This document shows, piece after piece, positions 1 through 64,000 of a stretch of DNA of 64,000 nucleotides (its first letter is position 1; every line of letters begins with the position of its first letter). Source of the stretch: Streptomyces sp. NBC_01264 (GTDB taxonomy: Bacteria; Actinomycetota; Actinomycetes; Streptomycetales; Streptomycetaceae). The stretch spans positions 4,960,001-5,024,000 of the forward strand of contig NZ_JAPEOX010000001.1 in the NCBI RefSeq assembly GCF_026340675.1, written 5' to 3'. A model generated the notes under the pieces. It made no database searches and was not told where the DNA came from. It saw only the letters and a program-made list of their open reading frames with translations. A program made the translations under genes and the position numbers.

Positions 1-1
1 T

Positions 2-1087
2 TCGGTGGTCGGCCCCTTCGCGGGAGTCCTGCTGGACCGCTGGCGCCGCCGCCAGGTCTTCCTCTACGGGAACCTGCTGCGGGCCTTCCTCGCCTGCGTC
101 ACCGGCATGCTGATCGTCGCGCAGGTTCCCGACTGGCTGTTCTACGCCTCGGCGCTGTCCGTGACCGCGGTCAACCGCTTCGTCCTGGCCGGGCTGGCCG
201 CCTCCCTGCCCCGGGTCGTCGCACCTGGCCAGCTAGTCACCGCGAACGCCCTCTCACCCACCGCGGGAACGCTCGCCGCGGTCGCCGGCGGGGGTCTGGC
301 CTTCCTCGTCCGGCTCATGGCCGACGAGTCCGACGCCCTGGTCGTGCTCCTCGGAGCCGGCCTCTACCTCTGTGCGGCCCTGGCCTCCCTGCACCTGGCC
401 CTGGACGTGCTCGGGCCCGACCACCCTCCCGGCCGGATCAACCCGACGGTCGTCCAGGGGATCGCCCTCACCGTGCGGGGCCTCGCCGAGGGACTGCGGC
501 ACCTGGCCTCCCGGCGCGAGGCGGCCCGGGCGCTCACCGCCATGACCGTCATGCGGTTCTGCTACGGCGCCCTGTTCGTCACGCTGCTCATGCTCTGCCG
601 CTACGCCTGGTCGGACAACGAGGCCGAGGGGCTCGCGCTGCTGGGCGTCACGGTCGGCGTGTCCGGGGCCGGGTTCTTCGCGGCCGCCGTCGTCACTCCC
701 TGGCTGGTGGGCCGACTGGGCCCGCTCGGCTCCATCACCCTGTGCGCCGCGGGGGCCGCGGTGCTGGTGCCGGCGCTCGGCCTGTTCTTCGCCCCCGGGC
801 CGATGCTGGCAGCAGCCTTCGTGCTGGGCCTGGCCACCCAGGGGGCCAAGATCTCCACCGACACCGTCGTGCAGTCCCAGATGGACGACGCCTTTCGCGG
901 CCGCGTCTTCTCGGTCTACGACGTGCTCTTCAACGCGGCCTTCGTCGGCGCCGCCGGGGTGGCCGCGCTCGTGCTCCCCCTCGACGGGCACTCCGTCCCC
1001 CTGATCCTCGGGGTGGCGACGCTGTACGCCGCGACCGCGGCGCTCCTCATGCGTCAGGGCGATGTTTCACGTGAAACATCGCCCTGA
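2..1087 (+). CDS. MFS transporter, 3' part (5' end outside window)
   Basis: C-terminal 361 residues of a major facilitator superfamily membrane transporter; the start lies before the window. The visible part opens with a motif-A-like loop (GVLLDRWRRRQ) followed by alternating hydrophobic segments, including AALFVTLLML-type and GAGFFAAAVV helices, and a late FRGRVFSVYD loop typical of MFS exporters. Substrate cannot be told from the sequence. The last codons run through a perfect parS site, giving the C-terminal peptide GDVSRETSP, and a second parS lies just after the stop. The gene converges on the CCA-adding enzyme gene. Family call is firm, function is open. Confidence 0.85.
   Translation, partial: SVVGPFAGVLLDRWRRRQVFLYGNLLRAFLACVTGMLIVAQVPDWLFYASALSVTAVNRFVLAGLAASLPRVVAPGQLVTANALSPTAGTLAAVAGGGLAFLVRLMADESDALVVLLGAGLYLCAALASLHLALDVLGPDHPPGRINPTVVQGIALTVRGLAEGLRHLASRREAARALTAMTVMRFCYGALFVTLLMLCRYAWSDNEAEGLALLGVTVGVSGAGFFAAAVVTPWLVGRLGPLGSITLCAAGAAVLVPALGLFFAPGPMLAAAFVLGLATQGAKISTDTVVQSQMDDAFRGRVFSVYDVLFNAAFVGAAGVAALVLPLDGHSVPLILGVATLYAATAALLMRQGDVSRETSP
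1064..1077. promoter_or_regulatory. parS site (ParB binding)
   Basis: Perfect 14-bp palindrome GTTTCACGTGAAAC, the streptomycete parS consensus. It lies inside the last codons of the MFS gene, read as DVSRET. Confidence 0.95.
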
Positions 1088-1105
1088 CCACCGCTCCGCC
1101 CCGAT

Positions 1106-1119
1106 GTTTCACGTGAAAC
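1106..1119. promoter_or_regulatory. parS site (ParB binding)
   Basis: Second perfect GTTTCACGTGAAAC palindrome, 28 bp after the previous one, in the short space between the convergent MFS and cca genes. The flanks (CCGAT..ATCGG) extend the palindrome and may also serve as a terminator stem. Confidence 0.95.
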
Positions 1120-1147
1120 ATCGGGGCTCCCTCAGGCCCTCAGTCCC

Positions 1148-2614
1148 TCAGTCCTGTGCGGCCCACCACTCCTTGAGCGCGGCGACCGCCGCGTCGTGCT
1201 CCATGGGGCCGTTCTCCAGCCGCAGTTCCAGCAGGAACGCGTAGGCCTTGCCGATCACCGGCCCGGGGCCCACGTCGAGGACCCTCATGATCTCGTTGCC
1301 GTCGAGGTCGGGCCGGATCGCATCCAGCTCCTCCCTCTCCTGCAGCTGGGCGATGCGTTCCTCCAGCCCGTCGTAGGTGCGGGAGAGCGCGTTCGCCTTG
1401 CGCTTGTTGCGCGTGGTGCAGTCGGAACGGGTCAGCTTGTGCAGACGGTCCAGCAGCGGACCGGCGTCGCGTACGTAGCGCCGCACGGCCGAGTCGGTCC
1501 ACTCCCCGTCCCCGTAGCCGTGGAAGCGCAGGTGCAGCTCCACCAGCCGGGCCACGTCCTTGATCATGTCGTTGGAGTACTTGAGCGCCGTCATGCGTTT
1601 CTTGGTCATCTTCGCGCCCACCATCTCGTGGTGGTGGAAGGAGACCCGTCCGTCGCTCTCGAACCGGCGGGTCCGGGGCTTACCGATGTCGTGCAGCAGG
1701 GCCGCGAGCCGCAGCACCAGGTCCGGGCCGTCCTCCTCCAGTGCGATCGCCTGCTCCAGCACGATCAGCGAGTGGTCGTAGACGTCCTTGTGCCGGTGGT
1801 GCTCATCGCTCTCCAGGCGCAGCGCCGGCAGCTCCGGCAGCACGTGCTCGGCCAGCCCCGTGTCCACGAGGAGGCCCAGGCCCTTGCGCGGGTGCGCGGA
1901 GAGCAGGAGCTTGTTCAGCTCGCCCTGGACCCGCTCGGCCGAGACGATCTCGATGCGGCCGGACATCTCCGTCATCGCCCTCACCACGTCCGGAGCGACC
2001 TCGAAGTCGAGCTGGGCGGCGAACCGTGCCGCCCGCAGCATCCGCAGCGGGTCGTCGGAGAAGGAGTCCTCGGCGGTGCCCGGGGTGCGCAGCACACCCG
2101 CCCGGAGGTCCTCCAGACCGCCGTGCGGGTCCACGAACTCCTTCTCGGGGAGAGCGACGGCCATCGCGTTCACCGTGAAGTCGCGGCGGACGAGGTCTTC
2201 CTCGATGGAGTCGCCGTAGGAGACCTCCGGCTTGCGCGAGGTCCTGTCGTAGGACTCCGAGCGGTACGTGGTCACCTCGATCTGGAAGCTTCTGTCAGCG
2301 TCTCCGACGCGGGCGTCCTTCTGGGCACCGACCGTGCCGAAGGCGATGCCGACGTCCCAGACCGAGTCGGCCCACGGCCTGACGATCTTCAGGACGTCCT
2401 CGGGGCGGGCGTCGGTGGTGAAGTCGAGGTCGTTGCCGAGGCGCCCGAGCAGCGCGTCGCGGACGGACCCGCCGACCAGGGCGAGCCGGAAACCCGCCTC
2501 CTGGAAACGGCGGCCGAGCTCGTCGGCGACAGGGGCGATGCGCAGCAGTTCACTCACCGCGCGGGCCTGCCCGTGATTCAGGACACTGGGGTTGTCTTCG
2601 TTGGCGTTCGGCAC
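1148..2614 (-). CDS. cca: CCA tRNA nucleotidyltransferase
   Basis: Adds or repairs the 3' CCA end of tRNAs from CTP and ATP in the cytoplasm. The product of 488 residues has the class II nucleotidyltransferase head (LVGGSVRDALLG near residues 46-57, then the metal-binding NDLDFTTDA), the RRDFTVNAMA motif, and a C-terminal HD domain (LAALLHDIGKP) as in the actinobacterial PcnA/Cca group. I chose the GTG at 2614 (protein begins VPNANEDNPS) because the frame remains open far upstream with no family similarity. The gene is divergent from the DUF6049 gene, the same arrangement as pcnA beside mviN in mycobacteria. Confidence 0.92.
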   Translation of the reverse strand: MPNANEDNPSVLNHGQARAVSELLRIAPVADELGRRFQEAGFRLALVGGSVRDALLGRLGNDLDFTTDARPEDVLKIVRPWADSVWDVGIAFGTVGAQKDARVGDADRSFQIEVTTYRSESYDRTSRKPEVSYGDSIEEDLVRRDFTVNAMAVALPEKEFVDPHGGLEDLRAGVLRTPGTAEDSFSDDPLRMLRAARFAAQLDFEVAPDVVRAMTEMSGRIEIVSAERVQGELNKLLLSAHPRKGLGLLVDTGLAEHVLPELPALRLESDEHHRHKDVYDHSLIVLEQAIALEEDGPDLVLRLAALLHDIGKPRTRRFESDGRVSFHHHEMVGAKMTKKRMTALKYSNDMIKDVARLVELHLRFHGYGDGEWTDSAVRRYVRDAGPLLDRLHKLTRSDCTTRNKRKANALSRTYDGLEERIAQLQEREELDAIRPDLDGNEIMRVLDVGPGPVIGKAYAFLLELRLENGPMEHDAAVAALKEWWAAQD

Positions 2615-2801
2615 AACAGAAAAGGGTACGTGCCCGGCCCGCCCGCAGCGCCCGTGTTTTGCGGCCACCCCGGCCCACGGCCGCTCCGGGGCGGACCCGA
2701 TCATGTGGAGCAAGGCGCGGCACTCGCGCACAGCGGGCCTCGTTACCATGCGTGGACGCACAAACGACGACCACTGACACTCCGAGGGACGGGCGAGCGC
2801 G

Positions 2802-5069
2802 TTGGCCGAGGCGGCAGACATCCAGGGGGCGCCCGCTCCTGCCCGGCGACGCTGGCTGCGGCGCGCGGTCGTCCTGCTCGCAGGGACGCCCGTACTCGCC
2901 GGCCTGGTCTACTCGCACGCTCCCGAAGCCCAGGCCGCCGACACGGCGGCCGCCGCCGTCGACGTCCAGCTCGACGGCATGGCGCCGAGCGCCCCGGTCA
3001 AGGGCGACACCCTCACCATCACGGGCACCGTGATCAACAACAGCTCCGAGAAGATCACCGACGCGCACGTGGGTCTGCGGGTCGGGCCGGTGCTGGGGGA
3101 CCGCAGCTCCATCGACGAAGCCGCGGACCGCGGCGCGTTCCGGGCGGGTGCCGACCCTGCAGAGGTCGGCGCCGAGTTCGCCGTGAAGATCGATTCGCTG
3201 CCCTCCAAGGTCAGCCAGCCCTTCACCCTCAAGGTGCCGGTGAACAAGCTGGACCTGGACGAGGACGGCGTCTACCAGCTCGGCGTCTCCTTGTCCGGAG
3301 AGACCGAGAGCCGCCAGTACGAGCAGGTCCTCGGCATCAAGCGGACCTTCCTGCCCTGGCAGCCGGAGGCCGCCGCCAAGCGTTCCCAGCTGTCGTACGT
3401 CTGGCCGTTGATCTCCACGACGCACCTGACCTCGGAGACCGGCTCGGACGAGCTGCAGACCCCCGTCTTCCTCGACGACGGTCTCGCCGACGAGCTGAAG
3501 CCGGGCGGGCGTCTGGAACAGATGGTCGCCCTCGGTAAGGACCTGCCCATCACCTGGGTCATCGACCCGGATCTGCTCTACACCGTCGACGCTATGACCA
3601 AGGGCTACCGGGTCCGCACCCCCGACGGCCGGACCGTCCCGGGCAAGAACAAGGCCGTCGCCGAACGGTGGCTCAGCGCGCTGGAAGGCGCCGTCCAGGG
3701 CAAGAAGGTCGTCGCACTGCCCTTCGCAGACCCGGACCTCGCCTCGCTCGCCCACCGCGGCAAGGACGTCTCCGGCACCCTGGGACAGCTGCGGCCCGCC
3801 ACCGACAAGGCGAGGGATGCCGTCGAGACGGTTCTGCACGTCCCCGCGAGCACCGACTTCTCCTGGCCCGTGGACGGGGCGATCGACCCTTCGATCGTGA
3901 ACGTCGCGACATCGGCCGGCGCCCACAAGGTCCTCACCCGCAGCGACAGCCTCCAGGAGACCGGCGCCCTGGGCTACACCCCGTCGGCCGCTCGGCCCAT
4001 CGGTGCGGGCACCACGGCCGTCGTCGCCGACGCCGACCTCTCCACCGCCTTCCGGGGCGACATGCTCCGCTCCGGGAACTCCACCCTCGCGGTGCAGCAG
4101 TTCCTCGCCCATACCCTCGCGCTGAACCTGCAGGACACCGACAACCAGCGCAGCTTCGTCGTCGCCCCGCAGCGGATGCCCAGCGCCAGCCAGGCGCAGA
4201 CGATGGCCGCCGCCATCCGGGGTCTGCAGTCGGGCCGGTGGAGCCAGGCCGTGGACCTGGAGGCGGCGGCCGCCGCGACGCCCGACCCGCGCGCGGCCAC
4301 CCAGGTCCCCGGGGCCGGCCAGTACCCCGAGGCACTGAGCAAGCAGGAACTGCCCGTCTCCGCCTTCGAGAAGATCCGCACCACCGAGACCACCCTCGAC
4401 CACTTCAAGGTGATCCTGACCGCGCCCGACCGGGTCAAGATCCCCTTCGGCAACACCACCAACCGGGAGATGTCCTCCTCGTGGCGCGCCCGCCCCGACG
4501 CGGCGCGGGAGTACCGGGACCAGGTGCAGGAGTACCTGATCCGGCTCACCGAGAAGGTCAAGATCATCCCTAAGTCCGACGCGACGCTCTCCGGACACAG
4601 CGCGACCATCCCGGTCACCGTCCAGAACAGCCTCGTCCAGGACACCCACAACCTGGTCCTGCGGCTGCGGTCCGCCAACCCGACCCGGCTGATGTTCGGC
4701 GACAGCGGTGAGGCCCAGCAGGAAGTCGCGATCCAGGGCGGGCACAGCCAGACCGTGAAGTTCCCGGCCATCGCCACCGCGAGCGGCCCGGTCGAGGTGA
4801 CGGCTCAGCTCTTCACCATCGACGGCGTGCCCTACGGTAAGGCCCGCAAGTTCACCGTCGAAGCCACCGAGGTGACCCCGACCGTCATGCTCGTCATCGC
4901 GGGCGGTGTCCTCCTCCTCGTGCTGGCCGGCATCAAGATGTACGCCAGCCGCAAGCGTGTAGCGGCACGCGCCGCCGCCGAGGAGAACACGCAGCAGAGT
5001 GACGAGTCCCCGGACACCGGACCGCAAAGCGCGGACCCGTCCGGCACGGGTGAGACAGTGGACCGTTGA
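2802..5069 (+). CDS. DUF6049 family secreted membrane-anchored protein
   Basis: Protein of 755 residues exported across the membrane. It has a basic N-terminus (ARRRWLRR near residue 15), a hydrophobic signal segment ending near PEAQAAD (about residue 45), a long outside region beginning with a beta-sandwich-like segment, and a C-terminal membrane helix (VMLVIAGGVLLLVLAGIKMY, about 695-715) followed by a basic then acidic cytoplasmic tail. It sits directly upstream of murJ, like Rv3909 upstream of mviN in M. tuberculosis, so a role in cell envelope assembly is likely but unproven. The start is TTG at 2802; no better start is seen downstream before the signal peptide. Confidence 0.85.
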   Translation: MAEAADIQGAPAPARRRWLRRAVVLLAGTPVLAGLVYSHAPEAQAADTAAAAVDVQLDGMAPSAPVKGDTLTITGTVINNSSEKITDAHVGLRVGPVLGDRSSIDEAADRGAFRAGADPAEVGAEFAVKIDSLPSKVSQPFTLKVPVNKLDLDEDGVYQLGVSLSGETESRQYEQVLGIKRTFLPWQPEAAAKRSQLSYVWPLISTTHLTSETGSDELQTPVFLDDGLADELKPGGRLEQMVALGKDLPITWVIDPDLLYTVDAMTKGYRVRTPDGRTVPGKNKAVAERWLSALEGAVQGKKVVALPFADPDLASLAHRGKDVSGTLGQLRPATDKARDAVETVLHVPASTDFSWPVDGAIDPSIVNVATSAGAHKVLTRSDSLQETGALGYTPSAARPIGAGTTAVVADADLSTAFRGDMLRSGNSTLAVQQFLAHTLALNLQDTDNQRSFVVAPQRMPSASQAQTMAAAIRGLQSGRWSQAVDLEAAAAATPDPRAATQVPGAGQYPEALSKQELPVSAFEKIRTTETTLDHFKVILTAPDRVKIPFGNTTNREMSSSWRARPDAAREYRDQVQEYLIRLTEKVKIIPKSDATLSGHSATIPVTVQNSLVQDTHNLVLRLRSANPTRLMFGDSGEAQQEVAIQGGHSQTVKFPAIATASGPVEVTAQLFTIDGVPYGKARKFTVEATEVTPTVMLVIAGGVLLLVLAGIKMYASRKRVAARAAAEENTQQSDESPDTGPQSADPSGTGETVDR

Positions 5070-5115
5070 GCGATGCCGTGGCCGGTCGGCCTGGGGACGA
5101 TGAGGTGGGGTTTCG

Positions 5116-7293
5116 ATGAACGCGCCGTACGAAGGTGACCGTGCGCAGGGCACTGGCGGGCCCGCGCCCTCCCAGGGCACTGCCCCCGGCGCCCCGGTGC
5201 CGGGACAGGTTCCCGCGCCCGCGCAAGCGCCGGACCACGACCCCTATGTCCAGGACGCCTACGCCTACGACCCGTACCGGGCGCAGGACCTGTCCGCCCA
5301 GGACCCGGTTGCGGAAGTCCTGTACGACCGTGCCTCGCACCCGCCGCCACCGCCCGGCACCTTCCAGGAGCCCGGTCCGCTCTACGCGGCCCCGCCGACC
5401 CCCTCCTACGCCCCGGACCCCCGGGTGTGGGCCCAGACTCCGCCGCCCGAGCCGGACGGCCCCTCCCGGCACCTGCCCTACGGCGACCACGCGACGACCA
5501 CGCAGTTCGTCGGCGTGGACTCCCTCGTGACCAAGGCCACCGACCAGGACCCCCGCCCCGACGCCTTCGCCCACCTGTACCGGGACCAGGACGCGGCGCC
5601 GCACACCTCCGCCGAGGACGCCCCCGTGGCCGCCCCGGCACCGAGCAAGCCCGCCGGACGCGCCTCCAGCCTGCTCAAGTCCAGCGCCCTGATGGCCGCC
5701 GGCACCATCGTCTCCCGCATCACCGGCTTCATGCGGACCCTGGTGATCGCCGGAGCCATCGGCGTCGCCACCCTCAACGACAGCTACCAGGTCGCCAACA
5801 CCCTGCCGACGATGATCTACGTCCTGGTCGGCGGCGGCGCCCTCAACGCCGTCTTCATCCCGCAGTTGGTACGCGCGATGAAGAACGACGAGGACGGGGG
5901 AGAGGCCTACGCCAACCGCCTGCTGACGCTCGTCATGGTCCTGCTGGGCGCCGTCACCGTGGTCTGTGTGCTCGCCGCACCGCTGTTCATCGGCATGATG
6001 TCGCAGAAGATCGCCGACGACCCGGCACGGCTGGACGTCGCCGTCGCCTTCGCCCACTACTGCCTGCCCACCATGTTCTTCATGGGTGTGCACGTGGTCC
6101 TCGGTCAGATCCTCAACGCCCGCGGCCGGTTCGGCGCGATGATGTGGACCCCGGTCCTCAACAACATCGTCGTCATCGCCACCTTCGGCGCCTTCATCTG
6201 GGCCTTCGGCGGCTTCACCACCACGGGCGTCACCGAGGCCGGCATCACCCCCGAGGGCGTCCGGCTGCTGGGCCTGGGCACCCTGCTCGGCCTCGTCGTC
6301 CAGTCCCTGGCGATGCTTCCGTACCTGCGCGACGCCGGCTTCAGGCCGCGCCTGCGCTTCGACTGGAAGGGCCACGGCCTCGGCAAGGCCGCCGGCCTGG
6401 CCAAGTGGACGTTCTTCTTCGTCCTCGCCAACCAGCTCGGCCTCATCGTCGTCACCCAGCTCGCCACCTGGGCGGGCGAGGTGGCCGACAAGCAGGGCCA
6501 CGGCGGTACCGGCATCACCGGCTACAACTACGCCCTGCTGCTCTGGCAGATGCCGCAGGCCATCATCACCGTCTCCGTCATGACCGCCGTCCTGCCGCGC
6601 ATCTCCCGGTCGGCCCACGACGGCGACGCCGCCGCCGTCCGCGACGACATCTCCTACGGACTGCGCACCTCGGCCGTCGCGATCGTGCCCTGCGCCTTCG
6701 CGTTCCTCGCCCTCGGCGTCCCCATGGCCGGCCTGCTCTACGCCGGTTCCGGTTCCCAGAGCGCCCAGAACATCGGTTTCATCCTGATGGCCTTCGGCCT
6801 CGGACTGATCCCCTACTCCGTCCAGTACGTGGTCCTGCGCGGCTTCTACGCCTACGAGGACACCCGGACGCCCTTCTACAACACGGTCATCGTGGCCGCC
6901 GTCAACGCGAGCATGTCAGCCGTCGCGTTCTTCGTGCTCCCCGCCCGCTGGGCCGTCGTCGGCATGGCCGCCGCCTACGGCCTCGGCTACGCCGTGGGCG
7001 TCGGTGTCGCCTGGCGCCGACTGCGCACCCGCCTCGGCGGCGACCTCGACGGGGCGCACGTGATGCGCACCTACACCCGGCTCATCGGCGCCTGCGTCCC
7101 AGCCGCCGCGGTGGCCGGGGCCGTCGCCTTCGCCGTCCTGCACTTCATCGGCAACGGGGCCCTCGGTTCCCTCACCGCCCTGGTGGCCGGCGGCATCTCC
7201 CTGGCGGCGGTGTTCCTCGTCGCCGCCAAGAAGATGCGCATCGAAGAACTCAACGCCATGGTCGGGATGGTCCGCGGACGCCTGGGACGCTGA
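5116..7293 (+). CDS. murJ: Lipid II flippase MurJ (MviN)
   Basis: Integral membrane protein of 725 residues of the MATE/MOP superfamily that flips lipid II to the outer face for peptidoglycan synthesis. An N-terminal cytoplasmic region of about 185 residues is rich in Pro, Tyr and Ala; the MurJ core then begins (SALMAAGTIVSRITGFMRTL near residues 193-212) with about 14 helices. The N-terminal extension is a streptomycete habit. It ends just before the pseudokinase gene. In mycobacteria flippase and pseudokinase are one polypeptide; here murJ stops at GMVRGRLGR with a TGA, so they are separate. Confidence 0.93.
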   Translation: MNAPYEGDRAQGTGGPAPSQGTAPGAPVPGQVPAPAQAPDHDPYVQDAYAYDPYRAQDLSAQDPVAEVLYDRASHPPPPPGTFQEPGPLYAAPPTPSYAPDPRVWAQTPPPEPDGPSRHLPYGDHATTTQFVGVDSLVTKATDQDPRPDAFAHLYRDQDAAPHTSAEDAPVAAPAPSKPAGRASSLLKSSALMAAGTIVSRITGFMRTLVIAGAIGVATLNDSYQVANTLPTMIYVLVGGGALNAVFIPQLVRAMKNDEDGGEAYANRLLTLVMVLLGAVTVVCVLAAPLFIGMMSQKIADDPARLDVAVAFAHYCLPTMFFMGVHVVLGQILNARGRFGAMMWTPVLNNIVVIATFGAFIWAFGGFTTTGVTEAGITPEGVRLLGLGTLLGLVVQSLAMLPYLRDAGFRPRLRFDWKGHGLGKAAGLAKWTFFFVLANQLGLIVVTQLATWAGEVADKQGHGGTGITGYNYALLLWQMPQAIITVSVMTAVLPRISRSAHDGDAAAVRDDISYGLRTSAVAIVPCAFAFLALGVPMAGLLYAGSGSQSAQNIGFILMAFGLGLIPYSVQYVVLRGFYAYEDTRTPFYNTVIVAAVNASMSAVAFFVLPARWAVVGMAAAYGLGYAVGVGVAWRRLRTRLGGDLDGAHVMRTYTRLIGACVPAAAVAGAVAFAVLHFIGNGALGSLTALVAGGISLAAVFLVAAKKMRIEELNAMVGMVRGRLGR

Positions 7294-7410
7294 TGCGTAC
7301 AACCTTCCCCCTCTCTGGCGTGTCGTGCAGATCGGTGGACTGTGGGCACAATTGGCATGGCTTCGCAGACTGGCCGACAGCGCGCAACGGATGGGGAGGC
7401 GGGGACGACG

Positions 7411-9150
7411 GTGGCGGAACGTAGCACGGCTGCCGTCGACGTGGCCGACAACAGCGGCGACGAGCCGCTGGCCGCGGAGACGGCCCAGGCCACGGCCGAC
7501 GGGGTGGACACCCAGAACGGACAAGCCGCGGACGGAACCATGCCCGAGAAGGACGGCGATCGCAGGGACGCGGCACCCGCTGCCGCGCCCACGGCCGCAC
7601 CCGAGCTGCACAGCGGCCACAAACTGGCCAGACGCTACCGGCTCGAAGAGTGCGTCACCCGTCTGGACGGATTCAGCAGCTGGCGCGCGATGGACGAGAA
7701 GCTGCGCCGGGCCGTGGGCGTGCACCTGCTGCCCGCCGACCACCCGCGGGCCCGCTCCGTCCTGGCCGCCGCCCGTTCATCGGCCCTGCTCGGCGACCCC
7801 CGGTTCGTCCAGGTCCTCGACGCCGTCGAGGAGAACGACCTCGTCTACGTCGTCCACGAGTGGCTGCCCGACGCCACGGAGCTCACCGCGGTCCTCGCCG
7901 TGGGCCCCATGGAGCCGCACGAGGCCTACCAGCTCGTCAGCCAGGTCTCCCAGGCCATGGCCGCCGCACACCGCGAGGGCCTCGCGCACCTGCGCCTGAC
8001 GCCCAGCGCGATACTGCGCACCTCCACGGGCCAGTACCGCATCCGCGGCCTCGCCGTGAACGCCGCCCTGCGCGGCATCACCAGCGAGACCCCGCAGCGC
8101 GCGGACACCGAGGCCATCGGCGCTCTGCTGTACGCCTCGCTGACCCAGCGCTGGCCGTACGAGAACGACGCCTACGGCCTCACCGGCCTGCCCAAGGGCG
8201 TCGGCCTGATCGCCCCCGACCAGGTCCGCGCGGGCGTGCACCGGGGTCTGGGCGAGCTGGCCATGCGCGCCCTCGCCAACGACGGGGCCACCGCCTCGCG
8301 GCAGGAACCCGCCTGCACCACCCCGGAGGAGCTCTCCAAGGCCGTGGCCGCGATGCCCCGCATCCGGCCGCCGGAGCCCACGTTCACGGCGCCTCCGGAG
8401 TACCAGCACACCACCTACCAGCAGGGCAGCTACGGCAGGCCCCAGGGCCCCGGCATGCCCACCGCGCAGGTCCTCACCGTCGTCCCCCCGCCGCCGCCCC
8501 TGCAGAGCCGGACCGGCCGCGTCCTCAAGTGGGGCGTCGCGGCCCTGCTGATCGCCGCCCTCGGGCTGGGCAGCTGGCAGCTCGCCGACACCCTGCTCAA
8601 CCGCAACAACCAGGGCAGCACCAGCGGCAGTCAGACCACGCACGAGAAGGCCGACGACGCCCCGGAGAAGAAGGAGCCCACGCTCCTCTCCATCAAGGGC
8701 GCGCAGGAGTACTACCCCGACGGCGTGGCCCAGGACGCCGGCAACGTGGGGAACACCTTCGACGGTGACGCCACCACCTACTGGCGCACCAAGAGCTTCC
8801 GCGACGGCCCCGCGATGGCGCAGGACTACAAGGCCGGCGTCGGCATCGTCTACGATCTCGGCTCCGAGCAAGCGGTCAACGGCGCTTCGATAGCGCTGAA
8901 GTACGCCGGCAACCACACGACCGTCACGCTCTACGCGGCCAACTCCATGTCCTCGTCGACCCCGGTCGGCTCCATGAAGAAGATCGCGACCAGCACCACG
9001 TCGGACAGCACGCTCAAGGCGACCACCGACGCACCGGTCACAACGCGCTACGTCGTCGTCTGGATCACGGCGATGCCGCAAGCCGGCAGCGACACGTACA
9101 GCGGAGCGGGGTTCAAGCAGGCCATCACGGACGTGAAGTTCACGGGCTGA
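7411..9150 (+). CDS. Membrane-anchored pseudokinase with discoidin-like outside domain
   Basis: 579 residues from GTG at 7411. The N-terminal half follows a Ser/Thr kinase fold (HKLARRYRLEECVTRLDGFS onward), but the catalytic HRD..N loop is replaced by AHLRLTPSAI and the DFG motif by IRGLAVN, so it should not be an active kinase. A Pro-rich linker, a membrane helix (WGVAALLIAALGLGSWQLA, about residues 370-390) and an outside beta domain (FDGDATTYWRT, YVVVWITAM) resembling F5/8 type C or carbohydrate-binding modules follow. This matches the C-terminal half of mycobacterial MviN, whose phosphorylated pseudokinase recruits FhaA. Alternative starts are ATG 7357 and GTG 7342. Confidence 0.85.
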   Translation: MAERSTAAVDVADNSGDEPLAAETAQATADGVDTQNGQAADGTMPEKDGDRRDAAPAAAPTAAPELHSGHKLARRYRLEECVTRLDGFSSWRAMDEKLRRAVGVHLLPADHPRARSVLAAARSSALLGDPRFVQVLDAVEENDLVYVVHEWLPDATELTAVLAVGPMEPHEAYQLVSQVSQAMAAAHREGLAHLRLTPSAILRTSTGQYRIRGLAVNAALRGITSETPQRADTEAIGALLYASLTQRWPYENDAYGLTGLPKGVGLIAPDQVRAGVHRGLGELAMRALANDGATASRQEPACTTPEELSKAVAAMPRIRPPEPTFTAPPEYQHTTYQQGSYGRPQGPGMPTAQVLTVVPPPPPLQSRTGRVLKWGVAALLIAALGLGSWQLADTLLNRNNQGSTSGSQTTHEKADDAPEKKEPTLLSIKGAQEYYPDGVAQDAGNVGNTFDGDATTYWRTKSFRDGPAMAQDYKAGVGIVYDLGSEQAVNGASIALKYAGNHTTVTLYAANSMSSSTPVGSMKKIATSTTSDSTLKATTDAPVTTRYVVVWITAMPQAGSDTYSGAGFKQAITDVKFTG

Positions 9151-9176
9151 CGGACGGCAGGGGGAGGGGCCCAGCG

Positions 9177-9878
9177 TTGGACGAAGCCACACCCGGCGGC
9201 CGCAGCGACCGGGAACTCCTGTCGCTGCACGCCGCCGGAGACCCGAATGCCTTCGGTGAGCTCGTGCGCAGGCACCGGGACCGGCTGTGGGCCGTGGCCC
9301 TGCGCACCCTCGGCGACCGGGAGGAAGCCGCCGACGCCGTGCAGGACGCCCTCGTCTCCGCCTACCGGGCCGCCCACACCTTCCGCGGCGAATCCGCCGT
9401 CACGACCTGGCTGCACCGCATCACCGTGAACGCCTGCCTGGACCGGGCCCGCAAGGCGGCCTCCCGCAGGACCTCCCCGATCGACGACACGGACCGCCTG
9501 GAGCGCCTTCTGGAGCCCCACGAGTCCGCCGAGGCACCCGCGGAGCGCCAGGACCTCCACCGGCAGCTACTGGCCGCCCTGAGCACCCTCCCGGCCGATC
9601 AGCGGGCCGCTCTGGTCCTCGTCGACATGCAGGGCTACCCCGTCGCCGAGGCCGCCGCCGTCCTCGACGTCCCCGTCGGCACCGTGAAGAGCCGCTGCGC
9701 CCGCGGCAGGGCGAAACTCGTCCCGCTCCTCACTCATCTGCGCACGCATACCGGGGATAACACCGATACCGAGCGGGGAAGGAACCGGACACCGGGGACA
9801 ACCGTCCCACCGGCGGCAGACCGCGGGGACCGGACCCCGGATCCCAAAGCAGTGAAGGGCGGAGGTGGACGAGCGTGA
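9177..9878 (+). CDS. sigM: ECF RNA polymerase sigma factor, SigM family
   Basis: Group IV sigma factor of 233 residues. Region 2 is clear (LVRRHRDRLWAVALRTLGDR, then DAVQDALVSAYRAAHTF) and region 4 carries the HTH (LSTLPADQRAALVLVDMQGY, then VPVGTVKSRCARGRAKL). The start is TTG at 9177 behind a strong GGGGAGGGG ribosome site. The stop overlaps the start of the anti-sigma gene by 4 nt (GTGA), so the two are coupled. Position between the MviN-type genes and trxB is as for sigM (Rv3911) of M. tuberculosis. Note that the S. coelicolor gene usually called sigM/rsmA is another locus. The last 50 residues are a disordered tail. Confidence 0.9.
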   Translation: MDEATPGGRSDRELLSLHAAGDPNAFGELVRRHRDRLWAVALRTLGDREEAADAVQDALVSAYRAAHTFRGESAVTTWLHRITVNACLDRARKAASRRTSPIDDTDRLERLLEPHESAEAPAERQDLHRQLLAALSTLPADQRAALVLVDMQGYPVAEAAAVLDVPVGTVKSRCARGRAKLVPLLTHLRTHTGDNTDTERGRNRTPGTTVPPAADRGDRTPDPKAVKGGGGRA

Positions 9879-10843
9879 ATCCCCCAACCGGCGCGACCGG
9901 CACGATCGGGCACCCCGACGTCTCGGAGATCTCCGAGCTGGCGGAAGGCCTCCTCTCCCCGTCCCGCACGGCGGAGGTGCGCAGCCATCTCGGCGGCTGC
10001 CCCCTGTGCGCGGACGTCCGTGCCTCCCTCGAGGAGATCCGGGCCCTGCTCGGCACCCTCCCCGGTCCCGCCCGGATGCCCGTCGACATCGCCGGCCGGA
10101 TCGACGCGGCCCTCGCCGCCGAAGCGCTCCTCGACGCCACCACCCCGCACGGGGAGCCCGGACCCACCGAACCCGCCGGACCGGCCGGACCGGCCCGGGC
10201 CGCCGACGGGGGCCCCGGCCCCGATGTTTCACGTGAAACCGCCCCCGACCCCCTCGGTCCCGGCGGAGCCCTGCGGCCCTCCGGTCACCCGACCGGCCCA
10301 ACCGGCCCCGGGCGCCGTCGCGCACGCCGCCGGATCGCTCTCGCGGGCGGACTGCTCGCAGCGTGCGCCGCCGGAGCCCTGGTGTTCGGTCTGACGTCAG
10401 GCGACCGCACCGGGCAGGACTCCCTGCTGAGCGACACATCCACCGCACGGTCCAGGTCCGGCTCGCCCGAGTACACGGCGCAGGGGCTCCCCGGCACGGT
10501 GCGCGACCTTCTCGCGTCCTCCGCCCGGGGAGACAAGGCGGCGGGGGAGCGGAACAACACCTTCGGAGTGGAGAACAGCCCCGCGTCCGAACCGAGCGCC
10601 GCCCCGGCCGACGGCAGGGATCCCGGGGCACCCGCCTGCGTCCTGCAGGCCACCGGCCGCACCGAGACCCCGCTGGGCTTCGAGTCCGGCACCTACGAGG
10701 GCAAGGACGTCTTCCTCGTCGTCCTGCCCCACCCCGGGAACCCCGCCTCCGTGGACGCCTATCTCATCGGCTCCGCCTGCGCCACCGACCCCTCGGCCGA
10801 TCCCGGAAAGCCCCTGCTCACCAGCACCTATCCCAGGAGCTGA
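9875..10843 (+). CDS. Zinc-finger anti-sigma factor, membrane-spanning
   Basis: Probable anti-sigma factor for the upstream ECF sigma factor, 322 residues. The N-terminal domain has a ZAS-like motif, H-x3-C-x2-C in HLGGCPLCADVR (about residues 34-46). A Pro/Gly-rich linker of about 60 residues, one membrane helix (RIALAGGLLAACAAGALVFG, about 151-170) and an outside domain with one Cys pair follow. The linker contains a perfect parS site read as PDVSRETAP at about residues 116-124. The GTG start overlaps the sigM stop, so translation is coupled. Equivalent in place to mycobacterial RsmM (Rv3912). Confidence 0.86.
   Translation: MNPPTGATGTIGHPDVSEISELAEGLLSPSRTAEVRSHLGGCPLCADVRASLEEIRALLGTLPGPARMPVDIAGRIDAALAAEALLDATTPHGEPGPTEPAGPAGPARAADGGPGPDVSRETAPDPLGPGGALRPSGHPTGPTGPGRRRARRRIALAGGLLAACAAGALVFGLTSGDRTGQDSLLSDTSTARSRSGSPEYTAQGLPGTVRDLLASSARGDKAAGERNNTFGVENSPASEPSAAPADGRDPGAPACVLQATGRTETPLGFESGTYEGKDVFLVVLPHPGNPASVDAYLIGSACATDPSADPGKPLLTSTYPRS
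10226..10239. promoter_or_regulatory. parS site (ParB binding)
   Basis: Perfect GTTTCACGTGAAAC palindrome inside the anti-sigma factor gene, in codons for its disordered linker (DVSRET). Confidence 0.95.
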
Positions 10844-10871
10844 CAGACCCGGAAGGCCGGGGGGACAACTC

Positions 10872-10898
10872 GGGAATGCAGGCGCCGTAGGATCCGTT
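10872..10898 (+). promoter_or_regulatory. SigR-type promoter of trxBA
   Basis: GGGAAT at 10872-10877, an 18-bp spacer, then GTT at 10896-10898. This fits the Streptomyces sigma-R consensus (GGGAAT-N18-GTT) exactly. It lies 70 bp before the trxB start. In S. coelicolor trxBA is a known SigR target under disulfide stress. Confidence 0.88.
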
Positions 10899-10968
10899 GG
10901 GTGGGGTGAGAGTCCACACCGGCCCCCCGGTAGGCAGCAGGCAGTCCGCAGAGACGAGGAATCAACCC

Positions 10969-11928
10969 GTGAGCGACGTACGAAACGTGATCATCATCGG
11001 CTCCGGGCCGGCCGGTTACACGGCCGCCCTGTACACCGCACGCGCTTCGCTCAAGCCCCTGGTCTTCGAAGGCGCCGTCACCGCCGGTGGCGCGCTGATG
11101 AACACCACCGAGGTGGAGAACTTCCCCGGCTTCCAGGACGGCATCATGGGGCCGGACCTCATGGACAACATGCGCGGCCAGGCCGAGCGCTTCGGCGCCG
11201 AGCTGATCCCCGACGACGTCGTGGCCGTGGACCTCACCGGCGAGATCAAGACCGTCACCGACACCGCCGGCACCGTGCACCGCGCCAAGGCCGTGATCGT
11301 GACCACCGGCTCCCAGCACCGCAAACTCGGCCTGCCCAACGAGGACGCCCTCTCCGGCCGCGGCGTCTCCTGGTGCGCGACCTGCGACGGATTCTTCTTC
11401 AAGGACCACGACATCGCCGTGATCGGCGGCGGCGACACCGCGATCGAGGAAGCCACCTTCCTCTCCCGGTTCGCCAAGTCCGTCACGATCGTCCACCGCC
11501 GCGACTCGCTGCGCGCCTCCAAGGCCATGCAGGACCGCGCCTTCGCCGACCCGAAGATCTCGTTCGCCTGGGACAGCGAGGTCGCGGAGATCCACGGCGA
11601 GCAGAAGCTCACGGGTCTCACCCTGCGCAACACCAAGACCGGTGAGACCTCCGCGCTGCCCGTGACCGGGCTCTTCATCGCCGTCGGCCACGACCCGCGC
11701 ACCGAGCTGTTCAAGGACCAGCTCGACCTCGACGCCGAGGGCTACCTCAGGGTCGACGCCCCCTCCACCCGCACCAGCCTCACCGGTGTGTTCGGCGCGG
11801 GCGACGTGGTCGACCACACCTACCGTCAGGCCATCACCGCCGCGGGCACGGGTTGCTCCGCGGCCCTCGACGCCGAGCGCTTCCTCGCCGCCCTCGCGGA
11901 CGCCGAGAAGGCGCACGCAGCGGTCTGA
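10969..11928 (+). CDS. trxB: Thioredoxin reductase
   Basis: FAD- and NADPH-dependent reductase of thioredoxin, 319 residues, cytoplasmic. The FAD-binding GxGxxG is at the N-terminus ([12 protein letters not shown]), the redox pair is C136-A-T-C139 in WCATCDG, the NADPH-binding motif is [12 protein letters not shown], and the second FAD motif is [17 protein letters not shown] chose GTG at 10969 because a GACGAGGA ribosome site precedes it and the FAD motif begins shortly after. trxA follows 53 bp later, forming an operon from the SigR-type promoter. Confidence 0.95.
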
Positions 11929-11981
11929 CACCCTCAAGCAGCACCACACCCCACTCCCCGCAGGAAAAGAAGGAGGCCGCT

Positions 11982-12320
11982 GTGGCCGGCACCCTCAAGA
12001 CCGTCACCGACGCAAGCTTCGATGACGACGTCCTCAAGAGCACCAAGCCCGTCCTGGTGGACTTCTGGGCCGCCTGGTGCGGTCCGTGCCGCCAGATCGC
12101 CCCCTCCCTCGAGGCCATCGCCGCCGAATACGGCGACGAGATCGAGATCGTCAAGCTCAACATCGACGAGAACCCGGAGACGGCGGCCAAGTACGGCGTC
12201 ATGTCCATCCCGACCCTGAACGTCTACCAGGGCGGCGATGTCGTCAAGACGATCGTCGGCGCCAAGCCGAAGGCCGCCATCCTCCGCGACCTCGACGGCT
12301 TCGTCACCATCAAGGGCTGA
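11982..12320 (+). CDS. trxA: Thioredoxin
   Basis: Small disulfide reductase of 112 residues. The active site is C33-G-P-C36 in FWAAWCGPCRQI, and the conserved cis-Pro loop is MSIPTLNVY. Start GTG at 11982 with AAGGAGG eight bases upstream. It is the second gene of trxBA, supplies electrons for ribonucleotide reductase, methionine sulfoxide reductase and protein repair, and should be induced with trxB by SigR. A strong terminator follows. Confidence 0.95.
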   Translation: MAGTLKTVTDASFDDDVLKSTKPVLVDFWAAWCGPCRQIAPSLEAIAAEYGDEIEIVKLNIDENPETAAKYGVMSIPTLNVYQGGDVVKTIVGAKPKAAILRDLDGFVTIKG

Positions 12321-12356
12321 CGCACCCGCGTCCGGCAACGGACGCCCTCGCGTGAC

Positions 12357-12390
12357 AACGGGGCCGCCCCCAGCCAGGGGCGGCCCCGTT
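12357..12390 (+). terminator. Terminator after trxA
   Basis: Perfect 14-bp inverted repeat AACGGGGCCGCCCC with a 6-base loop, 36 bp after the trxA stop, between convergent trxA and the GNAT gene. It lacks a real T-run, as usual in Streptomyces, and may work in both directions. Confidence 0.75.
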
Positions 12391-12429
12391 CGCATGCCCG
12401 GCCGGTCCGGAACAGGACCGCTCCCCGTC

Positions 12430-13047
12430 TCACAGCGGACGCAGCGCCGGCTCCTTCCGGGCCGCACCCAGCAACCGGTCCAGCGCCAGTTCCACGTCTT
12501 CCTTCCACGACAGCGTGGACCGCAGCTCCAGCCGCAGCCGGGGACGCGTCGGATGCGGGCGTACCGTCTTGAAGCCCACGGCCAGCAGATGGTCAGCCGG
12601 CAGCAGACAGGCCGGACCGTCCCACCGGGCGTCACCGAACGCCTCGATCGCCCGGAACCCCCTGCGCAGCAGATCCTTCGCCACCGTCTGGACCATCACC
12701 CGCCCCAGCCCCTGCCCCTGATACCCCGGCATGATCCACGAGGTGATGAGCAGTACGGCATCCGGGGACGCCGGGCTGGTCGGGAACGCGGTCGCACGCG
12801 GCACGTATGCCGGCGGCGCGTACAGAACGAACCCCACGGGAACCTCGTCCACGTAGACCACCCGGCCGCACGAGCCCCACTCCAGGAGGACGGCGGAGAT
12901 CCACGCCTCCTTCTCCTCAGCAGGGTTCCCCGCCTTCACGGCGGCCTCACCGCTGACGGGGTCCAGCTCCCAGAAGACACAGGACCGGCAACGCCGGGGC
13001 AGGTCTTGAAGGTTGTCCAGCGTGAGCGGTACCAGCCGACGACCCAT
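12430..13047 (-). CDS. GNAT family N-acetyltransferase
   Basis: Protein of 205 residues. It has the GNAT acetyl-CoA motif (ITSWIMPGYQGQGLGRVMVQ, about residues 105-124) and the preceding beta strands (VVYVDEVPVGFVLYAPP). A Cys pair near the N-terminus (PRRCRSCVFWELDPVSG) is a streptomycete feature of this subfamily and may bind metal or be redox active; that is inference. The acceptor substrate is unknown. It lies just downstream of parB on the same strand, where streptomycetes keep this gene. Start ATG at 13047. A near-consensus DnaA box (GTATCCACA, 13057-13065) sits just before it. Confidence 0.85.
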   Translation of the reverse strand: MGRRLVPLTLDNLQDLPRRCRSCVFWELDPVSGEAAVKAGNPAEEKEAWISAVLLEWGSCGRVVYVDEVPVGFVLYAPPAYVPRATAFPTSPASPDAVLLITSWIMPGYQGQGLGRVMVQTVAKDLLRRGFRAIEAFGDARWDGPACLLPADHLLAVGFKTVRPHPTRPRLRLELRSTLSWKEDVELALDRLLGAARKEPALRPL

Positions 13048-13097
13048 GACCGCATCGTATCCACAGCTCGAATCACCCGAAACCGCGACAAGGCAAA

Positions 13098-13137
13098 GGG
13101 GCGGGCCGCACCGGCTCACACCGGCACGACCCGCCCC
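13098..13137 (-). terminator. Probable terminator after parB
   Basis: Stem GGGGCGGG/CCCGCCCC with an inner CCGG..CCGG hairpin, 12 bp after the parB stop and before the GNAT gene. One mismatch in the stem; no T-run. Confidence 0.5.
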
Positions 13138-13148
13138 CAGACTGTGGG

Positions 13149-14243
13149 TTACTCCCCGGCAGCGCCCTGGTCCAGCACCCGGCCCTCGCCCGGCGCCAGG
13201 GTCCCCAGAATCCGCTCCAGGTCCTCCATCGATGCGAACTCGACGGTGATCTTGCCCTTCTTCTGGCCCAGATCGACCTTCACCCGCGTCTCGAACCGGT
13301 CCGACAACCGCGTCGCGAGCTCGTTGAGCGCGGGCGCGACCCGGGCACCCGCTCGCGGACCCTTCGGCTTCACCGCACTCGGCGACTCCGCACCCAGCAG
13401 CGCCACGATCTCCTCGACCGCACGCACCGACAGCCCCTCGGCCACGATCCGGTGCGCCAGACGGTCCTGCTCCTCGGAGTTGTCCACCGACAGCAGCGCC
13501 CGCGCGTGCCCCGCCGAGAGCACACCCGCCGCCACCCGCCGCTGCACGGGCGGGGAGAGCTTCAGCAGACGCAGCGTGTTCGACACCTGCGGACGGGAAC
13601 GCCCGATCCGGTCCGCCAGCTGATCGTGCGTGCAGTTGAAGTCATGGAGCAGCTGGTCGTACGCGGCCGCCTCCTCCAGGGGATTCAGCTGCGCCCGGTG
13701 CAGGTTCTCCAGGAGCGCGTCCAGCAGCAGCTTCTCGTCGTCCGTGGCCCGGATGATCGCCGGAATACGGTCCAGGCCGGCCTCCCGGCACGCCCGCCAG
13801 CGCCGCTCGCCCATGATCAGCTCGTAGCGGCCCGGTCCGGACTGGCGCACCACGACCGGCTGGAGCAGACCCACCTCCTGGATGGAGGTCACCAGCTCGG
13901 CCAGCGCGTCCTCGTCGAACACCTCGCGCGGCTGCCGCGGGTTCGGCGTGATGGAGTCCATCGGGAGTTCCGCGAACGTGGCCCCCGCCACCTCGCCCGC
14001 CTGCGGAGCGGCAACCGGCTCCGGCACGCTCACGAGCGCGGACACCGGCGATGTTTCACGTGAAACATCGGCCTGCGCCAGCGAAGCCAGCTTCGCCGCG
14101 GCGACGCCCCGCTCCGACGGCAGCACCGGCACCGCCGACGGAGACGTCGACCCGGAACCGATCACCGGCGGCACCTTCTCCTGGGGAGCCGCGGGAATCA
14201 GCGCGCCGAGCCCCCGCCCCAGCCCCCTACGTCGCTCACTCAC
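13149..14243 (-). CDS. parB: Chromosome segregation protein ParB
   Basis: CTP-dependent DNA-sliding clamp of 364 residues that loads at parS and builds the segregation complex near oriC. It has the conserved N-terminus ([14 protein letters not shown]), a disordered linker, box I ([20 protein letters not shown]), the CTP-binding [13 protein letters not shown] motif, the HTH region ([17 protein letters not shown]) and the C-terminal dimerisation domain. The start is GTG at 14243, which overlaps the parA stop by 4 nt. The linker region itself encodes a perfect parS (ADVSRETSP). A DnaA-box-like TTGTCCACC lies at 13480-13488 in the coding region. Confidence 0.96.
14053..14066. promoter_or_regulatory. 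parS site (ParB binding)
   Basis: Perfect GTTTCACGTGAAAC inside parB, in the codons for its N-terminal disordered linker, read as DVSRET. Confidence 0.95.
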
Positions 14244-15331
14244 TGGATCCCCTCCGCCATGCTCTGCGTGTTGTTCATGCCCGCACCCTGATGGGGGTGC
14301 TGGGGGTCGTACTGGAATCCGGCCCCGCGCAGCGCGATCTCCCGCGCTGCCTCCAGATAGGAGAGGGAACCGCTGGAACCCGGGTCGTACGTCAGCACCG
14401 TCTGACCGTAGCTCGGAGCCTCCGAGATGCGGACCGACCGCGGGATGCTCGTGCGCAGCACCTCCTTGCCGAAGTGAGTGCGCACCTCCTCCGCCACCTG
14501 CGAGGCCAGCCGGGTCCTGCCGTCGTACATCGTCAGCAGGATCGTGGACACGTGCAGCGTCGGGTTCAGGTGGGCCCGCACCAGGTCCACGTTGCGCAGC
14601 AGCTGACCCAGCCCCTCCAGCGCGTAGTACTCGCACTGGATCGGGATCAGCACCTCCGCGCCCGCGACCAGGGCATTCACCGTGAGCAGGCCCAGCGAGG
14701 GCGGGCAGTCGATCAGGATGTAGTCCAGCGGCTGCTCGTACGCCTGGATGGCCCGCTGGAGACGGCTCTCCCGTGCGACCAGGGACACCAGCTCGATCTC
14801 GGCACCCGCCAGGTCGATCGTGGCCGGCGCACAGAAGAGCCCCTCCACGTCGGCCACCGGCTGGACGACCTCCATCAGCGGGCGGCTGTCGACCAGCACG
14901 TCATAGATGGACGGCACGTCCGCGTGGTGGTCGATGCCCAGCGCCGTGGAGGCATTGCCCTGCGGGTCGAGGTCGACCACCAGGACCCGCGCACCGTGCA
15001 GGGCCAGGGATGCGGCCAGGTTCACGGTCGACGTGGTCTTGCCCACGCCGCCCTTCTGGTTGGCCACCACCATGATCCGGGTCTTCGGGGGCCTGGGCAG
15101 GCCCTCACCCGCACGCCCCAGGGCCTCGACCGCGATCTGGGCGGCCCGGCCGATGGGCGTGTCTTCGTTGTCCACTAGGGGCGGGGCCGATGTTTCACGT
15201 GAAACATCGGCGCCCGGGGATTCAGAACGGGGACCGGGGACCGGATCGGCCATCGGCCCCGCAAGGTTGGCGTCTGACCGCACGGTGTCACTCTCCTCGG
15301 CATCAGGCTCGCGATGAACAGAGCCTGCCAT
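14240..15331 (-). CDS. parA: Chromosome partitioning ATPase ParA
   Basis: Walker-type ATPase that positions ParB-parS complexes, and in Streptomyces organises segregation in sporulating aerial hyphae. The deviant Walker A motif is [10 protein letters not shown] (about residues 113-122), followed by [12 protein letters not shown] and [13 protein letters not shown] chose ATG at 15331 (363 residues, [10 protein letters not shown]), which fits other streptomycete ParA proteins. The frame stays open to a GTG at 15493 that overlaps a parS; TTG at 15394 has a purine-rich GAAGGGGGGACGGAG before it and is a serious alternative. The N-terminal extension contains a parS read as ADVSRETS. Confidence 0.93.
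15192..15205. promoter_or_regulatory. parS site (ParB binding)
   Basis: Perfect GTTTCACGTGAAAC inside the 5' part of parA, read as DVSRET in the poorly conserved N-terminal extension. Confidence 0.95.
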
Positions 15332-15367
15332 GTCACCGGGGTGGCGAACCAGCGGGGCCCGTACTCC

Positions 15368-15394
15368 TGTGGATGAATCCACCGATGTGGACAA
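15368..15394. promoter_or_regulatory. Two DnaA boxes upstream of parA
   Basis: TGTGGATGA at 15368-15376 and TGTGGACAA at 15386-15394. The second is a perfect complement of TTGTCCACA. They lie 37-63 bp upstream of the chosen parA start, where the parAB promoter would be. A third box-like TTGTCCACT is in parA at 15168-15176. Confidence 0.6.
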
Positions 15395-15477
15395 CTCCGT
15401 CCCCCCTTCACCCTTGAGGAGACGGGGGGACGTAGCCGCACGACCGCGGCTGATGATTCCGTGCAGCAGAGAGCGAC

Positions 15478-15491
15478 GTTTCACGTGAAAC
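15478..15491. promoter_or_regulatory. parS site (ParB binding)
   Basis: Perfect GTTTCACGTGAAAC in the parA-rsmG intergenic region, about 150 bp upstream of the chosen parA start. ParB bound here could affect parAB transcription. Confidence 0.95.
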
Positions 15492-15595
15492 ACGATGCCC
15501 GGACGGAGTCATCCGGCCGCTACGACACTCCGAAATCCATACCTATAGGGCTCAACACCCCTGAGATACGGCTGCGAGCACCGCCCGGGAGGGAC

Positions 15596-16333
15596 TCAAC
15601 GACGCCGGCGCGTACGGCTCGTACGGGCGGCCTTGGCCCGCTTCGCCGCGAACCGCACCCCGCCGGGGCTCTCCCCGACCTCGACCCGCACCACGGTGGA
15701 CAGCGGGTCCACGATCCCCTCGCCCACGTGCAGCACCGAGGTCTTCACCACACCGAGCTTGGTCAGCGCGACCTTCGCCGCCACCAGCTCCTCCTCCGCG
15801 GTGTCGCCCTTCAGCGCCAGCATCTCGCCGTACGGGCGCAGCAGGGGCACGCCCCATCCGGCGAGCCGGTCCAGCGGGGCCACCGCGCGCGCCGTCACCA
15901 CGTGCACCGGCGGGAGCTTGCCGAGGACTTCCTCGGCCCGCCCGCGCACCACCGTCACGTGGTCGAGCCCCAGCAGCTCCACGACCTCCTGGAGGAAGTT
16001 CGTGCGGCGCAGCAGTGGCTCCAACAGGGTGATCTTCAGGTCCCTGCGCACCAGGGCCAGCGGAATGCCGGGGAGACCGGCGCCCGAACCCACGTCGCAC
16101 ACGGTGACGCCTTCAGGGACCACTTCCGAGAGCACGGCACAGTTCAGCAGGTGCCTCTCCCAGAGCCGCGGCACCTCGCGCGGCCCGATCAGGCCCCGCT
16201 TGACACCCGCGTCCGCCAGCAGCTCCGCGTACCGCACAGCTTCCGGGAAATGCTCACCGAACACCGCACGCGCCTCTTCAGGTGCCGCGGGTGCTTCTTC
16301 GGGCATCGGGGGAAGCTCAGCTGCCTCCGTCAC
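15596..16333 (-). CDS. rsmG: 16S rRNA (guanine-N7) methyltransferase RsmG
   Basis: Methylates G527 (E. coli numbering) of 16S rRNA with S-adenosylmethionine; loss gives low-level streptomycin resistance and raised antibiotic production in Streptomyces. The product has 245 residues. The SAM motif is VCDVGSGAGLPGIPLALV (about 78-95), preceded by the family's RLWERHLLNC segment. The C-terminus is a basic tail (AKRAKAARTSRTRRRR). Start GTG at 16333, with GGAAGG upstream; an ATG at 16357 is possible. It lies in the conserved jag-rsmG-parA order. Confidence 0.93.
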   Translation of the reverse strand: MTEAAELPPMPEEAPAAPEEARAVFGEHFPEAVRYAELLADAGVKRGLIGPREVPRLWERHLLNCAVLSEVVPEGVTVCDVGSGAGLPGIPLALVRRDLKITLLEPLLRRTNFLQEVVELLGLDHVTVVRGRAEEVLGKLPPVHVVTARAVAPLDRLAGWGVPLLRPYGEMLALKGDTAEEELVAAKVALTKLGVVKTSVLHVGEGIVDPLSTVVRVEVGESPGGVRFAAKRAKAARTSRTRRRR

Positions 16334-16414
16334 GGGGACCGTCCTTCCGTACCGCATGGTTGTGAAAACCCGTCGTGACCGTCGTGACTGCCGTCACTGC
16401 CAGGCTGACAAAGA

Positions 16415-16445
16415 TCGGCCCCGCCTGCGAGACAGACGGGGCCGG
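16415..16445 (-). terminator. Probable terminator after jag
   Basis: Stem CGGCCCCG/CGGGGCCG with an extended CCTG/CAGA inner part, 17 bp after the jag stop. It would end the rpmH-rnpA-yidD-yidC-jag transcript. Confidence 0.55.
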
Positions 16446-16461
16446 ACACTCACGCTTCCGA

Positions 16462-16971
16462 TCAGGCCGGAAGCACGACGACGAAGCGCTGCGGCTCCTC
16501 GCCCTCGGACTCGCTCCGCAGACCGGCCGAGGCCACGGCGTCGTGGACGACCTTCCGCTCGAAGGGGGTCATCGGCTCCAGCTTCAGGGGCTCGCCGGAC
16601 GTCTTCACGTCCTCCGCGGCCTTGGCGCCGAGCGCCGTCAGCTCCTCGCGCTTCTTCGCCCGGAAGCCGCCGATGTCCAGCATCAGCCGGCTGCGGTCCC
16701 CGGTCTCGCGGTGCACCGCGAGGCGGGTCAGCTCCTGCAGAGCCTCCAGCACCTCGCCGTCGCGGCCCACGAGCTTCTGCAGGTCGCGCGCGGACTCGCT
16801 GACGATGGAGACAGAGGCGCGGTCGGCCTCGACGTCCATGTCGATGTCGCCGTCCAGGTCGGCGATGTCCAGCAGACCCTCAAGGTAATCGGCCGCGATC
16901 TCACCCTCCTGCTCGAGGCGGGTCAGGGTGTCGCCACTCTCAGCGGCGGCGGTGGTGGTGCCTTCCGTCAC
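16462..16971 (-). CDS. jag: Jag/KhpB family RNA-binding protein (KH-R3H)
   Basis: Protein of 169 residues. An acidic N-terminal stretch is followed by a KH-like domain with a GxxG loop (LQKLVGRDGEVLEALQEL, about 64-81) and a C-terminal R3H domain (PMTPFERKVVHDAVAS then RFVVVLP). In other bacteria KhpB/Jag binds RNA and affects cell elongation and division. The start is GTG at 16971. It follows yidC after 15 bp, the usual oxaA-jag pair. Confidence 0.92.
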   Translation of the reverse strand: MTEGTTTAAAESGDTLTRLEQEGEIAADYLEGLLDIADLDGDIDMDVEADRASVSIVSESARDLQKLVGRDGEVLEALQELTRLAVHRETGDRSRLMLDIGGFRAKKREELTALGAKAAEDVKTSGEPLKLEPMTPFERKVVHDAVASAGLRSESEGEEPQRFVVVLPA

Positions 16972-16986
16972 GGGAGGGACTCCTTC

Positions 16987-18093
16987 TTACTTCTTGGGAG
17001 AGGGCTTGCTGGGGGGCGTCTGACGCTGCGACTTCGACTGCCGCTTGGGCTGCTGCCGCTTCTGGGCACCGCCGCCGGCCGCATCGGAGTCGACGGTCGC
17101 CTCGACGCTCTTCGCCACGGAGCCGTCCGCCTGCGCGGCCAGGCCCTGCTTGCTCAGACCGGTGATGAACTTGCGCTCGTTGTCGTTGCGGTCCGGGCCC
17201 TTGGCCACGATCGCCGCGACGATCTTCTTCTTGCCCCGGCTCTTGAGCTCGCCGTGCGAGGTGATCTGCTTCAGCAGGCGCGTCAGGTACTGGTCCTGGG
17301 CCAGGCTGCCCGGGGTGGGGTTCCGGTTGATCACGAACATCTGCTGGCCCATGGTCCACAGGTTCGTGGTCAGCCAGTAGACGAGGACACCGACGGGGAA
17401 GTTGATGCCCATGAACGCGAAGATCAGGGGGAAGACGTACATCAGCATCTTCTGCTGCTGCATGAACGGCGTCTTGACCGAGAGGTCGACGTTCTTCTGC
17501 ATCAGCTGGCGCTGCGTGTAGAACTGCGACAGCGACATCATCACGATCATGATCGCGGTGACGATCCGCACATCCGTGATCGAGGCGTTCAGAGCGGCGG
17601 CCTTGTCCGCACTGTCCGTGAACTTGGACGCCAGCGGGGCGCCGAAGATGTGCGCGTTACGCGCGCTCTCCAGCAGCGGGCCGTCGATCTCACCGATCGG
17701 CTTGCCGTTGGCGATGCCTGCGAGCACGTGGTAGAGCGCAAAGAAGAACGGGGACTGCGCCAGGATGGGAAGGCACGAGGAGAGCGGGTTGGTACCCGTC
17801 TCCTTGTACAGCTTCATCATCTCTTCGGACTGACGCTGCTTGTCGTTCTTGTAGCGCTCCTGGATCGCCTTCATCTTCGGCTGGATCGCCTGCATGCCGC
17901 GCGTCGCCTTGATCTGCTTCACGAAGAGCGGGATCAGACAGATGCGGATCAAGATCACCAGGGAGACGATGGACAGGCCCCAGGCCCAGCCACTGTCGGC
18001 GCCGAACATGGCGCCGTACACCTTGTGGAACTGGACGATGATCCACGAGACAGGCGTGGTAATAAAGCTGAACAGACTGGCAATCGTGTCCAC
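16987..18093 (-). CDS. yidC: Membrane protein insertase YidC
   Basis: Inserts and folds inner-membrane proteins, alone or with SecYEG. The product has 368 residues with the YidC/Oxa1 core: a first helix near VSWIIVQF, the [20 protein letters not shown] helix, a charged cytoplasmic hairpin ([20 protein letters not shown]), the [17 protein letters not shown] helix and a last pair near residues 245-290. The tail is Lys/Gln-rich, as expected for ribosome contact. The start is GTG at 18093, 3 bp after the yidD stop. Only one YidC is present in the window. Confidence 0.95.
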
Positions 18094-18096
18094 TAA

Positions 18097-18378
18097 TCAG
18101 GCTCCTTGAGCATTGCGAGATCTACGCAACGCACTGCGCAGCTGCTCGTGCCAACGCGGGCGTTTCCGGGGTGGGACGTGGTCCACGCCACCCGGGGACC
18201 ACGGATTGCACCGCAGGATCCGCCAGGCGGTCAGAGCCGTCCCCTTCACCGCACCATGCCGGTCGATGGCCGTGTACCCGTAGTGCGAACACGAGGGGTA
18301 GTAGCGGCACACCGGTCCGAGCAGCGGACTGATCGTCCACTGGTACAGCTTGATCAATGCGAGCAGCGGGTACTTCAT
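18097..18378 (-). CDS. yidD: Membrane protein insertion efficiency factor YidD
   Basis: Small basic protein of 93 residues. It has the family signature [20 protein letters not shown] (about 12-31) with conserved Cys residues, then SHYGYTAI and [18 protein letters not shown]. It helps membrane protein insertion beside YidC. The ATG start at 18378 overlaps the rnpA stop (ATGA), and the gene is packed between rnpA and yidC. Confidence 0.95.
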
Positions 18379-18749
18379 CGAGCCACGCCTCCCAAGAGCC
18401 GCAGCAATGCGGCATCGAGGTCCCGGGCCAGCTCGTCGAGACCGGCATCACCCGCTCCGGGCAGAGCGCGTACCACCATCAGGCTACCTTCGGGCAGCTG
18501 AGACAGCCGCTCGCGGACGAGATGGCGCAAACGGCGCTTGACCCGGTTGCGTACGACGGCGATGCCGACAGCCTTGCTGACGACGAAACCCGCACGCGCC
18601 GAGGGATCGATCTCCCCCGACTCGTGCGGGTCCGTTGCACCGCTTGTACGTAGGTGGACGACGAGGAGCGGGCGACCAGCCCGACGACCTCGACGTACCG
18701 CGCTCGCGAAGTCCTCGCGCCGCCTCAGCCGATTTTCGGGAGACAGCAC
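18375..18749 (-). CDS. rnpA: Ribonuclease P protein component
   Basis: Protein subunit of RNase P, which matures the 5' ends of tRNAs. The product has 124 residues, with [20 protein letters not shown] and the conserved RNR-type motif [28 protein letters not shown] split over about residues 50-80. Start GTG at 18747-18749, 22 bp after rpmH. The stop overlaps the yidD start. Confidence 0.95.
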
Positions 18750-18771
18750 GACGTCACGATCCGCCCGTCAG

Positions 18772-18909
18772 TTACGCGGAAAGGGCGGCGCGGCCCTTGC
18801 CACGACGGTTCGCGAGGATCGCGCGACCGGCACGGGTACGCATCCGCAGGCGGAAGCCGTGGGTCTTGGCACGACGGCGGTTGTTCGGCTGGAAGGTGCG
18901 CTTGCTCAC
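18772..18909 (-). CDS. rpmH: 50S ribosomal protein L34
   Basis: Ribosomal protein of 45 residues, very basic: [19 protein letters not shown] at the N-terminus and [13 protein letters not shown] at the end, the universal L34 pattern. The start is GTG at 18909 and the stop is TAA, followed by rnpA after 22 bp. It is the first gene of the rpmH-rnpA-yidD-yidC-jag operon, divergent from dnaA. Confidence 0.96.
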
Positions 18910-19084
18910 TCGGGGGCTCCAGAGAATAAATCGTTGTGGCGGGACATCGCCTGGCTGTCACCGTGCGCCCACGAAGGAATGGAAACTCGCGTGTTCGCCC
19001 GAGTGGCACCGCTAGCGATCACAACCAGTGATCTTCGCCCATCGGTAGGCAGGCGGCAGCAGCCATCGACAACTCGACCTCGTT

Positions 19085-19114
19085 ACGGTACGCGCGGCTA
19101 CGCCATCCGGTCAA
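19085..19114 (-). promoter_or_regulatory. Candidate rpmH operon promoter
   Basis: On the minus strand TTGACC (19114-19109), an 18-bp spacer, then TACCGT (19090-19085). Transcription would start near 19078, about 170 nt before rpmH. Confidence 0.55.
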
Positions 19115-19148
19115 ACCGAGCCGACGGTGCCCCACACTGTGCACAGGC

Positions 19149-19157
19149 TGTGGACAA
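19149..19157. promoter_or_regulatory. DnaA box in the dnaA promoter
   Basis: TGTGGACAA, the exact complement of the preferred streptomycete box TTGTCCACA, just upstream of the candidate dnaA -35. Negative autoregulation of dnaA by DnaA is known in Streptomyces. Confidence 0.8.
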
Positions 19158-19161
19158 CGAC

Positions 19162-19191
19162 TTGAACCGTACCCGCTGGCCTGACTACCGT
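19162..19191 (+). promoter_or_regulatory. Candidate dnaA promoter
   Basis: TTGAAC (19162-19167), 18-bp spacer, TACCGT (19186-19191), about 73 bp before the dnaA start and 4 bp after the DnaA box. Confidence 0.55.
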
Positions 19192-19270
19192 TGCCTGACC
19201 CTGGATTTTTTGTCCCGACCGTCCCAAAGAACCACACATTCGTGGGACCCCCTCTGAGAGAGCGTGCTCT

Positions 19271-21088
19271 GTGGCTGACGTACCTGCCGATCTTGCCGCA
19301 GTGTGGCCAAGGGTGCTCGAAAAGCTCCTCGGGGAGGGACAGAACAGCATCGAGCCCAAGGACAAGCAGTGGGTCGAGCGCTGTCAGCCCCTGGCCCTGG
19401 TGGCGGACACCGCGCTGCTTGCCGTCCCCAACGAGTACGGCAAGCGGGTCCTCGAGGGCCGGCTCGCCCCACTCATCAGCGACGCCCTCAGCCGTGAGTG
19501 CGGCCGCCCCATCCGGATCGCCATCACGGTCGACGACTCCGCCGGCGAGCCCTCGCCCCCGGCCCCGTCCGCGTCGATGGGTCCCTCCCGCGACGGCTAC
19601 GAACCGTACGGCGGCCAGCGTTCCGGCGGGCACACCGGGCCCATGGGTCACACGGGCCCCGGCGGCCACACCGGCCCGTCCGACGACCAGCTCCCCAACG
19701 CCCGCCCCGCCTACCCGGACTACCAGCAACCGCGCTCCGAGCCCGGCGCCTGGCCCCGCGGCGGCCAGCAGGACGACTACGGCTGGCAGCAGCCCCGCCT
19801 CGGCGGCTTCCCCGAGCGCGACCCGTACGCCTCCCCGCAGCCGGGCTACATGCAGCAGTCCGAGCCCTCCTCCTACGACCAGGGCTCCTACGAACAGCAG
19901 AAGTACGAGCAGCAGCAGTACGAGGGTCAGCAGCAGCGCTCCTCCCGCCAGTACGAGCAGCAGGGCTACGAGCAGCAGTCCGCCCCGCGCCCGGCGCCCA
20001 GCCGGCCCGCGCCCTCGGCCCCGTCCGGCGGTTCCACCTCGGGACCGCTGGAGCCGACCGCCCGGCTGAACCCCAAGTACCTCTTCGACACCTTCGTCAT
20101 CGGCGCCTCCAACCGCTTCGCGCACGCGGCCGCGGTGGCCGTCGCCGAGGCGCCGGCCAAGGCGTACAACCCCCTCTTCATCTACGGGGAGTCGGGCCTC
20201 GGCAAGACGCACCTGCTGCACGCCATCGGGCACTACGCGCGGAGCCTCTACCCCGGCACCCGGGTGCGGTACGTGAGCTCCGAGGAGTTCACCAACGAGT
20301 TCATCAACTCGATCCGCGACGGCAAGGGCGACGCGTTCCGCAAGCGCTACCGCGAGATGGACATCCTGCTCGTCGACGACATCCAGTTCCTCGCGAGCAA
20401 GGAGTCGACGCAGGAGGAGTTCTTCCACACCTTCAATACGCTCCACAACGCCAACAAGCAGATCGTGCTCTCCTCCGACCGGCCGCCCAAGCAGCTCGTC
20501 ACCCTGGAGGACCGGCTCCGCAACCGCTTCGAGTGGGGTCTGATCACCGACGTCCAGCCGCCCGAGCTGGAGACCCGTATCGCGATCCTGCGCAAGAAGG
20601 CCGTACAGGAGCAGCTCAACGCCCCGCCGGAGGTGCTGGAGTTCATCGCCTCCCGCATCTCGCGCAACATCCGCGAGCTGGAGGGGGCGCTGATCCGGGT
20701 CACGGCCTTCGCGAGCCTGAACCGGCAGCCGGTGGACCTCGGCCTGACCGAGGACGTACTGAAGAACCTGATCCCCGGTGGCGAGGACAGTGCGCCCGAG
20801 ATCACGGCGACGGACATCATGGCCGCCACAGCCGACTACTTCGGGCTGACCGTGGACGACCTGTGCGGCTCCTCGCGCAGCCGCGTGCTGGTCACCGCCC
20901 GGCAGATCGCCATGTACCTGTGCCGGGAGCTCACGGACCTCTCGCTGCCCAAGATCGGGGCACAGTTCGGCGGCCGCGACCACACCACCGTCATGCACGC
21001 GGACCGCAAGATCCGCGCTCTGATGGCGGAACGCCGCTCCATCTACAACCAGGTGACCGAGCTCACCAACCGCATCAAGAACGGCTGA
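19271..21088 (+). CDS. dnaA: Chromosomal replication initiator DnaA
   Basis: Binds DnaA boxes in oriC, opens the DNA and loads the helicase. The product has 605 residues. Domain I covers about 1-85; domain II is a long, disordered Gln/Tyr/Gly/Pro-rich linker (about 90-265), typical of Streptomyces. The AAA+ domain has Walker [12 protein letters not shown] (306-316), Walker [11 protein letters not shown] and the ELEGALIRV arginine-finger region. Domain IV ends with the DnaA-box recognition motif [16 protein letters not shown]. Start GTG at 19271. A DnaA box upstream suggests autoregulation. Confidence 0.97.
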
Positions 21089-21966
21089 CGCCGGCTCTGT
21101 GGACGTGCCGTACGGGCGCTGCCGAGCCCTTCCAAACGCTTCAAGAGGGCGCTTCCGGGTCACTTCGGGGGCGCCCTTCTTCGTGCGTGCGCCCCCAACC
21201 TGTTCGAATACGCCCCCTTGGGGCCAACTCATCCACAGATTGGGTGACTTTCTTCCGTCCACAGCCTGGGGACGGGGTTCGCTGCCCACAAGACTGTCCA
21301 CAGGGCCCTTGTGTGAGGCACCATCAGGGCTGGTCAGACCCCTGTGGAATTGTGCGCAACAACTATCCACAGGCTGTGGACGAAATATCCGTCCACAGCT
21401 CTGTCCACCGCGTTGTCCACCGCCGGTCCACAGCTTCCCGGGTCCTGTGCACAGGATCAGACGACTTCCCCACACCGTTGTCCACTGTTCGGCAACGAGG
21501 AACCCTCGATCACCGCCCCGAGTGAAAGCGGTCACACCGAAGTCGACGTTTGGGTTGTGGAGTACTCGGGAAAACCTGGGGACGCACCTGTGGAGTACTC
21601 GGGGTCATCTGGGGACGGCCTGTGCAGAAGTTTTCGTTCTCCACAGAGACACGTGGTTGTCCACCGGTGTCGCCCACAGGGTGTGTGCATAAAAAACGCG
21701 GGCTGACCTGTGGAAACACTGTTATCCACCGTTTCCACAGGCCCTACTACTACCCCCATAGAGAGTTAGCCCGGTTTCGGTTTTCAAGCAGGTCCTGTGC
21801 ACAACTCGGTGGATCGCCCTCCCCTACACCTCGCTCCCGACTTGACCGGCAGCAGCGACGAGTGTCGGCGCCGTACGTCAGACTGGTCCCCGGCATCGGT
21901 CGAGGCATCGACGAGCCGACGACGAAGGCCGGCAGACGAGCGAGCAACAGCAGGAGGCGGTTTCCG
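21089..21966. other. oriC: Chromosomal origin oriC between dnaA and dnaN
   Basis: Noncoding 878 bp. From 21229 to 21739 I count about 19 DnaA-box-like 9-mers of both orientations. The closest to TTGTCCACA or TTATCCACA are CTGTCCACA 21294, CTATCCACA 21363, TGTGGACGA 21375, CCGTCCACA 21389, TTGTCCACC 21413, TTGTCCACT 21478, TTGTCCACC 21657 and TTATCCACC 21722. Weaker ones are at 21229, 21255, 21341, 21401, 21424, 21556, 21589, 21637, 21709 and 21731. There is no long AT-rich unwinding element; the most AT-rich points are around 21690 (CATAAAAAACG) and 21380. From 21742 on is the dnaN leader. Confidence 0.95.
21143..21182 (+). terminator. Terminator after dnaA
   Basis: Stem AGGGCGC/GCGCCCT with a short loop region and a following TCTTC, 55 bp after the dnaA stop. 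Confidence 0.6.
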
Positions 21967-23097
21967 GTGAAGATCCGGGTGGAGCGCGACGTACTCGCGG
22001 AGGCGGTGGCCTGGGCTGCCCGTAGCCTCCCGGCCCGGCCGCCGGTGCCCGTTCTCGCGGGCCTGCTGCTGAAGGCCGAGGAGGGCAAGCTGTCCCTCTC
22101 CGGCTTCGACTACGAGGTCTCGGCCCGGGTCTCCGTCGAGGCGGACGTCGAGGAGGACGGCACCGTCCTGGTCTCCGGCCGGCTGCTCGCCGACATCTGC
22201 CGCGCCCTCCCCAACCGTCCGGTGGAGATTTCCACAGACGGTGTACGGGCGACCGTGGTCTGCGGATCCTCGCGATTCACACTCCACACCCTGCCTGTGG
22301 AGGAGTACCCGGCACTGCCGACCATGCCCACCGCGACCGGCACCGTGCCCGGCGAGGTCTTCGCCTCCGCCGCCGCCCAGGTCGCCATCGCCGCGGGCCG
22401 CGACGACACGCTCCCGGTGCTGACCGGTGTCCGCATCGAGATCGAGGGCGACAAGGTCACCCTGGCCTCCACCGACCGCTACCGCTTCGCGGTCCGCGAG
22501 TTCCTGTGGAAGCCCGAGGACCCCGAGGCCTCGGCCGTGGCCCTGGTGCCCGCCAAGACCCTCCTGGACACCGCCAAGTCGCTCACCAGCGGCGACACGG
22601 TCACCATCGCGCTGTCGGGCTCCGGCCAGGGCGAGGGCCTCATCGGCTTCGAGGGCGCCGGCCGCCGCACCACCACCCGCCTCCTCGAGGGCGACCTGCC
22701 GAAGTACCGCACGCTCTTCCCGACGGAGTTCAACTCGGTCGCCGTGATCGAGACCGCCCCGTTCGTCGAGGCCGTCAAGCGCGTGGCCCTGGTCGCCGAG
22801 CGCAACACCCCGGTCCGCCTCAGCTTCGAGCAGGGCGTGCTGATCCTGGAGGCCGGCTCCTCCGACGACGCACAGGCTGTGGAGCGCGTCGACGCGAAGC
22901 TGGAGGGCGACGACATCTCGATCGCCTTCAACCCGACCTTCCTGCTGGACGGCCTGAGCGCGATCGACTCGCCGGCCGCGCAGCTGAGCTTCACCACGTC
23001 CACCAAGCCGGCGCTGCTCAGCGGCCGCCCGGCGGTCGACGCCGAGGCCGACGAGGCGTACAAGTACCTGATCATGCCGGTCCGCCTCTCCGGCTGA
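21967..23097 (+). CDS. dnaN: DNA polymerase III sliding clamp (beta subunit)
   Basis: Processivity clamp of the replicative polymerase, a ring-shaped dimer of 376-residue subunits. It begins [20 protein letters not shown], has three repeats of the clamp fold (the middle one near [16 protein letters not shown]), and ends with the conserved [12 protein letters not shown]. Start GTG at 21967. The long open frame upstream belongs to oriC and is not coding. It is followed by a strong hairpin and then gnd. Confidence 0.97.
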
Positions 23098-23120
23098 GAC
23101 CGGGAAACGACGCGGCAAGC

Positions 23121-23163
23121 CCCTCGGGCCCGGCCCCGCTCCACGCGGGACCGGGCCCGAGGG
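23121..23163 (+). terminator. Terminator after dnaN
   Basis: Nineteen-base arms (CCCTCGGGCCCGG + CCCGC and complement, one mismatch) around a 5-base loop, 24 bp after the dnaN stop. The gnd gene therefore probably has its own promoter in 23164-23393, where no clear one is seen. Confidence 0.75.
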
Positions 23164-23393
23164 CGCTCCGCCTCCCCGCCCGCGCAGCCCCATAGCGGCT
23201 CCGCAGTGGCCCGCAGCGGCCGCCCAGGGGCTCGTACGGAGCCTCGTGCGCGGCCCCCCGGACGCCTCGCGGCCGACACCCGGAGTGCCCGTGGCGCCGG
23301 GCGGCACGGCCCGGCGTAGGCTCGGCACGGGGGGATGTCCCCGGGCGGGGAGCACCCCGGCACAGACGGCCACAACGCTAAAGGAACCACCTG

Positions 23394-24269
23394 ATGGAGC
23401 TTGGTCTCGTCGGTCTCGGCAAGATGGGCGGCAACATGCGCGAGCGCATCCGCCGCGCCGGCCACACCGTCATCGGATACGACCGCAACCCGGACCTCGC
23501 CGATGTCCACAGCCTGCGGGAACTTGTGGACAGCCTGCAGGCCCCCCGCGTGGTGTGGGTGATGGTCCCGGCGGGCGCGGCGACCCAGTCCACCGTCGAC
23601 GAGCTCGCCGAGCTGCTTTCGATCGGCGACATCGTGGTCGACGGCGGCAACTCCCGATGGACCGACGACGAGAAGCACGCCGCGGAGCTGGCGACCAAGG
23701 GCATCGGCTTCGTCGACTGCGGGGTCTCCGGCGGCGTATGGGGCCTGGAGAACGGCTACGCGCTCATGTACGGCGGCGCCAAGGACCACGTCGCACGGGT
23801 CCAGCCGATCTTCGACGCCCTCAAGCCCGAGGGCGAGTTCGGCTCCGTGCACGCGGGCAAGGTCGGCGCCGGCCACTTCGCGAAGATGGTCCACAACGGC
23901 ATCGAGTACGCCATGATGCAGGCCTACGCCGAGGGCTGGGAGCTCCTGGAGAAGGTCGACTCGGTCACCGACGTCCGCGAGGTCTTCCGGTCCTGGCAGG
24001 AGGGCACGGTCATCCGTTCCTGGCTGCTGGACCTGGCCGTGAACGCGCTGGACGAGGACGAGCACCTGCAGCAGCTGCGCGGCTTCGCGCAGGACTCGGG
24101 CGAGGGCCGCTGGACGGTCGAGGCCGCGATCGACAACGCCGTGCCGCTGCCCGCGATCACGGCCTCGCTCTTCGCGCGCTTCGCGTCCCGCCAGGACGAC
24201 TCCCCGCAGATGAAGATGATCGCCGCGCTGCGCAACCAGTTCGGCGGTCACGCGGTCGAGAAGAAGTAA
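23394..24269 (+). CDS. gnd: 6-phosphogluconate dehydrogenase, decarboxylating (short form)
   Basis: Oxidises 6-phosphogluconate to ribulose 5-phosphate and CO2. At 291 residues it is the short YqeC/GndA-like type, not the 470-residue form. The Rossmann motif is [13 protein letters not shown]; the substrate loop is [22 protein letters not shown] and the catalytic segment [21 protein letters not shown], here split over 161-200. ATG at 23394. Its place between dnaN and recF is a streptomycete feature; in mycobacteria this spot also has a gnd-type gene in some species. Two DnaA-box-like sequences (ATGTCCACA 23503, TGTGGACAG 23525) lie in the coding region. Confidence 0.93.
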
Positions 24270-24352
24270 TCCACAACCGCTCCACAGATTCACAGATCCA
24301 CAGATCAGCAGCTCCACAGGCCGCGGCCTGGATGTGCACAGCCTGTGGAGCG
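24267..24352. promoter_or_regulatory. DnaA-box-like cluster between gnd and recF
   Basis: Five related 9-mers in 86 bp: TAATCCACA 24267, CGCTCCACA 24278, AGATCCACA 24295, AGCTCCACA 24310 and, reversed, TGTGGAGCG 24344. Only the first is one base from TTATCCACA. The rest are weak. Confidence 0.45.
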
Positions 24353-24394
24353 GAGCACGGCAGAGCAGCAGGAAGCCGGGGGAGGTCGGCGCAC

Positions 24395-25531
24395 ATGCAC
24401 GTTTCGCATCTCTCGTTGGCCGACTTCCGCTCGTACGCCCGGGCCGAGGTTCCCCTCGACCCGGGCGTCACCGCTTTCGTGGGCCCCAACGGGCAGGGCA
24501 AGACCAATCTCGTCGAGGCGATCGGCTACCTCGCGACCCTGGGCAGTCACCGCGTCTCCGCGGACGCCCCGCTCGTGCGGATGGGCGCCGAGCGCGCCGT
24601 CATCAGGGCCGCCGTCACCCAGGGCGAGCGGCAGCAGCTCGTGGAGCTGGAGCTGAACCCGGGCCGCGCCAACCGGGCCCGGATCAACCGGTCCTCCCAG
24701 GTCAGACCACGTGACGTCCTGGGGATCGTGCGCACGGTGCTGTTCGCCCCCGAGGACCTGGCCCTGGTCAAGGGCGACCCCGGGGAGCGGCGCCGCTTCC
24801 TCGACGAGCTGGTCACTGCGCGCTCGCCGCGCATGGCGGCCGTCCGCTCGGACTACGAGCGGGTGCTCAAGCAGCGCAACACCCTGCTGAAGTCGGCGGC
24901 GATGGCCCGCCGGCACGGCGGCCGCTCCATGGACCTGTCCACCCTCGACGTGTGGGACCAGCACCTGGCGCGCACGGGCGCGGAGCTGCTGGCCCACCGG
25001 CTCGACCTGATCGCGACGCTGCTGCCGCTGGCGGACAAGGCGTACGAGCAGCTCGCCCCGGGCGGCGGCCCGCTGGGGGTGGCCTACAAGTCCTCCGCGG
25101 GCGAGCAGGTGGACAGCGGTGAGGCGCGCACCCGCGAGGCGCTGTACGAGGTCCTCCTCGGCTCCCTGTCCGAGGTGCGCAAGGGCGAGATCGAGCGCGG
25201 GGTGACCCTGGTCGGCCCGCACCGCGACGACGTGGTGCTGCGCCTCGGGGAGCTGCCGGCCAAGGGGTACGCGAGCCACGGCGAGTCCTGGTCGTACGCG
25301 CTGGCCCTGCGGCTGGCCTCCTACGAGCTGCTGCGCTCGGAGGGCAGTGAGCCGGTGCTGATCCTCGACGACGTGTTCGCGGAGCTGGACGCGCGGCGCC
25401 GGGAGCGGCTGGCGGAGCTGGTGGCCCCCGGCGAGCAGGTGCTGGTGACGGCGGCCGTCGACGACGACGTGCCCGGGGTGCTGGTCGGGACCCGGTTCGC
25501 GGTGTCCGGCGGAGAGGTGACCCGGCTGTGA
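24395..25531 (+). CDS. recF: DNA replication and repair protein RecF
   Basis: SMC-like ATPase of 378 residues that helps RecA load at gaps and restart forks. Walker A is [18 protein letters not shown] (about 29-46), the family motif GAERAVIRA follows, the signature region is [20 protein letters not shown] and Walker B is [20 protein letters not shown] (about 328-347). Start ATG at 24395 with GGGGGAGG upstream. The stop overlaps the start of the DUF721 gene. Confidence 0.96.
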
Positions 25532-26073
25532 GCGGCAAGGAGCAGGAACCGGCCCCCCCGGAGCCACCGCGCAAGGCGGCCGAGCCCTCCGGCGTGGACC
25601 TGGCGCGCCAGGCGCTGGCGGCGGCGCGGGAGCAGGCGCGGGCCCGTGGCAACGCGGCGCAGAACAAGAAGGGCCGTTACCAGCCGGGCCTGCGCTCGGG
25701 CGCCCGCGCGGACGGCCGGGACCCGATGCCGCTGATGGCGGCCTTGGACCGGCTGCGCACGGAGCGCGGCTGGGAGATGCCGATGGCGGTGGCGGGCGTG
25801 ATGGAGCGCTGGCCGGAGATCGTGGGCCAGGACATCGCGACGCACTGCGTGCCGGACCGGTACGAGGACCGCGAGCTGGTGGTGCGCTGCGATTCCTCGG
25901 CGTGGGCGGCGCAGCTGAAGCTGCTGGCCCCGCAGCTGGTGGCGCGGCTCAACGCGGACCTGGGGCAGGGCACCGTCCGGCTGATCAAGGTCCACGGTCC
26001 GGGTGGCGGGCCCAAGCGGTACGGGCCCTGGCGGGCGCCGGGGAGCACCGGCCCGGGGGACACCTACGGGTGA
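25528..26073 (+). CDS. DUF721 family protein
   Basis: Protein of 181 residues. A basic, disordered N-terminal third is followed by the DUF721 domain ([20 protein letters not shown] then [20 protein letters not shown]), with some likeness to the KH-like domain of DciA, the helicase loader of bacteria without DnaC. The GTG start overlaps the recF stop, so it is coupled to recF. The same gene stands between recF and gyrB across Actinobacteria (Rv0004). A role in helicase loading is plausible inference. Confidence 0.9.
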
Positions 26074-28536
<2,463 letters not shown>

Positions 28537-28576
28537 GTCGGCTCAGCTGACCGCCTGAAAGGACCTTTGACCAGCA

Positions 28577-31192
<2,616 letters not shown>

Positions 31193-31194
31193 GC

Positions 31195-31824
31195 GTGAGC
31201 GGAGCCACGGGCGCCGGACCGGCCCAGACTGGAGCGAACGGTGCCCGTGGCCCCGCCGCGGACTCGCAGGGGGGAACCGTGACGGACACCCGAGGACCGC
31301 AGCCGCCTCAGTCGCCTCAGACGCAGGCCGGCTCTCAGCAGCCGTACCACCCGCCGCAGGCGTACTCGGTGCCCCAGGGCCCCGGGGCACCGCGGGGGGC
31401 GGGCGACCCCGGCGCGCAGCGCAAGCCGCGCACGGGGGCCCGTATGGCGCCCAGGACGCGCAAGGCGCGGCTCCGGGTGGCCAAGGCCGACCCCTGGTCG
31501 GTGATGAAGGTCAGCTTCCTGCTGTCGATCGCGCTGGGCGTGTGCACGATCGTCGCGTCGGTGGTGCTGTGGATGGTCATGGACGCCATGGGCATCTTCT
31601 CCAGCGTCGGCGGCACGATCAGTGAGGCGACCGGCTCGAACGAGAGCAACGGCTTCGACCTCCAGACCTTCCTGTCGCTGCCGCGCGTTCTGATCTTCAC
31701 GACGGTGATCTCGGTCATCGACGTGGTGCTCATGACGGCGCTGGCGACCCTGGGCGCGTTCATCTACAACCTGTCGGCGGGCTTCGTCGGCGGTGTGGAG
31801 CTGACGCTCGCCGAGGACGAGTAG
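31195..31824 (+). CDS. DUF3566 family membrane protein
   Basis: Protein of 209 residues. The first 90 are Gly/Pro/Gln-rich; the conserved part is RLRVAKADPWSVMKVSFLLS, followed by two membrane helices (about 103-128 and 160-190) and the end FVGGVELTLAEDE. It is two bases after gyrA, the same place as Rv0007 in M. tuberculosis. Function unknown. Start GTG at 31195. Confidence 0.9.
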   Translation: MSGATGAGPAQTGANGARGPAADSQGGTVTDTRGPQPPQSPQTQAGSQQPYHPPQAYSVPQGPGAPRGAGDPGAQRKPRTGARMAPRTRKARLRVAKADPWSVMKVSFLLSIALGVCTIVASVVLWMVMDAMGIFSSVGGTISEATGSNESNGFDLQTFLSLPRVLIFTTVISVIDVVLMTALATLGAFIYNLSAGFVGGVELTLAEDE

Positions 31825-31889
31825 CCCCAGTCGGGCACGGGCTGCGGACGGGGCTGGTGACCTGCGCAGACGGGTCACGGGAACCGATT

Positions 31890-31918
31890 TTGGAGTCACC
31901 GGGTCTGTGCGCTAACCT
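31890..31918 (+). promoter_or_regulatory. Promoter of tRNA-Ile
   Basis: TTGGAG (31890-31895), 17-bp spacer, TAACCT (31913-31918), 25 bp before the tRNA 5' end. Confidence 0.65.
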
Positions 31919-31943
31919 TCAGAAGTCAGCGCGCAGCGCGGAT

Positions 31944-32017
31944 GGGGCTATAGCTCAGTTGGTTAGAGCGCATCCCTGATAAGGATGAGGCCACAGGTTC
32001 AAATCCTGTTAGCCCCA
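31944..32017 (+). tRNA. tRNA-Ile (GAT)
   Basis: 74 nt with full cloverleaf: acceptor GGGGCTA/TAGCCCC, D arm GCTC..GAGC, anticodon stem CATCC/GGATG around CTGATAA (anticodon GAT), T arm ACAGG TTCAAAT CCTGT, discriminator A. CCA is not encoded. It is downstream of gyrA as throughout Actinobacteria. Confidence 0.97.
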
Positions 32018-32025
32018 CAGTGTCG

Positions 32026-32058
32026 AAGACCCTCAGGCCCATGGCCTGGGGGTCTTTG
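32026..32058 (+). terminator. Terminator after tRNA-Ile
   Basis: Stem AAGACCC-CAGGCC / GGCCTG-GGGTCTT with one mismatched pair, loop CAT, followed by TTTGTC. Confidence 0.8.
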
Positions 32059-32162
32059 TCGTTGGGCCAGTTGGTGCAGTGGTAGGTCACCGATCGGTAT
32101 CGGTCGGTGTGTATTGTTGGGCGCCAGAAGTCCCCTACGTCAACGAAAGACGAGGTCGTGCG

Positions 32163-32297
32163 GTGAAGAAGCTGCTCCTGGTCGCACTGGCCGCCATCGG
32201 CGGGCTCCTCGTGTACCGCCAGATCCAGGCGGACCGTGCGGAGCAGGACCTGTGGACGGAGGCAACCGACTCCGTGCCTTCTGGTTCCGGTGTGTGA
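32163..32297 (+). CDS. DLW-39 family small membrane protein
   Basis: Peptide of 44 residues: KKLLLVALAAIGGLLVY as a single N-terminal membrane segment, then QIQADRAEQDLWTEATD with the DLW motif that names this actinobacterial family. Start GTG at 32163. It lies after tRNA-Ile, its usual place. Function unknown. Confidence 0.85.
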   Translation: MKKLLLVALAAIGGLLVYRQIQADRAEQDLWTEATDSVPSGSGV

Positions 32298-32421
32298 GAC
32301 CCGAGGTTGATCCCAGAGCCCCGACTGCCGCTGCGGTCGGGGCTTTGTGCTGCTCTGTGACGAATTGTTGCGGTATGCAAAGAAGTTGCTTGCGTTGGCA
32401 AACTCGGGGTGGGTGCGTGTG

Positions 32422-33747
32422 ATGGGTGGGGTACGTCGGGTACGTCGGCTACGGACGGGCGCTGCGGCGGCGCTGGCCGCCCTCGGGCTGGTCGCGGCCC
32501 TGCCGGGGGCCGCGGGCGCGGTGGGGACCCCGAAGCCGGTGCCCGCCTACCGGGGCGCGGACGGGGCGGTGGCGGTGGAGGGGAAGCCCTCCACGGCGGG
32601 AGCGCCGCAGCTGAAGACCGGGTCGGTCTACAAGGACCGGATCGCGCCGGGGGAGCGGTACTACCAGCTCACCCTCGACGCCGCTTCGAGCGTGTACGTG
32701 TCCGCGGTGCTCCAGCCCCCGGCCGGCGCCAAGGTGGGCTACAGCGACGGCCTGGAGGTCGAAGTCCTCACCCTCGAGAACCGCTCCTGCCAGAGCGGTC
32801 CGGGGCGCGCGTCCTTCGGCTACGACCCCGTCCCCATCAGCGCGGTGGGAGGCCGGATCCTGCAGGAGGACGGCTCCTGCCAGGGGAGCGGTCCCTACTA
32901 CGTCAGGGTCACGCGCGAGACGGCCAAGAACGCCAACGACGCTGACAAGGCGGCCTGGCCCCTGGAGCTGCGGGTCCAGCGCGAGCCGGCGCTCGGCGGC
33001 AGCAACGCGCCCACCTCGGCCCCCAGCGTCTGGCCCTCGGCCTCCCCGACCCTGCCCGGCAGCGACGCGGCCCCGCGGGCCGGTGGGACCGGCTTCAACG
33101 ACGCGCGGGCCCTGGGCAGCGGCGTCTGGAGCGACGAGCTGCGGCCCGGGCAGACCCGCTTCTACCGGGTGCCGCTCGACTGGGGGCAGCAGCTGGGCCT
33201 GGCGGCCGAACTCTCCGCGGGCGAGCTGACGAAGGACTCCGGGTACGCCTCGCCCGGGCTCTCCGTCGCGCTGTACAGCCCGTACCGCTCGCTGATCGAC
33301 AGCGAGGACGCCTCGTACGACGGCAAGCAGGCGGGGCTCACCCTGCCGCGTACACCGCCGGTGGCCTACGAGAACCGCTTCGCCTCCGACCGGAAGCTCG
33401 GGGCGGTCCGGGTGGCCGGCTGGTACTACATCGCGGTGACCATGGCGGGGAAGGTCGGGGAGTTCACCCAGGACGCGGTGCCCGTCCCGCTGACCCTGCG
33501 CACCCAGATCATCGGAACGCCGGGCAAGGCGCCGGCCTACGCGGAGGACCTCGCGGCCGGCGGGTTCGGCGTGGGGTCCGAGGACCGTACCGCCGCCAAG
33601 GAGGGCACCACGGCCGTGGAGGCCGACGCCGCCGCGGAGAACCGGTCGGTGATGCGGGTGGTCGCGAGCGCCGGCTTCGGTACGGGGACGCTGCTGCTGC
33701 TCGTGCTGGGCGGCTGGATCCTGCTGGCGAGGCGGCGTATGGCCTAG
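32422..33747 (+). CDS. Secreted, membrane-anchored protein with two repeated beta domains
   Basis: Not a family I can name. 441 residues with an Arg-rich start and signal sequence (TGAAAALAALGLVAALPGAAGAV), a large outside region and a C-terminal helix (ASAGFGTGTLLLLVLGGWIL) plus basic stop RRRMA. Two related domains are visible: GSVYKDRIAPGERYYQLTLD near residue 65 and SGVWSDELRPGQTRFYRVPL near residue 230, the pattern of pre-peptidase-like beta folds. A Ser/Pro/Thr linker joins them. Start ATG at 32422 or GTG at 32413. It converges on a Ser/Thr kinase gene, so it may be a sensor partner; that is inference. Confidence 0.8.
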   Translation: MGGVRRVRRLRTGAAAALAALGLVAALPGAAGAVGTPKPVPAYRGADGAVAVEGKPSTAGAPQLKTGSVYKDRIAPGERYYQLTLDAASSVYVSAVLQPPAGAKVGYSDGLEVEVLTLENRSCQSGPGRASFGYDPVPISAVGGRILQEDGSCQGSGPYYVRVTRETAKNANDADKAAWPLELRVQREPALGGSNAPTSAPSVWPSASPTLPGSDAAPRAGGTGFNDARALGSGVWSDELRPGQTRFYRVPLDWGQQLGLAAELSAGELTKDSGYASPGLSVALYSPYRSLIDSEDASYDGKQAGLTLPRTPPVAYENRFASDRKLGAVRVAGWYYIAVTMAGKVGEFTQDAVPVPLTLRTQIIGTPGKAPAYAEDLAAGGFGVGSEDRTAAKEGTTAVEADAAAENRSVMRVVASAGFGTGTLLLLVLGGWILLARRRMA

Positions 33748-33766
33748 GAGATCCGAAAGAGACGGC

Positions 33767-35047
33767 CTAGAGCTGGGTCAGGGCCCAGATCCCGACGGCG
33801 AAGCACAGTACGGCGGCGAGCAGGATCCCGGCGGTGACCTTCGCGGGCGGGGGCGCGAGGGCGGCCGTGCGGGGCGCGGCCGGGGAGACCGGCTGGGCCT
33901 GGGGCTGGGGTTGGGCGTAAGGATGCGGGTACGGGGCCGTCTGCGCGGTCGGCACCGTCGGCGCGCTCCGGGGCGTCGGGGTGGTGGCGAGCTGGGGCGG
34001 CGGGAGGTGGAAGCTGCCCGTCTCCGAGGGGCCGAACACGCCGAGGGGCTCGGTGGCGGGTGTGGGGGCTTCGGTGGGCTGCGCGGGCACGGAGGGCGGG
34101 GGCGGGTTCGTCGCCGGGGCCGGTCCCGGGTTCGTCGGGTTCGCAGAAGGGGTCCCGTACGCGGTCTCCCGCAGTGCCCTGGGCGTGAAATCGTGCGGCA
34201 CCGGGCCCAGTTGGTCGAACACCTCGACCGGATCCCCGTCCGGGCCGGGCGGCGGGAGCAGCTCCACGGCCTCGGCGAGGGCCCTGCGCGCCCCGGTGGC
34301 CGTCTGGAACCTGCTCCGGGGGTCCGGCTGGAGCAGCGCCGCCAGGACGTCCCACAGCGGCGCGGGAACACCCTCCGGGGCATCGGGGGTGCCGTGGGTG
34401 AAGAACTGCTCCACGAGGGTCTGGGAGTCGGGCTTGGCGCCCTGGAGCAGGTAGAGGCCGACCAGTCCGACGGCGAACAGGTCAGCGGTGAAGTCCGGCT
34501 CGGAGCCGAGGAGTTGCTCGGGGGCGAGATAGCCCGGCGTGCCCACCACGTACGCGGTCTCGGTCAGCCGGGGCTCGCCCTTGCGCATGGCGATGCCGAA
34601 GTCGGACAGCCGCAGGTGCGGCCGCCCGGTTCCGGTGGCCTCCATCAGGATGTTGGCCGGTTTGATGTCGCGGTGCACGACGCCCTCCGCATGCACCGCC
34701 GCCAGCCCCGACAGGAGCTGGTCGAGCAGCGTGCACACGAACCGGGGCGGCAGCGCCCCGTAGTCCCCGATCACATGGGCGAGGGAGCCGCCGGCGACGA
34801 GGTCCATGGTGAAGAGGACCTTGTCGTCGTCCGCCGCCCAGCTGGCCGGGGCCAGTACGTGCGGGTGATCGATCCGCAGCGCCTGCTCGCGCACGAACCG
34901 CAGCAGGGTGTGGGCATCGCTGTGCAGGAGGACCTTCGCTGCGACGTACCTGCGGCGCCGGTGGTCCCACGCTCGCCATACGGCACCTGCGCCGCCACGC
35001 CCGATCGGGTCGATCAGTTCGTACCGGCCGGCGAAGATCTCACCCAT
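33767..35047 (-). CDS. Transmembrane serine/threonine protein kinase without outside domain
   Basis: Hanks-type kinase of 426 residues. Gly loop GRGGAGAVWRAWD (16-28), Lys38, HRDIKPANIL with catalytic Asp127, DFGIAM, and the YLAPEQLL segment are intact, so it should be active. A long Pro/Thr-rich linker (about 270-400) leads to a single membrane helix at the very end (ILLAAVLCFAVGIWALTQL), so no sensor domain is outside. It is not the PASTA-type PknB, which is at 50018-52051. The HTH gene lies 50 bp upstream on the same strand. Target unknown. Confidence 0.9.
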   Translation of the reverse strand: MGEIFAGRYELIDPIGRGGAGAVWRAWDHRRRRYVAAKVLLHSDAHTLLRFVREQALRIDHPHVLAPASWAADDDKVLFTMDLVAGGSLAHVIGDYGALPPRFVCTLLDQLLSGLAAVHAEGVVHRDIKPANILMEATGTGRPHLRLSDFGIAMRKGEPRLTETAYVVGTPGYLAPEQLLGSEPDFTADLFAVGLVGLYLLQGAKPDSQTLVEQFFTHGTPDAPEGVPAPLWDVLAALLQPDPRSRFQTATGARRALAEAVELLPPPGPDGDPVEVFDQLGPVPHDFTPRALRETAYGTPSANPTNPGPAPATNPPPPSVPAQPTEAPTPATEPLGVFGPSETGSFHLPPPQLATTPTPRSAPTVPTAQTAPYPHPYAQPQPQAQPVSPAAPRTAALAPPPAKVTAGILLAAVLCFAVGIWALTQL

Positions 35048-35097
35048 TGCTGCGCCCGTCCCCCGTCGTCAGCTGTGTCTGTCGCGTGCGTTGCGTG

Positions 35098-35649
35098 TCA
35101 GTTCTGGTGCGCCTCGTAGTGCGCGACGGCGTCGGAGGTGCGGCCCGCTCCGTACACCCGGAGGAACTCTGCCAGTTCCGGGTGGGTCGGGGCGAGGGTG
35201 TCCGCCGCGTCGATGATGTCGCCGGCCGCGGAGACCGAGCGCAGCAGCGACTGGATCTCGCGCACGACGCGCTTGACGGTGGGTGCGCCGGAGCCGGTGG
35301 CGGTCTGGCTGGTGCTGTTGCTGAGGACGGAACCTCCCTGGGTCTTCTTGATCTCGTCCATCCGGTCGGTCGCCTCTCCCGCGCTGACGCTCCCGTCGGC
35401 CACCTGGCCGGCGAGATCCTGGAGGGCCTGGACCCGCTGGACCACGGCGGGGTTGCCGATCTTTGCGCGCTGGCCGCTCATCAGCTGGGACAGCATCGGA
35501 GCCGACAGCCCGAGGACGGCAGCGAGGCGGGCCTGGTTCAAGCCGAGGTCATCTATGAGCCGGCGGAACAGCGCGCCGAGCGGCTCCCCGTACCAACTCC
35601 GCTGGAGTTCCCTGGCTCTGGCGGTCGCCTCTTGCTGTACTGCGTCCAC
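35098..35649 (-). CDS. Helix-turn-helix DNA-binding protein
   Basis: Protein of 183 residues with a Cro/XRE-like HTH near residues 35-65 (LGLNQARLAAVLGLSAPMLS). An Ala/Gln-rich N-terminal helix precedes it and a C-terminal helical region (VVREIQSLLRSVSAAGDIID) follows. Start GTG at 35649 behind an AAGGGGAG site. It is directly upstream of the membrane Ser/Thr kinase gene and may be co-transcribed and phosphorylated by it; this is inference. It is divergent from tRNA-Ala. Confidence 0.85.
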   Translation of the reverse strand: MDAVQQEATARARELQRSWYGEPLGALFRRLIDDLGLNQARLAAVLGLSAPMLSQLMSGQRAKIGNPAVVQRVQALQDLAGQVADGSVSAGEATDRMDEIKKTQGGSVLSNSTSQTATGSGAPTVKRVVREIQSLLRSVSAAGDIIDAADTLAPTHPELAEFLRVYGAGRTSDAVAHYEAHQN

Positions 35650-35809
35650 TCTTACTACTCCCCTTCGCTGGTGCGAACCTCGCGAGCATCTTACGGAGCG
35701 TGGTCGCGGGGCGGGAGTCCCTATCATTTTGCGGGAGGAGGGGGTACACGGGGTACTCTGTCCTTCGGAACGGCCGCACCCTCCCAGGGAACAGCCGCGT
35801 CCACATCTC

Positions 35810-35882
35810 GGGGCCTTAGCTCAGTTGGTAGAGCGCTGCCTTTGCAAGGCAGATGTCAGGAGTTCGAATCTCCTAGGCTCCA
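35810..35882 (+). tRNA. tRNA-Ala (TGC)
   Basis: 73 nt: acceptor GGGGCCT/AGGCTCC with one G-T pair, D arm GCTC..GAGC, anticodon stem CTGCC/GGCAG around TTTGCAA (anticodon TGC), T arm CAGGAG TTCGAAT CTCCT, discriminator A; no encoded CCA. Confidence 0.97.
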
Positions 35883-35890
35883 CATCACAG

Positions 35891-35934
35891 AAACCCTGTC
35901 CGACCTGCGAAAACCCAGGCCGGGCAGGGTTTTC
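35891..35934 (+). terminator. Terminator after tRNA-Ala
   Basis: Stem AAACCCTGTCCG / CGGGCAGGGTTT (one G-T pair) followed by TCTCG. The next 240 bp to the epoxide hydrolase gene hold no convincing gene. Confidence 0.75.
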
Positions 35935-36175
35935 TCGTGGGCTGTGCGCGCCGCGAGGCCCTCCACCGTCCCGTCGGCCCGGGCGGGGTCAGTCGGTGTC
36001 CTGGCGGCCGGCGCGATCGCCGGCTTCCTGGCCCGCCGCCGCTCCTGGCTCATGGCGCAGCGCGACGTGATGGGTTCGGTCCTGGGTACCCTCGCCTTCA
36101 CCCTGGCCCTCGACACCTCGGGCCCGGCCTGACCGACACCACCGCCGCGCCGGCCCACGGGGCCGAGGGGACATC

Positions 36176-37330
36176 ATGCGTACAAGTAGGGTCACTCCGT
36201 TCCGGATCGACTTCCCGCAGGCCGATCTGGACGATCTCCACCAGCGCCTGGACCGCACCCGGTGGCCGGACGAGATCCCCGGCTCGGGCTGGGAGTACGG
36301 GATTCCGGGCGGCCACCTGAAGGAACTGGTCCGGTACTGGCGCGAGGAGTACGACTGGCGGGCCGCCGAATCCCGGCTGAACGCGTGGCCGCAGTTCACG
36401 ACCGAGATCGACGGGGCGCACGTTCACTTCGCCCACATACGGTCCCCGGAACCGGACGCCACCCCGCTGCTCATGACCCACGGATGGCCGGGCTCGATCG
36501 TCGAGTTCACCGATGTGGCCGGTCCGCTCACCGATCCGGCAGCCCACGGCGGCGACCCGGCCGACGCCTTCCACCTGGTCCTGCCGAGCATCCCCGGATT
36601 CGGGCTGTCCGGGCCGACCCGAGAGGCGGGGTGGGAGTTCCGGCGCGTGGCCGCCGCCTTCGCCGAGCTGATGCGCAGGCTGGGATACGAGCGGTACGGG
36701 GTCCAGGGCGGCGACTGGGGCGCGGCCATCTCCCGCGAGATCGGCCGCACCCGGCCCGAGGTGACCGGCGTCCACCTGAACCTGATTCCGAACGCCTACA
36801 TGGCACGGGAACCGGAACCGGCCGATCTGCTGGGCCTCTCCCCTGAGCAGGCCGCGCGCACCCGGATGTCCTGGGAGCGGTTCCAGGGCTGGGCCCGCGA
36901 CCAGCAGGGGTACGCCGACATCCAGTCCACCCGCCCGCAGACCCTCGCGTACGGTCTCACCGACTCGCCCGTCGGGCAGCTCGCCTGGATCGCCGAGAAG
37001 TTCCACGAGTGGACGGGCTCTCCCGTCGACCGCGACCTGCTCCTCACGAACGTGATGCTCTACTGGCTGACGGCCACGGCGGGTTCCTCGGCCCGCCTCT
37101 ACTACGAGCGCGCGCACGCCGGCTACTGGGGAGAGCCGCCCGAGCCGTCGACGGCGCCCACCGCCCTCGCCCATTTCCCGCACGAGAACTTCCTCCTGCT
37201 GCGACACCTGGCCGAGCAGACGAACAACATCGTGCAGTGGACCGAATTCGACCGTGGCGGCCACTTCGCGGCCCTGGAAGAGCCCGAGTTGCTGGTCGGG
37301 GACATCCGGCGCTTCTTCCGCTCCCGCTGA
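36176..37330 (+). CDS. Epoxide hydrolase family protein
   Basis: Alpha/beta hydrolase of 384 residues related to microsomal epoxide hydrolase. The N-terminal EHN domain (FRIDFPQADLDDLHQRLDRT) precedes the hydrolase core. The oxyanion motif is HGWPGS (about 101-106), the nucleophile Asp lies in QGGDWGAAISR (about 178-188) and the catalytic His in RGGHFAALEEPELL near the C-terminus. It opens epoxides to diols; real substrate unknown. ATG at 36176 with a GAGGGG site. First gene of the accessory stretch after tRNA-Ala. Confidence 0.92.
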   Translation: MRTSRVTPFRIDFPQADLDDLHQRLDRTRWPDEIPGSGWEYGIPGGHLKELVRYWREEYDWRAAESRLNAWPQFTTEIDGAHVHFAHIRSPEPDATPLLMTHGWPGSIVEFTDVAGPLTDPAAHGGDPADAFHLVLPSIPGFGLSGPTREAGWEFRRVAAAFAELMRRLGYERYGVQGGDWGAAISREIGRTRPEVTGVHLNLIPNAYMAREPEPADLLGLSPEQAARTRMSWERFQGWARDQQGYADIQSTRPQTLAYGLTDSPVGQLAWIAEKFHEWTGSPVDRDLLLTNVMLYWLTATAGSSARLYYERAHAGYWGEPPEPSTAPTALAHFPHENFLLLRHLAEQTNNIVQWTEFDRGGHFAALEEPELLVGDIRRFFRSR

Positions 37331-37362
37331 CCGAGGGTGCGTACGGCCGTCGCGGGGCTCGT

Positions 37363-38028
37363 TCAGCCGCGGGTGCGAGCCCTGCGGGCCTGGACCAGCA
37401 GGGTGGAGCCGAGGCCGGCGAAGATCGCGATGAGGGCGGTGCCCGCGGCCGCGGTCGTGGTGTTGTCGGTGTCCGCGGAGGCGATCTCGGCGCCGGCGGC
37501 GACGGAACCCATGGGGATGACCGCGGTCTGCCGGGCGGGCTCCGCGGCCCGGGCGGGCTTGGGGAGGATGTAGCTGCCGCGGGAGGCGTCCTCGCCGAGG
37601 ACGCGGACGTCGAAGCCGTAGCGGCCTTCGTACGGGCCCGATCCGAGCTCCTTGAGTTCGTACTGGACGCCTTCGAGGACCGCGCGCCGGTGGGCGGGGT
37701 CGAGCTTGGCCAGGACGCGGCCGGCCCAGCCGTCGCCGGGCTTCCAGTCGGCGGCGACGGCGCGGATCCAGACCTCGGGGCCCTCGGCTCCGTTGCGCAG
37801 CACGGCGAGGCGGCTCTTGGCGACGAGGATCTTCTCGCCGTCGTAGCGGTCGTTGCCGGAGCCGTCCCCGGACACGGCGGACGCCGCGGACACGGTCGTC
37901 ATCGAAGTGACCGCCGCCACCGAGGTCACGGCCTGCGGGGCGGGCGCCGCGAGGGCCGTCGCGGCGGGGGCCAGGAGGGCTCCGGCGAGGGCGGCGGTGA
38001 CGATCGGGGTACGAAGGGCGGTACGCAT
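37363..38028 (-). CDS. Small secreted protein with C-terminal membrane anchor
   Basis: 221 residues, no family recognised. A signal peptide (PIVTAALAGALLAPAATALA, cleavage about residue 28) is followed by a conserved-looking core (YDGEKILVAKSRLAVLRNGA, EVWIRAVAADWKPGDGWAGR) and a C-terminal helix TALIAIFAGLGSTLLVQA with RRARTRG after it. Start ATG at 38028 with AAGGAG seven bases upstream. Converges on the epoxide hydrolase gene. Confidence 0.8.
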   Translation of the reverse strand: MRTALRTPIVTAALAGALLAPAATALAAPAPQAVTSVAAVTSMTTVSAASAVSGDGSGNDRYDGEKILVAKSRLAVLRNGAEGPEVWIRAVAADWKPGDGWAGRVLAKLDPAHRRAVLEGVQYELKELGSGPYEGRYGFDVRVLGEDASRGSYILPKPARAAEPARQTAVIPMGSVAAGAEIASADTDNTTTAAAGTALIAIFAGLGSTLLVQARRARTRG

Positions 38029-38295
38029 AACGACTCCTTGGAACATTGTCCGGGAAGGGGCGGAGAGTCGCATGCCGCGGTGTCGCTGTCGGGGTTTCGT
38101 CCGGTCAGGTCTGCGGGGCTGCTGAGAAGAAATCTACGGACCGTGATCGACCGGAACGTGGGCTTTCTGTCATGGCTGAGTAACGGGGAACAGGTGGGAA
38201 ACCCGCCGGAGGGCCGGCGGGCCCGCCGGTTAAGGTCCTCTACTTGTGAGTCGAGTTGACGATCACTCGCAAGACGACGGCTGAGGAGAGTACGG

Positions 38296-39114
38296 ATGTC
38301 CGTGCAAGCGAAGACCACCGAGAAGGCCCTGAAGCTGCGGGAGTTGGGTGCGTCGCTGCTCGTTCTCCCCAACGCCTGGGACGCGGGCAGCGCGGCAGTG
38401 ATCGAGTCGGCCGGGGCGCAGGCCATCGCCACCACGAGCGGGGGCGTGGCCTGGTCGATCGGCCGCGGGGATGGGCAGCACGCGACGAAGGCGGAGATGC
38501 TGGCGGCGGCCGCGCGGATCGTGGCGGCCGTTGACGTCCCGGTCACCGTGGACATCGAGGGCGGCTACGAGGACGTCGCGGCCACCGTGCGCGAGGTGGT
38601 GGCGGTGGGCGCCGTCGGGATCAACCTGGAGGACTGGAAGCCGGCCGACGGTACGCTCCGCACCGCCGCGGAGCAGGCCGAACGGATCCGCGCCGCCCGT
38701 GCGGCCGCCACCGGGGCCGGGCTGCCGGAGCTGGTCATCAATGCCCGTACCGATGTCTTCCTGTTCGGGATCGGCGAGGAGTCCGGCCGCCTCGCCGACG
38801 TCCTGGCCCGGGTGGAGGCGTACGCCGCAGCCGGCGCCGACGGGATCTTCGTGCCGGGGCTGCTGGACCTGGAGGCCCTGCGCGAGATCGCGCGCGGCCC
38901 GCTGCCGGTCAACGCCATGGCCGGTCCGGGCGGTCCGTCCGTCGCCGAGCTGGCGAAGGCCGGAGTGCGCCGGGTCAGTGTCGGCACCGGGGTGGCGCAG
39001 GCGGCGTACACGGCGGCCCGGGCCGCGGCGGTGGAGGTGCTGGAGCAGGGGACGTACGGGGCCCTGGAAGGGGCGCTCGACTACGGGACGCTGAACGGCC
39101 TCTTCGTGAAGTAG
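38296..39114 (+). CDS. Isocitrate lyase/PEP mutase family enzyme
   Basis: TIM-barrel protein of 272 residues of the ICL/PEPM superfamily. It has the N-terminal LLVLPNAWDAGSAAVIESAG, a metal-binding VDIEGGYED near 85-93, GINLEDW and LVINARTDVFLFG (about 148-160). The family includes oxaloacetate hydrolases, methylisocitrate lyases and phosphonate enzymes; no phosphonate genes are nearby, so the reaction stays unknown. ATG at 38296 with TGAGGAGAG upstream. A 21-bp hairpin follows the stop. Confidence 0.9.
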   Translation: MSVQAKTTEKALKLRELGASLLVLPNAWDAGSAAVIESAGAQAIATTSGGVAWSIGRGDGQHATKAEMLAAAARIVAAVDVPVTVDIEGGYEDVAATVREVVAVGAVGINLEDWKPADGTLRTAAEQAERIRAARAAATGAGLPELVINARTDVFLFGIGEESGRLADVLARVEAYAAAGADGIFVPGLLDLEALREIARGPLPVNAMAGPGGPSVAELAKAGVRRVSVGTGVAQAAYTAARAAAVEVLEQGTYGALEGALDYGTLNGLFVK

Positions 39115-39121
39115 GGCCGCT

Positions 39122-39166
39122 GACACGACTGTGGGCCGCTCCGGTGGAGCGGCCCACAGTCGTGTC
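39122..39166. terminator. Perfect 21-bp inverted repeat, bidirectional terminator
   Basis: Two perfect complementary 21-base arms around the 3-base loop GGT, 7 bp after the PEP mutase-like gene and facing the convergent MFS gene. Arm begins GACACGACTGTGGGCC. Confidence 0.85.
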
Positions 39167-39188
39167 CGGATCCTTCACGCGACCCGAT

Positions 39189-39202
39189 GTTTCACGTGAA
39201 AC
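39189..39202. promoter_or_regulatory. parS site (ParB binding)
   Basis: Perfect GTTTCACGTGAAAC between the hairpin and the end of the MFS gene, with flanks CCGAT/ATCGG extending the palindrome. Confidence 0.95.
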
Positions 39203-39214
39203 ATCGGGCGGGAG

Positions 39215-40708
39215 TCAGCGGCGCCGGCCGGTCCGCAGCAGGGTCGCCGCCACGACGAGCGCGGTGAGCATCAGCCCGGCTCCGATCCCGAAGGCCAGGT
39301 GGTAGCCGGAGGTCAGGGCCGCGGCGCGGTCGAGGCCGGTGCCGAGCAGGGAGTCGGTGCGGGCGGCCGCCAGGGTGGAGAGGACGGCGACGCCGAGGGC
39401 CATGCCGATCTGCTGGGTGGTGTTGAACAGGCCCGAGGCGAGCCCCGCGTCCTGCTCGTCGGCGCCGGACATGCCCAGGGCGGTGAGGGCGGGCAGGGCC
39501 AGGCCGAAGCCGGCGGCCAGCAGCATCACGGGGAGCAGGTCGGTGACGTAGTCGGCGCGGACCGGGAGCCGGGTCAGCAGGCCGAGGGCGGCGACGAGCA
39601 GGGCCAGACCGGCGAGGAGCACGGAGCGCTCGCCGAAGCGGGCGTTGAGCGGGGCGGAGGCGAAGAGGGATACCGCGCCGATGACCACGGCCGCCGGGAG
39701 CATCGCCAGGCCGGTCTCGGCGGCTCCGTAGCCGAGCACGTTCTGGAGGTACAGGGCGACGAGGACCTGGAAGGAGAACAGTGCGGCCACCATCAGCATC
39801 TGGACCAGGTTCGCGCCGACCACGGTCCGCGAGCGGAAGATGTGCAGCGGTACCAGCGGGGTACGGGTCCTGGCCTGGCGTGCGGTGAAGCCGGCGAGCA
39901 GGGCGATCGAGAGCGTGCCGAGGCCGAGGGTGTGCACGGAGAGCCAGCCGTAGCGCTCCACCTCGACGACGGTGAAGATGCCGAGCATCAGGCCGGCGGT
40001 GACCAGCAGGGCGCCGATGACGTCGGCTCCGGCGCGCAGGCCGGGTCCGGCATGAGCACCGTCGGCGGGGAGTGCGGGCAGGGCCAGGGCGAGGGCGGCG
40101 AGTCCTATGGGCAGGTTGATGAAGAAGATCCAGTGCCAGTCGAGGGCGTCGGTCAGGACCCCGCCGAGCACCTGGCCCAGGGAGGCTCCGGCCGCTCCGG
40201 TGAAGGAGAAGACGGCGATGGCCTTGGCCCGCTCGCGCGGTTCGGTGAACAGCGTGATCAGGATGCCGAGGCTGACGGCCGCGGCCACGGCGCTGCCGAG
40301 GCCCTGGAGGAAGCGGGCGGCGATCAGCACATCGGGCGAGCCGGCGAATCCGGCGAGCAGGGAGGCTCCGGTGAAGATCCCGGTCCCGGCGAGGAACATC
40401 CGCTTGCGGCCGATGAGGTCGCCGAGCCGGCCGGCGAGGAGCAGCAGGCTGCCGAAGGCGATCAGGTAGGCGTTGACGACCCAGCTCAGTCCGGCGGGGG
40501 TGAAGCCCAGGTCCTTCTGGATGGCCGGCATCGCCACCGTGACGATGCTGCCGTCGAGGACGGTCATGAGGACGCCGGTGGAGAGCACCCCGAGGGCGGT
40601 CCAGCGGGAGCGCAGCCCGCGCGGTGCGGCCGGGGTGGCGGCGGTCGCGGTGGCGGCGGTGGGGACGGGAGCAGGGGCGGGAGCGGTGGGCGCGGAGGCG
40701 GCAGGCAT
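39215..40708 (-). CDS. MFS drug exporter, 14-helix DHA2 type
   Basis: Membrane transporter of 497 residues in the EmrB/QacA-like class. Signs: the opening VLMTVLDGSIVTVAMPAIQK, motif A LGDLIGRKRMFLAGTG, LQGLGSAVAAAVSLGILI and motif C-like GAAGASLGQVLGGVLTD, with about 14 helices. An Ala/Pro/Thr-rich N-terminus of 30 residues precedes the first helix. It is divergent from a MarR regulator gene 105 bp away, which probably controls it. Drug substrate unknown. Confidence 0.92.
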   Translation of the reverse strand: MPAASAPTAPAPAPVPTAATATAATPAAPRGLRSRWTALGVLSTGVLMTVLDGSIVTVAMPAIQKDLGFTPAGLSWVVNAYLIAFGSLLLLAGRLGDLIGRKRMFLAGTGIFTGASLLAGFAGSPDVLIAARFLQGLGSAVAAAVSLGILITLFTEPRERAKAIAVFSFTGAAGASLGQVLGGVLTDALDWHWIFFINLPIGLAALALALPALPADGAHAGPGLRAGADVIGALLVTAGLMLGIFTVVEVERYGWLSVHTLGLGTLSIALLAGFTARQARTRTPLVPLHIFRSRTVVGANLVQMLMVAALFSFQVLVALYLQNVLGYGAAETGLAMLPAAVVIGAVSLFASAPLNARFGERSVLLAGLALLVAALGLLTRLPVRADYVTDLLPVMLLAAGFGLALPALTALGMSGADEQDAGLASGLFNTTQQIGMALGVAVLSTLAAARTDSLLGTGLDRAAALTSGYHLAFGIGAGLMLTALVVAATLLRTGRRR

Positions 40709-40813
40709 CGGTGTCCCCAGTCGGTGGTCTCGGCAGGCTGACTTGGTAAGACCGTATCAGATAGTTCTGTTGCAGACGATCTGTTGGGGACTGAAATTGC
40801 TAGACTGGCGGAC
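40709..40813. promoter_or_regulatory. MFS-marR divergent promoter/operator region
   Basis: 105 bp between divergent genes. It holds an inverted repeat CAGAT (40758-40762)/ATCTG (40779-40783) and a near-direct repeat ending CTGTTG (40766-40771, 40781-40786), likely MarR operator parts. TAGACT at 40801-40806 ends 7 bp before the marR ATG and looks like a -10 for a leaderless or nearly leaderless mRNA. Confidence 0.55.
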
Positions 40814-41296
40814 ATGACAGCCATGGCACCCGCAGCACGGAACGAGCCGGACCTCTCCTTCCTCCTGGACCACACCAGTCACGTCCTGCGCACCCGGATG
40901 GCGGCGGCGCTCGACCAGGTCGGGCTCACGGCCCGGATGCACTGCGTGCTCGTGCACGCCTTGGGGGAGGAGCGGACGCAGATCCAGCTCGCCGAGATCG
41001 GGGGCATGGACAAGACGACGATGGTCGTCACCGTCGACGCCCTGGAGAAGGCCGGACTGGCCGAGCGGCGGCAGTCGAGCACGGACCGCCGGGCCCGCGT
41101 CATCGTCGTCACGGACAAGGGCGCGGAGCTGGCGAAGGAGAGCAGCCGCATCGTCGACCAAGTGCACGCCGATGCCCTCGGCTCCCTCGGGGCCGCGGAC
41201 CGCGAAGCGGTGGTGCGGGTGCTGAACCTGCTGGTCAAGGGCGATCTGGGGACCCCTTCGGAGAGCCCGAGGCCGGCCCGCAGGGCGCGCCAGTAG
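40814..41296 (+). CDS. MarR family transcriptional regulator
   Basis: Winged-helix repressor of 160 residues. The recognition region is IQLAEIGGMDKTTMVVTVDA (about 57-76) and the wing includes RRQSSTDRRARVIVVTDKG, the DxRxxR pattern of the family. ATG at 40814. Divergent from the MFS exporter, it most likely represses that gene until a drug-like ligand binds. Ligand unknown. Confidence 0.92.
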   Translation: MTAMAPAARNEPDLSFLLDHTSHVLRTRMAAALDQVGLTARMHCVLVHALGEERTQIQLAEIGGMDKTTMVVTVDALEKAGLAERRQSSTDRRARVIVVTDKGAELAKESSRIVDQVHADALGSLGAADREAVVRVLNLLVKGDLGTPSESPRPARRARQ

Positions 41297-41414
41297 CGCG
41301 TCCCCCGGGAATCCCCCGGATGGCGCTGTCGCAGGGCCGTCCGGCGTGTTCTGGCAGACAGTGGAAGAGGGCACTCAGCCCAGGGGGGCACCACCATGCC
41401 GGAGGCGTACGCAC

Positions 41415-41915
41415 ATGGGACTGTTCGACTTCATGAGGTCCGACAAGAAGAAGGAACAAGCCGAGAAGGCCGCCGAAAAGGCGGCTGAGCAGGTGCAACA
41501 GCAGGCCGCGGCCGCCCCGGCGCCGCCGTCCGCGATGCCCGCCGACACGGGGATCAAGTACACCGACTCGGCAGCGGCGACCAAGGCGGCCGCCGAGCGC
41601 ATGGCGGCCGCGGCGCCGCCCAAGCCCGCACCGATGCCGCCCAAGGCCGCACCGATGCCCCCCGCCGCGAAGCCCGCCCCGCACACGCCCACGCCGGCCT
41701 CCGCCGCGCACAAGGCGGTCCCCGCGGCCCCGAAGCCCGCGCCCAAGGCCCAGCGCACGTACACCGTCCGCCCGGGCGACTCGCTCTCCGCGATCGCCCG
41801 CCGCGAGCTCGGCAACGAGGGCCGCTGGCGCGAGCTCTACGCGATGAACAAGGGCGTCATCGGCTCGAACCCCGACATGATCCACCCGGGGCAGAAGCTC
41901 ACCCTCCCCAGCTAG
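41415..41915 (+). CDS. LysM domain protein without signal peptide
   Basis: 166 residues. N-terminus MGLFDFMRSDKKKEQAEKAA is a charged helix with no export signal, the middle is a long Ala/Pro/Lys/Met low-complexity part, and the C-terminal 50 residues form a LysM domain (YTVRPGDSLSAIARRELGNE, ending NPDMIHPGQKLTLPS). The layout recalls cytoplasmic YgaU/Kbp proteins, which begin MGLF and end in LysM, but the BON domain is missing. ATG at 41415, GGAGG nine bases upstream. A strong terminator follows. Confidence 0.85.
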   Translation: MGLFDFMRSDKKKEQAEKAAEKAAEQVQQQAAAAPAPPSAMPADTGIKYTDSAAATKAAAERMAAAAPPKPAPMPPKAAPMPPAAKPAPHTPTPASAAHKAVPAAPKPAPKAQRTYTVRPGDSLSAIARRELGNEGRWRELYAMNKGVIGSNPDMIHPGQKLTLPS

Positions 41916-41924
41916 CGAGGGGAA

Positions 41925-41974
41925 CACGGGAGTGGGGCCCGGATCCTGGAAAGGATCCGGGCCCCACTCCCGTG
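41925..41974. terminator. Perfect 23-bp inverted repeat, bidirectional terminator
   Basis: Two fully complementary 23-base arms around the tetraloop GGAA between the convergent LysM and DUF5324 genes. Left arm 41925-41947, right arm 41952-41974. No T-run. Confidence 0.85.
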
Positions 41975-41989
41975 CCGTGCCACGCCGGC

Positions 41990-42742
41990 TCAGCGGTGCT
42001 TGCGCTTCGCGTCCTCCGCGTCGATCCGCTCCTGAGCGGCCTCGGCCTCTTCCTCCAGGCTGGAGACGAACTCCGTCCCGGTCTCGCGCTCCTTCGCCGC
42101 CAGCTCCTCGTCGAAGGAGGCCGGGGCCTCCTCCCGCGCCGACAGCTCGGTCGCGGCCGGCGGCTCGACGAGCCAGTCCGGGTTCGACTGCTGGTCCCAC
42201 CACCGCCACGCGGCGTAGGCCCCGCCGGCCAGGACGCCGACCACCGCCACGCCCTTGAACAGGCGGCCGCAGCGGGCACGCCGCTCGTGGCGCCGTACGA
42301 GCTGCTGGACCTCCTTGGCCGACACCTGGCCGCGCAGCGCCGCCAGCGCCGCCGTCGACCGGGACGCGGCCTCCTCGGCCACCGGCTGGGCCGCCGCCAA
42401 AGCGCTCTCCAGCCGCGGCTGCGTGTAGTCCACGGCGCTCCGGGCCGCCAGGCGGGTCTGCTTCACGGCGTTGGTCGCGGCCCGGTCCACATTCGGCGGC
42501 ACGTGGGCGCGCGCCGATTTGATCCGGGGCTGTACGTGGCAGCCGTACGTCTGGCGGGCTTGTTTCGCAGCCTCGCCGGCCGCGTACGACACCTTCGGCG
42601 CCAGCCGTTCATTTGCTTCGTGGGCGTAATGCACCGCAGCGTGCTTGGCGGATTCCGCGTACGGCGCCACCACTTCCGCTGCGTGCCGCGCCGTATCCCT
42701 GGCACTTGATGCTGCCAGGCGCACGCTTTCCTTGCGGGTCAC
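41990..42742 (-). CDS. DUF5324 family protein
   Basis: 250 residues, mostly Ala-rich helix with regular heptad-like repeats (VRLAASSARDTARHAAEVVA), a single membrane segment (LFKGVAVVGVLAGGAYAAW, about 155-173) and a charged C-terminal coiled-coil tail (ERETGTEFVSSLEEEAEAAQ). Streptomycetes keep this gene beside ppiA. The start is GTG at 42742 with GGAGGAGG seven bases upstream; a GTG at 42769 lies in frame but has a weaker site. Function unknown; divergent from the cyclophilin gene. Confidence 0.85.
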   Translation of the reverse strand: MTRKESVRLAASSARDTARHAAEVVAPYAESAKHAAVHYAHEANERLAPKVSYAAGEAAKQARQTYGCHVQPRIKSARAHVPPNVDRAATNAVKQTRLAARSAVDYTQPRLESALAAAQPVAEEAASRSTAALAALRGQVSAKEVQQLVRRHERRARCGRLFKGVAVVGVLAGGAYAAWRWWDQQSNPDWLVEPPAATELSAREEAPASFDEELAAKERETGTEFVSSLEEEAEAAQERIDAEDAKRKHR

Positions 42743-42918
42743 GGGATCCTCCTCCTCGGTGGCGGACACAGTTCACCTTTCCACCCTTTGTCGGATCATG
42801 CCTCCCATACCGTCGAGCGGCATGCGTGACAGGGCATACGGGTGGACGATTTCCGTCCTGTGCAGCTCTCCGTGGGAGGATCTGAAACCGACAGTGATGA
42901 CGAGAGGAAGGCAGATCC

Positions 42919-43446
<528 letters not shown>

Positions 43447-43469
43447 CCGCAGGGGAACCTTTCGGACCC

Positions 43470-43501
43470 GCCCGTCCGTCCTCGATACGTACCGGACGGG
43501 C
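43470..43501 (+). terminator. Possible terminator after ppiA
   Basis: Nine-base arms GCCCGTCCG / CGGACGGGC separated by 14 bases, 24 bp after the ppiA stop. Confidence 0.5.
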
Positions 43502-43541
43502 ACCGGCGGATCCGCCGCCCCGCCGCCGACCGAGGGGACCG

Positions 43542-44426
43542 ATGGACACCGACCGTCTTCCGGGCTGCTACCGGCACCCGGACCGCGAGACCGGGATCAG
43601 CTGTACGCGCTGCGAGCGGCCGATCTGCCCCGAGTGCATGATCAGCGCCTCGGTCGGCTTCCAGTGCCCGGAGTGCGTCCGCGGGGGCTCGGGAACGGGC
43701 CACAGGGCCGCGGCCAACGCTCCGCGGACGATCGCGGGCGGGGTGGTGGCCGCCGATCCGTACCTGGTGACCAAGATCCTGATCGGGATCAACGTGGCCC
43801 TGTTCCTCCTGGTGACGGCCGTCCCCGGGCTGGACATCCAGCTGGAGCTCCTGGGCCGGTACCGGGAGCAGGTGGGCGGGCCGCTCGAAGGAGTCTCCAC
43901 CGGCGAGTACTACCGGCTGTGGACCTCGGCCTTCCTGCACGTGCAGCTCTGGCACATCTTCAGCAACATGCTCGCCCTGTGGTTCATCGGCGGACCGCTG
44001 GAGCAGGCGCTCGGCCGGGCCCGCTATCTCACGGTGTACCTGCTGTCCGCCCTGGGCGGCAGCGCGGCGGTCTACCTGCTGACCGAGCCGAACGTCGCGA
44101 CCCTCGGCGCCTCCGGCGCCGTGTTCGGCCTGCTCGGTGCCACCCTGGTGCTGTTCCGCCGCATGAGGTACGAAATGCGGCCCCTGGTCACGATGGCCGT
44201 CTTCATGCTGGTGCTGACTTTCGCACCGGGGCTGAACGTGTCCTGGCAGGCCCATATCGGTGGTCTGATCACCGGTGCGCTGGTCGCGCTGGGCTTCCTG
44301 TGGCCTGCCAAGGACATGGGCGCGCGACATCGCAAATTCGTCCAGTGGGGCACCTGTGTGGCGGTGTTCCTGCTGGCCACAGCCCTGATCGCGGTCCGGA
44401 CGGCCGAGCTTTCCGCGCTCACCTGA
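43542..44426 (+). CDS. Rhomboid family intramembrane serine protease with zinc ribbon
   Basis: 294 residues. The N-terminus has a B-box/zinc-ribbon-like CxxC set (CYRHPDRETGISCTRCERPI, then CPECMIS and FQCPECVRGG). Then the rhomboid core: six helices, WHIFSNMLALWFIGG, the catalytic Ser in LGASGAVFGLLGA (about 188-200) and catalytic His in AHIGGLITG. It cleaves membrane proteins within the bilayer; target unknown. The zinc ribbon plus rhomboid design is common in Actinobacteria. ATG at 43542, GAGGGG upstream. Confidence 0.93.
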   Translation: MDTDRLPGCYRHPDRETGISCTRCERPICPECMISASVGFQCPECVRGGSGTGHRAAANAPRTIAGGVVAADPYLVTKILIGINVALFLLVTAVPGLDIQLELLGRYREQVGGPLEGVSTGEYYRLWTSAFLHVQLWHIFSNMLALWFIGGPLEQALGRARYLTVYLLSALGGSAAVYLLTEPNVATLGASGAVFGLLGATLVLFRRMRYEMRPLVTMAVFMLVLTFAPGLNVSWQAHIGGLITGALVALGFLWPAKDMGARHRKFVQWGTCVAVFLLATALIAVRTAELSALT

Positions 44427-44441
44427 TCACACCGGCGTCAA

Positions 44442-44505
44442 CTCTCCACAGAGTTATCCACAGATCTTCTGTCTTTTCCTCAGGTGTGGATGACGCTGTG
44501 GATAA
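44442..44505. promoter_or_regulatory. DnaA box cluster between rhomboid and crgA genes
   Basis: Four 9-mers in 64 bp: CTCTCCACA 44442-44450, TTATCCACA 44454-44462 (perfect), TGTGGATGA 44485-44493 and TGTGGATAA 44497-44505 (perfect, reversed). The pairs face each other, and the middle is AT-rich for this genome (AGATCTTCTGTCTTTTC). Confidence 0.75.
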
Positions 44506-44532
44506 CTCATGGGGAGAGCTTGCGGAGCCGGA

Positions 44533-44787
44533 CTACTTCCACTGCGTGGAGACGCCGAATCCTGCCGCAATGAAGCCGAATCCGACCACAATGTTCCAAT
44601 TTCCGAGGGCTTCGACCGGAAGCTGGGTCTCGGACAGATAGAAAACGACGATCCACGCCAGACCGACCAAGAAGAACGCCAGCATGACCGGGGCGACCCA
44701 GTTGCGGTTCGTCAGCTTGATCGACTGCGGCGTCCGCGTGGGGGGCGGCGTGTAGTCGTCCTTCTTGCGGATACGTGACTTCGGCAC
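44533..44787 (-). CDS. crgA: Cell division protein CrgA
   Basis: Septation inhibitor/coordinator of 84 residues. [16 protein letters not shown], then two membrane helices ([20 protein letters not shown], about 30-49, and [16 protein letters not shown], about 65-80). In Streptomyces CrgA blocks premature FtsZ rings; in mycobacteria it links FtsZ to PBPs. ATG at 44787. Matches Rv0011c in order. Confidence 0.95.
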
Positions 44788-44878
44788 GAGGGGCTCTCCT
44801 GTCGATGGGCTGGGGACCTGGCCTGCCCCGGGCGTCCGTTAGCGTAGTGGACCTGTGGCGTTGAAGGAGAAGGGTACG

Positions 44879-45655
44879 TTGAGCAATTCCGACGACTCCT
44901 CCGCGGGTCCCCGTCGCCGTGCCAGACCGGTCCGGCTGCTCACGGCCGCCGTTTTCGCCCTGGCCGGCTTGATCTTCGTCACCAGCTTCAACACCTCCAA
45001 GGGTACGAACATCCGGACGGACGCCTCCCTCCTCAAGCTGTCCGACCTGATCCACGAGCGCAGCCAGAGCAATCTGGAGCTGGAGAAGAGCACCGCCACC
45101 GCACGCGGCGAGGTCGACGCCCTCGCCGACCGCGACAACGGGAGCACCCGGGCCGAGGACGCGAAGCTGGCCGCCCTGCGCGCCGCCTCCGGCACCTCGG
45201 ACGTCACCGGCAAGGCCCTGACGGTCACCCTGAACGACGCGCCCCCCGACGCCACGGCCCGCATCCCCAACGTCCCCGAGCCGCAGCCCAACGACCTGGT
45301 GATCCACCAGCAGGACCTGCAGGCCGTGGTCAACGCCCTCTGGCAGGGCGGCGCCCAGGGCATCCAGGTCATGGACCAGCGCCTGATCTCCACCAGCGCC
45401 GTGCGCTGCGTGGGCAACACCCTGATCCTCCAGGGCCGGGTGTACTCGCCCCCGTACAAGGTGTCGGCCGTCGGCGACCCCGGCGCGCTGAAGAAGGCGC
45501 TCGCGGCCTCCCCGGCGCTGCAGAACTACCAGCTGTACGTGAACGCGTACGGGCTCGGCTGGAAAGTGGACGAGCACAAGGCGCTGACACTTCCGGGCTA
45601 CTCCGGCACAGTGGACCTCCACTATGCGAAGCCGCTGGAGACCGCCACCCCGTGA
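44879..45655 (+). CDS. DUF881 family membrane protein
   Basis: 258 residues. A cytoplasmic basic N-terminus, one membrane helix (LLTAAVFALAGLIFVTSFN, about 21-39), a helical stalk (DLIHERSQSNLELEKSTATA) and the DUF881 domain (GKALTVTLNDAP, ALWQGGAQGIQVMDQRLIST, and the end GTVDLHYAKPLE). Same place as Rv0012. Start TTG at 44879 with AAGGAGAAGGG before it; GTG at 44855 is possible. Role unknown, perhaps in division with the neighbouring CrgA. Confidence 0.9.
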   Translation: MSNSDDSSAGPRRRARPVRLLTAAVFALAGLIFVTSFNTSKGTNIRTDASLLKLSDLIHERSQSNLELEKSTATARGEVDALADRDNGSTRAEDAKLAALRAASGTSDVTGKALTVTLNDAPPDATARIPNVPEPQPNDLVIHQQDLQAVVNALWQGGAQGIQVMDQRLISTSAVRCVGNTLILQGRVYSPPYKVSAVGDPGALKKALAASPALQNYQLYVNAYGLGWKVDEHKALTLPGYSGTVDLHYAKPLETATP

Positions 45656-46352
45656 TGTCGTACTGCGCCTGCTGGTACGGACGTTCAGCGAGGTGTGCCT
45701 GACCGCGGGCTCGCTCATCGTGCTCTTCGTGGCCTACGTCCTGCTGTGGACCGGGGTCAAGGCCGACCAGGCCATGGACGGGGAGATGGCCCGCATGCGC
45801 GACCGCTGGGCCGCGGCCCCCGCGGCCGCGCCGCTGCCCGCGCCGTCGGCCGCCCCGGCCGCCCCCGAGACCGCCGCGTACCCGCCGGGCCGGGCCTTCG
45901 CCGAGATGTACGTACCGCGCTTCGGCCCCGACTGGAACAAGCCGGTCCTGGAGGGCACGGGCACCGAGCTGCTGAAGAAGGGCCTGGGCCACTACGCCGG
46001 TACGGCCCGGCTCGGCGGCACCGGGAACTTCGCGGTGGCCGGCCACCGGCGCACGTACGGGGACCCCTTCAAGGACATCCCCAAGCTGCGCCCCGACGAC
46101 CTCGTGATCCTCAAGGACGCCACCGGCTGGTACACGTACACCGTCCGCGCGCCGGTGCTGCGCACCCTCCCGACGGAGGTCGGCGTCGTCGATCCGGTGC
46201 CGGCCCGCTCGCCCTTCGGCGGGCCGGGCAGGTATCTGACGCTGACCACCTGCGATCCGGAATGGGGCCACAGCCACCGGCTCGTGGTCTGGGCCGAACT
46301 GACCGGTAGGCGGACCCTCGCGCAGGGCTCACCGGAGGGATTGGCAAGGTGA
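45624..46352 (+). CDS. Class E sortase
   Basis: Membrane transpeptidase of 242 residues. N-terminal helix AGSLIVLFVAYVLLWTGV, then the sortase barrel with catalytic His in FAVAGHRRTYG (about 138-148), Cys in LTTCDPEWG (about 208-216) and Arg in SHRLVVWAEL. It would join secreted proteins bearing an LAXTG-type signal to peptidoglycan. The ATG overlaps the DUF881 gene by 32 nt, and no ribosome site is clear, so it may depend on coupling. It is a third sortase beside the srtE1-srtE2 pair. Confidence 0.88.
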   Translation: MRSRWRPPPRDVVLRLLVRTFSEVCLTAGSLIVLFVAYVLLWTGVKADQAMDGEMARMRDRWAAAPAAAPLPAPSAAPAAPETAAYPPGRAFAEMYVPRFGPDWNKPVLEGTGTELLKKGLGHYAGTARLGGTGNFAVAGHRRTYGDPFKDIPKLRPDDLVILKDATGWYTYTVRAPVLRTLPTEVGVVDPVPARSPFGGPGRYLTLTTCDPEWGHSHRLVVWAELTGRRTLAQGSPEGLAR

Positions 46353-46441
46353 CCCTCCGCGCCGGGCGGGTGGCTTTAGGCTGTGGACGTACCGCCCCCG
46401 CGGTGCGTTGAACGATCGTGGACGAAAAGGACACAGGCGGC

Positions 46442-46618
46442 ATGTACGGCTGGATCTGGCGGCATTTGCCGGGAAACGCGTGGGTACGCGTGATGATCTC
46501 CCTCGTGCTGGTGCTCGCGGTGGTGTTCGTGCTGTTCCAGTACGTCTTCCCGTGGGCCGAGCCGCTGCTCCCGTTCAACGATGTGACGGTGGACGAGGGA
46601 TCGGGAGCGACTCCGTGA
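46442..46618 (+). CDS. Small membrane protein
   Basis: 58 residues: YGWIWRHLPGNAWVRVM, then one helix MISLVLVLAVVFVLFQYVF and a short acidic tail. The stop overlaps the pabA start by 4 nt, so it is coupled. ATG at 46442; GTG at 46418 also in frame. Found beside pabA in streptomycetes; function unknown. Confidence 0.8.
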   Translation: MYGWIWRHLPGNAWVRVMISLVLVLAVVFVLFQYVFPWAEPLLPFNDVTVDEGSGATP

Positions 46619-47253
46619 GCGCGCGCATTCTGGTGGTCGACAATTACGACAGCTTTGTCTTCAACCTGGTCCAGTACCTCTATCAGCTCGGTGCCGAGTG
46701 CGAGGTGCTGCGCAACGACGAGGTCGAGCTCGCCCACGCCCAGGACGGCTTCGACGGCGTCCTGCTGTCCCCGGGCCCGGGCACGCCGGAAGAGGCAGGG
46801 GTCTGCGTCGACATGGTCCGCCACTGCGCGGACACGGGCGTACCGGTCTTCGGCGTCTGCCTCGGCATGCAGTCGATGGCCGTCGCCTACGGAGGCGTCG
46901 TCGGCCGCGCTCCGGAACTGCTGCACGGCAAGACCTCTCCGGTGGTCCACGAGGGCCTCGGCGTCTTCGAGGGGCTGCCCTCGCCGTTCACCGCGACCCG
47001 CTACCACTCCCTCGCGGCCGAGCCGCCGACCCTGCCGGACACCCTCGAGGTCACGGCGCGGACCGAGGACGGGATCATCATGGGCCTGCGCCACCGCGAG
47101 CACGACGTCGAGGGTGTGCAGTTCCACCCCGAGTCCGTGCTGACCGAGTGGGGCCACCGGATGCTCGCGAACTGGCTGGTGCGCTGCGGTGACGCGGGCG
47201 CGGTGGAGCGCTCGGTGGGGCTCGCCCCGGTGGTGGGCAAGGCCGTCGCGTGA
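46615..47253 (+). CDS. pabA: Aminodeoxychorismate/anthranilate synthase glutaminase subunit
   Basis: Glutamine amidotransferase class I, 212 residues, giving ammonia to chorismate in p-aminobenzoate or tryptophan synthesis. DNYDSFVFNLVQYL near the start, oxyanion PGPGTPEEAG, nucleophile Cys in FGVCLGMQSMA (about 78-88), and the catalytic His-x-Glu in GVQFHPESVLT (about 170-180). Start GTG at 46615. No large chorismate-binding partner is nearby, so PabA and TrpG cannot be separated; the gene at this place in mycobacteria is called trpG (Rv0013). Confidence 0.93.
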   Translation: MSARILVVDNYDSFVFNLVQYLYQLGAECEVLRNDEVELAHAQDGFDGVLLSPGPGTPEEAGVCVDMVRHCADTGVPVFGVCLGMQSMAVAYGGVVGRAPELLHGKTSPVVHEGLGVFEGLPSPFTATRYHSLAAEPPTLPDTLEVTARTEDGIIMGLRHREHDVEGVQFHPESVLTEWGHRMLANWLVRCGDAGAVERSVGLAPVVGKAVA

Positions 47254-48080
47254 CGGCGCTCGCGCCGTCCGCGCCCACCGAGGGCCGGGCAGCGCGACGC
47301 AGGGCGGCGCAGGAGGCGGAGAAGCGTGCGCGTTCGCGCGGCCGGAGCGGGGGCCGGGGCCGGGGACGGCGGCGCAGGCGGCCGGCCTCCGGCGGGCCGG
47401 TCGTGGTCGTCAGCAGGCTCGCCGGGGAGCTGTTCATCACGCTGGGCCTGGTGATGCTCCTCTTCGTCGGCTACCAGCTCTGGTACACGAACTTCCTGGC
47501 GGGCCGGACGGCCGACAACGCGGCCGGCTCGCTCCTCAAGACCTGGGACCGCGACCCGGCCGGGGCGGCCGCGCCGCCGGTGGCGGCCTTCGAACCGGGG
47601 CAAGGCTTCGCGATCCTGTACATCCCGAAGCTGGACGTGAAGGTGCCGGTCGCGGAGGGGACGAACAAGGCCAAGGTCCTCGACAAGGGCATGGTCGGCC
47701 ACTACGGCGAGGCGCCGCTCGCGACCGGGATGCCGGCCGATCCCCAGGGCAACTTCGCGCTGGCGGGCCACCGGAACACGCACGGCGAACCGTTCCGCTA
47801 CATCAACCGGCTGGTGCCGGGGGACAAGATCGTGGTGGAGACCCGGGACGCGTACTACACGTACGAGATGACCTCGCAGCTCGCGCAGACCCCGCCGTCG
47901 AACGTGTCGGTCATCAAGCCGGTGCCCGTCGGATCGGGCTTCACTTCCCCGGGCCGGTACATCACGCTGACCACCTGCACCCCGGAGTTCACCAGCACCT
48001 ACCGGATGATCGTATGGGGCAGGATGACCGGTGAACGCCCCCGCAGCCAGGGTGCTCCGCCCGAGCTGAACAGCCCGTAG
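47250..48080 (+). CDS. srtE1: Class E sortase SrtE1-like
   Basis: 276 residues. A basic cytoplasmic region (RARSRGRSGGRGRGRRRRRP), a helix (LFITLGLVMLLFVGYQLWYT, about 61-80) and the sortase domain with His in LAGHRNTHGEPF, Cys in LTTCTPEFTS and Arg in TYRMIVWGRM. The GTG start overlaps the pabA stop. In S. coelicolor the orthologous position is SrtE1, which with SrtE2 anchors long chaplins for aerial growth. Name rests on order and family. Confidence 0.9.
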   Translation: MTALAPSAPTEGRAARRRAAQEAEKRARSRGRSGGRGRGRRRRRPASGGPVVVVSRLAGELFITLGLVMLLFVGYQLWYTNFLAGRTADNAAGSLLKTWDRDPAGAAAPPVAAFEPGQGFAILYIPKLDVKVPVAEGTNKAKVLDKGMVGHYGEAPLATGMPADPQGNFALAGHRNTHGEPFRYINRLVPGDKIVVETRDAYYTYEMTSQLAQTPPSNVSVIKPVPVGSGFTSPGRYITLTTCTPEFTSTYRMIVWGRMTGERPRSQGAPPELNSP

Positions 48081-48090
48081 AGGATCCGCA

Positions 48091-48810
48091 GTGTCACGTG
48101 TCGCACCGCCCCCGCGCCGCAGCGCCCTCGCGGGGTTCCTGAGCCTGCTGGGCGAGCTCCTGATCACGGCGGGCCTGGTGCTCGGGCTGTTCGTGGCGTA
48201 CTCCCTGTGGTGGACCAACGTCCTCGCGGACCGGGACGCCTCAGCGCGCGGGGACGCGGTGCGCGAGCAGTGGGACCGGGCGGCGCCCTCCCCGTCGGCG
48301 TCCGCGGCGCCGGGCGCGCTGGACGTCCAGGGCGGGGTCGGCTTCCTGCACGTGCCGGCGATGAAGAACGGCGAGGTGCTGGTCAAACGGGGCACCAGCT
48401 CGGAGGTCCTGAACGACGGTGTCGCGGGCTACTACACGGAACCGGTGAAGTCGGCCCTGCCGTGGGACCCGGCGGGCGGCAACTTCGCGCTGGCGGCGCA
48501 CCGCGACGGGCACGGGGCCAAGTTCCACAACATCGACAAGCTGAAGAACGGCGACGCGGTCGTCTTCGAGACCCGCGACACCTGGTACGTGTACACGGTC
48601 TTCGCCGACCTCACCCAGACCTCGAAGTACAACGTGGACGCGATCGGCCCGATCCCCAAGCAGTCGGGCCGCACGGCCCCGGGCCGCTACATCACCCTGA
48701 CGACCTGCACCCCGGTGTACACCTCGAAGTACCGCTACATCGTCTGGGGCGAACTGGTCCGCGCGGAAAAGGTCGACGCGAAGCGAACGCCTCCGGCGGA
48801 GCTGCGCTGA
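48091..48810 (+). CDS. srtE2: Class E sortase SrtE2-like
   Basis: 239 residues. Membrane helix LLITAGLVLGLFVAYSLWW (about 23-42), sortase domain with His in ALAAHRDGHGAKF, Cys in LTTCTPVYTS and Arg in KYRYIVWGEL. It is 10 bp after the first sortase of the tandem pair and probably arose by duplication. GTG at 48091. Expected role: chaplin anchoring with SrtE1. Confidence 0.9.
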   Translation: MSRVAPPPRRSALAGFLSLLGELLITAGLVLGLFVAYSLWWTNVLADRDASARGDAVREQWDRAAPSPSASAAPGALDVQGGVGFLHVPAMKNGEVLVKRGTSSEVLNDGVAGYYTEPVKSALPWDPAGGNFALAAHRDGHGAKFHNIDKLKNGDAVVFETRDTWYVYTVFADLTQTSKYNVDAIGPIPKQSGRTAPGRYITLTTCTPVYTSKYRYIVWGELVRAEKVDAKRTPPAELR

Positions 48811-48835
48811 CGGCGACAGCTTGTCGCTGTCGAAA

Positions 48836-49873
48836 TCACCGCAGCACCTGGAGCACCACTCCGGCGCTCCAGGCCTCCAGAAGCCCCCTGTGGACGGCCG
48901 TGACGCCCCCCTGAGCGGCGATGGCCAGGGATTCGCGTGTGAAGGCGCAGGTGGCCACGTAGAGGGCCACGTCGGCCCGCCGCAGCACTTTGGCGGCGCC
49001 CAGGAACTTCTGCATCTCGCCACTGAGCACGTGCCGGAAGGGCGCGAAGTTCTTGCCCTGGACGGCGACCAGGCGTCCGTCCGCCGTCTTGGCGGTGATG
49101 TCGACCCCGCGGTCGCCGCCGTGCCCGCCGTACACCTCGACGTCGGTGCAGCCGTCGCGGCGGAGCAGGCCGGCGACGTGCTGCTGGAATTCCTTCCGGG
49201 TCATGGCGTCGATGGTGCCGATGACTCCGGTGAGCGCCCTCACGTCCTGGCCCCGCTGGAGGCGGCTGAGCTGTAGGTCGTGCTCGACGAGCCGCTGCTG
49301 GATCTGCTCGACGTCTTCCCGAAGGGAGATCAGTTCGTGGCGCTGTTCGACGGAGGTCTCGATGAGGACGTTCAGCATGGGCACGATGGTCTTGCCGAGT
49401 ACGTCGGTGATCCGGCTGTCGATCCGCTCGTCGAGCTCGTCAGAGCGGGAGCTGTGGACAGAGTTATCCACAGCCTGCGTACGGACCTCGCCTTCGGTGT
49501 CGAGGAGGTACGCACGCACCTGACGTGCGACTTTGCTGTCGCGGAGCAGCATTCCGACGTTCAGGACGGTCCGTCGGGAGTAGAGGGCGATGGCCGCGGC
49601 GCGGCTGCTGAGCCCACTGACTTGCTTAAAGTAAGTCAGTTCTGCACCTGTCAAAACCCGATAGCCGTTGGCTGAGAGTTCGTCCCGGTGATCGAACACC
49701 AAGGCGTCCATGACCTGGATGCTGACCTCGTAGTAAGCCGCCACCATCGCCGTCGTCACGTGCAGCCGGTCCGGCAGGAGCGACAGCGCCTTCACCCTGT
49801 CCAGTACTTCCGTCCGCTCCAGGACGCTCGTGCGCAGAGTCCTGGACTCGAGCAGCACCGATTCGTTGATCAT
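48836..49873 (-). CDS. Mrr-like restriction endonuclease domain protein with antirepressor-like N-terminus
   Basis: 345 residues. Residues about 10-140 look like the DNA-binding/antirepressor-type region of phage regulators (VTTAMVAAYYEVSIQVMDAL, SRRTVLNVGMLLRDSKVARQ, VRAYLLDTE). A coiled coil (about 190-225, EQRHELISLREDVEQIQQRL) links it to a C-terminal PD-(D/E)xK domain (MTRKEFQQHVAGLLRRDGCT, GGDRGVDITAKT, RLVAVQGKNF), where the catalytic E/Q-x-K is QGK. No methylase is next to it. Start ATG at 49873, GGGAGGG upstream. Two DnaA boxes lie in the coding region. Confidence 0.82.
   Translation of the reverse strand: MINESVLLESRTLRTSVLERTEVLDRVKALSLLPDRLHVTTAMVAAYYEVSIQVMDALVFDHRDELSANGYRVLTGAELTYFKQVSGLSSRAAAIALYSRRTVLNVGMLLRDSKVARQVRAYLLDTEGEVRTQAVDNSVHSSRSDELDERIDSRITDVLGKTIVPMLNVLIETSVEQRHELISLREDVEQIQQRLVEHDLQLSRLQRGQDVRALTGVIGTIDAMTRKEFQQHVAGLLRRDGCTDVEVYGGHGGDRGVDITAKTADGRLVAVQGKNFAPFRHVLSGEMQKFLGAAKVLRRADVALYVATCAFTRESLAIAAQGGVTAVHRGLLEAWSAGVVLQVLR
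49453..49472. promoter_or_regulatory. Facing pair of DnaA boxes inside the nuclease gene
   Basis: TGTGGACAG (49453-49461) and perfect TTATCCACA (49464-49472), two bases apart. They fall in codons for AVDNSVHS of the Mrr-like protein. Confidence 0.55.
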
Positions 49874-49957
49874 GATCCGACCCTCCCGGGTGGGCTCCGC
49901 TGCCCGCCCCGTCCGGGTTAACGAATTTCGTACATATGAAGACATGTACGTACGGAA

Positions 49958-49998
49958 AACGGGTCCGGCTCCTCTCGGGGAGAGGGGCCGGACCCGTT
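49958..49998. terminator. Terminator after the pknB operon
   Basis: Nineteen-base arms (AACGGGTCCGGC.. and complement, one G-T pair) around a 3-base loop, just after the pknB stop and upstream of the nuclease gene. Confidence 0.8.
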
Positions 49999-50017
49999 CG
50001 TGCTCGGGGGTGTGGGG

Positions 50018-52051
50018 CTAGTTGCTGAGGCCGCCGATGAAGCCGCCGCCTCCGCCGTCGTTGCCGCCGTTCTGTTGGTTGTCGGGCTGCGTGTTCACGT
50101 TGATCACCATGCCGATGGTCGCCGGGCTGCCGACCTGCGGGTCCGTGCTCAGGATCCGCGCCTTGCCGTCCGAGGAGCCCGACAGGACGGATCCGAAGAT
50201 CAGGCCCTTGGAGGCGAGCTCGGCCCTGGCCTGGTTGATGGTCCTGCCGACCAGGTTCGGGACCGTGAGCTGCTGGACCGGCTTGGCGACCGAGATGTTG
50301 ACCGTCGAGCCGACTTCGACCTGGCCGTTGGGGCCGGGGTCCTGGCTGACGACCGTCTTGGGGGCCGTGCCCGGGGGCGCGTCGACCTCCGTGACGCTGC
50401 CGAGCTTCAGCTTGAGGGCCTGCAGGGCCTTCGAAGCGTCGCCCTGGCTCTTGCCGGTCAGGTCCGGGACGGTCACCTTGGAGATTTCCTTGGCCACCGT
50501 CAACGAGATCGTCGAGCCCTTCTCGGCCTCGCCGCTCTTCGGGTTCTGCTCGATGACGGTGCCGGGGGGCTGGTCGGACTCGACGAGCTTCTTGTCGATC
50601 TGGAAGCCCTTCTCCTGGAGCGCCTTCTCCGCGTCGGCGATCGCCAGCCTGATGACGTTCGGGACGAGGACCTTGGAGGGGCCCGTGGAGACCTTCACCT
50701 TGATCACGGAGTTCTTGTCGACCTTGACGTTCTCGGCCGGATCCTGCTCGCAGACGCTGCCCTTGGGGGCGGCGTCGCAGGCCATCTCCCCGACCTGCTC
50801 GACGCTGAGGCCGACGTTGGTGGCGTTCGCCTTGGCCGCTTCGAGGGTTTCGCCGATGAGCTTGGGCACTGCCGGCCGGTTGTCGGCCTTGTTCTCGAAG
50901 AGGACGCGTCCGATGAGGATCGCGCCGACGAGGACGAGGATTCCGGCGGTGACCAGCAGGAGAGTGGAGGCCTTGCTCTTCTTCTGCGGACGCCGGCCGC
51001 GGCCGCCCTGGTCGTAGCCGCCCTGGTCTGCGTACCCGGCGGTCCCGTATCCACCGTCGCCCGGAGGCATCGGCGGGAGCATGGAGGTCTGGTTCGGGTC
51101 GGCGGTGCGCAGGGCGGTGGTGGGCTGGTCGTAGCCCTGGGGTCCGTATCCGTTGCCCTGGTCGGGGTAGCCGTAGCCGGCGGCGCCCATGGAGGCGGTG
51201 GCGGCGACGGGCTGGCCGTCGAGGCAGGCCTCGATGTCGGCGCGCATCTCGTCGGCGGACTGGTAGCGGTAGTCGGCGTCCTTGACCAGCGCCTTCAACA
51301 CGATCGCGTCCATCTCGGGCGTGATCTCGGAGTCGAAGTTCGACGGGGGCTGGGGCTCTTCCCGTACGTGCTGGTAGGCGACCGCGACCGGGGAGTCCCC
51401 GATGAAGGGGGGCCGGACGGCGAGGAGCTCGTACAGCAGGCAGCCGGCCGAGTAGAGGTCGGAGCGCGCGTCGACCTGCTCGCCCCTGGCCTGCTCCGGG
51501 GAGAGGTACTGGGCGGTGCCGATGACGGCGGCGGTCTGCGTCATGGTCATGCCGGAGTCGCCCATGGCGCGGGCGATGCCGAAGTCCATGACCTTGACCT
51601 GGCCGGAGCGGGTCAGCATGACGTTCGCGGGCTTGATGTCGCGGTGCACGATGCCGGCGCGGTGCGAGTACTCCAGCGCCTGGAGGATGCCGATGCACAT
51701 CTCCAGGGTGCGCTCGGGCAGCAGCTTGCGGCCGGAGTGCAGGAGCTCGCGCAGGGTCGAGCCGTCGACGTACTCCATCACGATGTACGGGATGGAGATG
51801 TTGTCGACGTAGTCCTCGCCGGTGTCGTACACGGCGACGATCGCCGGGTGGTTGAGCGATGCGGCCGACTGGGCCTCGCGCCGGAACCGGGCCTGGAAGG
51901 ACGGGTCGCGAGCGAGATCGGCGCGCAGGGTCTTGACGGCGACGGTACGGCCGAGCCGGGTGTCGTGGGCGAGGTAGACCTCGGCCATGCCACCACGGCC
52001 GAGCACGTGGCTCAGCTCGTACCGGCCGCCGAGGCGACGCGGCTCTTCCAT
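50018..52051 (-). CDS. pknB: PASTA-domain serine/threonine protein kinase PknB
   Basis: Membrane kinase of 677 residues that senses cell wall fragments and controls growth. Gly loop GRGGMAEVYLA (18-28), Lys40, HRDIKPANVM with Asp138 and Asn143, DFGIAR at 156-161, then YLSPEQARGE. A membrane helix (about 360-384) separates it from four PASTA repeats (about 392-677; starts AVPKLIGETL, VLVPNVIRLA, VTVPDLTGKS, LTVPNLVGRT). ATG at 52051. Last gene of the fhaA-fhaB-PP2C-ftsW-pbpA-pknB run; the second kinase (PknA) of mycobacteria is absent here. Confidence 0.96.
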   Translation of the reverse strand: MEEPRRLGGRYELSHVLGRGGMAEVYLAHDTRLGRTVAVKTLRADLARDPSFQARFRREAQSAASLNHPAIVAVYDTGEDYVDNISIPYIVMEYVDGSTLRELLHSGRKLLPERTLEMCIGILQALEYSHRAGIVHRDIKPANVMLTRSGQVKVMDFGIARAMGDSGMTMTQTAAVIGTAQYLSPEQARGEQVDARSDLYSAGCLLYELLAVRPPFIGDSPVAVAYQHVREEPQPPSNFDSEITPEMDAIVLKALVKDADYRYQSADEMRADIEACLDGQPVAATASMGAAGYGYPDQGNGYGPQGYDQPTTALRTADPNQTSMLPPMPPGDGGYGTAGYADQGGYDQGGRGRRPQKKSKASTLLLVTAGILVLVGAILIGRVLFENKADNRPAVPKLIGETLEAAKANATNVGLSVEQVGEMACDAAPKGSVCEQDPAENVKVDKNSVIKVKVSTGPSKVLVPNVIRLAIADAEKALQEKGFQIDKKLVESDQPPGTVIEQNPKSGEAEKGSTISLTVAKEISKVTVPDLTGKSQGDASKALQALKLKLGSVTEVDAPPGTAPKTVVSQDPGPNGQVEVGSTVNISVAKPVQQLTVPNLVGRTINQARAELASKGLIFGSVLSGSSDGKARILSTDPQVGSPATIGMVINVNTQPDNQQNGGNDGGGGGFIGGLSN

Positions 52052-52265
52052 AACGTGCAGCCCTCTCCGTCAGTCCCGACCGCACCCGTGTGTGGTCCGG
52101 CGGTGTGCTGTTCGCGCAAAGGCTACCGGCCGATCGCCGGTGATCGGTTCGTGACCACAGGCTGATACCGGACCGGTACCGTACGCTCGGATCCGGGCGG
52201 GAATGGTGACCCGGATCACAGGTGTGTGCCCCTTGCGGCTCTCGCGCTCCCTTCGGCCCCGCCCG

Positions 52266-53732
52266 TTACCCCTTGGTGCTCTTGAGGACGGCCTGCATGA
52301 CGGCCTTGGCCACGGGGGCGGCGAGGCCGCCGCCGCTGATGTCCTCGCGGTCCGCTGCGCTGTCCTCGATGACGACGGCGACGGCGACCGGCGAGCTGCC
52401 GTCGGGGTTCTCGGCGTAGGAGATGAACCAGGCGTACGGGCGCTTCTTGTTGCCCTCGCCGTGCTGGGCGGTGCCGGTCTTGCCGCCGACGACGGTGCCG
52501 GGGATCTTGGCCTTGTCGCCGGTGCCGTTCTGGACGACGTTGACCATCATGTCCCGGACCTTCTTCGCGTTCTCGACGGAGAGGGGCCGGCTCATTTCCT
52601 GCGGCTCGTGCTTCTCGACGATGTCGAGGCCGGGGGATTCGAGGTGGCTGACCATGTACGGCTTCATCAGCTTGCCGTTGTTGGCGATGGCGGCGGTGAC
52701 CATGGCCATCTGCAGCGGGGTGGCCGCGGTGTTGAACTGGCCGATGGAGCTCTGGGCGTTGCCGTCGGGGCTCATGGTCTTGTCGTAGACGCTGGCGAAG
52801 GCGCGGACCGGGGTGTCGATCTTGTCGTTGTTGAAGCCGAACTTCTCGGCGGTCTTCACCATGTTGTCCCGCCCCACCTTGTCGCCCATGTGGGCGAAGA
52901 CGGAGTTGCAGGAGACCTGCAGGGCGTAGTTGAGCGTGGCCTTGCCGCAGTTCTGGGCGTGGTTGACCATCGGCGTCCTGGTGCCCGGGAGGATGTACGG
53001 GTCATCGGTGTCGGTCGGCGCGTTGATGTCCGTGACGACCCCGTTCTCCAGGGCCGCGGCGGCGGTGACCACCTTGAAGGTGGAGCCGGGCGGGTAGGTC
53101 TCGCGCAGGGCGCGGTTGACGAGCTTCTTGTCCTCGCTGTCCTTGAGCTCGACCCAGGCCTTCTCGTCGGTCTTCGAGTTGCCGGCGAAGGAGCTGGGGT
53201 CGTACGAGGGGGTGCTGACCAGGGCGAGGATCGCGCCGGTGCGCGGGTCGATCGCCGCGACGGCGCCCTTCTTGTCGCCGAGCTTGTCGAACGCGGCCTT
53301 CTGCGCGGCGGCGTTGAGCGTCGTGACGACGTTGCCGCCCTGCTTCTTCTCGCCGGTGAACATGCCGATGGTGCGGTCGAAGAAGAGCCGGTCGTCGTTG
53401 CCGGTGAGGATGCCGTCCTCGAGGGACTCCAGCTGCGTGGAGCCGAAGGCCTGCGAGGCGTAGCCGGTCACGGGGGCCCAGAGCGGACCGTCGAGGTAGG
53501 TCCGCTTGAACTTGTAGTCGCTGCCGTCGGTGACGGCGGAGCCGGTGATCGGCTTGCCCCCGACGATGATGTTGCCGCGCTCGGTGGCGTACTGGGCGAT
53601 CTGGACCCGCCGGTTCTCCTTGCGGGTGCTCAGCTCCTCGGCCTTGACGTACTGGAGCCAGTTGGTCCGCACGAGCAGTGCCAGGACGAGCAGCCCGCAG
53701 AAGATCGAGATGCGGCGCAGGGGCTTGTTCAT
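52266..53732 (-). CDS. pbpA: Penicillin-binding protein 2-type transpeptidase (PbpA)
   Basis: Class B peptidoglycan transpeptidase of 488 residues. N-terminal membrane helix (RISIFCGLLVLALLVRTNWL), a pedestal domain, and the transpeptidase with active Ser in YPPGSTFKVV (about 225-234), SCNSVFAHMG (SxN) and GGKTGTAQHGEG (KTG, about 430-440). It works with the FtsW/RodA glycosyltransferase encoded just upstream (ATGA overlap at 53732-53729). The same pair next to pknB is conserved in Actinobacteria. Confidence 0.95.
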   Translation of the reverse strand: MNKPLRRISIFCGLLVLALLVRTNWLQYVKAEELSTRKENRRVQIAQYATERGNIIVGGKPITGSAVTDGSDYKFKRTYLDGPLWAPVTGYASQAFGSTQLESLEDGILTGNDDRLFFDRTIGMFTGEKKQGGNVVTTLNAAAQKAAFDKLGDKKGAVAAIDPRTGAILALVSTPSYDPSSFAGNSKTDEKAWVELKDSEDKKLVNRALRETYPPGSTFKVVTAAAALENGVVTDINAPTDTDDPYILPGTRTPMVNHAQNCGKATLNYALQVSCNSVFAHMGDKVGRDNMVKTAEKFGFNNDKIDTPVRAFASVYDKTMSPDGNAQSSIGQFNTAATPLQMAMVTAAIANNGKLMKPYMVSHLESPGLDIVEKHEPQEMSRPLSVENAKKVRDMMVNVVQNGTGDKAKIPGTVVGGKTGTAQHGEGNKKRPYAWFISYAENPDGSSPVAVAVVIEDSAADREDISGGGLAAPVAKAVMQAVLKSTKG

Positions 53733-55153
53733 GACGGGCGGACCACCTGGGTCATCTCGGAGTCGGGGGACGGTGCCGGGGCCGGGGCAGGGCGGCGTGC
53801 GGTGTCGCTGATCCGGATGAGGACGGCGATGAGGATCCAGTTCGCGAGCACGGACGAGCCGCCGGCCGCGAGGAAGGGCATGGTCATGCCGGTCAGGGGG
53901 ATGAGGCCCATGACTCCGCCGGCGACCACGAAGACCTGGAGTGCGAAGGCGCCGGAGAGCCCGATCGCGAAGAGCTTGCCGAAGGGGTCGCGGGCGGCCA
54001 GCGCGGTGCGCACGCCCCGCTCGATGATCAGGCCGTAGAGCAGCAGGAAGGCCATGACGCCGGTGAGCCCGAGCTCCTCGCCGACGGTGGAGAAGATGAA
54101 GTCGGAGTTGGCGGCGAACAGGATGAGGTCGGAGTGGCCCTGTCCCAAGCCGGTGCCGAGGACCCCGCCGGAGCCGAAGGTCATGATCGACTGGCCGACC
54201 TGCTGGCAGGCGTCGGACGTCTCGTAGCAGCTGAAGGGGTCGAGCCAGGCGTTCACGCGGGCCTGGACGTGGCTGGCGGTGGAGCCGACCACGGCGGCCC
54301 CGCCCACGCTCATGAGCAGGCCGATCACGATCCAGCTGGTGCGCTCGGTGGCGACGTACAGCATGATCACGAACATGCCGAAGAAGAGCAGCGAGGTGCC
54401 GAGGTCGTTCTCGAAGACCAGGACGAGCAGGCTCATCGCCCAGATCATCAGGATCGGGCCGAGGTCGCGGCCGCGCGGCAGGTAGAGGCCCATGAAGCGG
54501 CGGCTGGCGAGGGCCAGGGCGTCGCGCTTGACCATGAGGTAGCCGGCGAAGAAGACGGCGATGACGATCTTGGCGAACTCGCCGGGCTGGATCGAGAAAC
54601 CACCGACGCTGATCCAGATCTTGGCGCCGAAGACGTCGGCTCCCAGACCCGGGATCACGGGCAGGATCAGCAGCACGAGTGCGGCGGCCATGGAGATGTA
54701 CGTGAACCGCTGGAGCACGCGGTGGTCCTTGAGGACCAGGAGCACGCCGGCGAACAGGGCGATGGCGAGGGCCGTGTACATCATCTGCCGGGGTGCGGAC
54801 TCGGTGAAGGCGCCGAACTGCCGCTTCGCCAGGCTCTGCAGGCGCTCGGACTGGTCGAGGCGCCAGATCAGGACGAGGCCGAGCCCGTTGAGGAGCGTGG
54901 CGATCGGCAGCAGCAGCGGGTCGGCGTGCTTGGCGTAGCGCCGTACGACGAAGTGGGCGATGGCCGCCAGGACGCCGAGGCCGAGCCCGTAGGTGAGCAT
55001 GCCCGGGGGCAGCTTGCCGTCGATCGCCAGGCCCGTGTTGGCGTAGGCGAACATCGTGATGACCACGGCGAAGACGAGCAGCAGGAGCTCGGTGTTCCGC
55101 CGACTGGGCAGCTCGATGGCGCCGATGGTGGTCGTGTTGGTGACAACGCTCAT
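53729..55153 (-). CDS. FtsW/RodA/SpoVE family peptidoglycan glycosyltransferase
   Basis: SEDS membrane protein of 474 residues that polymerises lipid II. About ten to twelve helices; SEDS motifs WISVGGFSIQPGEFAKIVIA (about 180-199) and GSGGVLGTGLGQGHSDLIL with NSDFIFSTVGEELG (about 330-360), plus PLTGMTMPFLAAGGSSVLAN. C-terminal tail ends EMTQVVRPS. ATG at 55153; stop overlaps pbpA. It is the RodA-like partner of PbpA by position. Confidence 0.95.
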   Translation of the reverse strand: MSVVTNTTTIGAIELPSRRNTELLLLVFAVVITMFAYANTGLAIDGKLPPGMLTYGLGLGVLAAIAHFVVRRYAKHADPLLLPIATLLNGLGLVLIWRLDQSERLQSLAKRQFGAFTESAPRQMMYTALAIALFAGVLLVLKDHRVLQRFTYISMAAALVLLILPVIPGLGADVFGAKIWISVGGFSIQPGEFAKIVIAVFFAGYLMVKRDALALASRRFMGLYLPRGRDLGPILMIWAMSLLVLVFENDLGTSLLFFGMFVIMLYVATERTSWIVIGLLMSVGGAAVVGSTASHVQARVNAWLDPFSCYETSDACQQVGQSIMTFGSGGVLGTGLGQGHSDLILFAANSDFIFSTVGEELGLTGVMAFLLLYGLIIERGVRTALAARDPFGKLFAIGLSGAFALQVFVVAGGVMGLIPLTGMTMPFLAAGGSSVLANWILIAVLIRISDTARRPAPAPAPSPDSEMTQVVRPS

Positions 55154-55184
55154 GGTGTGACGGGCCCCCTGTGCCCGCGTATGA

Positions 55185-56660
55185 CTACTGCTTATCGCAC
55201 TGGCTGACGACCTGCTGCTCGGCGGCAGTCAGGACGGGGCCGGGCGTTTGGTTGCCCTGTGCCTCGGCCGCGCGCCGTTGCTCGTCCTTCTTGCACGCGG
55301 AGGCCTGGGTACCGAGTTCGTCGATCTTCGTGCGGGCGGCGTCGAGGCTGCTCTCGCTGATCGTGTCCTCGACCTGCTTGCGCTTGAAGGGCGGCAGGTA
55401 CTTCAGTTCGATGTCGGGGCGGTCGGTCTCCACCTTGGAGAGCTCCAGCGGGCCCAGCTTCTGGCTGATCCCGCGGAAGAGCGCGACGTGTTCGTCCTTG
55501 GCGCCGACGTAGAACTGCGTCTGGGTCCAGCGGTAGCCCGCGTAGAGTCCGCCGCCGATGACACCGAGGACCACGAGCAGCGTGAGCGTGCGCGTGGTCC
55601 ACTTGCGGCCCTTGCCGCGGCGCCTGCGCGGGTGGTCGTACGTGTCCTCGTACCCGGAGTCGCCGTCGTACGGGTCGGCCTCGCCGAAGCTGCCGTACCC
55701 GTCGGCTCCGCCGCCCTGTCCCTGGGCGCCGTAACCGCCGTAACCCGGTGCCTCACCGCTGCCGGGAGGGCCGAAGGCGCCGGCGGGCGGGGGGCTCTGG
55801 CGGCCGAGCCCGGAGGCGCGGCCGGCCGGGGTCTGCATGGCGTTGCCGCCGTCGAAGAGCTGGTGGTGCTGGTTCTCGGCGACCGCGCCGACGACGACCG
55901 GGGTGTCGTTGACCTGCGCGGCCAGGGTGTCGTTGCTGTCGGTGTCGAGGACGTCGGCCACGATGCACGTGATGTTGTCGGGGCCGCCGCCGCGCAGCGC
56001 GAGCTGGATGAGCGAGGCCACGGTCTCGCGGGGGCCGTGGTAGTCGGCGAGGGTCTCTTCCAGGGTCTGGTGGGAGACCACGCCGGAGAGTCCGTCGGAG
56101 CAGATCAGGTAGCGGTCGCCGACCCGGACCTCGCGGATGGAGAGGTCGGGCTCGACGATGTCGCCGCTGCCCAGGGCTCTCATCAGCAGGGAGCGCTGCG
56201 GGTGGGTGGTGGCTTCCTCTTCGGTGATCCGGCCCTCGTCGACCAGGCGCTGCACCCAGGTGTGGTCCTGGGTGATCTGCGTGAGGACGCCGTCGCGGAG
56301 CAGGTAGGCGCGGGAGTCGCCGACGTGGACCAGGCCGAGGCGCTGGCCCGTCCACAGCAGGGCGGTGAGCGTGGTGCCCATGCCCTCGAGCTGGGGGTCC
56401 TCCTCGACCATGACGCGCAGCTGGTCGTTGGCGCGCTGCACCGCGGTGCTGAGCGCGGTGAGCATGTCGGAGCCCGGGACGTCGTCGTCGAGCTGCACGA
56501 GGGCGGAGATCACCTCGGAGCTGGCGACCTCACCGGCGGCCTGGCCGCCCATGCCGTCGGCGATCGCGAGGAGACGGGGGCCGGCGTAGCCGGAGTCCTC
56601 GTTGCCCTCCCGGATCATGCCCTTGTGCGATCCGGCGGCGAACCGCAGGGACAGACTCAT
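55185..56660 (-). CDS. PP2C-family Ser/Thr protein phosphatase (PstP-like)
   Basis: 491 residues. The N-terminal phosphatase has all metal motifs: IREGNEDSGY, AIADGMGGQAAGE, VGDSRAYLLRDG and GGGPDNITCIVAD. A Gly/Pro-rich linker (about 260-350), one membrane helix (LTLLVVLGVIGGGLYAGYRW, about 370-390) and an outside domain of about 100 residues follow. It should reverse phosphorylation by PknB. Start ATG at 56660 (MSLSLRFAAGSHKG); the upstream in-frame part is not conserved. Confidence 0.94.
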   Translation of the reverse strand: MSLSLRFAAGSHKGMIREGNEDSGYAGPRLLAIADGMGGQAAGEVASSEVISALVQLDDDVPGSDMLTALSTAVQRANDQLRVMVEEDPQLEGMGTTLTALLWTGQRLGLVHVGDSRAYLLRDGVLTQITQDHTWVQRLVDEGRITEEEATTHPQRSLLMRALGSGDIVEPDLSIREVRVGDRYLICSDGLSGVVSHQTLEETLADYHGPRETVASLIQLALRGGGPDNITCIVADVLDTDSNDTLAAQVNDTPVVVGAVAENQHHQLFDGGNAMQTPAGRASGLGRQSPPPAGAFGPPGSGEAPGYGGYGAQGQGGGADGYGSFGEADPYDGDSGYEDTYDHPRRRRGKGRKWTTRTLTLLVVLGVIGGGLYAGYRWTQTQFYVGAKDEHVALFRGISQKLGPLELSKVETDRPDIELKYLPPFKRKQVEDTISESSLDAARTKIDELGTQASACKKDEQRRAAEAQGNQTPGPVLTAAEQQVVSQCDKQ

Positions 56661-56801
56661 GCGCACCTGCCCTGTGGATGCCTCGGGGTACAACCGGTCT
56701 TGAGCCACACTGCCCACCCTCCGGCCTGGAGCGCGCTCGGGTCCGTGTCCCCGGTGGGACGGACCGCTGCGGCTCGCTCGCTCCGCTCGCTCATTCTCGT
56801 A

Positions 56802-57308
56802 CTACTTCCGCAGCTCGATGACGGTCTTGCCGATGCGGATCGGGGCGCCCGGCGGAATGGGCGTCGGGGTGGTCAGCCGGGTCCGGTCGAGATACGTGCC
56901 GTTGGTGGACCCGAGATCCTCGACGATCCACTGGCCGTCACGGTCGGGGTAGATCCTGGCATGCCGGCTGGAGGCGTAGTCGTCGTCCAGCACGATCGTG
57001 GAGTCGTGGGCGCGGCCCAGGGTGATCGTCTGGCCGGCGAGGGCCACCGTGGTGCCCGTGAGGGTGCCCTCGGAGACGACGAGTTTGGTCGGCGCACCGC
57101 GGCGCTGGCGCTGCTGCGGTGGGGCCGCGGCCTGGCGGCCGCCCTGCTGGGCCGGGGCGCCGGAAGCGCCCCCGCCGCGTCGGGAACCGCGCTGCGTGAC
57201 TCTCGTACCGAAGAGATCGCTGCGGATGACCTGGACGGCCACGATGACGAACAGCCACAGAACGGCCAGGAAACCCAACCGCATGACCGTCAGGGTCAGC
57301 TCTGACAT
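56802..57308 (-). CDS. fhaB: FHA domain protein FhaB-like, membrane-anchored
   Basis: 168 residues: an N-terminal helix (VMRLGFLAVLWLFVIVAVQV), a Gln/Arg/Gly linker and a C-terminal FHA domain with phosphothreonine-binding motifs ITLGRAHDSTIVLDDDYASS and RHARIYPDRDG..VEDLGSTNGTYLD. It binds phosphorylated proteins; in mycobacteria FhaB (FipA) supports FtsZ-FtsQ complexes. Start ATG at 57308, 10 bp after fhaA. Confidence 0.93.
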   Translation of the reverse strand: MSELTLTVMRLGFLAVLWLFVIVAVQVIRSDLFGTRVTQRGSRRGGGASGAPAQQGGRQAAAPPQQRQRRGAPTKLVVSEGTLTGTTVALAGQTITLGRAHDSTIVLDDDYASSRHARIYPDRDGQWIVEDLGSTNGTYLDRTRLTTPTPIPPGAPIRIGKTVIELRK

Positions 57309-57318
57309 TGCCCCCGCT

Positions 57319-58152
57319 TCACCCTTCGGCTTGCCGGTAAATGATGGTGGTGGATCCCACGACGATCCGCGAACCGTCGCGGAGCGTAGCGCGGGTGGTG
57401 TGCTGCCCGTCCACCACGATGCCGTTGGTGGACCCGAGATCCTGGATGGTCGAGGGCGTTCCGGTCCGGATCTCACAGTGCCGGCGCGATACGCCGGGGT
57501 CGTCGATCCGCACGTCGGCTTCGGTGCTTCGGCCGAGTACGAGCGTAGGGCGTGAGATCTGGTGGCGGGTGCCGTTGATCTCGATCCAGTGGCGCCGGAC
57601 GGCGCCTGCGGTGGGTACGGGTGCCGGTCCGCCGGGTACCGGCCTGCGTGCGCCGGCCCCGCCCGGGGGCGGACCCGCGGGCATGGGGGGCGCGGAGGCC
57701 GGGGGGTACCCGTAGCCGCCGGGCCGGTCCGGGGGGGCCTGGTGGCCCTGCCCCTGGCCCGCGCCGGGCTGGGAGGTGCTGGAGGCGAGCGTGCGGCTGC
57801 GGACCCGGTAGAGACCGGTGTCCAGGTCGTCGGCCTTCTCCAGCTGGACCTTGATGGGGCCCATGAAGCTGTAGCGCTGCTGCTTGGCGTAGTCGCGGAC
57901 CAGGCCCGCGAGCTCGTCGCCGAGCTGGCCGGAGTAGGGGCTCAGGCGCTCGTAGTCGCCCGTGCTCAGCTCCACGATGAAGTCGTTGGGGACAACGGTC
58001 CGCTCGCGGTTCCAGATGGTGGCGTTGTTGTCGCACTCGCGCTGGAGGGCGCCCGCGATCTCCACCGGCTGGACCTCGGACTTGAACACCTTGGCGAAGG
58101 TGCCGTTCACCAGACCTTCGAGTCGCTGCTCGAACCGCTTCAGGACTCCCAT
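57319..58152 (-). CDS. fhaA: FhaA: DUF3662 and FHA domain protein
   Basis: 277 residues, soluble. N-terminal DUF3662 domain (MGVLKRFEQRLEGLVNGTFA, then VQPVEIAGALQRECDNNATI), Pro/Gly linker, C-terminal FHA domain (LVLGRSTEADVRIDDPGVSR, IQDLGSTNGIVVDG). In mycobacteria FhaA binds the phosphorylated pseudokinase of MviN and holds back lipid II export. First gene of the signalling operon; ATG at 58152 with GGAGG upstream. Confidence 0.94.
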   Translation of the reverse strand: MGVLKRFEQRLEGLVNGTFAKVFKSEVQPVEIAGALQRECDNNATIWNRERTVVPNDFIVELSTGDYERLSPYSGQLGDELAGLVRDYAKQQRYSFMGPIKVQLEKADDLDTGLYRVRSRTLASSTSQPGAGQGQGHQAPPDRPGGYGYPPASAPPMPAGPPPGGAGARRPVPGGPAPVPTAGAVRRHWIEINGTRHQISRPTLVLGRSTEADVRIDDPGVSRRHCEIRTGTPSTIQDLGSTNGIVVDGQHTTRATLRDGSRIVVGSTTIIYRQAEG

Positions 58153-58445
58153 GGGGCACCTCCTCCGTCGTTGTCGCCCTGTACTGCTTACTGATCGTAT
58201 CCACGCATGGCGGATTCGGGTGGTTCCCCATCGGTCACGTGCGCATGAGTGTTGGTCCTCACAAGCGATCGTAGGGGCGCCCCGAGGACAGTGTCCCGCA
58301 CCGGCGGCCGGGTGCGGGAGGGGCGGTCGTCGGCGGGCGTCGGGAGAGCACGAAAAGCGATGTGAATCCAGCCCCTCCGACGTGCTAATGTTCCGATGTC
58401 GCCAGGGGAACGGCCCGCAAGGGAAGAGCCGCTGGTAGTCACTTT

Positions 58446-58528
58446 GCGCGAGTGGCGGAACGGCAGACGCGCTGGCTTCAGGTGCCAGTGTCCTTCGGGA
58501 CGTGGGGGTTCAAATCCCCCCTCGCGCA
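58446..58528 (+). tRNA. tRNA-Leu (CAG)
   Basis: 83 nt class II tRNA: acceptor GCGCGAG/CTCGCGC, anticodon stem CTGGC/GCCAG around TTCAGGT (anticodon CAG), long variable arm TGTCCTTCGGGACG, T arm GGGGG TTCAAAT CCCCC, discriminator A. A TAATGT -10-like hexamer is at 58386-58391. Confidence 0.96.
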
Positions 58529-58535
58529 CAGAGTG

Positions 58536-58576
58536 AAGAGCCCCCGCTCCGGAGAAATCCGGAGCGGGGGCTCTTT
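58536..58576 (+). terminator. Terminator after tRNA-Leu
   Basis: Perfect 18-bp stem (arm AAGAGCCCCCGCTCCGGA) with GAAA tetraloop, then TTTCGTC. Confidence 0.88.
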
Positions 58577-58733
58577 CGTCGTGCCCGGGGGACCCCGGAG
58601 GGTGTCCGGGATGCGGACGCGCGCGTGACGAGGGTCTCGGCGCGGGTGCGGACTGCGCCGGGAGACTTTCGTAGCGGGTGGGCGCGACGAAAGAGGGAGG
58701 CCTGACGGGGGCGCCGTGTCTAGGGTCGGTCGC

Positions 58734-60434
58734 GTGGATGTGACGGCGAGGGCGCGTGCGGGACGGGACTGGGTGAAGGGGCCCGAGCCCTGGACCCGGC
58801 GGATGCTGGCGGGGGACCTGGCACTGGCCGGGCTGCTGGTGCTGGTCGGGCTGGGGATCGAGGAGATCGACAAGGGTTCCCCGGCGCGGATGCTGGCCAG
58901 TTCCGTGGTCGTGGTGGTGCTGACCCTGCTGCGGCGGCGGTTGCCCGTGTTCACGCTGGTGGCCGGCTCGGCGCTGAGCGCCTACCTGCCGGGGGCCTTC
59001 CTCGTGGTGATCCCGCTCGGCTGGTCGGCGGGGCGCCGCATCGTCGGCGTCGGACGGGCGCTCGGCGCCTTCACCGCGGCCTTCGCCCTGGCCGTCGCCC
59101 TCAGCGTGGTCAAGGACTGGTCGCAGGGCCGCGCGGTGCTGATCATCGTCTTCAGCGCGCTGATGTTCCTCGCCATGGTGGTCATGCCCGGTCTGGCCAG
59201 CCGCTACTGGTCCCAGCGCCATACGCTGCTGCGCGCCCTCCAGGAGCGCAACGCCCAGTTGCTGCGCGAGCGGGCCATGGTCGCGGGCCAGGCCCGGCTG
59301 CGCGAACGCCAGCGCATCGCCCAGGACATGCACGACAGCCTTGGCCACCAGCTCGCGCTGATCTCGGTGCACACCGGTGCGCTGGAGGTTGATCCGGTCC
59401 TGACCGACCGGCAGCGCGAGGCGGTGGGAGTCCTGCGGCAGGCCTCGGTCGCCGCCATGCACGAGCTGCGCGAGGTCGTCGGCATCCTGCGCGACGGGGT
59501 GGAGGCGCCGCTGCCGGTCGAGGAGGCGCAGCCCGCCGCTCGCGGGGTGGCGGGGATCGCCGGGATCGTGGAGTCGGCGCGGAGCGCGGGGACGGACGTA
59601 CGGCTCACCACCGCGGGGCAGCCCAGGCCGCTGGTCGCGGCGTGCGACCACGCGGCGTACCGGATCGCGCAGGAGGCGATGACCAACGCCTACAAGCACG
59701 CGCCGGGCGCGCCCATCACGGTGGAGCTGCGGTACGAGGACGACTCCCTGGTGGTGGAGATCGCCAACGGACCGGCGGCCGGTCCGGGCACCGGTGAGGT
59801 GGTGTCCGGTGGGCAGGGGCTGACCGGGCTGCGCGAACGGGCCCGGCTGGTGGGCGGCATGGTCTACGCGGGGACCGTGGAGGGCGGCGGGTTCCGGGTG
59901 GCCGGGGTGCTTCCCTACGGGACCGAGCCGGCCGGGGCCCGGGAGCGGGGGATGGGCGGGGTCGCCGACGACTTCGGGCAGCAGGTGCAGGCCAGGACCC
60001 TCGGCTCGGGCGCGGGTGCCGGGCCGGTGGACTGGGACGCGATCGACCGGAAGCTGCTGAGCGGCGGCAGCCGCGTCGGGGGCGTGACGCTGGGCTGCGG
60101 GATCGCGGTCGCCGCCGTGGTGGTGCTGCTGATCGTGATCGGAGCCGCGGTGGCGCTGCTGGTGGGCTCGGTGAGCGACGCGAGCATCGGCCGGGCCGAC
60201 TACGACGAGATCCAGGTGGGCGAGCCGGAGGGCGCGGTACGGTCGCGGCTGCCCAGCGGGGACAGCATCCTGACCGAGGGACTCGACCGGCAGGGGCCGC
60301 CGCGTCCGCGGGGCGCCAGCTGTCTGACCCTGCTCGCGGACGGCGGCGGAGACTGGGACAGCGACAGCGTTTTCCGGTTCTGCTTCAAGGACGGCAAGCT
60401 CGTCGACAAGCAGGCGTACGAGGCCAAGCAGTAG
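58734..60434 (+). CDS. NarL-type two-component sensor histidine kinase with extra C-terminal domain
   Basis: About 566 residues. Several N-terminal membrane helices (about 30-155), a HisKA_3 phosphoacceptor His200 in ERQRIAQDMHDSLGHQLALI, and a GHKL ATPase (AYRIAQEAMTNAYKHA, GQGLTGLRERARLVGG). Unusually, a second membrane segment (about 449-480, GIAVAAVVVLLIVIGAAVAL) is followed by an outside domain of about 85 residues with a Cys pair. TAGGGT (58721-58726) just before the GTG at 58734 suggests a leaderless start; GTG 58716 is possible. The response regulator gene follows after 8 bp. Confidence 0.9.
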   Translation: MDVTARARAGRDWVKGPEPWTRRMLAGDLALAGLLVLVGLGIEEIDKGSPARMLASSVVVVVLTLLRRRLPVFTLVAGSALSAYLPGAFLVVIPLGWSAGRRIVGVGRALGAFTAAFALAVALSVVKDWSQGRAVLIIVFSALMFLAMVVMPGLASRYWSQRHTLLRALQERNAQLLRERAMVAGQARLRERQRIAQDMHDSLGHQLALISVHTGALEVDPVLTDRQREAVGVLRQASVAAMHELREVVGILRDGVEAPLPVEEAQPAARGVAGIAGIVESARSAGTDVRLTTAGQPRPLVAACDHAAYRIAQEAMTNAYKHAPGAPITVELRYEDDSLVVEIANGPAAGPGTGEVVSGGQGLTGLRERARLVGGMVYAGTVEGGGFRVAGVLPYGTEPAGARERGMGGVADDFGQQVQARTLGSGAGAGPVDWDAIDRKLLSGGSRVGGVTLGCGIAVAAVVVLLIVIGAAVALLVGSVSDASIGRADYDEIQVGEPEGAVRSRLPSGDSILTEGLDRQGPPRPRGASCLTLLADGGGDWDSDSVFRFCFKDGKLVDKQAYEAKQ

Positions 60435-60442
60435 GAGCAGGG

Positions 60443-61102
60443 GTGACAGCCAAGGTGATCCGCGTGGTGATCGCTGACGACGAACCGCTGATCCGGGCCG
60501 GGATCAGGATGATCCTGACCTCGGCGGCGGACATCGAGGTCGTCGCCGAGGCGGCGAACGGCCGGGAGGCGGTGGAACTGGCGCGGGCGCACGGCCCGGA
60601 CGTGGTGCTGCTGGACATCCAGATGCCGGTGATGGACGGGCTGACGGCACTGGCCGAGCTCGGGCGGGCGGCGCCCGAGGTGCGGGTGCTGATCCTGACC
60701 ACCTTCGGGGAGAAGGAGAACGTGCTGCGGGCCCTGAGCGGCGGCGGCGCGGGGTTCCTGCTGAAGGACTCGGCGCCCGGCGAACTCATCGGCGCCGTAC
60801 GGGCGGCCGCGGCGGGGGACGCGTACCTGTCCCCGGCGGCGACCCGGCACGTGGTGGACCAGCTCGCGTCCGGCCGGAGCGCCGGCCGGGAGGAAGGGGC
60901 GCGGCGCCGGGTGGCCGAACTGAGCGAGCGCGAGCGCGGGGTACTGGCGCTGCTCGGGGAGGGGCTGTCGAACGCGGACGCGGGGCGCCGGCTGCACATG
61001 AGCGAGGCCACGGTGAAGACGTACGTGAGCCGGATCCTGGCGAAGCTGGAATGCGAGAACCGCGTACAGGCGGCCCTGCTGGCCAGGGACGCCGGGCTGT
61101 AG
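60443..61102 (+). CDS. LuxR/NarL family response regulator
   Basis: 219 residues. Receiver domain with D12-D13 and phosphoacceptor Asp58 (VVLLDIQMPVMDG), Lys in LLKDSAPGELIGA, and a C-terminal LuxR HTH (ELSERERGVLALLGEGLSNA, then LHMSEATVKTYVSRILAKLE). Start GTG at 60443, GGAGCAGGGG upstream. It pairs with the kinase just before it. Targets unknown. Confidence 0.95.
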   Translation: MTAKVIRVVIADDEPLIRAGIRMILTSAADIEVVAEAANGREAVELARAHGPDVVLLDIQMPVMDGLTALAELGRAAPEVRVLILTTFGEKENVLRALSGGGAGFLLKDSAPGELIGAVRAAAAGDAYLSPAATRHVVDQLASGRSAGREEGARRRVAELSERERGVLALLGEGLSNADAGRRLHMSEATVKTYVSRILAKLECENRVQAALLARDAGL

Positions 61103-61148
61103 ATATACGGTCGGGCCGAAATCCGATGGCGATCAGGGGGCGGGGCGC

Positions 61149-62633
61149 ATGACGGCGGTAGCGCGGCAGCACGGTGTGGGACCGGAGTCGACGAAGGTAC
61201 GGATCCCGGAGGTCGAGGGGTTCGCCCGGCGGGCCGGGTCTTCCTCCGGGTCTCCCTCCGGTTCTGCCGCGGGTTCTGCTCCGGTTTCTTCCGTGGGTTC
61301 TCCCCGGGAGGCGGGCAAGGCGCTGCGCGTGCGGGTGCCCCGGTCGGTGCACGCGCGGTTCGAGGCCCCGGCCGACCGTCCGGACGCGGTGCGGGCGGTG
61401 GAGGAGTCCAACGTCGGCCGGGTCCCCGAGCTCGCGCCGATACGGGTCGGCCGGATGGCCGCCAACCCCTTCGCCTTCCTGCGCGGCTCGGCCGGGCTGA
61501 TGGCGCACGACCTCTCCGGCGGTCCCGTGACCGGGATCGGCGCGCAGATCTGCGGAGACGCCCACGCGGCCAACTTCGGCCTGTACGGGGACGCGCGCGG
61601 CCGCCTGGTCATCGACCTCAACGACTTCGACGAGACCGTCTTCGGCCCGTGGGAGTGGGACCTCAAGCGGCTGGCCACCTCGCTGGTCCTGGCCGGCCGG
61701 GTGGCCGGCGCGGACGAGGACACCTGCCGCGCCGCCGCGCACGATGCGGCGGGCGCCTACCGGCGCACGATGCGCCTGCTCGCCAAACTGCCGGCCCTGG
61801 ACGCGTGGAACGCCATCGCGGACGAGGAACTGGTCTCGCACACCGATGCCCGTGACCTGCTGGGCACGCTGGAACGCGTCTCGGAGAAGGCCCGCAACAA
61901 CACCTCCGCACGCTTCGCGGCCAAGTCCACCGAGCTCACGCCCGACGGCGGCCGGGCCTTCGTGGACGCGCTGCCCGTGCTGCGCCGGGTCGGGGACGGG
62001 GAGGCGGCGGCCGTGGCGGCCGCGCTGGGCCCGTACCTGGAGACCCTCCAGGGCGACCGGCTGCCGCTGCTGGCCCGGTACGCGATCCACGACGTGGCCT
62101 TCCGGGTGGTGGGCACGGGCAGCGTCGGTACCCGCTCCTACGTGGTGCTGCTGCTGGACCACCGGGGTGAGGCACTGGTCCTCCAGGTGAAGGAGGCCAG
62201 GCCCTCCGCACTGCTGCCGCACCTGCCGGGGCTCGGCTTCGTCTCCCCGCCGGAGGAGCACGAGGGCCGTCGGGTGGTGGCCGGGCAGAAGCGGATGCAG
62301 GTGGTCTCCGACATCCTGCTGGGCTGGACGACGGTGGAGGGGCGGCCCTTCCAGGTCCGCCAGTTCCGCAACCGCAAGGGCAGCGTGGACCCGGCGGCGC
62401 TGGCCGCCGACCAGTTCGACGACTACGGGCGGATGACCGGGGCCCTGCTGGCGCGGGCACACGCGCACAGCGCGGATCCGCGGCTGCTGTCCGGGTACTG
62501 CGGCAAGAGCGACGAGCTGGACGAGGCCGTGGCCGGCTTCGCCGTGGCCTACGCGGACCGCAGCGAGGCCGACCACGCGGTGCTGGTGGAGGCGGTACGG
62601 TCCGGGCGGATCGCGGCGGAGTCCGGGGTCTGA
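61149..62633 (+). CDS. DUF2252 family protein
   Basis: 494 residues. A Ser/Gly/Ala low-complexity N-terminal part (about 15-60) comes before the conserved region: RVGRMAANPFAFLRGSAGLM, ICGDAHAANFGLYGDA, then VIDLNDFDETVFGPWEWDLK, an arrangement like aminoglycoside phosphotransferase/kinase catalytic loops (GDxHxxN ... DFD). A second block is GQKRMQVVSDILLGWTTVEG. Members are uncharacterised. ATG at 61149. Not obviously in an operon. Confidence 0.9.
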   Translation: MTAVARQHGVGPESTKVRIPEVEGFARRAGSSSGSPSGSAAGSAPVSSVGSPREAGKALRVRVPRSVHARFEAPADRPDAVRAVEESNVGRVPELAPIRVGRMAANPFAFLRGSAGLMAHDLSGGPVTGIGAQICGDAHAANFGLYGDARGRLVIDLNDFDETVFGPWEWDLKRLATSLVLAGRVAGADEDTCRAAAHDAAGAYRRTMRLLAKLPALDAWNAIADEELVSHTDARDLLGTLERVSEKARNNTSARFAAKSTELTPDGGRAFVDALPVLRRVGDGEAAAVAAALGPYLETLQGDRLPLLARYAIHDVAFRVVGTGSVGTRSYVVLLLDHRGEALVLQVKEARPSALLPHLPGLGFVSPPEEHEGRRVVAGQKRMQVVSDILLGWTTVEGRPFQVRQFRNRKGSVDPAALAADQFDDYGRMTGALLARAHAHSADPRLLSGYCGKSDELDEAVAGFAVAYADRSEADHAVLVEAVRSGRIAAESGV

Positions 62634-62644
62634 GCGGCTGGAGG

Positions 62645-62666
62645 CCGAGCCCGTGCACGGGCTCGG
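62645..62666. terminator. Palindrome after the DUF2252 gene
   Basis: Perfect 22-bp palindrome (arm CCGAGCCCGTG) 12 bp after the stop and 10 bp before a parS. No spacer loop, so it may be a terminator or a protein site. Confidence 0.5.
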
Positions 62667-62675
62667 GCTCGGGAT

Positions 62676-62689
62676 GTTTCACGTGAAAC
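62676..62689. promoter_or_regulatory. parS site (ParB binding)
   Basis: Perfect GTTTCACGTGAAAC, first of a close pair upstream of the J-domain gene. Confidence 0.95.
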
Positions 62690-62697
62690 CGGTGGAT

Positions 62698-62711
62698 GTT
62701 TCACGTGAAAC
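62698..62711. promoter_or_regulatory. parS site (ParB binding)
   Basis: Perfect GTTTCACGTGAAAC, 8 bp after the previous copy (22 bp centre to centre, about two helix turns). It lies 18 bp before a TAGGCT -10-like hexamer of the J-domain gene. Confidence 0.95.
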
Positions 62712-62741
62712 ACCCGGGCCTGCGGGCCTTAGGCTGGCCGG

Positions 62742-63593
62742 GTGAGCGAGCAGACTGTTCCCGAAGCGTCCGAGCCCGACTCCACGCCCGGCTCCGGCTC
62801 CGGCCCCGCCGCCGACGAGCGGCCCGAGGCGCGCCTGGAGCGCGCCGTGCGGGCCGCCGAGCAGGCGCTGATCGAGTTCGAGATCGCGGTGGAGACCTTC
62901 CGGGTGGAGGTGGAGAACTTCTCCCGCCTGCACCACCAGAAGCTCGGACCGATGTATTCGCGGCTGGACGAGCTGGACGCCCTGATCGCCGAGGCGAAGG
63001 CGGCGAGGACCGGTGACGCGGAGGACCTGCGCCGTGCGCGCGAGGCCCGCTCGCTGGTGATGCCGATGCCCGGGGTGGACGAGCTGTTCCACGACTGGCT
63101 GGACGCGGACGGGATGTCCGACGACGCCTCCGCGATGCTCACGGACCGTGCGGTGCGGCCGCCGGAGCGGGTGCGGCCCTCGGAGGAGGTGCGCCGCCTC
63201 TACCGCGAGCTGGTCCGCAAGGCGCATCCCGACCTGGCCCAGGACGAGGCCGAGCGCGAGCGGCGCGACGAGTTCATCGCCCGGGTCAACGCGGCGTACG
63301 GGCGCGGCGAGGAGCAGCTGCTGCGTGAGCTGGCCGAGGAGTGGGCGGCCGGCCCGGCGCCGGCGGAGCAGCGGCTGAGCGAGAGCGAGGAGCTGTACGA
63401 GCGCCTGGAATGGCTCTCGCGCCGCAAGGAGCTGCTGTCGGTGGTGGCCCGGGACCTGGAGGAGAGCGCGATCGGGTCGATGCTGCGGATGGCTCCGGAG
63501 GACCCGGACCGGCTGCTGGAGGAGATCGCCGAACAGCTGCTCGGCGACGTCGAGAAGCGTGAGGCGGAGCTGGCGGCCCTCGCCGCAGAGTGA
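62742..63593 (+). CDS. J-domain protein
   Basis: 283 residues. Acidic low-complexity start, a coiled-coil helix (about 35-75, ARLERAVRAAEQALIEFEIA) and, in the middle, a J domain with the HPD motif (LYRELVRKAHPDLAQDEAER, about 150-169). The C-terminal third is charged helix. It should stimulate a DnaK ATPase; no zinc domain, so not DnaJ itself. TAGGCT at 62730-62735 is six bases before the GTG, pointing to a leaderless message. Confidence 0.85.
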   Translation: MSEQTVPEASEPDSTPGSGSGPAADERPEARLERAVRAAEQALIEFEIAVETFRVEVENFSRLHHQKLGPMYSRLDELDALIAEAKAARTGDAEDLRRAREARSLVMPMPGVDELFHDWLDADGMSDDASAMLTDRAVRPPERVRPSEEVRRLYRELVRKAHPDLAQDEAERERRDEFIARVNAAYGRGEEQLLRELAEEWAAGPAPAEQRLSESEELYERLEWLSRRKELLSVVARDLEESAIGSMLRMAPEDPDRLLEEIAEQLLGDVEKREAELAALAAE

Positions 63594-63652
63594 GGCCGGG
63601 GCAGGGTCGGATAGGTTGGCTCAGCTATCCGTGACGAGAGAAGGCGACAGAC

Positions 63653-63997
63653 ATGAACTCCGGACCGCTTCCCTCGGTGGCCGCCTCCGCGCTGCCCTCC
63701 GAAGCCTTTGTCCTCGACGTTCGCGAGAACGACGAATGGGCGGCCGGCCATGCCGAGGGCGCCCTGCACATCCCGATGAGCGAGTTCGTGGCGCGCATCG
63801 GTGAGCTGACCGAGAAGATCGAGGACGAGCGCCCGGTCTACGTGATGTGCAGGGTCGGCGGACGCTCGGCCCAGGTGGCCCAGTACCTGCGGGGCCAGGA
63901 CATCGACGCCGTGAACGTGGCCGGCGGCATGCAGGACTGGGAGGCCGCGGGCCGCCCGGTCGTCACCGACGCGGGCACCCCGGGCTTCGTCGTCTGA
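63653..63997 (+). CDS. Rhodanese-like domain protein
   Basis: 114 residues, one rhodanese domain. ALPSEAFVLDVRENDEWAAG leads in; the active-site Cys is in VYVMCRVGGRSAQVAQYL (loop CRVGGR); GGMQDWEAAGRPV closes the domain. It can move sulfur from thiosulfate or persulfide donors; partner unknown. ATG at 63653 with GAGAAGG upstream; TAGGTT at 63612-63617 may be its -10. Confidence 0.92.
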   Translation: MNSGPLPSVAASALPSEAFVLDVRENDEWAAGHAEGALHIPMSEFVARIGELTEKIEDERPVYVMCRVGGRSAQVAQYLRGQDIDAVNVAGGMQDWEAAGRPVVTDAGTPGFVV

Positions 63998-64000
63998 GAC

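Follow-up and report, generated by a model that had tools for sequence, protein, structure and literature searches.

The window analysed here, a stretch of 64,000 nucleotides from Streptomyces sp. NBC_01264, contains parA and parB, an anti-sigma-like gene, and an MFS transporter gene with a gene that faces it (Table 1). A search of the window for parS, in which up to 2 mismatches were allowed and 0.03 matches were expected, returned nine matches, all of them exact copies of GTTTCACGTGAAAC. Chromosomal parS is recognized by the palindrome TGTTTCACGTGAAACA or the 14-bp core. Besides the nine cores in the window, the search of the whole genome brought the number of exact copies to 26, all on one contig (C1) between 4.83 and 5.30 Mb. 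The base before the core is T (or C) in most copies, and the base after it is most often A. parB sits inside this cluster, and the sites are thus grouped with parA and parB. The same arrangement, with exact cores clustered around parA and parB in a single region, is given for the Streptomyces ParABS system in passages of PMC8743542, with 22.8 sites per chromosome on average; these passages treat the number and location of parS and not its reading frame or overlap with genes. In S. venezuelae, 17 parS sites are bound by ParB according to a figure-legend passage of PMC12511625. Their sequence pattern shows the window sites to be chromosomal parS under DNA-level selection, to which ParB would bind.

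Four of the nine copies lie within the MFS, anti-sigma-like, parB and parA genes, and all four are read in the frame that yields VSRET, in agreement with a preliminary description of this DNA; the other five were called intergenic. The gene caller put the parA start at 15175, downstream of the site at 15192, and left this copy uncounted. We nevertheless treat it as coding, since Streptomyces parA relatives have the residues that immediately precede it (DPVPGPR..) in common and in frame. Outside the window, two more copies in the genome were called genic, in a histidine kinase gene (L016:3831) and a CopCD gene (L019:7381), both in the VSRET frame. One further copy of the same genome spans a gene start, and another spans a gene stop and supplies the TGA of that gene.

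Table 1. parS copies of the window and the genes and structures around them.
Feature	Position	Strand	Remarks
MFS gene ORF	5–1087	+	gene begins left of window
parS in last codons of MFS transporter gene	1064–1077		reads GDVSRETSP*
Palindrome of 36 nt centred on the 1064 parS	1053–1088		arms encode Q-G-D and S-P-stop
Intergenic parS between convergent MFS gene and minus-strand gene	1106–1119		apex of hairpin ~1098–1127, arms covarying between species
Gene facing MFS gene	1148–2614	-	CCA-transferase-like by our reading
Anti-sigma-like gene, 322 aa	9875–10843	+	zf-HC2 at 19–45; VSRET residues 118–122
parS in linker of anti-sigma-like gene	10226–10239
parB, 364 aa	13149–14243	-	ParB_N 90–182, HTH_ParB 185–281, ParB_C 304–349
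parS in parB linker preceding ParB_N	14053–14066
parA	14240–15331	-	AAA_31 at 85–260 of ORF; start uncertain, 15331 or 15253
parS in parA N-terminal tail	15192–15205
parS upstream of parA, called intergenic	15478–15491		crossed by FHVK-frame extension of parA ORF
Intergenic parS with hairpin arms	39189–39202
Intergenic parS pair	62676–62711		62676–62689 and 62698–62711

Reading frames of parS across genomes

Within a gene, parS can be translated as VSRET or as FHVK, and its third frame contains TGA. The frames were tabulated over all loci collected, after copies less than 25 bases from a locus end had been dropped and identical 64-base contexts merged. This merged survey holds 651 distinct exact copies, 509 from Streptomyces and 142 from other actinobacteria, of which 404 are intergenic, 229 intragenic, 10 stop-overlapping and 8 start-overlapping. 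All 229 intragenic copies are in the VSRET frame. The preliminary description had proposed such a tabulation and would have been refuted by FHVK being found equally often within genes; the count is 229 to 0. The FHVK frame occurs at gene starts only, in up to 8 copies (CydCD, TrkA-like and RsmG genes), where the caller picked a GTG inside the core. Reading of the flanks places an ATG just before the site as well in at least three RsmG cases (L124, L133, L134), giving an MFHVK N-terminus. Among exact copies the third frame is confined to gene ends, as its TGA had suggested; there are 10 such copies, and parS supplies the stop TGA. Counter to a strict rule, GTTTCACGTGGAAC, which has one mismatch, is read in the third frame within a gene of 949 aa in the studied genome (L024). 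The pattern is real and broader than the four sites of the window.

Separate sets of loci agree. The 80 Streptomyces parB loci that ranked best among 583 relatives hold 350 copies, of which 120 are intragenic, and all 120 give VSRET. The same frame is found for every intragenic copy of 19 additional genomes, namely G013, G056 and those of 17 other actinobacteria (17 of 107 copies, with one intragenic and one other copy seen twice in the overlapping L185 and L186) and in 66 short loci (L107–L172; 41 of 117 copies). The three sets overlap one another. Among 26 new phylum-sample loci (L147–L172, of which L150 is Streptomyces), intragenic calls were made in L153 only; the caller is weak on low-GC loci. 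The DNA survey covers a single phylum, and its loci were not drawn at random: they were fetched via parB (the best 80 of 583), via parS, or by orthology to the kinase and CopCD genes, and the 36 loci of the last kind (L239–L274) account for most of the 35 intragenic copies in these two genes. Genes were called by our own simple caller, seeded on GC-rich genes, which misses some N-terminal extensions (the window parA; L203:7196) and so lowers the intragenic count. Calls at the RsmG N-terminus vary with the locus, the same copy being intragenic as L118 and intergenic as L206.

Without deduplication, 117 exact copies fall on 1,407,765 coding positions and 250 on 402,808 non-coding ones. A strict test, which asks for coding signal on the two flanks and picks up only 51 of the 186 known intragenic copies, flagged none of 310 intergenic Streptomyces copies in either sense frame. 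FHVK-frame near misses with 2–3 mismatches were five in number, four reading LHVKP in similar proteins and one LLVKL elsewhere, and are taken as chance.

At the protein level, VSRET is present in 106 of the best 120 ParB relatives of the window listed, and FHV[KE] in none of them. For Bacillus Spo0J, among the best 120 listed of 7997 matches, V[SP]RET is present in 118 (VPRET in 110, VSRET in 8) and FHV[KE] in none; the motif lies near residue 219 in the seven proteins inspected. The DNA under it is presumably parS.

How many independent events these counts represent is a matter of protein positions. Seven positions are well supported, namely the ParA tail, the ParB linker, the anti-sigma linker, the MFS tail, the kinase, the CopCD linker and the RsmG C-terminus; two are weak, the RsmG N-terminus and a 734-aa ORF without a Pfam match (L198). 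The 229 copies are for the most part orthologues of one another and are not countable as independent, which leaves only about seven to nine origins. With equal frames, the chance of agreement is 2^-7 for seven positions to 2^-9 for nine, which is suggestive and not overwhelming. Alternatively, the sites may be a few ancient ones whose uniform frame is mostly inherited and needs no cause, since a site passed on by descent retains its frame in any case. Copies in the ParA tail do span many families of actinobacteria, and several loci outside Streptomyces have one in the ParB linker. Nevertheless, the agreement extends over seven or more unrelated protein positions, the MFS tails differ within Streptomyces itself (the window clade, L225 and L228), and the Bacillus Spo0J linker is a different one; shared descent as the whole account is rather unlikely, though it is the strongest of the competing explanations.

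Protein surroundings and tolerance of the peptide

The preliminary description gave the peptide as DVSRET. The VSRET part holds throughout; the D does not, being found in 91 of the 229 intragenic copies; its place is taken by H in 33, P in 24, R in 17, A in 13, S in 12 and G in 11. This residue stands outside the frame rule and comes from a flanking GAT. GAT before the core and ATC after it are also present at the intergenic copies at 1106 and 39189. At 1064 the flanking GAT is a hairpin arm, and the tail of the MFS protein is a translated hairpin.

Flexible protein had been claimed for all four window sites. Disorder was scored by TOP-IDP (with a cut of 0.30) around 117 Streptomyces sites, the site residues being left out. 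The surroundings have a mean of 0.282 versus 0.111 for background, and the median site ranks at the 94th percentile within its protein, yet only 36.8% of them exceed the cut. The linkers that hold the site vary strongly. Disorder around the sites is thus usual and not universal. Folded cores, which were not expected to carry the site, do so once: in the kinase it lies at residue 412 within HATPase_c (383–492), between a TVTA stretch and DDGPG, where the fold of the family would place a beta-hairpin turn.

The amino-acid composition of disorder-prone windows favours VSRET over FHVK[LPHQR] by 28.5 to 1. With this ratio, nine VSRET of nine would come up in about 73% of cases; peptide tolerance is thus enough, and no phased insertion has to be invoked. 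Two other causes of the frame bias were ruled out. Codon usage favours FHVK overall, with a VSRET/FHVK ratio of 0.51, or 0.33 when the site residues are masked; the ratio is 4.5 in disordered windows. Mutational accessibility gives no advantage to VSRET, as near misses are about even in disorder-prone windows (13 versus 12 at five mismatches, 74 versus 98 at six), and in all coding DNA FHVK is ahead by 53 to 11, 442 to 101 and 2707 to 823 at 4, 5 and 6 mismatches.

FHVK might also be avoided within genes because its in-frame ATG or GTG would start truncated proteins, and not because the peptide does harm. FHVK is indeed seen exactly where a start is useful, at the eight gene starts of CydCD, TrkA-like and RsmG genes. 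However, composition alone (28.5 to 1) predicts about 97% VSRET, and initiation within a gene requires a ribosome-binding site as well. Avoidance of start codons as the cause is therefore improbable.

We favour, with a probability of roughly 0.8, DNA-level selection on parS that is filtered by what the protein tolerates as a translated peptide. In this scheme parS would be kept by selection on the DNA and would persist inside a gene only where its peptide is tolerated. VSRET, small and hydrophilic, would suit tails, linkers and turns. FHVK, which brings in a bulky aromatic side chain and start codons in frame, would be limited to gene starts, and the reading that contains TGA could only end a gene. 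Point substitution would make or erode sites, gene ends would drift over fixed sites, and second copies would come in added segments.

Substitution, insertion and moving gene ends

The parB linker could be extracted in 60 of 81 loci, and 34 of these have the exact site. Among the 26 site-less linkers, 12 carry a relic with 1–2 mismatches in the same frame. The relic is silent, with VSRET kept, in four (L047, L066, L082, L085), and the peptide is changed in eight: four to VSHET and one each to VSYET, VSRGT, VSRES and VPRET. Ten hand-picked pairs of parB with and without the site show no gap over the 14 positions; the partner is a relic in six and diverged in four (L034, L036 twice, L040), for which the alignment is less certain. 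In 14 of 18 relatives of the kinase an exact copy falls on the same residue, and of the four orthologues lacking it, three (L253–L255) show no gap there and one carries an additional segment. In CopCD the exact site is kept at the aligned place in 13 of 18, within a variable linker, and L262 has VSRET nearby. The sites therefore arise or decay by substitution, since the ten parB pairs and three of the four site-less kinase orthologues are gap-free across them.

The MFS gene, compared in 23 loci, illustrates how gene ends move. The protein ends DVSRETSP* in the window and in L213–L216 and VDVSRET* in L225, and the tail of L228 has two VSRET. In L218, L219, L222, L223 and L226 the gene stops at the TGA within parS, and in L217, L220, L221, L224 and L185 it stops upstream of an intergenic parS. 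Within 110 bases past the MFS stop, no parS was found in L178, L227 and L229–L232. The MFS stop codons slide over a parS that has not moved.

These comparisons bear on the suggestion that the 14-mer was inserted repeatedly in a preferred phase, as a mobile unit of that or slightly greater length. Second copies do lie in added segments of the kinase in L251 (VSRETSLAPRANVSRET) and L252, the anti-sigma gene has doublets in L049, L059, L061, L070 and L073, and parA of L112 has three parS copies. Such doublets and added segments show that insertion or duplication does take place, as a source of second copies. The clean unit-length gap expected of a mobile element was absent from the ten parB pairs, six of which have decay products with one or two changes, and from three of the four site-less kinase orthologues, and at the MFS end it is the stop codon that moves and not the site. 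Repeated phased insertion is very unlikely, and alignment with site-less orthologues, by which insertion and substitution were to be told apart, speaks for substitution.

The DNA, and not the peptide, appears to be what is conserved. In the scanned genes, without deduplication, VSRET is encoded by the exact site 184 times, by a one-mismatch copy three times and by other codons once, in the ParA core of L138; two further one-mismatch copies in parB were missed by the caller. The four wobble positions of parS are all A or T, counter to codon bias. VSRET looks like a by-product of the DNA site. That VSRET is selected as a useful peptide, for instance as a docking or phosphorylation motif, is hardly credible: it would account for the occurrence in several proteins, ParA and ParB among them, and for the four of 12 parB relics that differ from parS silently, which are also expected at the peptide level, but the single VSRET with unrelated codons, the eight relics with a changed peptide and the intergenic copies, which are as exact as the genic ones, argue against it. 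The earlier proposal that proteins have accommodated a fixed DNA site is borne out by VSRET coming nearly always from the exact site, by the variable linkers and by the sliding MFS ends.

Relation to known systems and hairpins at parS

A parS copy within parA or parB coding sequence has parallels elsewhere. We take Bacillus spo0J to carry an intragenic parS DNA site. In mycobacteria, parA carries an intragenic parS (passages of PMC2346475); these passages give no frame rule, whereas the rule holds here at seven or more protein positions. A frame rule for intragenic parS is not announced in the titles listed by the literature searches or in the passages found of PMC8743542, PMC7022226, PMC2346475 and PMC12511625, and the terms searched had no match in PMC7614844. 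DVSRET and MFHVK had no literature matches, and the matches to VSRET are unrelated by title. The sites themselves and the intragenic example of mycobacterial parA are thus already known, and the frame rule was not met in the parts of the literature searched.

The frame bias offers a simple and testable rule for how a segregation site coexists with protein-coding sequence. V[SP]RET in ParA, ParB and neighbouring genes can serve as a protein-level marker of intragenic centromere-like sites. As the wobble positions carry parS against codon bias, synonymous recoding of parB and parA can tell the role of the DNA from that of the peptide.

It was also observed that, where two genes converge, an intergenic parS often forms the tip of a hairpin whose arms covary. 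Perfect arms of at least 6 bp beyond the core were counted for 491 distinct Streptomyces copies. They are present in 25 of 137 copies between convergent genes versus 0.9% for mispaired arms, in 5 of 177 tandem intergenic copies (mispaired 1.3%), 2 of 10 divergent ones, 17 of 154 intragenic ones (mispaired 4.2%) and none of the 13 that overlap a gene edge. In the window, the 36-nt palindrome at the MFS end folds at -29.1 kcal/mol (z -9.4), and the hairpin at 1106, a GC-rich stem-loop at gene ends, at -25 kcal/mol (z -7.0). Among the window copies folded, those at 10226 and 15478 gave no strong hairpin.

Covarying arms liken the parS of the MFS junction to the terminator hairpins found between convergent genes. 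Intrinsic terminators differ from the 1106 hairpin in their T run: directly after its stem none is present, and the stem is followed by TCCCTCAGGCCC. The parS hairpins may have a terminator-like role, and hairpin-embedded intergenic copies raise the question of parS use at transcript ends. It is possible, and we put it forward tentatively, that parS is a general overlapping code for segregation, for translation boundaries and perhaps for transcript ends, in which selection on the segregation site shapes the nearby coding and RNA features, read as VSRET inside genes, as FHVK at starts, as a stop in the third frame, and placed at a hairpin apex between convergent genes. Covariation at the MFS junction was assessed over 16 loci with a copy there, one copy being chosen where there were several. 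In the arms, 44 cells are changed on both sides versus 20.9 in shuffles and 20 or fewer with the partner slid; by pairs with a change on both sides the signal is weaker, 10 versus 8.3, a value reached in 34 of 500 shuffles.

parS at gene ends and starts

At ten positions a gene running into parS, the 14-bp segregation site of ParABS, terminates at its internal TGA as stop codon, and the protein then ends in CFT, SFT, RFT or GFT directly before the stop. At eight other positions parS provides the called start codon, in CydCD-like, TrkA-like and RsmG genes, whose N-termini lie in the FHVK frame.

Where the MFS gene and the gene next to it converge, the intervening parS copies form the apex of hairpins whose arms covary between species. 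These hairpins resemble bidirectional terminators built on parS.

Positions of parS features (L-numbers, loci from the strain's own genome, such as L024, and from related actinobacterial genomes)
Feature	Position
TGA of parS as gene stop	L024:8808, L180:7476, L180:7497, L188:6524, L196:6971, L218:4448, L219:4561, L222:4459, L223:12675, L226:4239
parS giving called start codon	L021:1504, L175:8019, L183:6497, L188:6559, L124:2209, L133:2245, L134:2245, L135:1501
MFS-junction hairpin	window 1053-1127; L185, L213-L226
949-aa gene with variant parS	L024:11910-14759

Altered copies within genes

Changes in decayed parS of parB linkers, the segments before ParB_N, concentrate at two central bases (L047, L066, L085; L063, L064, L091, L096, L097). 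The decayed forms GTTTCACGGGAAAC and GTTTCACATGAAAC each recur in several species, perhaps through shared descent, recurrent mutation or retention as weaker functional sites.

The one-mismatch variant GTTTCACGTGGAAC is read in the third frame inside the 949-aa gene, with TGG replacing the would-be TGA; an exact copy lies about 5 kb away.

In the histidine kinase gene carrying parS in HATPase_c, stretches of about 11-14 residues are added directly after the site at four loci (L247, L248, L251, L252), two of which (L251, L252) hold a second VSRET within the added segment.

A dense cluster outside Streptomyces

In one actinobacterium that is not a Streptomyces (L193, G200:C12), a stretch of about 8 kb carries nine exact parS copies, of which eight were called intergenic.
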